Shown here: one piece after another, positions 1 to 33,128 of the stretch
Position numbering within the stretch: position 1 is the first letter of the stretch
Layout of the letters: the number at the start of each line of letters is the position of its first letter
NCBI GenBank assembly: GCA_020161215.1
Contig: JAIUOM010000036.1
Location: forward strand, 1-33,128
DNA length: 33,128 nt
Reading direction: 5' to 3'
Source of the DNA: Pseudomonadota bacterium
GTDB taxonomy: Bacteria; Pseudomonadota; Gammaproteobacteria; Burkholderiales; Burkholderiaceae_C
Translations under genes and position numbers: made by a program
Notes under the pieces: model-generated
What the model saw: the letters and a program-made list of their open reading frames with translations, nothing else
The model's database searches: none
What the model was told of the DNA's origin: nothing

Positions 1-560
1 TCGATGCGCAGGGCGTCGTCGGTGTCTGCCTCCGCGTTGCCCGCGTCGCGTTGCTGCACCAGCAGCAATTCTTCGCTGCCCAGCGGGCTTGTCTCGATGC
101 CCGGCACCGGCTGCGCGTTGTAGAGCACCGCCAGATCCAGCCGACCGCTGCCCAGGTGCTCTTGCACGCTGGTGGACAGGGCCTCCATGATGACCAGCCG
201 GGCCTCGGGGTGCCGCTGCTGAAAGGCGCGCATCAGCACCACGGCCAGCGCCCGTGCCACCGTCGGCGGCAAGCCCAGCACCACGCGGCCGGCCAGCCCG
301 CCGCGCAGTTGCGCCAGCGCTTCTCGCGCGCGCTCCACCTGGTGCAGGATGCCGCGTCCGTGTTCCAGCAACAGCAGGCCGGCCTCGGTGGGCGTCGCGC
401 CCCGGCCGTTGCGCTGCAACAGGCTTTGGCGCAACTCCACCTCCAGCAGCCGCACTTGCCGACTGAGCGCCGGCTGGGCCACGCCCAACGCAGCGGCGGC
501 GCGGCTGAAGCCGCCGAGTTCGGCGACGCGGACGAAGTACTCCAGTTGCCGCAAGTCCAT
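1..560 (-). CDS. LysR-type transcriptional regulator, C-terminus beyond the window
   Basis: Reading down from the ATG at 558-560 gives 186 residues with no stop before the window edge. The protein begins MDLRQLEYFVRVAELGGFSR, the standard LysR start. A winged helix-turn-helix follows (about residues 1-60, including AQPALSRQVRLLE), then the start of the periplasmic-binding-like effector domain (about residue 90 on, LAGRVVLGLPPTVARAL). It is divergent from the protocatechuate operon and 136 bp from its first gene. It is therefore probably the operon's pathway regulator, sensing protocatechuate or a ring-cleavage intermediate; the ligand is inferred. A GTG two codons upstream (564-566) is an alternative start. 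The family call is firm; the regulated target rests on position only. Confidence 0.93.
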   Translation of the reverse strand, partial: MDLRQLEYFVRVAELGGFSRAAAALGVAQPALSRQVRLLEVELRQSLLQRNGRGATPTEAGLLLLEHGRGILHQVERAREALAQLRGGLAGRVVLGLPPTVARALAVVLMRAFQQRHPEARLVIMEALSTSVQEHLGSGRLDLAVLYNAQPVPGIETSPLGSEELLLVQQRDAGNAEADTDDALRI

Positions 561-592
561 GATCACGCCTTTTGCATAGCCCGATCAGACTT

Positions 593-609
593 ATATCAAA
601 ATCAAATAT
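593..609. promoter_or_regulatory. candidate LysR-type operator in the divergent intergenic region
   Basis: The 136-bp gap between the LysR gene and the pmd operon holds an AT-rich island in GC-rich surroundings. ATAT arms at 593-596 and 606-609 place T596 and A608 exactly 11 bases apart, the T-N11-A spacing of LysR-family boxes. The dyad is short (4 bp per arm), so this is a candidate only. I saw no clear -35/-10 pair. Confidence 0.35.
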
Positions 610-696
610 CTGCTAGTGGCCGAACCGGGTGGTCGTGGGCGTGGACGGAGGGCACAATCCAAAAACGTTCCCATCCACCTGCTCCCAAGGAAGCCC

Positions 697-1743
697 ATGA
701 GCCAGACCCAACCGCTCATCATCGATTGCCACGGTCACTACACCACGGCGCCCAAGGCGCTGGAGAACTGGCGCAACCAGCAGATCGCGGGCATCCAGGA
801 TTCGGCGGCCAAGCCGAAGGTCGCTGATCTGAAGATCGGCGACGACGAACTGCGCGAGTCGATCGAGAGCAACCAGCTCAAGCTGATGAAAGAGCGCGGG
901 TCGGATCTGACCATCTTCAGCCCGCGCGCCAGCTTCATGGCGCACCACATTGGCGATTTCGAGGTGTCCAGCACCTGGGCCGCGATCTGCAACGAGCTGT
1001 GCTTTCGGGTCAGCCAGCTGTTTCCCGATCACTTCATCGGCGCGGCCATGCTGCCGCAGTCGCCCGGCGTGGACCCCAAGACCTGCATTCCCGAGTTGGA
1101 AAAGTGCGTCAAGGACTACGGTTTTGTCGCCATCAACCTGAACCCCGATCCTTCGGGCGGCCACTGGAACAGCCCGGCGCTGACCGACCGGCATTGGTAC
1201 CCCATCTACGAAAAGATGGTCGAGTACGACATCCCGGCCATGGTGCACGTGTCCACCAGTTGCAACCCGTGCTTTCACACCACCGGCGCGCACTACCTGA
1301 ACGCCGACACCACGGCCTTCATGCAGTGCCTGCAGGGCGACTTGTTCAAGGATTTCCCCACGCTCAAGTTCGTGATTCCGCACGGCGGCGGCGCGGTGCC
1401 CTACCACTGGGGGCGCTTCCGTGGCCTGGCGCAAGAGATGAAAAAGCCCTTGCTGCAAGACCACCTGCTGAACAACATCTTCTTTGACACCTGCGTCTAC
1501 CACCAGCCGGGCATCGACCTGCTGACCCAGGTGATCCCGGTCGACAACATCCTGTTTGCCAGCGAAATGATTGGTGCCGTGCGCGGCATCGACCCGGAGA
1601 CGGGTCACTATTACGACGACACCAAACGCTACGTGGCCGCCACGCCCCACCTCACGCCCGATGAGCGCTACAAGGTGTTTGAAGGCAATGCGCGCCGCGT
1701 CTACCCGCGCCTGGACGCGGCCCTGAAAGCGAAAGGACAGTGA
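697..1743 (+). CDS. pmdE: 4-oxalomesaconate hydratase (LigJ/PmdE type, amidohydrolase fold)
   Basis: A 348-residue protein of the amidohydrolase superfamily. It adds water to 4-oxalomesaconate to give 4-carboxy-4-hydroxy-2-oxoadipate in the cytosolic protocatechuate 4,5-cleavage pathway. Metal-binding signatures are visible: [10 protein letters not shown] near the N-terminus (His12, His14), a histidine in AMVHVSTS, and [15 protein letters not shown]. The start is the ATG at 697, preceded by AAGGA six bases upstream; the open frame extends to 616, but that part has no family-like sequence. It is first in the operon, and its stop lies only a few bases before the aldolase gene. Relatives include gamma-resorcylate decarboxylases, but the neighbours (aldolase, PDC hydrolase, dioxygenase) support the LigJ/PmdE assignment. 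Confidence 0.88.
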
Positions 1744-1745
1744 TC

Positions 1746-2429
1746 ATGTACGAGTTGGGAGTCGTCTACCGGAACATCCAGCGCGCCGACCGCGCCACCA
1801 CCGACGCGCTGGCCGCGCTCGGGTCTGCCACGGTGCACGAGGCCATGGGCCGCGTCGGTCTGATGAAGCCTTACATGCGCCCGATCCAGCAGGATGTGCA
1901 GGTCTCCGGCACCGCCATCACCGTGCTCCTGCAGCCGAGCGACAACTGGATGATGCACGTGGCCGCCGAGCAGATTCAGCCAGGCGACATCGTGGTTGCC
2001 ACGGTCACGGCCGACAACAGCGACGGTTTCTTCGGCGACCTGCTGGCCACCAGCTTTCAGGCGCGCGGCGCGCGCGGCCTGATCATCGAGGCAGGGGTGC
2101 GCGACACCAAGGTGCTGCGCGAAATGAACTTCCCGGTCTGGAGCCGTTACGTCTCGTCCAAGGGTTGCATCAAGGCCACGCTGGGCTCGGTCAACATACC
2201 CATTGTCTGCGCCGGTGCCCTGGTTACGCCGGGCGATGTGATCGTGGCCGACGACGACGGCGTGGTCTGCGTGCCGCGCGCGATGGCCAGCAAGGTGCTG
2301 GACGTTGCCACCGCGCGTGAAGCCAACGAGGGCGCCAAGCGCGAAAAATTCTCCAGCGGGGTGCTGGGGCTGGATTTATACAAAATGCGCGAGCCGCTGG
2401 CGGCTGCGGGTTTGAAGTACATCGATTAA
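1746..2429 (+). CDS. pmdF: 4-carboxy-4-hydroxy-2-oxoadipate aldolase / oxaloacetate decarboxylase (RraA-like)
   Basis: A 227-residue RraA-fold class II aldolase. Members of this family split 4-carboxy-4-hydroxy-2-oxoadipate into pyruvate and oxaloacetate and also decarboxylate oxaloacetate. Visible family segments are [17 protein letters not shown] near the N-terminus, the glycine-rich [21 protein letters not shown] and the metal/substrate-site motif GVRDT. The ATG at 1746 has AAAGGA about nine bases upstream; a GTG at 1740 is in frame but sits too close to that site. The spacing to the upstream and downstream genes (2 and 10 bp) indicates one transcript. This enzyme completes the pathway, delivering products to central metabolism. 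Regulator-of-RNase-E proteins share the fold, but the operon context argues for the aldolase. Confidence 0.9.
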
Positions 2430-2439
2430 AGGACGCACG

Positions 2440-3378
2440 ATGAGCAAACCCACCACAGGCCCTTTTGAAAAATCCGCCGGCTGGCTCGACTGGTACAGCG
2501 GCCCGAGCAAGCCGCGCTTCAAGCTGCCGCCCGGCAGCGTGGATGCGCATTGCCACGTGTTTGGCCCCGGCGCCGAGTTTCCTTACGCGCCAGAGCGGAA
2601 GTACACACCTTGCGACGCCACCAAGACCGAACTGTTCGCCCTGCGCGACCATCTGGGCTTTTCCCGCAACGTGGTCGTGCAGGCCACCTGCCACGGCGCC
2701 GACAACCGCGCCATGGTCGATGCCTGCCTGTCCAGCGGCGGCAAGGCGCGCGGCGTGGCCACGGTGCGACGCAGCGTGACGGATGAGGAACTGGCCAGCC
2801 TGCACGCCGCCGGCGTGCGCGGCGTGCGTTTCAACTTTGTCAAACGCTTGGTCGACTTCACGCCCAAGGACGAGTTGCTGGAGATCGCCGGCCGCATCGC
2901 CAGACTGGGCTGGCACGTGGTCATTTACTTCGAGGCGGTGGATTTGCCCGAGCTGTGGGACTTTTTCACCAGCCTGCCGACCACGGTGGTGGTGGACCAC
3001 ATGGGGCGCCCCGACGTGAGCAAGCCGATCGATGGTCCCGAGTTCGCGCTGTTCCTCAAGTTCATGCGCGAGCACCCCAACGTCTGGAGCAAGGTCAGTT
3101 GCCCCGAGCGCCTGTCCGTCACCGGCCCGAAGGCGCTGGACGGTGAGCAGGCCGCCTACCGCGACGTGGTGCCGTTTGCGCGCCGCGTGGTGCAAGAATT
3201 TCCCGACCGCGTGCTGTGGGGCACCGACTGGCCGCACCCGAACCTGAAGGACCACATGCCCGACGACGGCCTGCTGGTCGACTTCATTCCCCATATCGCC
3301 CCCACCGCCGAGCTGCAACGCAAGCTGCTGGTGGACAACCCCATGCGCCTGTACTGGCCCGACGAAGCACAGGCCTGA
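2440..3378 (+). CDS. pmdD: 2-pyrone-4,6-dicarboxylate hydrolase (LigI/PmdD type)
   Basis: A 312-residue amidohydrolase-superfamily lactonase. It opens 2-pyrone-4,6-dicarboxylate to 4-oxalomesaconate (keto form 4-carboxy-2-hydroxymuconate). The N-terminal motif VDAHCHVFGPG (His37, His39) and the C-terminal RVLWGTDWPHPN, which carries the catalytic aspartate, match the LigI family. So does the central VVVDHMGRPD. AAGGA lies seven bases before the ATG. Length is typical of LigI (just under 300) with a short N-terminal extension. It sits between the aldolase and a DUF1304 membrane gene in the same transcriptional unit, and acts between the dehydrogenase PmdC and the hydratase PmdE. Confidence 0.92.
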   Translation: MSKPTTGPFEKSAGWLDWYSGPSKPRFKLPPGSVDAHCHVFGPGAEFPYAPERKYTPCDATKTELFALRDHLGFSRNVVVQATCHGADNRAMVDACLSSGGKARGVATVRRSVTDEELASLHAAGVRGVRFNFVKRLVDFTPKDELLEIAGRIARLGWHVVIYFEAVDLPELWDFFTSLPTTVVVDHMGRPDVSKPIDGPEFALFLKFMREHPNVWSKVSCPERLSVTGPKALDGEQAAYRDVVPFARRVVQEFPDRVLWGTDWPHPNLKDHMPDDGLLVDFIPHIAPTAELQRKLLVDNPMRLYWPDEAQA

Positions 3379-3386
3379 GCCGGCCC

Positions 3387-3746
3387 ATGACCACGCTTGC
3401 CACCGTGCTCGTCGCCCTGGTTGCCCTGGAGCACCTGGGCATCCTGTACCTGGAGATGTTCGCCTGGACCTCTCTGGGCCCCAAGGTGTTCAAGGGCGCC
3501 TTGGCGCGCGAGCTGTTCGCACCCACCCGCGTGATGGCGGCCAACCAAGGCCTGTACAACGGCTTTCTGGCGGCCGGGCTGATCTGGTCGCTGTGCATTG
3601 GCGACGCCGCATGGCAAGTGCACGTGGCGCGTTTCTTCCTGGGCTGCGTGTTGGTGGCGGGCGTGTACGGCGCGCTGACCGCCTCACGCCGCATCTTGTA
3701 CGTGCAGGCGCTGCCGGCCGCTCTGGGCTTGCTCGCGCTGCTCTAG
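3387..3746 (+). CDS. DUF1304-family integral membrane protein
   Basis: A 119-residue, strongly hydrophobic protein with four predicted membrane helices (about residues 1-22, 50-70, 78-95 and 100-119). It contains the family-like segments ALEHLGILYLEMFAW, ANQGLYNGFLAAGL and RRILYVQALPA, which match DUF1304 (YqjF/YjfL-like) small membrane proteins. The ATG at 3387 is 8 bp after the PDC hydrolase stop and 35 bp before the dioxygenase gene, so it is co-transcribed with the protocatechuate operon. Its biochemical role is unknown. Operon position suggests a link to aromatic acid uptake or tolerance, but no known aromatic transporter family is visible. Confidence 0.8.
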   Translation: MTTLATVLVALVALEHLGILYLEMFAWTSLGPKVFKGALARELFAPTRVMAANQGLYNGFLAAGLIWSLCIGDAAWQVHVARFFLGCVLVAGVYGALTASRRILYVQALPAALGLLALL

Positions 3747-3754
3747 TTCCCTGA

Positions 3755-6102
<2,348 letters not shown>

Positions 6103-6104
6103 TT

Positions 6105-6147
6105 GATAGCTCTACTGCGTTTGTTGGCGCCGGCATCAGGCGGTTTT
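6105..6147 (+). repeat. interspersed repeat copy 1
   Basis: GATAGCT (6105-6111), 15 bases, GCGCCGGCA (6127-6135), then TCAGGCGGTTTT. It begins 3 bp after the pmdC stop. Same layout as the copies at 6440, 7854 and 28992. Confidence 0.8.
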
Positions 6148-6327
6148 CGCGGCTTGTTTTGGTGCCAATTGTGGGCCCCCCGTTGATTCGGGGCAGTCCG
6201 TCGACAGGGTCTGGCCTGCCCGCTTGAAGCCCGGCGGGCGCGGTTGGGCAGACGCAGCTCAAACGGCGCGCGTTGGTTGGATCTGGGTGGATACCAATCG
6301 GAGTGCACTCTCCACTCTCTAGAAACT

Positions 6328-6386
6328 CGTTCAGGCTGAGTCTGTCGAAGCCCCGCGCAGCGCTCGGGCAAGCTCAGCCAGAACGG
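6328..6386. repeat. imperfect inverted repeat in the gene-free stretch 6148-6439
   Basis: CGTTCAGGCTGAGTCTGTCGA (left arm about 6328-6353, continuing AAGCCC) faces GGGCAAGCTCAGCCAGAACG (6366-6385), giving an imperfect hairpin. The CTGAG/CTCAG core with a nearby TCGAAGCCC resembles a repetitive extragenic palindrome widespread in proteobacteria. I found no convincing gene in the rest of 6148-6439. Confidence 0.55.
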
Positions 6387-6439
6387 GTGGTGGTGGCTGA
6401 ATGCGGCTGGGCATCAGCCTGCAAAACCGCTCTATAAAC

Positions 6440-6481
6440 GATAGCTGGATATCGTTTTTTGGCGCCGGCATCAGGCTATTT
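6440..6481 (+). repeat. interspersed repeat copy 2
   Basis: GATAGCT (6440-6446), 15 bases, GCGCCGGCA (6462-6470), then TCAGGCTATTT. It lies immediately beyond the end of the decayed STAND fragment, just as copy 3 lies beyond the end of the intact STAND gene. Confidence 0.8.
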
Positions 6482-6685
6482 CCATTGCCTATCTACGGGC
6501 CGGTGGGTTGGGGCAAAAACGGCAGTCGCGCGCCCTGACCGGACCTGCCGCGGCGCTTCCCTGCTTTGCCAGCCCAGCAAACGCCCGGCCGTGCCGCTGA
6601 GGCCGATTGGCAGGCGATCAGGCGCTGGGTTTGGCGTCCGGAACGTTGCCGCGGTGGCCTGGGCAAGCCGCCAAGATGCGCCTAA
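6482..6685 (-). pseudogene. decayed 3' fragment of a STAND/WD40 gene related to the intact one downstream
   Basis: Translated on the minus strand, this stretch contains IGLSGTAGRLLGWQ. That aligns collinearly with the last WD40-like segment of the intact STAND protein (ISASGDAWRVLGWQ): nine of fifteen residues around GLLGWQ/RVLGWQ agree in the same codon phase. Nucleotide similarity continues on both sides: TGCCAGCCCA on the plus strand, then a GTTGGG/CGGCAG block near the end. A change of frame occurs between the LGWQ block and the terminal block, so it cannot be a functional end. The left end of the IS630 element at 6686 cuts it. Only about 200 bp of the ancestral gene can be recognised. 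It is probably a relic of a tandem paralogue. Confidence 0.6.
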
Positions 6686-6687
6686 TA

Positions 6688-6705
6688 CTAAATTGCGTTC
6701 AATGA
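6688..6705 (+). repeat. left terminal inverted repeat of the IS630 element
   Basis: 18 bp matching the right end at 14 positions in inverse orientation, directly abutting a TA target dinucleotide. Confidence 0.8.
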
Positions 6706-6717
6706 TATAGAAGAGAT

Positions 6718-7458
6718 TCATTTGAACCCAGTCATTGATTGAGTTCTAGATGGATTGGCTTCGAGTGCAGCAAGTCCGTTCGTGAGTACCGCTTCGACAG
6801 CGTCGAGATCGGCTAAGACATGGTTGGCAAAGCAGTCTTCACGAATGGCCTTCCACAGATGCTCGGCTGGATTGAGTTCGGGGCTGTACGCAGGCAGGAA
6901 CATCAGTCGCATGTTGGGCGGCACTTCAAGGTCCCCGGCGATGTGCCAGCCCGCCTGGTCCATGACCATGAGGATGAACTCGTCGGCGTGGCGCTGGGCC
7001 ACCTCAGCCAGGAACAGGCTCATCGCCTCGGCGTTCACCCAAGGCAGCACCAGAGAGTCGAGCACGCCGTCGTGCGGGCTGACGGCACTGAAGGCATAGA
7101 GGTACTGGCGCTGCAGCCGCGCACCAACCACCGGACGCACACCTCTTGGCGCCCAGCACCGCCGCGGCGTGCCCAGTAGCCCGAAGCGCCCCTCGTCCTG
7201 GAACATCAACCGCACGCGACGGCCCCGCTCAGCTTGGCGCCAGACCTCTTGGCGTACCGCGCGGCGGAGTTTTTTTAAAGGCGCCCTGCGCCGCAACATC
7301 CGCCTTCGGGTGCCTCGGGCGCGGCACGATCTTGCGCCAACCGTGCCGCTCAAGCAGCCGATACACCGTTGAGCGGGCCACTGCCTTGCCAGTGCGCTCT
7401 CGCAAGGCCTGCTCGACCTGTGCCACTGAGAGCATCGCGCCGGCCTGGGCGCGCTCAA
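6718..7458 (-). CDS. IS630-family transposase, catalytic DDE part (second frame)
   Basis: The useful coding runs from the A7 tract near 7265-7277 down to the stop at 6718. It holds the DDE catalytic core: MFQDEGRFGL (first Asp), LMVMDQAGWH (second Asp) and LPAYSPELNPAEHLW (Glu). The residues before RRRAPLKKLRRAV in this frame are out of phase with the N-terminal part and are probably not translated. It is offset +1 from the upstream frame, so an intact transposase needs a +1 (or -2) ribosomal shift or polymerase slippage on the A7 run. Otherwise the element is frameshifted. All three catalytic residues are present. Confidence 0.85.
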   Translation of the reverse strand: MSAPRPARCSQWHRSSRPCESALARQWPAQRCIGCLSGTVGARSCRARGTRRRMLRRRAPLKKLRRAVRQEVWRQAERGRRVRLMFQDEGRFGLLGTPRRCWAPRGVRPVVGARLQRQYLYAFSAVSPHDGVLDSLVLPWVNAEAMSLFLAEVAQRHADEFILMVMDQAGWHIAGDLEVPPNMRLMFLPAYSPELNPAEHLWKAIREDCFANHVLADLDAVEAVLTNGLAALEANPSRTQSMTGFK

Positions 7459-7753
7459 CGAACGGCGCCAGCAGTTCGAGCTCCTGCGCTGGCGTCAGGT
7501 GCTGGTGGTGCCTGCCGCCTCGTGCGCGCACCTCGAAGATCGCTTCGCCTTCCTTGGCCCAGCGCGAGTGGATCACATGCACGGTGGCTGTGGACCAACC
7601 GAGCAACTGTGCTATCTCAGCGGCCGAGCTGCCCAGCGTGGCTCGGATGAGCACGCACTGGATGCGCTGGTACTCCGAATGACTGCTCGCCTTCTTCAGC
7701 CTCTCGGCCAACCGCGCCACGGTGGCGGCGTCGCCCGTAATCAGACTCTTCAT
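7229..7753 (-). CDS. IS630-family transposase, N-terminal DNA-binding part (first frame)
   Basis: Starts at 7753 (MKSLITGDAATVARLAERLK) and encodes two helix-turn-helix units: about residues 20-60, including SAAEIAQLLGWSTATVHVIHSRW, and about residues 105-145, with LSVAQVEQALRERTGKAVAR. These are the terminal-repeat-binding domains of IS630/Tc1-type transposases. The reading frame leaves the homologous protein at the sequence TTTAAAAAAACTCC (plus-strand tract of seven T at 7270-7276) and runs on with a non-family tail to 7229. The catalytic domain continues in the other frame. Whether this is programmed recoding or a disabling mutation cannot be told from one copy. Confidence 0.85.
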   Translation of the reverse strand: MKSLITGDAATVARLAERLKKASSHSEYQRIQCVLIRATLGSSAAEIAQLLGWSTATVHVIHSRWAKEGEAIFEVRARGGRHHQHLTPAQELELLAPFVERAQAGAMLSVAQVEQALRERTGKAVARSTVYRLLERHGWRKIVPRPRHPKADVAAQGAFKKTPPRGTPRGLAPS

Positions 7754-7794
7754 CCACGACTCCTTGAAGTTCGTGAATTGACATGATATCTAAT

Positions 7795-7812
7795 TTATTG
7801 AATGCTATTTGG
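7795..7812 (-). repeat. right terminal inverted repeat of the IS630 element
   Basis: Reverse complement begins CCAAATAGCATTCAATAA, matching the left end at 14 of 18 bases, next to TA at 7813-7814. Confidence 0.8.
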
Positions 7813-7843
7813 TATAAAACCAGATTCAAGTGGGAAAAAATAA

Positions 7844-7896
7844 CTCCTATATTGATAGCTGTACAGCGTTTATTGACACCGACATAAGGCTATTTT
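7844..7896 (+). repeat. interspersed repeat copy 3
   Basis: CTCCTATATTGATAGCT (7844-7860), 15 bases, ACACCGACA (7876-7884), then TAAGGCTATTTT. It ends 2 bp before the stop codon of the STAND gene (7899-7901, read on the other strand). Confidence 0.8.
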
Positions 7897-7898
7897 TG

Positions 7899-10800
7899 CT
7901 AACTATTCACGGGCGACGTTGGGTAGGGCCCAAGCGGCAGGCGGGTCCACTGCCCAGGTGCGCTGGGGTGGTCCCACACCTGCCAGCCCAACACCCGCCA
8001 GGCATCGCCGCTGGCACTGATTAACCGGCCTTCGGGGTGCTCGGCTTCTGCGCCGGGAGGGGACCAGACGGCGTGGCCGGCGCAATCTGCCCAATCGCTC
8101 GCCCAGTGGCTGCGTAGGCAACGGCCTGAATCGGCGTCCCACAGGCGCAGGGTGCCGTCGCGGGAAGCGGAGGCGATGCGCTGGCCGTTGGGGGAAAAGG
8201 CGACGGCGTTGACCCAGCCCTGGTGGCCGGAGAAGGTGAGTAGGCACTCGCCGGAGCTGGCGTCCCACAGGCGTAGGGTGCTGTCGTCGGAAGCGGAGGC
8301 GATGCGCTGGCCGTTGGGGGAAAAGGCGACGGCAGTGATCCAGTCCTGGTGGCCGGAGAAGGTGAGTAGGCACTCGCCGGAGAGGGCGTCCCACAGGCGC
8401 AGGGTGTTGTCGTGGGAAGCGGAGGCGATGCGCTGGCCGTTGGGGGAAAAGGCGACGGCGGTGACCGGGAGCTGGTGGCCGGAGAAGGTGATCAGGCACT
8501 CGCCGGAGCTGGCGTCCCACAGGCGCAGGGTGCGGTCGTGGGAAGCGGAGGCGATGCGCTGGCCGTTGGGGGAAAAGGCGACGGCGGAGACCGAGTGCTG
8601 GCGGACGGAGAAGGTGATCAGGCACTCGCCGGAGCTGGCGCCCCACAGACACAGGGTGCTGTCGTCAGAGGCGGAGGCGATGCGCTGGCCGTTGGGGGAA
8701 AAGGCGACGGCGGTGACGGCGCCGCTGTGGCCCGACAGCCATTGCAGGCGACCGGATGGGGCGGATGGGGCGAGTGGGTGGGTGGGCGGCGCCAGCCAGG
8801 TGGCGGGGTCGGCGGGCTGAGCCACCGCGTCAGGCACCCCGGTGCAGCCCGAAAATTGCGCGCGGTAGGCCTGGGCGCTGCTCAATTGACTGCCGGCCAA
8901 GGCGCAATCGCGGAACACCGTGCCGGTGAGCTGAGCGTCTGCCCACCGACTGTCGCGCAAGCTGCAGGCCTGGAAAACCGCCTGGTCCAGCCGAGCGTGG
9001 CCCACGTCGGCGTCGTCCAGCCGCACCCGGCGCCAGCGCGTGCCGCGCAGGTCGGCGCCCTGCAGACGCACGCCCTGCATGGGCAGCAGGGGCGTGGTGT
9101 CGGTTTCGTCGCCTTCGCCAAAGGCCCAGTCCCGCAGCGCCGCGCCACGCAAATCAAACCCGGCCAGCAAGGGGCGTGGTGCAGACGGCGGGGCTTGCAG
9201 CGCGTAGCGCAGCAGCAACTCGGACGCCTGGGCGCGGTAGCTGGTGCGCCAGCGGTTGAGCACGGCAACCCACGCGGCCGGGTCGGTGTGTTCGCTCAGA
9301 ATTTGAGCCAGGAAATCCAGGGTTTCACCGCTGATGGACGGGCCGGCCCAGGCGGCGAAAAACGCGGCCTGGGTTTGGGACGGTGTGGACTCGGCTGCGG
9401 CTTGGCGCACTGCGGCAGCCAGATGTTCGGCGAGGAAAAACTCTTGCAAGGAGCTGTGTGCAAACTCAAAGCGGCTGCTGTCACCGTCGTCCACACGGCG
9501 TAAAAACGTGGCGTTACGCAGGTCTTGCTGCAGCAGAGCGCGTGGTATGTCTTGGTAGTCGGCGCTGGTGGATTGCGTGGTCAACCATTCGCCCAACCAG
9601 GTTTCCAGTGCTGGGGCATTCAGGCCGCGCAGATTTTTTTGCCACAGATGCGCGGCCAGGGCGGCTGCCAGGCGCTCTTTGTCTTCGGGTTGAAAGCTTT
9701 GCTTTTCCCTGTCGCGGATCAGCCACTCACGGGCCACTTCGCGGTACAGGGTGGCGCCGGTCACGGTGCGGCCTGCGGCTTGCCAGCGCTCGATTTGGGG
9801 CAAAAAACGGCTGATCAGCTTGAGGGTGAAGGGGCGCTGGCTTAACTCCGTCAGGTTGTGAATTGAGGCAATGCGGGCCATCAACTCGTTCACATCGGTG
9901 CTGGGCAAGGCCGCTTGCAGGTACTGGCGAATTTGCTCTTCGGTAAAAGGGCGCAGCACCACCGCGCGGTACTGGCGCGCGGGTTGCGCGCCACGGTGTT
10001 CGCCGGTCAGGTGGTTGCTTTGCTCGCGCAGGGTGCGAAAAAACTGCGAGCGGCATGACAGCAGCACCTTGGGCGGTGGGGCGGTGGCGCTGGGTGCGCG
10101 GCGCGCTTGTGCGTCGGGCAGTACGCGCAGCAGGTTGGCGGTGAAGGTGAGGCCTTGCTTGTCTTGTATGCGCGAGAGCACTTCGTCCAAGCCGTCAAAG
10201 ATCACCACCGCGCCTTGGTCCACGGTGGCCAGCACGTCGGCGTAGCTGGGGGCTTGCAGTCCGTCGGAGAGGTAACCGTTCTTCAGGCAGTCTTCCACGG
10301 TCTCTTGCAGGCCGGGCACGGCGCCGGGCGATACCGCACTGGCGGACACCAGGCGCTCGACTTTGCGCAGGTCGAAGTACAGCGCGGGCCGGGCCAATTC
10401 GCCCGCCGCGTGCTGCTGCCGCAGGTGCTCAAACACGCGCTGGCTGGTGGTGGTCTTGCCCATGCCGTATTCGCCCAGCAGGGCGTACAACGGTGGGCCA
10501 TTGGCGTCGGTGGCCCATTGCAGGATGTCATCGAAGGCGACCAGGCTCGCTTTCTCACTCTCCCCCAGTACCCCCCGGCCCCTTTTGTCTGCCAATTCAT
10601 CGAAAGAGTCGAGATTGATGTGGGTGGCGTGGTTGGGTTGGTAGGGGGGGCAATCGCCATCTCGCTCGGGTAGGCGGGTTCTGCGCATCAGTTCGCCGGC
10701 GGGGGTGAGGCGCGGGCGCGGTGTGTCAGGTGTGGGGGAAGCTGGCTCGGGGTAGACGGTGCCGCTGGCGATCAAGGCATGGACCACCTGGGCGGCGTTG

Positions 10801-11921
10801 TCGGCGGCCTGTTGTTGGCGGCGTTCTTTGTCTTGCGATTTGTTGCCGTCGCCCCAGTCGCAGATGGCTTTGACGACCAGCCAGTCAGTGCCGGTGCCAT
10901 CCAGCGCGGTCTGCACGCCGGCTGCTTCCATCTCGCCGCCGACGATGTCGTCTTGACCCGAAAGCTGACCCAGTTGATCGCGGTAGTCCCGGTGGTCCAC
11001 GAGCTTTTCACCGCTCAGGACGCCGCCAAAGTGCAACCTGGGCCAGGTGGTCTTGTCGATGCCGGCGTTGGCGCGTGTGTCGAGCTGTTCAAGCGCCCGT
11101 ACCCAGGCGCGAGAGGCAGGAGGGCGTGCGCCGCGCAAGGTGATTTTTCCGTCGTCGTGCACCTTGCCCAACTCGTAGTCGACGATGAACTTGGAGACCA
11201 GGACGTCCGCCAAATTTTGCTTCTTTTCGTTGATGCCGAAGGCAATGCCAACCGCCACGATGGCGCGGGGTTGAAGGGCTGCCTGAATGTCGGCGCTGGC
11301 GCGCTGCGATTCGCGGTTGCCCTGGCGACTGTGGTGATGGAATATCCGCATGTTGCCCAGGCTGCCCAGCTCGTCCAGCGAGATGGCGGGGCGGCCGGGC
11401 AAAGGGAGTTGTACGAGGCTGGGCTGCGCGCTCGGCTTGTTCCAGAACAGTTTGCGCACGGCTTCAAACTCGTGCTTGTTGAAGGTCAGCAGCACCACTT
11501 TGTGCTCTTGCACCAGAACGTCGGCCAGTTGGCCTTGGATGCGCTGCTCTGGCTCGATGGCGTTTAGGGTTTCGGTTTCGGCGAGCAGCAAGGGGGGCGG
11601 ACCAAGAAAACGCAGCTTGCGCCCGGCGGTTGTTCCTTGTTTAGAGCCTTCGAACTGGTGGCCGAGCACCAAGCCGCTTTCTTCGGCAGCACGGGCAAGG
11701 GCTTTGAGCAGGTTGCCCAGTTGCGCGCTGGCGGTCTTGGTGTTGTCGGTGGCGGGGAAAAGCTGGGTATGCAGCTGTTGCACGGGTGCGGAGCCGTCTT
11801 CCCCAATCAGCTCCAGCAGTTGTTCGGCCAGGCGACGCATTCCTGCCGACAAACGCGGCATCAACCGGTGAAATGCCGTGTGGAGATGGGTGCGAGACAG
11901 TGGATGGTTGGCATTGGTCAT
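7899..11921 (-). CDS. STAND NTPase: PNP-like domain, NACHT, pentapeptide repeats and WD40 repeats
   Basis: A 1340-residue multidomain protein. Residue numbers count from an in-frame ATG four codons upstream (11933). About 15-115: helical, possibly winged-helix domain. About 143-393: nucleoside-phosphorylase/nucleosidase fold with VAVGIAFGI (226-234), GEMEAAG (333-339) and ICDWGDG (357-363). About 480-840: NACHT-type STAND NTPase with Walker A GEYGMGKT (487-494), Walker B VVIFDGLDE (576-584), LLSCRSQFF, and the closing FEFAHSSLQEFFLAEHL. About 923-1030: pentapeptide-like A(D/N)LxG repeats. 1068-1277: five WD40 units, then a degenerate sixth. NACHT proteins with C-terminal repeats and N-terminal effectors act in bacterial anti-phage defence. 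PNP-type effectors in such systems can hydrolyse ATP or other nucleotides. An immune role is inferred. No partner gene is apparent. Confidence 0.88.
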   Translation of the reverse strand: MTNANHPLSRTHLHTAFHRLMPRLSAGMRRLAEQLLELIGEDGSAPVQQLHTQLFPATDNTKTASAQLGNLLKALARAAEESGLVLGHQFEGSKQGTTAGRKLRFLGPPPLLLAETETLNAIEPEQRIQGQLADVLVQEHKVVLLTFNKHEFEAVRKLFWNKPSAQPSLVQLPLPGRPAISLDELGSLGNMRIFHHHSRQGNRESQRASADIQAALQPRAIVAVGIAFGINEKKQNLADVLVSKFIVDYELGKVHDDGKITLRGARPPASRAWVRALEQLDTRANAGIDKTTWPRLHFGGVLSGEKLVDHRDYRDQLGQLSGQDDIVGGEMEAAGVQTALDGTGTDWLVVKAICDWGDGNKSQDKERRQQQAADNAAQVVHALIASGTVYPEPASPTPDTPRPRLTPAGELMRRTRLPERDGDCPPYQPNHATHINLDSFDELADKRGRGVLGESEKASLVAFDDILQWATDANGPPLYALLGEYGMGKTTTSQRVFEHLRQQHAAGELARPALYFDLRKVERLVSASAVSPGAVPGLQETVEDCLKNGYLSDGLQAPSYADVLATVDQGAVVIFDGLDEVLSRIQDKQGLTFTANLLRVLPDAQARRAPSATAPPPKVLLSCRSQFFRTLREQSNHLTGEHRGAQPARQYRAVVLRPFTEEQIRQYLQAALPSTDVNELMARIASIHNLTELSQRPFTLKLISRFLPQIERWQAAGRTVTGATLYREVAREWLIRDREKQSFQPEDKERLAAALAAHLWQKNLRGLNAPALETWLGEWLTTQSTSADYQDIPRALLQQDLRNATFLRRVDDGDSSRFEFAHSSLQEFFLAEHLAAAVRQAAAESTPSQTQAAFFAAWAGPSISGETLDFLAQILSEHTDPAAWVAVLNRWRTSYRAQASELLLRYALQAPPSAPRPLLAGFDLRGAALRDWAFGEGDETDTTPLLPMQGVRLQGADLRGTRWRRVRLDDADVGHARLDQAVFQACSLRDSRWADAQLTGTVFRDCALAGSQLSSAQAYRAQFSGCTGVPDAVAQPADPATWLAPPTHPLAPSAPSGRLQWLSGHSGAVTAVAFSPNGQRIASASDDSTLCLWGASSGECLITFSVRQHSVSAVAFSPNGQRIASASHDRTLRLWDASSGECLITFSGHQLPVTAVAFSPNGQRIASASHDNTLRLWDALSGECLLTFSGHQDWITAVAFSPNGQRIASASDDSTLRLWDASSGECLLTFSGHQGWVNAVAFSPNGQRIASASRDGTLRLWDADSGRCLRSHWASDWADCAGHAVWSPPGAEAEHPEGRLISASGDAWRVLGWQVWDHPSAPGQWTRLPLGPYPTSPVNS
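8103..8732 (-). repeat. five tandem 126-bp WD40-coding repeats, nearly identical
   Basis: A plus-strand core beginning AAGCGGAGGCGATGCGCTGG recurs every 126 bp (for example at 8165 and 8291). Each unit encodes 42 residues. Residues 8-22 of the blade (AVAFSPNGQRIASAS) are identical in all five. Differences cluster at blade residues 3-7 and 23-25. Blade 2 has VRQ in place of the usual GHQ, and blade 1 has WG in place of WD. Confidence 0.95.
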
Positions 11922-11927
11922 GTCAAT

Positions 11928-11931
11928 CTCC
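11928..11931 (-). promoter_or_regulatory. ribosome binding site that decides the STAND start
   Basis: On the minus strand GGAG stands six bases before the ATG at 11919-11921 (protein beginning MTNANHPL). The earlier in-frame ATG at 11931-11933 overlaps this site and has no purine-rich site of its own, so the internal ATG is the likelier start. Confidence 0.6.
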
Positions 11932-11945
11932 ATTTGGAGAAATTT

Positions 11946-11984
11946 TGTATTGATTGTATTGAATATCTTGTATTGGTTGTATTG
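11946..11984 (-). promoter_or_regulatory. four CAATACA direct repeats upstream of the STAND gene
   Basis: CAATACA on the minus strand (TGTATTG on the plus strand) occurs at 11946-11952, 11955-11961, 11969-11975 and 11978-11984. Start-to-start spacing is 9, 14 and 9 bp, so two pairs repeat 23 bp apart. It lies 25-63 bp upstream of the probable start codon, where an operator or activator site would sit. The surrounding AT-rich stretch (11935-12030) would also hold the promoter; I saw no clean -35/-10 pair. Confidence 0.5.
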
Positions 11985-12035
11985 AAATTTTCGAGAATTT
12001 TCATGTAGTTAGTTATATTGGTGTAACCATGCGAG

Positions 12036-12428
12036 GTTGCCGCTGAGCGTTCGCGTCGGGGGGCGAATTTTCAGTTGCTGTCGTTGCTGCCCGATTCGCG
12101 CTTTCAAATCGCTTTGAGCGTGGCGCTGTACACCGAATGGCAGGATGTGATGAGTCGGTCCGAGCATTTGCCGCCGGGTATGGGGCCGGACGATGCGCGA
12201 CCGTTTCTTCGCTACCTGGCGTCCTTGGCCCATTTGCAGGCCGTGCACTATCTGTGGCGGCCGTTTCTTCGCGATCCGGACGACGACATGGTGCTGGAAT
12301 GCGTTGTGGCGTCGGGCAGTCGCTACCTGGTGACGCACAAGCTGCGCGATTTTCAAAAAATTACCGAGCTGGGGGTGCAACCGGTGACCTCCGCCGAGTT
12401 CCTTCAATTGTTGAGGAGTGAGCCATGA
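12036..12428 (+). pseudogene. PIN-domain toxin (VapC-like, PIN_3 type) lacking its N-terminus
   Basis: The frame encodes VAAERSRRGANFQLLSLLPD, then SVALYTEWQDVM, DPDDDMVLECVVASGSRYLVTH and KLRDFQKITELGVQPVTSAEF. These match the body of PIN-domain RNase toxins. Family members begin with about ten further residues including the DTN motif, whose Asp is a metal ligand. Here those codons are missing: the frame runs into TAA at 12024-12026, and the only nearby ATG (12029) is in another frame. Translation could begin only at a TTG (12075) inside the domain, so the nuclease is probably inactive. The stop overlaps the antitoxin start by 4 bp. The damaged end faces the STAND gene's upstream region, as if a rearrangement removed it. 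Confidence 0.75.
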
Positions 12429-12658
12429 CCGCTCTGACGGTTCGCCTGCCCCATTCTTTGCACGCCAAGACTCGTGAATTGGCGGCGCGTGATGGCGTTT
12501 CAGTGAATCAATTCATTGCCAGTGCCGCCGGGGAAAAGCTGGCGTCGGTGTTGACGGTGGACTATTTGCGCCAAGAGGCGAAGCTGGGCCTGCGCGAGGA
12601 CTTTGACCGGTTCATGCGTGCGGTGCCGGATCAACCGGACGAGGCTGATCGAGGCTGA
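12425..12658 (+). CDS. ribbon-helix-helix antitoxin (HicB/CopG-like)
   Basis: A 77-residue protein beginning MTALTVRLPHSLHAKTRELA, with the typical ribbon-helix-helix order: a short strand (TVRLP), helix 1 (SLHAKTRELAARDG), a turn, and helix 2 (SVNQFIASAAGEKLA). Proteins with TVRLP and a following VSVNQFI are DNA-binding antitoxins that autorepress toxin-antitoxin operons, with a C-terminal tail that neutralises the toxin. Its ATG overlaps the PIN toxin stop (ATGA), so the two form one operon with the toxin first, the reverse of the more common order. It appears intact although its toxin partner is truncated. Its tail (residues 50-77) is acidic and probably flexible. Confidence 0.8.
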   Translation: MTALTVRLPHSLHAKTRELAARDGVSVNQFIASAAGEKLASVLTVDYLRQEAKLGLREDFDRFMRAVPDQPDEADRG

Positions 12659-12684
12659 TGCCCCTCACGTGCGAATATCGCCTG

Positions 12685-13713
12685 ATGCAACAACGTCAAC
12701 TTGGCCCCTTTACCGTCAGCCCCATTGGCCTGGGCTGCATGAACATCTGCCACGCTTACGGCACGCCACCGCCGCGTGAGCAGGCCGAGCGGCTACTGCT
12801 GGCCGCGCTGGATGCCGGGGTGACGCATTTCGACACGGCGGCGCTGTACGGCTTCGGGGTCAGCGAAGCGCTGGTCGGGCAGGTGCTGGCGCCGCACCGC
12901 CAGCGCTTCACCCTGGCCAGCAAGTGCGGCATGACGGTGGAAGCCGGCGACGGTACGGTCAAGCCGACCCGGGTCATCGACGGCCGTCCTGGGGCGCTGC
13001 GCGCGACCTGCGAGGGTTCGCTCCGGCGCCTGCGTACCGATGTGATCGATCTGTACTACCTGCACCGTTGGGACAAACAGGTGCCCATCGAGGACAGCGT
13101 GGGTGCGCTCGGCGATCTGGTGCGTGCCGGCAAGATTCGCAGCATTGGTCTGTCGGAGGTGTCCGCCGCCACCTTGCGCCGTGCGCACGCGGTGCACCCG
13201 GTTGCGGCGCTGCAGACCGAATATTCGCTGTGGACGCGCAATCCCGAGATCGCCGTGCTGCGCACCTGCCGTGATCTGGGCGTCAGCTTCGTCGCCTTCA
13301 GCCCGGTGGCACGGGGTTTTTTGGCCGGTGCGCTGCCCGATCTGGGCGCCTTGGCCGCCCTGGCCGAAAAGGACATTCGTCGGCCGATGCCGCGCTTCGC
13401 CTCCGAGCACTTCACGCGCAATTTGCCGCTGCTGAGCAGTTTTCAGGCCATCGCCACCGAAGTCGGATGTACCCCGGCGCAATTGGCCCTGGCCTGGTTG
13501 CTGCACCAGGGCCAGGACATTCTGCCGATACCTGGCACGCGCTCGGTGGAGCACCTGCGCGAGAACTTGGGTGCGGCCGAGGTGCGCTTGTCGGCCGACC
13601 TGCTGGCACGGCTGGACGCGTTGATCAATACCAACACCGTGAGCGGGCACCGCTACGCGGAGCAGGCCCGGCGAGAGGTGGATACCGAAGACATTGCGGA
13701 ATCGGCACGCTGA
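12685..13713 (+). CDS. aldo/keto reductase family protein
   Basis: A 342-residue (beta/alpha)8 NADPH-dependent oxidoreductase. The catalytic tetrad is visible: Asp50 in HFDTAALYG, Tyr55, Lys80 in LASKCG and His127 in YYLHRWD. The cofactor-binding C-terminal part includes LPIPGTRSVEHLRENLGA. The pattern IGLGCMNICHAYG and the KIRSIGLSEVS segment place it near YajO/AKR13-type reductases; the physiological substrate is unknown. The ATG at 12685 gives the usual MQQRQLG start; a frame opening at 12658, overlapping the antitoxin stop, would add nine residues of no family likeness. Neither ATG has a strong ribosome site. Confidence 0.9.
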   Translation: MQQRQLGPFTVSPIGLGCMNICHAYGTPPPREQAERLLLAALDAGVTHFDTAALYGFGVSEALVGQVLAPHRQRFTLASKCGMTVEAGDGTVKPTRVIDGRPGALRATCEGSLRRLRTDVIDLYYLHRWDKQVPIEDSVGALGDLVRAGKIRSIGLSEVSAATLRRAHAVHPVAALQTEYSLWTRNPEIAVLRTCRDLGVSFVAFSPVARGFLAGALPDLGALAALAEKDIRRPMPRFASEHFTRNLPLLSSFQAIATEVGCTPAQLALAWLLHQGQDILPIPGTRSVEHLRENLGAAEVRLSADLLARLDALINTNTVSGHRYAEQARREVDTEDIAESAR

Positions 13714-13814
13714 AAAATAACGAAACACAGCGATACCGCGCCGAGAAGACCTCGGGCAGACGAGCCGGCACCATGACGGACATGTTCAACAGCCTATGCA
13801 AGAAAGGCACCGTC

Positions 13815-14282
13815 ATGAAAAATTGGATCAAACGCTCTCTGTTCGGCCTGGCCGGCGCCAGCATCGTGTTGGGCGGGCTCACGGCCTGTGGTGGCCATCA
13901 CAAACACGCTTGGGGCAGCGAGGCCACGCCTGAGCAAGCCGCCGAATGGCGCGGCAAGATGGTGGAGCGCGTGGCCGGCAAGTTGGAGCTGAACGCTGAG
14001 CAAAAAGGCAAGCTCGGGGCGTTGGCCGACACCTTGCGTGCTCAGCGCCTGGCCGTGCGCGGCAACACCGACCCGCGCGCCGAGGTGAAATCCCTGGTGG
14101 CGGGCGCTACCTTTGACCGTGCCAAGGCGCAGGCGCTGGTGCAGCAAAAGACCGCGGCGGTGCAGGGCGCCAGCCCGCAAGTCATTGCCGCCCTGGGGGA
14201 TTTTTACGACAGCTTGAACCCGGAGCAGCAACGGAAGGTGCGTGACTTCATGGAGCGCCGCCGTGGCTGGGGGCGTGACTGA
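13815..14282 (+). CDS. Spy/CpxP-like periplasmic lipoprotein
   Basis: A 155-residue protein with a lipoprotein signal (MKNWIKRSLFGLAGASIVLG, then GLTAC, the lipobox Cys) followed by a His-rich GGHHKHAWG. The mature part has one LTxxQ-like segment, LELNAEQKGKL, and a second, SLNPEQQRKVRDFMERR. These are the marks of Spy/CpxP-type helical periplasmic proteins that respond to envelope stress. The ATG at 13815 has AAAGG eight bases before it. An in-frame ATG at 13773 would put 14 extra residues before the signal and is less likely. It leads a gene set that ends in a response regulator and sensor kinase, as Spy/CpxP-like proteins often do near Cpx/Rst-like systems; a feedback role is inferred. Confidence 0.82.
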   Translation: MKNWIKRSLFGLAGASIVLGGLTACGGHHKHAWGSEATPEQAAEWRGKMVERVAGKLELNAEQKGKLGALADTLRAQRLAVRGNTDPRAEVKSLVAGATFDRAKAQALVQQKTAAVQGASPQVIAALGDFYDSLNPEQQRKVRDFMERRRGWGRD

Positions 14283-14283
14283 C

Positions 14284-14685
14284 ATGGACGGCGCGGTGCA
14301 CGGCGGGCCGCGCCAACTGCTGCGGCTCGAGGGCCTGGCCTTGCTGGCCGGTGCCGTGCTTGCGTACCGGGCATTGGGCGCGGGTTGGGGGGCGTTTGCC
14401 GCCCTCTTTCTTCTGCCCGATCTGGCGCTTTTGGCGTACGGCTTGGGTCCGCGCTGGGGTGCACGGGCCTACAACCTGACCCACAGCACACTCGCCGCGG
14501 CCATGCTGCTGGGCGGCGCCTGGTGGGTGGGCGCGCAGCCGAGCATGGCCCTGGCTCTGGTGTGGCTGGCTCACATCGGCTTTGACCGGGCGTTGGGCTA
14601 TGGCCTGAAGTACGAGCGCGGTTTTGGCGATTCGCATCTGGGGCGAGTCGGCCTGGGGCGCTCCGTCCGGGCGGAACGGGCATGA
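14284..14685 (+). CDS. DUF4260 family membrane protein
   Basis: A 133-residue membrane protein with about three to four hydrophobic segments. It contains the family signature GPRWGARAYNLTHS and the C-terminal LAHIGFDRALGYGLKYERGFGDSHLGRVG, matching DUF4260. The ATG at 14284 lies 1 bp after the Spy-like stop, indicating coupled translation. Its function is unknown. Position between a periplasmic stress-type protein and a two-component pair suggests an envelope role, but nothing in the sequence identifies one. Confidence 0.85.
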   Translation: MDGAVHGGPRQLLRLEGLALLAGAVLAYRALGAGWGAFAALFLLPDLALLAYGLGPRWGARAYNLTHSTLAAAMLLGGAWWVGAQPSMALALVWLAHIGFDRALGYGLKYERGFGDSHLGRVGLGRSVRAERA

Positions 14686-15005
14686 ACAGCGCGCCATCGC
14701 GTGCCGGGCACATGCCGGCCCGCGCCCTGATGCGGCGGGTACAGGCCATGGCCCAGCCCCTGTTCAATGGGCAGGACGATCCGCACGCGGAGTGGTTGAC
14801 GTTGCTGTGGGGTTCGCGCTTTGATCGTCAGCATGCGCTGGCGCTGTGGTTGCGCCAGGCTGGTCGGCAGGCACCGGAGGCCGGCGGGATCCTGGCCGAA
14901 CTGATGCAGGGGGCCGACGCATTTGATGCGCTGGCGGCGCCCACGCAGCAGCGGCTTCGGCTGCTGATCTTGCGCCATTGGGCCCGAGATCGATTCTCGG
15001 ATTGA
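14682..15005 (+). CDS. hypothetical protein, small and helical, of unrecognised family
   Basis: A 107-residue protein that I do not recognise. It is rich in Arg, Ala and Leu and lacks a signal peptide or membrane segment. Apparent helices cover about residues 12-30, 35-65 and 75-100 (AAPTQQRLRLLILRHWARDR). Its ATG overlaps the DUF4260 stop by 4 bp (ATGA), and the gene stops 16 bp before the response regulator, so it belongs to the same transcript. Codon use resembles the neighbours, which supports a real gene. A cytosolic accessory of the sensor system is possible, but no evidence supports a particular role. Confidence 0.65.
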   Translation: MNSAPSRAGHMPARALMRRVQAMAQPLFNGQDDPHAEWLTLLWGSRFDRQHALALWLRQAGRQAPEAGGILAELMQGADAFDALAAPTQQRLRLLILRHWARDRFSD

Positions 15006-15021
15006 CGGGCGCCCTGTCAGA

Positions 15022-15711
15022 ATGAGCAAGATGCACCGCGTGCTGCTGATCGACGACGATGTACACCTGGGCCCGCCGCTGGCCCAGTACTTTCAGCGCT
15101 TCGGGCTGGGGCTGGAGCAAGCGCTGACGCCCAGCGCTGGCATGGTCCGTTTGCGCCAGGGAGGGTTCGACGCGGCCATTCTGGACGTGATGCTGCCCGA
15201 GATGGACGGCTTTGAGCTGTGCCGCGCCATCCGCAAGGAAAGCGACGTGCCGCTCCTGATGCTGACCGCGCGCGGCGAATTGACCGACCGCGTGGTGGGC
15301 CTGGAACTGGGCGCCGACGACTACCTGCCCAAGCCGTTCGAGCCGCGTGAGTTGGTGGCGCGCGTGCAGACCATCCTGCGCCGTCGGGTGGCCACAGCCG
15401 TGCCTGAGAGTGTGCTGCGTTTCGACGGTCTGGCGCTGGATCCGGTCACGCGCACCGTGCGGCGCCAGGGCCAGTTGGTGGAGCTGACCAGCACCGAGTT
15501 CGACTTGCTGCATCTGCTGGCGCGTGCGCCCGGCAAGGTGTTCAGCCGCGACGACATCCTGGCCGAGCTGCGCGGCCACGAGGCCGATCTGTACACCCGC
15601 GCGGTGGACATCGTGGTCAGCCGCTTGCGCAAGAAGCTGGAGCCGCTGGACGCGATCAAGACCCTGCGCAACGCCGGCTACACCCTGGCGTTGCCGCGTC
15701 TGACGCCATGA
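15022..15711 (+). CDS. OmpR/PhoB-family response regulator
   Basis: A 229-residue two-domain regulator. The receiver domain (about 1-120) has the acidic pocket IDDDVHL, the phosphoacceptor Asp55 in ILDVMLPEMDG, the Thr/Ala site MLTARGE and the conserved Lys in YLPKPFEP. The C-terminal winged helix (about 130-225) includes ELTSTEFDLLHLLARAPGKV and the recognition-helix region VDIVVSRLRKKL, ending GYTLALP. The frame and 4-bp overlap with the kinase gene (ATGA) show an operon with its partner. The Spy-like lipoprotein upstream makes a CpxR/RstA-type envelope-stress circuit plausible; this is inference. A second ATG (15031) is a possible start. Confidence 0.95.
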   Translation: MSKMHRVLLIDDDVHLGPPLAQYFQRFGLGLEQALTPSAGMVRLRQGGFDAAILDVMLPEMDGFELCRAIRKESDVPLLMLTARGELTDRVVGLELGADDYLPKPFEPRELVARVQTILRRRVATAVPESVLRFDGLALDPVTRTVRRQGQLVELTSTEFDLLHLLARAPGKVFSRDDILAELRGHEADLYTRAVDIVVSRLRKKLEPLDAIKTLRNAGYTLALPRLTP

Positions 15712-17039
15712 AGGCACATCGCGCACGAGTCTGGCTGCGCGGGGCGCGCCATTCCCTGCGCCTGCGGCTGGTGCTGCTGTTCCTGCTGCTGGCCGTGGCC
15801 ATGAGTGCGGTCTTCCTGGGCGGTATCGGACGGGCGCTTTCCGTGGGCTGGCGCGAAGCGGTGAATCCCCTGGTGGGAGACTACGCCGACCGATTGGTCG
15901 CCGAAATCGGCGCCCCGCCCAGCGTCGAGCGCGCGCGCGCCATCGCCGAACGCCTGCCGGTGGTCGTGCGCATTGCCGGGCCTCAGGTCAACTGGCAGTC
16001 GGACGATCGGCAGCGGGGCGGGCCGTCTCGGGTCAGCGAAGACCACCAGGAGCGTGCGGTCGTCACACGGCGTACCACCGATGGCCACCGAATCGACTTG
16101 TCGCTGAGCGCGCGCAGGGATCGCGAGGCGCCGCGCCGGGTCGTGGGGATCGCGTTGGCGGCCCTGCTGGGGTTGACGGCCTTGGCTTACGCCGTGGTGC
16201 ACCGCATGCTGCGGCCGATCCGCGATATTGGCGCGGGGGCACGGCGGTTTGGCGTCGGTCAGTTCGAGCCACCGATTCCGGTGCGCCACGCGCGCCGCCC
16301 CGATGAACTGAGCGAGTTGGCGATCACCGTCAACCAGATGGCCGCCGACATTCGCCAGATGCTGGACGCCAAGCGGGGCTTGCTGCTGGCCATCAGCCAC
16401 GAACTGCGCAGCCCGCTGACGCGCGCGCGCCTGAACGCCGAACTGTTGCCCGACGACGTGGACAGCGAAACCGCGCGTGCGGCCTTGCTGCGCGATCTGG
16501 GGCTGATGGCGGCGATGATCACCGACCTGCTCGAAGGCGAGCGCTTGACGAGCCCGCACGCGGCGCTGCAGCGTGAACCGGTGGAGCTGCCGGCGCTCGC
16601 GCGTGAGGTGATCGCGCAACTGGCCCAGACACGGCCCGCCGCCGGACAGGTGGTGTTGCGGACCGATCCGGTGCTGCCTTCGCCAGTGTCGCTGGACCCC
16701 GCCCGGGTGCGCCTGCTGCTGCGCAATCTGCTGGACAACGCGCTGCGTCACACGCCGAGCGGCCACCCACCCCCCGAACTGCACCTGGGGCGTTCCGGCG
16801 CGAATGGGGTGCGCATCGTGGTGCGCGACCATGGGCCCGGTGTGCCACCGGAGCACCTGTCACGTCTGTCCGAGGCTTTTTACCGCCCAGACGGCGCACG
16901 CGAACGCGGCAGTGGCGGGGTCGGGCTGGGCTTGTACCTGGTGCGCCTGGTGGCGCGGGCGCACGGCGGGAGTTTCTCGGTGCACAACGCCAACCCGGGC
17001 TTGCGCGTCGAGATCAAGCTGCTGTCGGACGAAGCCTGA
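15708..17039 (+). CDS. sensor histidine kinase, CpxA/RstB-like
   Basis: A 443-residue membrane kinase. It has a transmembrane segment (about 20-40), a short periplasmic sensor (about 41-144), a second membrane segment (145-164) and a HAMP-like region. The dimerisation and phosphotransfer helix carries His231 in ISHELRSPLTRAR. The ATP-binding domain shows N-box NLLDNALRH (Asn344), G1 DHGPGVP (374-380) and G2 GSGGVGLGLYL (401-411). It is the partner of the upstream response regulator. The small periplasmic domain and linked Spy-like lipoprotein suggest sensing of envelope damage or metal; the signal is not identifiable from sequence. A perfect hairpin lies 2 bp after its stop. Confidence 0.95.
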   Translation: MKAHRARVWLRGARHSLRLRLVLLFLLLAVAMSAVFLGGIGRALSVGWREAVNPLVGDYADRLVAEIGAPPSVERARAIAERLPVVVRIAGPQVNWQSDDRQRGGPSRVSEDHQERAVVTRRTTDGHRIDLSLSARRDREAPRRVVGIALAALLGLTALAYAVVHRMLRPIRDIGAGARRFGVGQFEPPIPVRHARRPDELSELAITVNQMAADIRQMLDAKRGLLLAISHELRSPLTRARLNAELLPDDVDSETARAALLRDLGLMAAMITDLLEGERLTSPHAALQREPVELPALAREVIAQLAQTRPAAGQVVLRTDPVLPSPVSLDPARVRLLLRNLLDNALRHTPSGHPPPELHLGRSGANGVRIVVRDHGPGVPPEHLSRLSEAFYRPDGARERGSGGVGLGLYLVRLVARAHGGSFSVHNANPGLRVEIKLLSDEA

Positions 17040-17040
17040 G

Positions 17041-17059
17041 CCACGCTGGCCCAGCGTGG
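17041..17059. terminator. perfect GC hairpin between convergent genes
   Basis: CCACGCTGG and CCAGCGTGG are separated by a single C, giving an 8-bp stem with a 3-base loop. It sits between the histidine kinase stop (17039) and the lptM stop (17067, opposite strand). No T-run follows on either strand, so intrinsic termination is likely weak or requires another factor. Confidence 0.5.
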
Positions 17060-17066
17060 TGCGGGC

Positions 17067-17315
17067 TCACTGAATGTCCTGAACGTCTGGGATGGCGGGC
17101 TCCAGGGAGGGCGCCGGCAGCGGGGGCGTGGTGCGTGCGGCAGGGGCCGCGCTGGCGCGCCCGAACACGGTTTGCGGCAAGGTGGCCCGGTTGGCCGCCG
17201 CCGGATCCTTGGGGATGTAGAGCGGGCCGCGCTGCCCGCAGCCCGATAACCCCAATCCCATCAGCAGCACCAGGGGGCTGATTAGAATGAAGCGGCGACA
17301 AGACAAGCAGGACAT
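17067..17315 (-). CDS. lptM: LPS translocon maturation lipoprotein LptM (YifL-like)
   Basis: An 82-residue lipoprotein starting at 17315. The signal peptide MSCLSCRRFILISPLVLLMG is followed by LGLSGC; the lipidated Cys begins CGQRGPLYIP, the hallmark of the YifL/LptM family. LptM helps LptD, the outer-membrane LPS pore, acquire its native disulfides. The tail (about residues 40-82) is Pro/Ala-rich and poorly conserved, as is usual. It is divergent from cyaY with only 12 bp between the starts, so each promoter must lie in or overlap the neighbouring coding region. In many betaproteobacteria lptM adjoins lysA, which is not in view here. Confidence 0.88.
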   Translation of the reverse strand: MSCLSCRRFILISPLVLLMGLGLSGCGQRGPLYIPKDPAAANRATLPQTVFGRASAAPAARTTPPLPAPSLEPAIPDVQDIQ

Positions 17316-17327
17316 GGAACGATTGTA

Positions 17328-17663
17328 ATGACCGACCAGGAATACATGAATCGCGCGGAAGCCTTGCTGCGCAGCATCGAGATTCAATGCGATCGGTTGA
17401 ACGAAACCACCGACGTGGACATCGACAACCAGCGCGTCGGCGGCATGATCACACTGGTGTTTCGCGACCGCAGCGAGGTCGTGATCAACCTGCAGAAGCC
17501 CTTGCACGAGGTGTGGCTGGCGGCCCGCTCGGGCGGCTACCACTTCCAGCTGGATGGTGCCGGCGCGTGGCGTGACACCAAATCCGGGGAAGATTTTTTT
17601 GCGTGCCTGACCCGAAGTGTCAGTGAGCACGCGGGTGAAGCGCTGACTTTTCAGCCGACTTGA
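17328..17663 (+). CDS. cyaY: iron-sulfur cluster assembly protein CyaY (frataxin)
   Basis: A 111-residue bacterial frataxin. It binds iron and modulates IscS-driven Fe-S cluster assembly in the cytosol. The N-terminal acidic helix (MTDQEYMNRAEALLRSIEIQ) is followed by the beta-sheet body with VDIDNQRVGGMITLVFRDRSEVVINLQKPLHEVWLA. Conserved W in HEVWLA and GYHF are visible, and the length is normal for CyaY. The start is close to lptM's on the opposite strand. It ends near a hairpin that separates it from the convergent mrcA gene. Confidence 0.95.
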   Translation: MTDQEYMNRAEALLRSIEIQCDRLNETTDVDIDNQRVGGMITLVFRDRSEVVINLQKPLHEVWLAARSGGYHFQLDGAGAWRDTKSGEDFFACLTRSVSEHAGEALTFQPT

Positions 17664-17679
17664 TATCGGCCGGCGCGGG

Positions 17680-17697
17680 CCGACTCAAGGGAGTCGG
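17680..17697. terminator. short GC hairpin between convergent cyaY and mrcA
   Basis: CCGACTC and GAGTCGG, with an AAGG loop, form a perfect 7-bp stem 17 bp after the cyaY stop. There is no clear T-run on either strand, so it is a weak or shared terminator at best. Confidence 0.4.
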
Positions 17698-17728
17698 GCC
17701 GTGCTCTTGGGGCGCTGCACGGCGCTTC

Positions 17729-20119
17729 TCAATTGCGGAACATATCGAGAATCCGGCTGCGCTCTTCGGATGGGGGTGCAGACCCTGGTTCTGCCGTGCC
17801 TTCGCTGGGCGTCAAACCGGCGCCACCCAGATTGGCGATGCCCCCGCCTCGTGAGTATTCGTCGTAGAACCAGTCGCCGCCCATGTTGACCACGCCATTC
17901 GGCGGCGTCAGCGTGGCCACCGGCACGTTGTGCAGCGCGGTTTGCATGTAGTTGATCCAGATCGGGAGGCTCAAGCCACCGCCGGTTTCCCGGGCCCCCA
18001 GATTGCGCGGCGTGTCGTAGCCCATCCACACCACGGCGACCAGATTCGGCTGAAAGCCCGCGAACCAGGCGTCCATGGAGTCGTTGGTGGTGCCGGTCTT
18101 GCCGGCGATGTCCGGGCGCTTGAGCGTGGCCTGGGCCTTGGCGGCGGTGCCGCTGCGTGCCACTTCCTGCAGCAGCGTGGTCATGACGAAGGCGTTGCGC
18201 GCGTCGATGGCACGCGTGGACTCGGTCGGTCCGCTGGGTTCGCTTTCGACCAGGATTTTTCCCGACTGGTCGGTGACCCGGGTGATCAGAAACGGGCTCA
18301 CCCGGTAGCCGCCGTTGGCGAACACGCCATAGGCCGCCGCCAGTTGCATTGGGGTCACCGAGCCGGCGCCCAAGGCCATGGTCAGGTAGGGGGGGTGCTT
18401 GTCGGCGTCGAAGCCGAATCGGCTGACCCATTCCTGCGCGTAGCGGGGGGTGATGTGCTGCAGGATGCGGATGGAGATCATGTTGCGCGAACGCGCCAGG
18501 CCGCGCTTGAGGGTCATCGGGCCTTCAAAGCCACCCTCGTAGTTCTTCGGCTCCCAGGGTTGCCCACCGGTCACGCTGGCATCAAAGAACAACGGCGTGT
18601 CGTTGATCATCGTCGTCGGCGAGAAGCCTTTCTCCAGTGCCGCCGAATAGATGAAGGGCTTGAAGGACGAGCCCGGCTGCCGCCAGGCCTGCGTGACGTG
18701 ATTGAACTTGTTCTTGTCGAAGTCGAAGCCGCCCACCAGGGCCTTCACGGCGCCGTTGCGAGGATCCAGTGCCACCAGTGCGCCTTCCACCTCGGGCAGC
18801 TGGGTGATGTCCCAGCCGTCTTTGGTCCCCTTGACGACGCGGACGATTGCGCCTGGGCGCAAGCGCTGGGCCGGAGCTGCCTTGGGTGAGAGGCTGGCCT
18901 GCATGCCGCGCAGGCCGTCTCCGGTGATTTCGATCCTGTCTCCGTTGCGGCGCATGACCGTGACCTTGCGCGGCGTGGCCTCCAGCACCACGGTGGCCAG
19001 CATTTCTGCGATGTCCGGGGTGGCCGCCAGGGCGTCGTCGACGGCATCCTGCAGGTCCTTGGCGTCTCGAGGCAGGTCGATGAACTTCTCGGGTCCGCGG
19101 TAGGTCTGGCGGCGTTCGTAGTCCAGGACGCCCTTGCGCAGCGCGGCGTAGGCCGCGTCCTGATCGGCGGCCCGGATGGTGGTGTAGACGTTCAGTCCGC
19201 GCCGGTAGGTGTCCTCGCCGTATTGCGCGAACATCAGCTGGCGCACCATTTCAGCAACGTACTGGGCATGCACGCGTGTGCCTTCGTTGGCGGGCCTGAT
19301 CCTGATCTCCTGCTGCTTGGCGGTGGCTGCCTGCGCCGCGGTGATGAAGCCGTTTTCCAGCATCCGATCAATGATGTGCAGCTGCCTCTCACGCGCGCGA
19401 TTGAAATTCGCGATCGGATTGGCGGCGGAGGGAAATTTCGGGATGCCCGCCAGCATGGCGGCCTCGGCCACGGTCACCTCCTTGAGCGGTTTGCCGAAAT
19501 AGGTTTCGGAGGCCGCCGCGAAGCCATAGGCGCGGTTGCCCAGGAAAATCTGGTTCATGTAGATCTCAAGGATTTGGTCCTTGGTCAGCAGATGCTCCAG
19601 CTTGAAGGTCAGCAACACCTCGTAGATCTTGCGCGTGTAGGTTTTTTCGGTGGACAGGTAGACGTTGCGCGCCACCTGCATGGTGATGGTCGACGCGCCT
19701 TGGCTTTTTTCCCGGCCCAGGTTGGCCAGCGCCGCGCGCAACACACCCAGATAGTCCACGCCGCTGTGCTCGTAAAAACGTGCATCCTCAATGGCCAGGA
19801 CGGCGTTTCTCATCACCTGGGGAATATCGGCAATGGGAGTCAGGCGGCGTCGCTCCTCGCCAAATTCGCCGATCAGGGCCCCTTCGGCGGTATAGACGCG
19901 CAAGGGCAATTTTGGACGGTAATTGGACAGATCCGAAACGTCGGGCAGGTTCGGGTACGCGATGGCCATGGCCATCAAGCCCGCCATGACCAGGGTCAGC
20001 GCCGCCGCGACGGCCAGGCCACCGGCCCAGGCGGTGACCTTGACCACCCATTTCCACCAGGGCGTGCCCTGGCCCTGCGGCGACCTGTTCGTGGTGGTTC
20101 GGGAGTCTTCAGTGCTCAT
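17729..20119 (-). CDS. mrcA: penicillin-binding protein 1A (bifunctional glycosyltransferase/transpeptidase)
   Basis: A 796-residue class A PBP that polymerises and cross-links peptidoglycan. It has a membrane anchor (about 27-54). The glycosyltransferase domain has catalytic Glu111 in AIEDARFYEHSGVD, plus GASTITMQVARN. The OB-like insert is about residues 320-440. The transpeptidase domain has Ser484 in PGSSFKPF, SRN (544-546) and KTGTT (674-678). The C-terminal tail ends SEERSRILDMFRN. All catalytic motifs are intact. It is divergent from pilM across a 360-bp gap, the mrcA-pilM arrangement seen in many beta- and gammaproteobacteria. Confidence 0.97.
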   Translation of the reverse strand: MSTEDSRTTTNRSPQGQGTPWWKWVVKVTAWAGGLAVAAALTLVMAGLMAMAIAYPNLPDVSDLSNYRPKLPLRVYTAEGALIGEFGEERRRLTPIADIPQVMRNAVLAIEDARFYEHSGVDYLGVLRAALANLGREKSQGASTITMQVARNVYLSTEKTYTRKIYEVLLTFKLEHLLTKDQILEIYMNQIFLGNRAYGFAAASETYFGKPLKEVTVAEAAMLAGIPKFPSAANPIANFNRARERQLHIIDRMLENGFITAAQAATAKQQEIRIRPANEGTRVHAQYVAEMVRQLMFAQYGEDTYRRGLNVYTTIRAADQDAAYAALRKGVLDYERRQTYRGPEKFIDLPRDAKDLQDAVDDALAATPDIAEMLATVVLEATPRKVTVMRRNGDRIEITGDGLRGMQASLSPKAAPAQRLRPGAIVRVVKGTKDGWDITQLPEVEGALVALDPRNGAVKALVGGFDFDKNKFNHVTQAWRQPGSSFKPFIYSAALEKGFSPTTMINDTPLFFDASVTGGQPWEPKNYEGGFEGPMTLKRGLARSRNMISIRILQHITPRYAQEWVSRFGFDADKHPPYLTMALGAGSVTPMQLAAAYGVFANGGYRVSPFLITRVTDQSGKILVESEPSGPTESTRAIDARNAFVMTTLLQEVARSGTAAKAQATLKRPDIAGKTGTTNDSMDAWFAGFQPNLVAVVWMGYDTPRNLGARETGGGLSLPIWINYMQTALHNVPVATLTPPNGVVNMGGDWFYDEYSRGGGIANLGGAGLTPSEGTAEPGSAPPSEERSRILDMFRN

Positions 20120-20354
20120 ACGACATCAGGGATGACTGGGGTTTTGTCCATATACCGCTGCTGCGTGGGTCGGGAGCGGGGCGTGAGTTTGTACCCCGAG
20201 GGGGTGACCGGGCGATGCTTCATCGAGTCGATGGGGTGCCATAAGTTGCCAGAACCAAGGGTTCGCGGATCGGAATCGAGCGCCAAGAATACAAATTGTT
20301 GCTTTGAGTGACCGATCGTGATCGGGGCTTGGTGTGGGTCGAAAACGTGACTTT

Positions 20355-20380
20355 TTGACAACGCGCAGACCTGCTAAATA
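20355..20380 (+). promoter_or_regulatory. candidate promoter for pilMNOPQ in the mrcA-pilM gap
   Basis: The 360-bp gap 20120-20479 has no convincing gene. A consensus -35 TTGACA lies at 20355-20360. The best -10-like sequence, TAAATA at 20375-20380, is only 14 bases away, so the promoter is uncertain. The region turns AT-rich toward pilM and holds the palindrome GAAGTAACTTC near 20423. I saw no clean promoter for mrcA on the other strand. Confidence 0.35.
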
Positions 20381-20468
20381 CGCCGTTTTTCTTTGCCTGA
20401 CAAGGGGCTTGCTGCTAGCATTGAAGTAACTTCTTAAGTTTGAGTAGCTGTTGTAAAAAATCCTTAGC

Positions 20469-20482
20469 AAGGAACTCTCTTG
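20469..20482 (+). promoter_or_regulatory. ribosome site and TTG start of pilM
   Basis: AAGGA at 20469-20473 is six bases before TTG at 20480-20482. The in-frame stop TAG at 20465-20467 leaves no upstream alternative, and no ATG fits the conserved PilM N-terminus, so initiation at TTG is nearly forced. Confidence 0.8.
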
Positions 20483-21556
20483 AATACTGGCTCCTTGTTC
20501 AGCCGCCAGCCGGCACCCCTGATCGGGCTCGATATCAGCTCGTCGAGTGTCAAGCTGGTGGAATTGGCGCAGGATCGTTCGGGTGATCTGACGCTGGAGC
20601 GTTGCGGCATTGAGCCCCTGGAGCGTGGCTGGATCAACGAAGGCAATATCGAAAAATTCGACGAAGTCGTGGATGCCACGCGCCGCCTCATCAACCGGAC
20701 CGGAACCAAGGCCAAGAACGTGGCGATGGCGCTGCCCGCCTCCGTGGTCATCAGCAAAAGAATCATTTTACCGGGTGGCTTGAGCGAGCGCGAGATGGAG
20801 GTCCAGGTCGAGACCGAGGCCAATCAGTACATTCCATTTTCGCTGGACGAAGTGAGTCTGGACTTCTGCGTGGCCGGACCAAGTGCCACCTCGGTTGGCG
20901 ATATCGAGGTGGTGATCGCCGCCTCGCGCAAGGAAAAAGTCGAGGATCGTCAGGGGCTGGCCGAGGCCGCCGGGCTTACCGCCGTGGTGGTCGACGTCGA
21001 GAACTATGCCGCGCGATTGGCGGCCAGTCGGGTTGCCGGGCGCCTGCCCGGCGGGGGGCGGGACGCCACCATCGCACTGTTCGAGATCGGTGCGCAGACC
21101 ACCTCGATGCAGGTGCTGCGCAACGACGACGTGATCTACGAGCGTGATCAGGTCTTTGGAGGTGCCCAGCTGACTCAGCTGCTGGTTCGCCAATACGGCT
21201 TCACCTTCGAGGAGGCCGAGGCTAAGAAGCGGGCGGGCGAGCTGCCGGACGACTATGCCGCGACGGTGCTGCAGCCCTACGTCGATTCGCTGGCCCAGGA
21301 AGTCGAGCGTGCACTGAAGTTCTTCTTTACCAGCACGCCGTACAACCGCGTGGATTACGTGCTGCTCGCCGGGGGCACCGCCGGCTTGCCCGGTCTGATT
21401 GATGCGGTGACCCGGTTCACCAGTTTCCCGTGTCAGGTCGTCAATCCCTTCGATGGCATGAAGGTGGCGCGCGGCGTGCGGGACAAAAAGCTGGTCCGTG
21501 AGGCGCCTTCGTACCTGACGGCCTGCGGTTTGGCCATGCGGAGGTTCCTGCGGTGA
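20480..21556 (+). CDS. pilM: type IV pilus assembly protein PilM
   Basis: A 358-residue cytosolic, actin-like (FtsA/Hsp70-fold) ATPase-family protein. It forms a ring beneath the inner membrane and binds the cytoplasmic tail of PilN. Fold signatures are GLDISSSSVKLVELAQ (phosphate 1), ALFEIGAQTTSMQVLRND (phosphate 2) and VLLAGGTAGLPGLIDA (adenosine motif). AAGGA precedes a TTG start, as noted separately. The start codon of pilN overlaps the pilM stop by 4 bp, making the assembly genes a tightly coupled operon. Length is standard. Confidence 0.96.
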   Translation: MNTGSLFSRQPAPLIGLDISSSSVKLVELAQDRSGDLTLERCGIEPLERGWINEGNIEKFDEVVDATRRLINRTGTKAKNVAMALPASVVISKRIILPGGLSEREMEVQVETEANQYIPFSLDEVSLDFCVAGPSATSVGDIEVVIAASRKEKVEDRQGLAEAAGLTAVVVDVENYAARLAASRVAGRLPGGGRDATIALFEIGAQTTSMQVLRNDDVIYERDQVFGGAQLTQLLVRQYGFTFEEAEAKKRAGELPDDYAATVLQPYVDSLAQEVERALKFFFTSTPYNRVDYVLLAGGTAGLPGLIDAVTRFTSFPCQVVNPFDGMKVARGVRDKKLVREAPSYLTACGLAMRRFLR

Positions 21557-22164
21557 TCCTGATCAACCTCCTGCCCCACCGTGAAACGGCGCGCAAACGG
21601 GCGCGCCAGATGTTTCATGCTTCCCTGGGCGCCGCGGTGGCCCTGGGTGGCCTCGCCGCGGCGGGAATCTACCTTTGGTACCAGGGCGAAATTTCATCGC
21701 AACAAAATCGCAACGAATTACTGACCTCTGAAATCCGCAAGCTGGAGGTCGAAATCAAGGAAGTGGCCACGCTGCAGGACGAGATCGCCGCCCTCAAGGC
21801 CCGGCAGGAGGCGGTGGAAAACCTGCAGGCCGATCGCAACCTGCCAGTTCACCTCATGAACGAAGCGGTTCGTCAACTGCCCGAGGGCATTTATCTGCGC
21901 AGCATCAGGCAGGAAGGCCAGAACGTGTTGCTGGCCGGCACCGCGCAATCCAACGAGCGGGTGTCTGAGTTGCTCCGAAACCTGTCGCGCAACAGCGACT
22001 GGGTGACCAAGCCCGAATTGATCGAAATCGTGGCGTCCAATCTGGCGCTGGGGCCGAAGGAGCAGCGCCGTGTCTACAACTTCACCATACGCGTGCAGTT
22101 GCAACGTGCCAACGAAGCGGCCAAGGCCGGGTCGACGCCGCCGCGAGCGGCCGGCACCTCCTGA
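21553..22164 (+). CDS. pilN: type IV pilus inner-membrane alignment protein PilN
   Basis: A 203-residue bitopic membrane protein. The N-terminal motif INLLPHRETARKRAR is the cytosolic tail that docks on PilM. It is followed by a membrane helix (about residues 22-43) and a periplasmic coiled coil and ferredoxin-like domain (about 45-200) that pairs with PilO. The start codon is GTG at 21553, overlapping the pilM stop. Sequence and operon position are typical. Confidence 0.95.
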   Translation: MILINLLPHRETARKRARQMFHASLGAAVALGGLAAAGIYLWYQGEISSQQNRNELLTSEIRKLEVEIKEVATLQDEIAALKARQEAVENLQADRNLPVHLMNEAVRQLPEGIYLRSIRQEGQNVLLAGTAQSNERVSELLRNLSRNSDWVTKPELIEIVASNLALGPKEQRRVYNFTIRVQLQRANEAAKAGSTPPRAAGTS

Positions 22165-22185
22165 GGCGCCCATGGGGTTCTGAGC

Positions 22186-22869
22186 ATGGCACGCAAGCTT
22201 TCCTTCAATGTCGACATGGCCGATGGCCTGCGGTCCGCGGGTGCGCAGTTTCGCGGATTGGATTCGGGCGATCCGGCCTCGTGGCCAGCGCTGCCGCGTT
22301 ACGTGTTGCTGCTCACGCTGGCGGTCCTGGTGGTCGTGCTGCTGTGGTTCCTGGGCTTGAATTCGTGGGCGGACGATCTGGAGGCCGAACGTGCCAAGGA
22401 AGTCACCTTGCGCACGGATTTCCAGAGCAAGCTGCAAAAGGCCGTGAGCCTGGATGCGTTGAAGAAGCAGCGTGTGCAGGTGACTCAGTACGTCACCCTG
22501 TTGGAGAAGCAGCTGCCCAGCAAGTCGGAGATGGACGCCCTGTTGTCCGACATCAACCAGGCCGGGCTGGGGCGCAGTCTGCAGTTCGAGCTGTTTCGGC
22601 CCGGGCAGTTGACGGTCAGGGAGTATTACGCCGAACTGCCCATCGTGTTGCGGGTCACCGGCAGCTATCACGACATCGGCGCCTTCACCGCCGACATCGC
22701 CAATCTGTCGCGTATCGTGACCTTGAACAACGTTGCCGTCTCGCCCGCGCCGGCGCAGGATAAAGGGGGAGCGCTGGTGCTCGATGCCACGGCCAAGACC
22801 TTCCGTTACCTGGATCCGGAAGAGATCGCGGCGCAGCGCAAGGCCGCCAAGCCAGGAGCCCGGAAATGA
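22186..22869 (+). CDS. pilO: type IV pilus inner-membrane platform protein PilO
   Basis: A 227-residue protein. It has a short cytosolic N-terminus, a membrane helix (about residues 41-60, YVLLLTLAVLVVVLLWFLGL) and a periplasmic coiled coil. The PilO core includes TLLEKQLPSKSEMDALLSDI and YYAELPIVLRVTGSYHDIGAF. It heterodimerises with PilN and connects the motor to the PilP/PilQ outer-membrane complex. The start at 22186 is 21 bp after the pilN stop; the stop overlaps pilP by 4 bp. The C-terminal 25 residues are Lys/Ala-rich. Confidence 0.95.
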   Translation: MARKLSFNVDMADGLRSAGAQFRGLDSGDPASWPALPRYVLLLTLAVLVVVLLWFLGLNSWADDLEAERAKEVTLRTDFQSKLQKAVSLDALKKQRVQVTQYVTLLEKQLPSKSEMDALLSDINQAGLGRSLQFELFRPGQLTVREYYAELPIVLRVTGSYHDIGAFTADIANLSRIVTLNNVAVSPAPAQDKGGALVLDATAKTFRYLDPEEIAAQRKAAKPGARK

Positions 22870-23414
22870 GGTGGACCTCACCGCCATGCTGGGCCGTGGG
22901 CCTTGTCGCCGTTGCGCTCCTCGGGGGCTGTTCGTCGGACACCGAGGACATTCACCAGTGGATGTCCGAGCAGCGCCGCCTGACACAGCCCAAGATCACG
23001 CCGATCAGCGAGCCGAAGCGTTACGTGCCTCTGGCTTACTCGGAATCCGGTGCCCTCGATCCGTTCAGCAGTCAGAGACTGACCCAGGTATTGCGCCAGG
23101 AGGTCGGGCCCGAGAACAACAGCGCGCGCCTACTCGCCGCGGAACAGAATCGACGCAAGGAGCCGCTGGAGTCCTACCCGTTGGATGTCATGGAGATGGT
23201 GGGCAGTCTGGACCGTCAAGGACAGCGGGAGGCGCTGGTGCGTGTGGACAAGCTGTTGTACAGGGTCAAGACCGGCAATTACCTCGGCCAGAACTATGGC
23301 CTGGTGACCCAGATCAGCGAGAACGAAGTCAAGCTGCGCGAGATCGTGCAGGATGCCGCAGGTGAATGGATCGAACGCACTGCCGCGCTGCAGTTGCAGG
23401 AGAAAACAAAATGA
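22866..23414 (+). CDS. pilP: type IV pilus lipoprotein PilP
   Basis: A 182-residue periplasmic lipoprotein. The signal ends at LLGGC (lipobox Cys), followed by SSDTEDIHQWMSEQR and the conserved FVPLAYSESGALDPF-type motif, here YVPLAYSESGALDPF. The C-terminal beta domain (about 110-175) includes VGSLDRQGQREALVRVDKLLYRV and NYLGQNYGLV, which bind PilQ. It links the inner-membrane platform to the secretin. It overlaps pilO and pilQ by 4 bp each. Confidence 0.95.
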   Translation: MRWTSPPCWAVGLVAVALLGGCSSDTEDIHQWMSEQRRLTQPKITPISEPKRYVPLAYSESGALDPFSSQRLTQVLRQEVGPENNSARLLAAEQNRRKEPLESYPLDVMEMVGSLDRQGQREALVRVDKLLYRVKTGNYLGQNYGLVTQISENEVKLREIVQDAAGEWIERTAALQLQEKTK

Positions 23415-25558
23415 AGGACTGGATGAAGCTTGCGGGATCCGTCTTGCGCTTGGTGATCGTGGGTGGCGTGACCTGGTTGGGCGCGGCGACCGCCATGGCG
23501 CAACCCAGCATTGAGTCGATCAGCGGCTCGATACACGGTGGCCAGGAGGTGGCGCGGATTGATTTGAACCAAGCGCTGACGGCGGCCCCGGCGGGGTTCG
23601 TGGTGCAGTCCCCGGCCCGTATTGCGCTGGATTTTCCGGGCGTGGTCAACGGCATTGGGCGCAGTCAGGTGGAACTGAACCAGGGCAACCTGCGCGCGGC
23701 AAACGTGGTGCAGGCCGGTGACCGCACCCGCGTGGTGTTGAACCTCAAACAGCCTGCCGCGTACCGCGCCGAGGTGCAGGGCAAGTCCCTGCTGATCATC
23801 CTGGAGCCGGTCTCGGTGGCGACGCCGGCCACGGGCACCTCGCGCGTGTTCGCCGAGAGTCGGAACGACGTGGCGCTGCCGTTGCGCGACATTGATTTCC
23901 GCCGCGGCACGGAGAACACCGGACGGGTTGTGGTCGATCTGGCCAGCAGCCAGGTCGGCGTGGACATTCGGCAACAGGGGACGAACCTGGTGGTGGAATT
24001 CCTGCGCACCAGCTTGCCCGAGGGCCTGCGTCGCCGTCTCGACGTCACCGACTTCGGAACGCCGGTTCAAACCATCACGACGACCCAGATCGGTGACCGG
24101 GTGCGCATGGTGATCGAACCCAAGGGCTTGTGGGAGCACAGCGCCTACCAAAGCGAGAACCAACTGGTGGTGGAGCTGCGCCAGCAGAAGGTCAACGCAG
24201 ACAAGCTGACGCAGGGGCCTGGGTACCGCGGCGAGAAGCTGTCGTTGAATTTCCAGAACATCGATGTGCGCTCGCTGTTGCAGGTGATCGCCGACTTCAC
24301 CAACTTCAACATCGTCACCTCCGACACCGTGCAAGGCAACCTAACCTTGCGTCTGAAGGACGTACCCTGGGACCAGGCGCTGGACATCATCCTGCAGGCC
24401 AAGAGCCTGGGCATGAAGCGCAGCGGCAACGTGCTGCAGATCGCACCCAAGGACGAATTGGCCGCCAAGGAAAAAGCGGAACTGGAGGCGCAGGCCGCCA
24501 TTCGCAACCTGGAGCCCTTGCGCACCCAGGCCTTCCAGCTCAATTACACCAAGGCGGCCGACATCACCGCCCAGTTGAACGCCAATCGGGGCACCGGTGG
24601 GGCCGGAAACCAGGGCAACAGCCTGTTGAGCGGCCGCGGCACCGTCGTCGCCGAGCCGCGCACCAACCAGATCTTCGTGTCCGACATCCCCTCGCGGCTG
24701 GAGCAGGTGCAGGAGATGATCTCCAAGCTCGACGTTCCCGTGCGCCAGGTGCTGATCGAAGCGCGCATCGTCGAGGCTTCCGACCAGTTCGGCAAGTCGC
24801 TGGGCGTGCGTCTGGGCGGCAGCGATCTGCGCGGCATCCGTGGTGGGGACTCCGGTTATCCCGTGGGCAACAACAACCGCGTGGCGCTCGGCGGCAGCTA
24901 CAACGCCGTGTCAGCGACCACCGGCGAAGGCTTGCCCAGCCTGATCGACGTGGCCACGTCCAAGTTCGTCAACATGCCGGCGACCGGGTATTTCGGTGCC
25001 GTTCCGGCCAATTTCGCGGTGTCGCTGTTCAGCTCGGCGGCCAACCGGTTTCTGAACCTGGAAATCTCTGCGTTGGAAGCCGATGGCAAGGGCAAGGTGG
25101 TGTCCAGCCCGAGGGTGGTGACGGCCGACCAGACCAAGGCACTGATCGAGCAAGGCACCGAGTTCGCCTACCAGCAGGCCACCTCCAGTGGCGCTACCTC
25201 GGTCGCGTTCCGCAAGGCGGTGTTGAAGCTCGAGGTGACGCCCCAGATCACCCCGGAGGGCAACATCATCCTCGACCTGGAAGTCAACAAGGACAGCCCG
25301 GGCGGAGAGGTGGCCGGGGCGATGTCGATCAACACCAAGAAGGTCAAGACCCAGGTGCTGGTTGAAAATGGCGGTACCGTGGTGATCGGTGGTATTTTCG
25401 AGCTGACCGAGCAGGAAAGCGAAAACAAGGTGCCCATGCTGGGAGACATTCCGGTGTTGGGCAACCTGTTCAAACAGCGTTCGCGCAACGCCCAGAAGAC
25501 GGAGATGCTGGTGTTCATCACGCCCAAGATGATCTCTGACCGGGGTGCGGTGCGCTGA
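23411..25558 (+). CDS. pilQ: type IV pilus secretin PilQ
   Basis: A 715-residue outer-membrane secretin through which the pilus fibre exits. It has a signal peptide (about 1-32, ending TAMAQP), two AMIN domains (about 35-260) that bind peptidoglycan, an N0/N1 region starting at KLSLNFQNIDVRSLLQVIADF, and a secretin core (about 430-715). The core includes VRQVLIEARIVEASDQFGKSLG, SSPRVVTADQTKALIEQG and the family closing motif VPMLGDIPVLGNLFKQR. The ATG at 23411 overlaps the pilP stop (ATGA); the frame is open for 45 bp upstream, but without a signal-peptide-like sequence. Length is typical for betaproteobacteria. Confidence 0.96.
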   Translation: MKDWMKLAGSVLRLVIVGGVTWLGAATAMAQPSIESISGSIHGGQEVARIDLNQALTAAPAGFVVQSPARIALDFPGVVNGIGRSQVELNQGNLRAANVVQAGDRTRVVLNLKQPAAYRAEVQGKSLLIILEPVSVATPATGTSRVFAESRNDVALPLRDIDFRRGTENTGRVVVDLASSQVGVDIRQQGTNLVVEFLRTSLPEGLRRRLDVTDFGTPVQTITTTQIGDRVRMVIEPKGLWEHSAYQSENQLVVELRQQKVNADKLTQGPGYRGEKLSLNFQNIDVRSLLQVIADFTNFNIVTSDTVQGNLTLRLKDVPWDQALDIILQAKSLGMKRSGNVLQIAPKDELAAKEKAELEAQAAIRNLEPLRTQAFQLNYTKAADITAQLNANRGTGGAGNQGNSLLSGRGTVVAEPRTNQIFVSDIPSRLEQVQEMISKLDVPVRQVLIEARIVEASDQFGKSLGVRLGGSDLRGIRGGDSGYPVGNNNRVALGGSYNAVSATTGEGLPSLIDVATSKFVNMPATGYFGAVPANFAVSLFSSAANRFLNLEISALEADGKGKVVSSPRVVTADQTKALIEQGTEFAYQQATSSGATSVAFRKAVLKLEVTPQITPEGNIILDLEVNKDSPGGEVAGAMSINTKKVKTQVLVENGGTVVIGGIFELTEQESENKVPMLGDIPVLGNLFKQRSRNAQKTEMLVFITPKMISDRGAVR

Positions 25559-25602
25559 GGCGTAGCCCGGCAGGATAAGCAGTCAAGTTGAATGAGGAAA
25601 CT

Positions 25603-27219
25603 ATGCGGAAATTGATCGGAATCTTGAGCTTGGTGGCCACCACGCTGTTGGCGGCTTGTGGCGGTGGAGGTGGCTCCTCCGGGACCAATCCCAACCAAAT
25701 CACCCTGACCACCACCGCCGGCACCAACGTCGTCATTCCGGTCGGGGGATCGGGCACTTACACCATCACCGGGGGCAACGCCCCCTACCGGGTGGTCAAC
25801 CCGGATCCGACCATCGCCGTGGCGGCGGTTTCCGCCGATCAGTTGGTGATCGGTGCGGTGGGCGGTGGTGACACCACCGTTCAGGTGTTGGATTACAACG
25901 CCCGTTCCGTATCGATCGCGGTCAAGGTGGGATCCAGCAAACCCTTGTACACCACGGCACCGTCGGCACTGACCGTTGGTGTGGGGGCTGGCGCCGCACG
26001 CACCTTTTCGGTGGGCGGTGGCGCCGCGCCGTACACCGTGACTGGGGCCGATGGCGGCATTGCATCGGTGGTTCAAGTTTCGGGTACGCAGTGGACGGTG
26101 ACCGGTGTGGCGCTCGGCACCACCACCGTCAACATCCGTGACGGCGCTGGAGCCACGCTGCAGGTGGCCCTGACTGTGGGCGTGCCTCCGCTGCAATTGG
26201 CCGCCAGCGACTACCAGATCTTTGTGGGCATGAGCACCATCACCAAGATCACGGGTGGTCAGGCGCCGTACCGGGTCAATCAGGGCATTCCGGCCGCACT
26301 GGACGCCAGCGTGGTGGGTGATGAGCTTATCGTTGTCGGCAAGCTGGTTTCCGAGGGGATTGATGTGACCGTGCTCGACAGCGCCAATCAATCCGCCAAG
26401 GTCAAGGTGACGGTGGTGGCCGGCAGCCCCACCATCCGGGTGTCGCCGAACGCGATCACGATCTCCGAGAACGACAATCAGGTGATTAATTTCACTATCT
26501 TTGGTGCCGTGGGCAACGTCTGCCTCTTCAGCGACAACCCCGGCTTGCTCGCGCCCATCGGAGCCACCTGTGGGGCGTTCACTGGCTTTACTCTGAATAC
26601 CGGCTCGAATGGCAGTCGTTGCGTTAACGGCAACCAGACGGTCACCGTCACGGTGGTGGATGCGAACCGAGCCATCGCCAGCACGGCGGTGACCGTTGCG
26701 GACAACGGCCTTGCATGCGGCCTGGGGGCTTTCGGCGTGACGCCCGGTACGCTGGCGCTGACGCTGCCTGCCTCGGCCACGGCACAGGCCTTGATCAACA
26801 ATGGGTCGGGCGCTTACGAGGTGCTGTCCAGCAACGGTGGGGTGGCGACGGCAACCGTGAATGGCAATGTTGTTACCGTGACCGGCCTCACGGCGGGTAG
26901 CGCCACCATCACGGTGCGCGACAAGGCGGACCAAAATCGCAGCGCGACCATTGCCGTGACGGTCGGTCAGGGCGCGTTCGGTGTGACACCCGGCACCTTG
27001 GTCCTTTCCATGGCCGGTGCGGCCGCAGGTCAGGTGCTGATCAACAACGGTTCGGGCACCTACGAAGTAGTCTCCAGCAACACAGGTGTGGCGACAGTAG
27101 CGGTTGCGGCCAATGTGGTGACCATCACCCGTGTGGCCGCGGGCAGCGCCACCATCACGGTGCGCGACGCCGCCAACCAAACGCGTACCGCGACGGTTGC
27201 CGTCACGGTGGCCCCGTGA
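25603..27219 (+). CDS. Ig-like-repeat surface lipoprotein of unknown function
   Basis: A 538-residue lipoprotein. The signal ends in LLAAC (Cys19), then a Gly/Ser-rich linker (GGGGGSSG). The body consists of about six Ig-like (BIG-type) beta-sandwich repeats, each with a GGxAPY or SGxYEV segment and a closing SATITVRD-like strand. The last two (residues 375-456 and 457-538) are near-duplicates. A cysteine-rich repeat carries Cys307, Cys323, Cys340 and Cys372, possibly disulfides. The ATG at 25603 has GAGG six bases upstream; a TTG at 25588 is in frame but would disrupt the signal. It lies between pilQ (44 bp) and aroK. I recognise no named homologue. Location suggests an envelope or pilus-associated adhesin, but that is inference. 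Confidence 0.85.
   Translation: MRKLIGILSLVATTLLAACGGGGGSSGTNPNQITLTTTAGTNVVIPVGGSGTYTITGGNAPYRVVNPDPTIAVAAVSADQLVIGAVGGGDTTVQVLDYNARSVSIAVKVGSSKPLYTTAPSALTVGVGAGAARTFSVGGGAAPYTVTGADGGIASVVQVSGTQWTVTGVALGTTTVNIRDGAGATLQVALTVGVPPLQLAASDYQIFVGMSTITKITGGQAPYRVNQGIPAALDASVVGDELIVVGKLVSEGIDVTVLDSANQSAKVKVTVVAGSPTIRVSPNAITISENDNQVINFTIFGAVGNVCLFSDNPGLLAPIGATCGAFTGFTLNTGSNGSRCVNGNQTVTVTVVDANRAIASTAVTVADNGLACGLGAFGVTPGTLALTLPASATAQALINNGSGAYEVLSSNGGVATATVNGNVVTVTGLTAGSATITVRDKADQNRSATIAVTVGQGAFGVTPGTLVLSMAGAAAGQVLINNGSGTYEVVSSNTGVATVAVAANVVTITRVAAGSATITVRDAANQTRTATVAVTVAP
26725..27216 (+). repeat. tandem 246-bp duplication encoding two Ig-like repeats
   Basis: Units 26725-26970 and 26971-27216 are both 246 bp and both start with a Gly-Ala-Phe-Gly-Val-Thr-Pro-Gly-Thr-Leu reading. 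Each contains LINNGSG.YEV.SSN.GVAT and ends SATITVRD. They are clearly a recent duplication. Confidence 0.9.
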
Positions 27220-27228
27220 TGGGTTGAG

Positions 27229-27252
27229 GGCGAACAGGCGAACAGGCGAACA
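27229..27252 (+). repeat. three perfect copies of the octamer GGCGAACA
   Basis: Copies at 27229-27236, 27237-27244 and 27245-27252 lie between the Ig-like lipoprotein stop (27219) and the aroK start (27260). Confidence 0.9.
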
Positions 27253-27259
27253 CCGTTCC

Positions 27260-27814
27260 GTGATTGCCTTGATCGGCCTGCCCGGCAGTGGTAAATCCAC
27301 TGCCGGGCGTCATCTTTCCCGGCGCCTGGGCGGCGCCCTGGTGGATTCGGATGCCGTCATCGAACACGACATCGGCATGCCCATCCGCGCCTATTTCGAG
27401 GCGCATGGCGAGGCCGCCTTCCGCGATGTGGAGGAGCGGGTCATCGACCGTCTGACCGCCGAGGCGTCGCACGGTGTTCTGGCGACCGGCGGCGGCGTAG
27501 TGTTGCGCGAGGCCAATCGCCAGCGCCTGCACCAGCGCTGCACCGTCATCTACCTGCGCGCGGTGCCGGCGCAGTTGATCCATCGGCTGCGCTCGGACAC
27601 CAAACGCCCGTTGCTCCAGGTGGACGACCCCTTGAAGCGCCTGAAGGCCCTGTACGCCGAGCGCGATCCGCTGTACCGGCGCACCGCGCATTTCACCGTC
27701 GACACGCGCGGCTCCTCGGTCAGCATGCTGGTGAACCGGGTCATGGCCCAGCTGGAGCTGTCCTGCAGTCTGCCGCCGACCGACGCCCCGCCGGAAGGCG
27801 CTCCGGCGCCCTGA
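27260..27814 (+). CDS. aroK: shikimate kinase
   Basis: A 184-residue P-loop kinase that phosphorylates shikimate at the 3-OH, the fifth step of aromatic amino-acid biosynthesis. Walker [10 protein letters not shown] lies near the N-terminus, with substrate-site Asp in VDSDAVIE, Arg in RDVEERVI, the GGG motif ATGGGVV, and the lid region RPLLQ. The likely start is GTG at 27260 (VIALIGLPG); the frame is open upstream to 27131, but that overlaps the lipoprotein gene. No strong ribosome site precedes the GTG, but three octamer repeats lie just upstream. It is followed by aroB, the classic aroKB pair. Confidence 0.93.
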
Positions 27815-27866
27815 CGCCCGGGCCTCGGCCGCGGAGTCGCAGGGGCCCACCCCCTACACTCCAGGC

Positions 27867-28988
27867 ATGACCGCCTTTTCTTCCGCCCGCCAAGTGCATA
27901 TTCCACTGGGCACGCGCAGCTACGACATCGCCATCGGCGCTGGCCTGCTCGACGACCCCGCCAGTTTTGGCGCCGCGCGCGCTGGCGCGCAGGCCCTGAT
28001 CGTCACCAACACCACCATCGAACCGCTGTACGCCGAACGTCTGGCGCGGGCCCTGGCACCGCGCCATTCGCAGGTGCGCCTGCTCGCGTTGCCCGATGGC
28101 GAGCAGCACAAAACCTGGGCCTCGTTGAACCTGATCTTTGACCAGTTGCTGGCCGATGCCGCCGACCGCAAGACCACCTTGTACGCCCTGGGCGGCGGTG
28201 TGGTGGGCGACATGGCCGGCTTTGCCGCCGCTTGTTACATGCGCGGCGTGCCCTTCGTGCAGGTGCCGACCACCCTGCTGGCCCAGGTCGACTCCTCGGT
28301 GGGCGGCAAGACGGCCATCAACCATCCGCTCGGCAAGAACATGATCGGCGCCTTTTACCAGCCGCTGGCGGTGCTGTGCGACCTGGACGTGCTGAAGACG
28401 CTGCCGGCGCGCGAGCTGTCGGCCGGCCTGGCCGAGGTCATCAAGTACGGCCCCATCGCCGACATGGCGTTCCTGGACTGGATCGAGTCGCATCTGGACG
28501 CGCTGCGCGCTTGCGACCAGGCCGCGCTGGCCCACGCCGTGGAGCGCAGTTGCCAGATCAAGGCCGACGTGGTCGCGCAGGACGAGCAGGAGTCGAACCT
28601 GCGCGCCATCCTCAACTTTGGCCACACCTTTGGCCACGCCATCGAGGCCGGCATGGGCTATGGCGCCTGGTTGCATGGCGAGGGCGTAGGCGCCGGCATG
28701 GTCATGGCGGCCGAGCTGTCGCGCGAGCTGGGCCTGGTCGATGCCGCATTCGTGCAGCGCCTGAGCCGGCTGATCGAACGCGCCGGCTTGTCCACGCGCG
28801 GCGCGGTGCTCGACATGCACGACAACGCCGGCCGCTACCTGGAACTGATGCGCGTGGACAAGAAGGCCGAGGCCGGCGAGATCCGATTCGTCGTCATCGA
28901 CGGGCCTGGCCGCGCCGCCGTGCGGCCCGCCCCAGACGCGCTGGTGCGCCAGGTGATCGACCGTTGCTGCGCGGGTTTATGCAATTAA
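27867..28988 (+). CDS. aroB: 3-dehydroquinate synthase
   Basis: A 373-residue NAD-dependent, metal-bound enzyme that cyclises DAHP to 3-dehydroquinate, the second step of the shikimate pathway. Cofactor and metal motifs include [35 protein letters not shown], the Glu/His site GLAEVIKYG and the zinc-binding HTFGHAIE. The ATG at 27867 fits the family. The last few codons (ending CysAsn) and the TAA stop at 28986 lie within a copy of the interspersed repeat, so the C-terminal end was probably reshaped by it. It is followed, 35 bp on, by dgt. Confidence 0.96.
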
Positions 28989-29035
28989 AATGATAGCTAT
29001 AAGTGAAGTGTTCACGCCGGCAGATGGCAGATTTT
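28981..29035 (+). repeat. interspersed repeat copy 4, spanning the aroB-dgt junction
   Basis: GATAGCT (28992-28998), 15 bases, ACGCCGGCA (29014-29022), then a tail of GATGGCAGATTTT. The aroB stop (28986-28988) lies at its left edge, and the dgt ATG (29024-29026) with its first codons lies within its tail. Confidence 0.75.
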
Positions 29036-30187
29036 GATCGGAATGCTGCGCTGGCGGCCGGGCTGGCGCCGTACGCCAGCGACCCTGCCCACACCCGCGG
29101 CCGCCGCCACCCCACCCCCGCCGCGCCGACCCGCAACGCCTACCAGCGCGACCGCGACCGCATCGTCCATTCCACCGCCTTCCGGCGCCTGGTCTACAAG
29201 ACGCAGGTGTTCCTCAACCATGAAGGCGATCTGTTTCGCACCCGCCTCACGCACTCGCTGGAAGTGGCGCAGCTGGCGCGCTCCGTGGCGCGCACGCTGG
29301 GCCTGCACGAGGACCTGACCGAGGCCATCGCCCTGGCGCACGACCTGGGCCATACCCCCTTCGGCCACGCCGGGCAGGACGCGCTGAACGAATGCATGGC
29401 CGGGCACGGCGGCTTTGAGCACAACCTGCAAAGCCTGCGCGTGGTCGATGAGCTGGAGCACCGCTACCCCGAGTACGACGGCCTGAACCTGAGCTTCGAG
29501 ACGCGCGAAGGCATCCTCAAGCACTGTTCGCCCCAGCTCGCGCGCCAGATCGAGGCCACCGAGCCCGGCGGCGTGGCGCGGCGCTTTCTCGACGGCACCC
29601 AGCCCAGCCTGGAGGCGCAACTGGCCAATCTGGCCGACGAGGTGGCCTACAACGCGCACGACATCGACGACGGCGTGCGCTCCGGCCTGCTCACGCTCGA
29701 GCAGGTGGCCGAGGTGCCGCTGTTCGCGCGCTTTCTCGACGCCACCCGCGCCGATCACCCCGAGGTGCGGGATCGGCGCCTGCTGCATGAGTCGATCCGA
29801 CGCATGCTGTCGGCGCAAATCTACGACGTGATCGACGCCACCGGCGCGGCCTTGCGCGCCGCCGCGCCCGACAGCGCCGACGCCGTGCGCCGCGCCGGGC
29901 CGCTGGTGTGCTTTGGCGAGGACATGCGCGCCCAGTCGCGCGCGCTGAAGCGCTTTTTGTTCACCCAGTTGTACCGCCACCCGCGCGTCGTCGAGACCAC
30001 CACCCAGGCCCGGCAGGTGGTGCGCGAGCTGTTCGCCGCCTACCTGGCGCAGCCGGATGAGTTGCGCGCCGAGTTTGCCGAGCGCTCCGACCGGGAGCGC
30101 GCCGTGGCCGACTACATCGCCGGCATGACCGACCGCTTCGCCCTGCGCGAGCACGAGCGCCTGACCGGGCAACGGCTGCTGACATGA
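29024..30187 (+). CDS. dgt: dGTPase-like HD-domain triphosphohydrolase
   Basis: A 387-residue HD-domain protein related to Dgt, which hydrolyses dGTP (or dNTPs) to deoxynucleoside and triphosphate. The metal-binding HD signature is clear: RLTHSLEVAQ (His77), IALAHDLGHTPFGH (His106, Asp107, His110), the FEHNLQSLR motif, and NAHDIDDGVRSGLL. It is of the shorter clade that starts near ASDPAHTRGRRHP and lacks the long N-terminus of E. coli Dgt. The ATG at 29024 lies in repeat-derived sequence; a GTG at 29003 is in frame but less likely. It follows aroB in the conserved aroKB-dgt order and overlaps the MFS gene by 4 bp. Confidence 0.93.
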   Translation: MADFDRNAALAAGLAPYASDPAHTRGRRHPTPAAPTRNAYQRDRDRIVHSTAFRRLVYKTQVFLNHEGDLFRTRLTHSLEVAQLARSVARTLGLHEDLTEAIALAHDLGHTPFGHAGQDALNECMAGHGGFEHNLQSLRVVDELEHRYPEYDGLNLSFETREGILKHCSPQLARQIEATEPGGVARRFLDGTQPSLEAQLANLADEVAYNAHDIDDGVRSGLLTLEQVAEVPLFARFLDATRADHPEVRDRRLLHESIRRMLSAQIYDVIDATGAALRAAAPDSADAVRRAGPLVCFGEDMRAQSRALKRFLFTQLYRHPRVVETTTQARQVVRELFAAYLAQPDELRAEFAERSDRERAVADYIAGMTDRFALREHERLTGQRLLT

Positions 30188-31413
30188 GCCTGGCCACCCA
30201 CCCCCGCACCCGCGCGGTGGCCTGGATCGTCGTGCTGGCCGGCGTCAGCGCCGCGCTGCACGTGGCCAAGTTGCCGCCGGCGCTGCCGGTGCTGCAGCGC
30301 GAGCTGGGCCTCAGTCTGGTGCAGGCCGGTTTTCTGCTCTCGCTGGTGCAACTGGCCACCATGCTGCTGGGCGTGGCGGCCGGGCTGACGGCCGACGGCA
30401 TCGGGCTCAAGCGCAGCATGGTGATCGGCCTGGCCGTGCTCTCGGTGGCCGGGGTGGCCGGTGGCTGGGCGCGCGACGTGCCCACGCTGCTGACCTTGCG
30501 GGCGCTGGAAGGCCTGGGCTTTCTGATGGCCACCGTGCCGGCGCCCAGCCTGATCCGGCGCTGCGTGCCGGCCAGCCAAATCACCCGCATGCTGGGCTTC
30601 TGGGGCGCCTTCATGCCTTTTGGCACCGCCATGGCGCTGCTGATCGGCCCGGCCGTGATTGGCCTGGCCGGCTGGCCCAGCTGGTGGTGGCTGACGGCCG
30701 TGCTGACGGCCGGGATGGGGCTGTGGGTGGCGCGGCGCGTGCCAGCCGATCCGGTCCCCACCGCCACCCCGGGGCCGGGCGCCGCCGGCGAGGGCTGGCG
30801 CCAGCGCCTGACGCTCACCCTGGGCTCGCCCGGCCCCTGGCTGGCGGCGCTGGCCTTTGCCGTGTACTCGGCGCAGTGGCTGGCGGTGATCGGCTTTCTG
30901 CCCTCGCTGTACGCCCAGTCCGGCTGGACCGGCGCGCTCGGCGCGGTGCTGACGGCGGTGGTGGCGGCCGTCAACATGGGCGGCAACATCGCCGCCGGGC
31001 GCTTGCTGTCGCGGGGCACGGCGCCGCGCACCCTGTTGTGGTGGGGCTACGCGGCCATGGCCGTGGGCGCCTTTCTGGCCTATGGCGCCGTCACCGAGCA
31101 GATCCCGCTGCTGCGCTACCTGGGGGCGTTGCTGTTTTCGCTGGTCGGCGGGCTGGTCCCGGGCAGCCTGTTCGGCCTGGCGCCACGGTTGGCGCCGAAC
31201 GAACGCACCGTGTCCACCACGGTGGGCTGGATCATGCAGTGGTCGGCGATGGGGCAGGTGGCCGGCCCGCCGGTGGTGGCCTGGGTCGCCAGCCAGGCCG
31301 GCGGCTGGCATTGGACCTGGGCCGTGACCGGTGCCTGCTGCCTGGCCGGCGCGCTGCTGGCCCAGCGCATCGGCCGGCTGCTGGCGCGCCCGGCCGCGGC
31401 CGACGCGGTGTAA
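30184..31413 (+). CDS. MFS transporter (CynX/NimT-like)
   Basis: A 409-residue membrane protein with about twelve hydrophobic helices. The MFS-like loop after helix 2 reads GLTADGIGLKRSMVIG, in place of the usual GxxxDRxGRR, and the segment RALEGLGFLMATVPAPSLI follows. The central loop (about 185-205) is Pro/Gly-rich. The closest pattern is that of cyanate/nitrate-nitrite-like exporters of the CynX group, but the substrate cannot be told from sequence. The ATG overlaps the dgt stop (ATGA), so it is co-transcribed. It is followed 7 bp on by a DUF1415 gene. Confidence 0.85.
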   Translation: MSLATHPRTRAVAWIVVLAGVSAALHVAKLPPALPVLQRELGLSLVQAGFLLSLVQLATMLLGVAAGLTADGIGLKRSMVIGLAVLSVAGVAGGWARDVPTLLTLRALEGLGFLMATVPAPSLIRRCVPASQITRMLGFWGAFMPFGTAMALLIGPAVIGLAGWPSWWWLTAVLTAGMGLWVARRVPADPVPTATPGPGAAGEGWRQRLTLTLGSPGPWLAALAFAVYSAQWLAVIGFLPSLYAQSGWTGALGAVLTAVVAAVNMGGNIAAGRLLSRGTAPRTLLWWGYAAMAVGAFLAYGAVTEQIPLLRYLGALLFSLVGGLVPGSLFGLAPRLAPNERTVSTTVGWIMQWSAMGQVAGPPVVAWVASQAGGWHWTWAVTGACCLAGALLAQRIGRLLARPAAADAV

Positions 31414-31420
31414 TACGCCC

Positions 31421-32008
31421 ATGCCGAACCCCGACACCGCCCTGACCGACACGCGCCGCTGGCTGGAGCGCGCCGTGATCGGCCTGAACCTGTGCCCGTT
31501 TGCCAAGGCGCCGCACATCAAGGGCCAGATCCACTACGCCGTGTGCGCCAGCGCCGAGCCCGAGCCGCTGCTGGGTCAACTGCGCGAGGAGCTGCGCGCC
31601 CTGGCCGCCGCCGACCCCGCGGCGCGCGAAACCACGCTGCTGGTGGTGCCGTATCAACTGGCCGATTTTCTGGATTTCAACGACTTTCTCGATCGGGCCG
31701 ACCAACTGCTGGGCGAGCTGGATCTGGACGGCACGCTGCAGATCGCGCCCTTTCACCCGCGCTTTCAGTTCGCCGGCACGGCCGCGGACGACATCACCAA
31801 CGCCACCAACCAGGCGCCTTACCCCACCTTGCACCTGATCCGCGAAGCCAGTATCGACCGCGCCGTGGCCGCCTTTCCCGAGGCCGAGACGATTTTCGAG
31901 GCCAACATGGCCACGCTGCGCGGCCTGGGGCCGTCCGGCTGGGCGGCGCTGGAGGTCGGTCCCAGCGGGCCTGGCGCCGCGGCGCCCACCGAGGAGACCG
32001 GGTCATGA
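31421..32008 (+). CDS. DUF1415 family protein
   Basis: A 195-residue soluble protein. The N-terminal signature TRRWLERAVIGLNLCPFAKA, the segment DFLDFNDFLDRADQLL and IAPFHPRFQFAG mark DUF1415. The conserved Cys-Pro and His-Pro residues could form a metal or redox site, but the function is not established. The ATG at 31421 is in the compact junction after the MFS gene, and the stop overlaps the methyltransferase start (ATGA). The C-terminal 25 residues are Gly/Ala-rich and probably disordered. Confidence 0.9.
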   Translation: MPNPDTALTDTRRWLERAVIGLNLCPFAKAPHIKGQIHYAVCASAEPEPLLGQLREELRALAAADPAARETTLLVVPYQLADFLDFNDFLDRADQLLGELDLDGTLQIAPFHPRFQFAGTAADDITNATNQAPYPTLHLIREASIDRAVAAFPEAETIFEANMATLRGLGPSGWAALEVGPSGPGAAAPTEETGS

Positions 32009-32949
32009 GCAAGTTGCCTCAAAATGCTCCTAAATTAAGAGCTAACCAACAAAATTCCACGCCGGCCAAGCATAAAAAAGACCCGGAACAGGCGGTGCGG
32101 GACGAGCTGCGCCCCGGTCAGTCCATCGAGCTGCTGAAGGCGCTGCACATCCTGACCCGCGACGGGCGGCTGAACCAGGATTCGCGCCGCAAGCTCAAGC
32201 AGGTCGAGCACCTGGTGCATTTCATCGAGCCGATCCTGGACGAGTTGGCGCCCGAGGGCGCCGCCCTGACCCTGGCCGACCATGGCGCCGGCAAGTCCTA
32301 TCTGGGCTTCATCCTGTACGACCTGTGGTTCAAGGGGCACGGCGCGGGCACGATTTTCGGCATCGAAACCCGGCCCGAGCTGGTGGCGCGCTCGGACGAG
32401 CTGGCCGGGCGGCTGGGCTTCGAGCGCATGCGCTTTCTCAACCTGAGCGCCGCCGATTCGACCCAGCACGCCGCCTTGCCCGAGCGGGTGGACGTGGTCA
32501 CCGCCCTGCACGCCTGCGACACGGCCACCGACGACGCCATCGCCTTCGGCCTGGCCAAACAGGCCCAGGCCCTGGTGCTGGTGCCCTGCTGCCAGGCCGA
32601 GCTGGCGGCCCGGCTGCGCCAGACCAAGGCCTTGCAACTGGCGCGCACGCCGCTGGCCGAGCTGTGGCGCCACCCGCTGCACACGCGCGAGATGGGCAGC
32701 CAGCTGACCAACGTGCTGCGCTGCCTGTACCTGGAGTCGCAGGGCTACAGCGTCACGGTGACCGAGCTGGTGGGCTGGGAGCACAGCCTGAAAAACGAGC
32801 TGATCGTGGCGCGCCGCACCGGGCACAAAAAGCGCAGCGCCGCCGAGCGGCTGCGCGCGCTGCTGGCCGAGTTCGGGCTGGCCGGGCTGCTGCCGCTGCG
32901 CTACCCGGCGCTGGCCGAATCGGCCGACGGCACGGTCGCGCCAGGCTAG
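32005..32949 (+). CDS. SAM-dependent methyltransferase (Methyltransf_32-like)
   Basis: A 314-residue class I methyltransferase. It has the SAM-binding glycine loop LADHGAGKSYLGFILYDL (motif I), the Glu end of strand 2 (IFGIETRPELV), and the HACDTATDDAI and LVPCCQ motifs typical of the Methyltransf_32 family, some of which act on RNA. The ATG overlaps the DUF1415 stop. Residues about 6-26 (NAPKLRANQQNSTPAKHK and next) are encoded by a copy of the interspersed repeat and form a basic, Asn/Gln-rich tail outside the fold, which begins near residue 28. The substrate is unknown. Confidence 0.85.
   Translation: MSKLPQNAPKLRANQQNSTPAKHKKDPEQAVRDELRPGQSIELLKALHILTRDGRLNQDSRRKLKQVEHLVHFIEPILDELAPEGAALTLADHGAGKSYLGFILYDLWFKGHGAGTIFGIETRPELVARSDELAGRLGFERMRFLNLSAADSTQHAALPERVDVVTALHACDTATDDAIAFGLAKQAQALVLVPCCQAELAARLRQTKALQLARTPLAELWRHPLHTREMGSQLTNVLRCLYLESQGYSVTVTELVGWEHSLKNELIVARRTGHKKRSAAERLRALLAEFGLAGLLPLRYPALAESADGTVAPG
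32021..32080 (+). repeat. interspersed repeat copy 5, inside the methyltransferase N-terminus
   Basis: TGCTCCTAAATTAAGAGCT (32025-32043), 15 bases, then ACGCCGGCC (32059-32067) and an A-rich tail. The 15-base spacing matches the other copies. It is read through in frame as codons 6-26. Confidence 0.7.
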
Positions 32950-33001
32950 GGCCTGTTAACGCTATTTTCCGGCCTGCGAACCTGCTCAAAAAAGCGTCAA
33001 T

Positions 33002-33127
33002 CTAGTGTCCTGTCCCGCTGATACGTGAGCAAAGTCGATGCAACTTTTCAAGGATTGAATCTGCGGTGGCCGTCCATTGGAACGGCTGGGAGTTGGCGTT
33101 GTGGTGAGTGACGAACTGGTCAATGCG
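33002..33127 (-). CDS. IS630-family transposase, C-terminal end only (cut by window)
   Basis: Forty-one residues plus a TAG stop on the minus strand, entering from the window edge. It includes HHNANSQPFQWTATADSILE and ends RLCSRISGTGH, the usual close of IS630-type transposases. It differs from the ending of the complete IS at 6688-7812, so it is a second, distinct element. The 52 bp between the methyltransferase stop and this stop contain no recognised IS end. Confidence 0.8.
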   Translation of the reverse strand, partial: RIDQFVTHHNANSQPFQWTATADSILEKLHRLCSRISGTGH

Positions 33128-33128
33128 G

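What the first reader, a model, noticed from the sequence alone, without database searches (positions are those of the whole stretch)
7899..11921. Candidate anti-phage STAND protein with a nucleosidase-type domain and two sensor-repeat classes
One gene joins a PNP-like nucleoside phosphorylase/nucleosidase domain (GEMEAAG, ICDWGDG), a NACHT NTPase (GEYGMGKT, VVIFDGLDE), pentapeptide-like repeats and WD40 repeats. STAND/NACHT proteins act as prokaryotic NLR-like immune sensors, and PNP-superfamily effectors in defence systems (for example in Detocs) can destroy ATP. Having both pentapeptide and WD40 repeats on one NACHT protein is, as far as I know, not a standard described architecture. It is encoded alone, in an island with an IS and a broken toxin-antitoxin pair.
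Basis: partly seen in the sequence, partly recalled or inferred. Interest (0 to 1): 0.85.

Follow-up and report, generated by a model that had tools for sequence, protein, structure and literature searches.

The report
Bacterial immune receptor with hypervariable sensor
This gene encodes a bacterial relative of animal and fungal immune receptors that probably kills its own cell by cutting nucleotides when a fast-evolving ring-shaped sensor recognises something, and the sensor varies at the same spots as that of fungal self/non-self receptors.

Summary
In detail: one intact gene (window 7899-11921, minus strand, 1340 aa) encodes an NNH6 helical domain, an MTAN-type nucleosidase (PNP superfamily), a NACHT NTPase, pentapeptide repeats and WD40 repeats. 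It is not a one-off: of the 80 loci kept from a genome scan, 36 carry NNH6 and PNP, and pentapeptide repeats precede the WD40 array in 48 of 48 members tested. The slot between NNH6 and NACHT can hold a TIR domain instead of PNP (2-3 changes on the NACHT tree), pointing to an interchangeable nucleotide-attacking effector. The gene lies in a ~6.6 kb insert; it is absent from 28 of 28 congeners. The most interesting part is the sensor. WD40 repeats within a gene are nearly identical except at the sites hypervariable in fungal HNWD receptors; there nonsynonymous exceeds synonymous difference in 17 of 18 high-identity genes (window omega about 4). Close orthologues with 90-96% identical cores share only 24-57% of those residues. 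Seven further high-identity NACHT arrays agree; three high-identity arrays without NACHT are not significant. New variant of a known kind.

The parts
7899..11921 (-). Whole gene, 1340 aa from the preferred start (alternative start at 11933), stop codon included
11586..11882 (-). NNH6, NACHT N-terminal helical domain 6
   Evidence: Pfam PF22737 E 3e-19; only match in the own genome at E 0.01
10764..11504 (-). Effector slot: MTAN-type nucleosidase domain (PNP superfamily); putative catalytic E151, E332, D355 (numbered from M5)
   Evidence: Pfam PF01048 E 2.7e-12; bounds by own HMM; profile to MTA/SAH nucleosidases E 8.9e-22; invariants in 37 of 37; in relatives the slot can hold TIR
9912..10529 (-). 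NACHT NTPase; Walker A GEYGMGKT at 10452-10475, Walker B VVIFDGLDE at 10182-10208
   Evidence: Pfam PF05729 E 6e-9; motif places; GEYGMGKT and the DGLDE of Walker B invariant in 7 of 7 aligned; bounds by own HMM
9378..9911 (-). Conserved region C-terminal of NACHT (helical by inference)
   Evidence: own HMM from family alignment
8883..9077 (-). Pentapeptide repeats
   Evidence: Pfam PF00805 E 1.2e-12 and PF13599; PF13599 in 48 of 48 and PF00805 in 47 of 48 members at E 0.01
8103..8732 (-). Five WD40 repeats of 42 aa, 76-91% identical at DNA level; family-wide hypervariable at repeat positions 3, 4, 5, 7, 23, 25 (GH = 1, 2)
7902..8102 (-). C-terminal divergent blade-like cap (GRLISASGDAWRVLGWQVWD)
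   Evidence: read from sequence; tails printed; a loose motif for it is in 29 of 29 uncut members, chance level not computed
6718..7753 (-). IS630-type transposase (name recalled) in two overlapping ORFs, downstream of the gene
   Evidence: Pfam DDE_3 and HTH families
12075..12655 (+). PIN_3 toxin remnant (N-terminal part not matched) followed by HicB-like antitoxin gene
6112..12690 (.). Insert (approximate bounds): similarity to congeners without the gene stops at 6090-6124, depending on the genome, and resumes at 12684-12715

Best explanation
A single-gene bacterial NLR. In the resting state the NACHT NTPase holds the protein inactive. The C-terminal WD40 array, set off by pentapeptide repeats, binds a ligand through a surface that changes quickly by recombination between near-identical repeats and by diversifying selection. 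Binding lets NACHT exchange nucleotide and oligomerise, which activates the N-terminal nucleosidase. That enzyme cuts the N-glycosidic bond of a purine nucleotide or nucleoside (ATP or dATP is the favoured guess) and stops the infected cell. Shown here: domain content, conserved catalytic-type residues, exchangeability of the effector with TIR, insertion at a variable site, and an excess of nonsynonymous change plus concerted evolution of the sensor. Inferred: autoinhibition, oligomerisation, substrate, ligand, surface position of the variable residues, and antiphage role.
For: Domains over Pfam cut-offs. PNP belongs to the nucleosidase side, with E151, M331, E332 and D355 invariant in 37 of 37. 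Of ten other PNP relatives scanned (of 23 such loci), two are fused to NACHT, two to NB-ARC/AAA with TPR, two to COR or Roc-COR, one to TPR, and three show no other domain at E 1e-5. TIR replaces PNP in relatives (Pfam TIR_2 in 10 of 10 slots scanned, 8 over the cut-off; plus L178; 5 further slots by own HMM). The six most variable of 42 repeat positions are all among the seven HNWD-equivalent sites. pN at these sites exceeds pS in 17 of 18 genes with median repeat identity 0.78 or more, 13 of 18 with bootstrap 0.95 or more; window omega 4.1. Orthologue pairs: cores 90.5, 92.6 and 96.4% identical (aa) but hypervariable residues 24, 50 and 57%; 14 of 14, 4 of 4 and 10 of 13 repeats as close or closer to one of their own gene. 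NNH6-PNP part absent from 28 of 28 congeners; insert bounds by comparison with nine of them.
Against: No activity data and no structure model. Neighbours of homologues are not dominated by known defence genes. The plasmid scan found 24 records, none covering 80% of the query; the 20 listed match only PNP or NACHT parts. The phage scan found nothing, the IMG/VR scan two loci matching in the PNP part only. One high-identity gene (L024) has omega 0.90 and 5 of 18 fall short of 0.95 bootstrap. L163, probably the C-terminal piece of the L033 gene, has omega 0.99. L206, a NACHT relative just under the identity limit (0.76), has 0.88. The window's array is shorter than in 20 of 28 other uncut members and may be mis-assembled.
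Confidence: 0.7

Rival explanations
1. Self/non-self (kin) discrimination rather than phage defence: the array recognises variants of a bacterial protein, as fungal HNWD receptors recognise HET-C variants, and the nucleosidase kills on mismatch.
For: Same effector-NACHT-repetitive-WD40 layout and same hypervariable repeat positions as HNWD; fungal PNP_UDP-NACHT-WD40 proteins are listed in PMC4986451.
Against: Bacteria do not fuse cytoplasms, so a route for the ligand is missing (general knowledge); described bNACHT proteins act against phage (PMC12169576 passages); no Pfam family recurs in more than 3 of 102 neighbours, so no conserved partner gene is seen.
Confidence: 0.15
2. A housekeeping or stress sensor that uses the nucleosidase for metabolic signalling (for example MTA/SAH turnover).
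For: Nearest solved relatives are MTA/SAH nucleosidases.
Against: Patchy distribution: absent from 28 of 28 other congeners; NNH6 over cut-off in 8 of 299 genomes of the family; TIR swap; excess nonsynonymous change.
Confidence: 0.07
3. The hypervariable pattern is only relaxed constraint on exposed residues of any WD40 blade, without selection for change.
For: The same positions are among the more variable ones in other WD40 arrays too; only three high-identity arrays without NACHT could be compared.
Against: Difference at these sites exceeds the synonymous level in 17 of 18 high-identity family genes and in all 7 further high-identity NACHT arrays (L154, two of L155, NACHT over cut-off; L178, L205, L208, L209), each with bootstrap 1.00, whereas the 3 high-identity arrays without NACHT (L222, two of L212; no Pfam NACHT at these places) have omega 1.29, 1.04, 1.12 and bootstrap 0.92, 0.55, 0.66.
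Confidence: 0.15
4. The window copy is a degraded or mis-assembled allele with too few blades to work.
For: 5+1 blades, against an array length of 14-16 blades in 13 of 29 uncut members; PMC12222747 reports that Illumina assemblies do not recover such arrays; the contig is one of 250.
Against: Frame intact, all motifs kept; other short arrays occur, also in the isolate draft L031.
Confidence: 0.4

Closest known systems
Fungal HNWD receptors (Podospora het-d, het-e, het-r)
   Same: Effector-NACHT-WD40; 42-aa repeats of high internal identity; concerted evolution; variable residues at the same repeat positions
   Different: HET (TIR-related) effector instead of nucleosidase; no NNH6 or pentapeptide repeats mentioned in the passages seen; fungal
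Fungal PNP_UDP-NACHT-WD40 NLRs
   Same: Same superfamily effector, NTPase and repeat type (PMC4986451 passages)
   Different: 'Pentapeptide' does not occur in that paper; NNH6 was not looked for there
Bacterial NACHT (bNACHT) antiphage proteins
   Same: NACHT in a tripartite protein (PMC12169576 passages)
   Different: Those described in the passages seen carry a PD-(D/E)XK nuclease with NCH1, or a SNaCT region without a discernible effector; clade membership not tested
Cap17/Detocs ATP nucleosidase effectors
   Same: PNP-superfamily effector in defence, also listed for NLR-like systems (Table 1 passage of PMC10952713)
   Different: ATP cleavage not shown here; no SLOG domain found in this protein
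WRAP and other highly repetitive bacterial WD40 STAND proteins
   Same: Recently amplified near-identical blades on STAND proteins, suspected of innate immunity (PMC9218822 passages)
   Different: Effectors named there are TIR and caspase; relation of the NTPases not tested

Membership tests
STAND NACHT NTPase | NACHT domain with Walker A and B | tested here: met
   Pfam E 6e-9 over cut-off; GEYGMGKT and VVIFDGLDE
NLR-like tripartite receptor | N-terminal effector, central STAND, C-terminal repeat sensor in one chain | tested here: met
NLR-like tripartite receptor | Ligand-triggered oligomerisation | not testable with these tools
   needs biochemistry
MTAN-type nucleosidase | Sequence relation to MTA/SAH nucleosidases with E-M-E and S/C-D motifs | tested here: met
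   E 8.9e-22 and printed alignment; invariants. Roles of these residues in E. coli MTAN (E12, E174, D197) are recalled
MTAN-type nucleosidase | Fold and active-site geometry | not testable with these tools
   structure prediction switched off
ATP nucleosidase effector (Cap17/Detocs) | PNP-superfamily effector in a defence-type protein | tested here: met
   PADLOC PN-superfamily E 7e-16
ATP nucleosidase effector (Cap17/Detocs) | Cleaves ATP to adenine | not testable with these tools
   needs biochemistry
HNWD-like sensor | High internal identity of WD40 repeats within a gene (over 80% in HNWD) | tested here: met
   window repeats 96-115 of 126 bases identical, median 0.861
HNWD-like sensor | Variable codons at HNWD positions 10, 11, 12, 14, 30, 32, 39 with excess of nonsynonymous change | tested here: met
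   Six of the seven sites are the top six of 42; the seventh (HNWD position 39) ranks ninth. The register between the two numberings is my inference from the repeat motif
HNWD-like sensor | HET effector domain | tested here: not met
   PNP instead, no HET match; so it works like HNWD but is not filed as HNWD
bNACHT clade of described antiphage proteins | Placement in a published bNACHT clade | not tested
   The paper is not held

The most novel reading that the evidence does not exclude
Bacteria carry HNWD-type anticipatory receptors: a widespread NLR family with a plug-in nucleotide-attacking effector (nucleosidase, apparently two kinds of TIR, perhaps an EAL-like domain) whose WD40 sensor, probably a double propeller, is re-sorted by recombination between 126-bp blades and driven by diversifying selection at the same residues as in fungal incompatibility receptors. 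Germline sensor turnover by blade shuffling would then be a general bacterial immune strategy.
Probability: 0.45. Interest if true: 0.87.

Novelty: new variant of a known kind. Interest (0 to 1): 0.68.

Why it matters
What bacterial NLRs with repeat sensors recognise, and how they keep up with changing targets, is open. Here the likely recognition residues can be read from natural sequence: near-identical repeats with a few codons that change faster than synonymous sites. Close natural orthologues differ mostly there. That makes ligand specificity testable, and ties bacterial NLRs to the fungal receptors known for this mode of evolution. The PNP/TIR exchange suggests that the effector can be swapped while the NACHT, pentapeptide and WD40 parts stay.

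Tried and rejected
Pentapeptide plus WD40 as a unique oddity: rejected, 48 of 48 members have it. Family-specific hypervariability: rejected, three arrays of another NACHT family in genome G328 show it too (omega 1.83, 2.20, 2.35; they do not match this family's own NACHT HMM but are over Pfam's NACHT cut-off). Close copy on plasmids or phages: none found. Defence-island argument: weak. The first effector count on the tree (5 changes) labelled L055 (split frame) and L059 (no domain in the slot) as TIR; without them 3 changes, 2 forced by well-supported branches; with only Pfam-supported TIR 3, with only over-cut-off TIR 2. An EAL-like domain in the slot of L208 is weak (26 bits, cut-off 31.3; not found in L206 or L209). 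Rfam: nothing. Promoter and terminator scan: about what shuffles give.

Dropped before counts: arrays with under 4 ungapped 42-aa repeats, and for the 18-gene statistic arrays with median nucleotide identity under 0.78. Of the 28 arrays, 10 were under 0.78: 4 of these have pN above pS, and 6, with pS of 0.67-0.81, do not. In one search the arrays under 0.78 outside the family gave omega from 0.25 to 1.54, among them L206 (0.88), L210 (0.31), L218, a kinase (1.19), L219 (1.44) and L211 (1.54). The 18 genes are not all independent: L031 and L049, and L044 and L054, are close orthologues. The 80 loci are the best of 177 relatives, so distant ones are not counted. The 102 neighbours are part of 194 called in 35 loci, and two of them match NNH6 and are probably N-terminal pieces of split family genes. 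A first long alignment (A2) contained a stub by mistake and was not used; script 46 failed late and was rerun.
Full report
What is there. The window carries one intact gene on the minus strand, 7899-11921 (alternative start 11933), 1340 aa from the preferred start. Pfam on pieces gives NNH6 (E 3e-19), PNP_UDP_1 (2.7e-12), NACHT (6e-9) and Pentapeptide (1.3e-10), all over the curated cut-offs, and five WD40 repeats. After the fifth repeat comes a divergent, blade-like C-terminal cap; a loose motif for it is in 29 of 29 uncut members, with no chance level computed. The host genome is a 250-contig assembly.

Setting. Thirteen congeners have the left flanking gene (GFO/IDH/MocA oxidoreductase) at E 1e-160 or better. 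In nine of them the right flanking gene (aldo-keto reductase) lies on the same contig within 2 kb, and these nine were compared. Gaps are about 60-190 bp in seven, 0.5 kb in L153 and 1.7 kb in L152. In the window 6.6 kb lies between the two genes: an IS630-type element, the gene, and a PIN/HicB-like pair. The NNH6-PNP part is absent from 28 of 28 other congeners searched. In the wider family NNH6 is over its cut-off in 8 of 299 genomes. So it is an accessory gene at a variable site. Known defence genes are not frequent next to homologues: among 102 neighbours from 35 loci no PADLOC family matched more than two at E 1e-10 or better. Those that matched include PD-T4-6, mads, DpdE, ZorD and DrmD models; how many distinct neighbours they cover was not listed. 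Two neighbours are phage-type integrases.

Family. A scan of genome contigs with a seven-sequence alignment (A3) gave 225 pattern hits and 177 relatives, of which the best 80 were kept. By own HMMs, NNH6 and PNP occur together in 36 of the 80 and PNP with NACHT in 39. The record titles name several proteobacterial classes and Actinomycetota. On the NACHT tree an actinomycete (L056) is sister to a Burkholderiales sequence (L045) with full support, which suggests movement between phyla. Pentapeptide repeats lie between the NACHT C-terminal region and the WD40 array in 48 of 48 members tested, window included (PF13599 at E 0.01 or better; PF00805 in 47).

Effector. A profile of NNH6-PNP from 37 sequences matches MTA/SAH nucleosidases in the PDB at E 8.9e-22 and DeoD phosphorylases only at about 2e-6. 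E151, M331, E332 and D355 (from M5) are invariant in 37 of 37. The last three align with the E-M-E and S-D motifs of MTAN in the printed alignment. That E151 stands for E12 of E. coli MTAN, and the roles of these residues there, are recalled or inferred. PADLOC's PN-superfamily effector matches at 7e-16. Ten of the 23 loci that match by PNP alone were scanned: NACHT with FGE-sulfatase domain in two, NB-ARC/AAA with TPR in two, COR or Roc-COR in two, TPR in one, no other domain at E 1e-5 in three. The substrate is open; ATP is a guess from the Cap17/Detocs precedent (Table 1 passage of PMC10952713; one passage of meeting report PMC9966839).

Effector exchange. Sixteen of the 80 loci have NNH6 and NACHT but no PNP. 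Ten were scanned, and Pfam finds TIR_2 between NNH6 and NACHT in all ten, 8 over the cut-off; L178 is a further case. An HMM of the eight finds the same module in L065, L069, L071, L075, L078 and L079. It does not find it in L061, whose sub-threshold Pfam TIR match (E 1.2e-4) would be of another kind, nor in L059, which has only 94 residues there. L061 is sister to L048 (PNP) with 100/100 support. The tree needs 3 changes, 2 forced by strong branches, or 2 if only TIR domains over the cut-off count. Both enzymes break N-glycosidic bonds of nucleotides or nucleosides (general knowledge of the families), which fits a slot for nucleotide-depleting effectors.

Sensor. Window repeats are 42 aa, pairwise 96-115 of 126 bases identical. 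PMC12222747 (passages) gives positions 10, 11, 12, 14, 30, 32 and 39 as those with high dN/dS in Podospora HNWD genes. I placed these on the repeat by its motif (GH at 8-9), as positions 3, 4, 5, 7, 23, 25 and 32 here, in the same script that did the counting and before seeing its result; the window's own repeats had been seen. In 18 family genes (PNP or TIR) with median repeat identity of at least 0.78, the six positions with most nonsynonymous difference are 5, 7, 23, 4, 3 and 25; the seventh expected site ranks ninth. Six of six top positions falling in a set of seven of 42 has a chance of 1.3e-6, but the exposed face of any WD40 propeller is variable, so that alone proves little. The stricter test is against synonymous change: pN at these sites exceeds pS of all codons in 17 of 18 genes, with bootstrap 0.95 or more in 13. 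The window has omega 4.1 at the sites and 0.69 elsewhere; the exception is L024 with 0.90. The 18 genes include two pairs of close orthologues.

Controls. High-identity arrays on other NACHT proteins behave alike: L154 and two of L155 (NACHT over Pfam's cut-off), L205, L208 and L209, and the TIR member L178: omega 1.76-2.70, bootstrap 1.00 in 7 of 7. Three high-identity arrays with no NACHT at their place (L222 and two in L212) have omega 1.29, 1.04 and 1.12, with bootstrap 0.92, 0.55 and 0.66; they were not scanned for other domains. Against the reading: L206, a NACHT relative at identity 0.76, just under the limit, has omega 0.88, and L210 (0.68) has 0.31, both with much synonymous change; L163, probably the C-terminal piece of the gene of L033/L162, has 0.99. 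So the pattern goes with recently amplified arrays on NACHT receptors rather than with this family alone, and it rests on few controls.

Turnover. Three orthologue pairs with nearly identical cores were compared: L024/L025 (core 90.5% aa identity), L031/L049 (92.6%) and L044/L054 (96.4%). Under the order-preserving pairing most favourable to similarity, hypervariable residues agree in 24, 50 and 57%, other repeat residues in 80, 82 and 83%. Repeats of the first-named gene are as close or closer to another repeat of the same gene in 14 of 14, 4 of 4 and 10 of 13. That is concerted evolution with fast change at the likely recognition sites. A fourth, more distant pair (L044/L058, core 74.7%) gave 16% and 13 of 13. 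These are draft assemblies.

Blade number. Array length divided by 42 is between 14 and 16 in 13 of 29 uncut members; the window (6.6) is shorter than 20 of the other 28. L178, from a 3-contig genome, has 14 ungapped repeats, and L020, from a one-contig genome, has 12. PMC12222747 reports two seven-blade propellers modelled for HNWD and that Illumina assemblies do not recover such arrays. One family gene here seems split across contigs inside its array (L162/L163). The window's 5+1 blades should be read with that caution.

Position against the known. NLR-like PNP effectors, bacterial NACHT antiphage proteins, fungal PNP_UDP-NACHT-WD40 proteins and repetitive WD40 STAND proteins are in print (passages). 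In the open-access library I found no paper on a bacterial NNH6-PNP-NACHT-pentapeptide-WD40 family or on diversifying selection at these sites in bacteria (searches; most subscription papers are not held, and the original bNACHT paper could not be read). All papers cited were seen as search listings and found passages, none as a whole.

Verdict. Observation confirmed, interpretation partly supported, and the better story lies in the sensor. No experiment or structure backs the function.

Noticed in passing
L154 and L155 (genome G328, contig 14, about 76-100 kb): Three paralogous NACHT genes of another family within about 25 kb, with 14-19 near-identical WD40 repeats each, hypervariable at the same sites; looks like a tandem sensor cluster.
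   Followed up: partly
L205, L206, L208, L209, L210: Relatives of the NACHT part with a different N-terminal module; sub-threshold NNH6 matches in L206 and L208 and a sub-threshold EAL match in L208.
   Followed up: partly
L056 and L045: Actinomycete and Burkholderiales sequences (both MAGs) are sisters with full support on the NACHT tree, which suggests transfer between phyla or a binning error.
   Followed up: no
L221 (plasmid pHALHY01 of Haliscomenobacter hydrossis): A caspase-family gene and two NACHT genes lie in one direction close together; one frame holds 14 ungapped WD40 repeats.
   Followed up: no
L059: A member with NNH6 joined to NACHT through only 94 residues and no effector domain seen.
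   Followed up: no
L152 and L153: At the same chromosomal site two congeners carry about 1.7 kb and 0.5 kb of other DNA, so the site may be an insertion hotspot.
   Followed up: no
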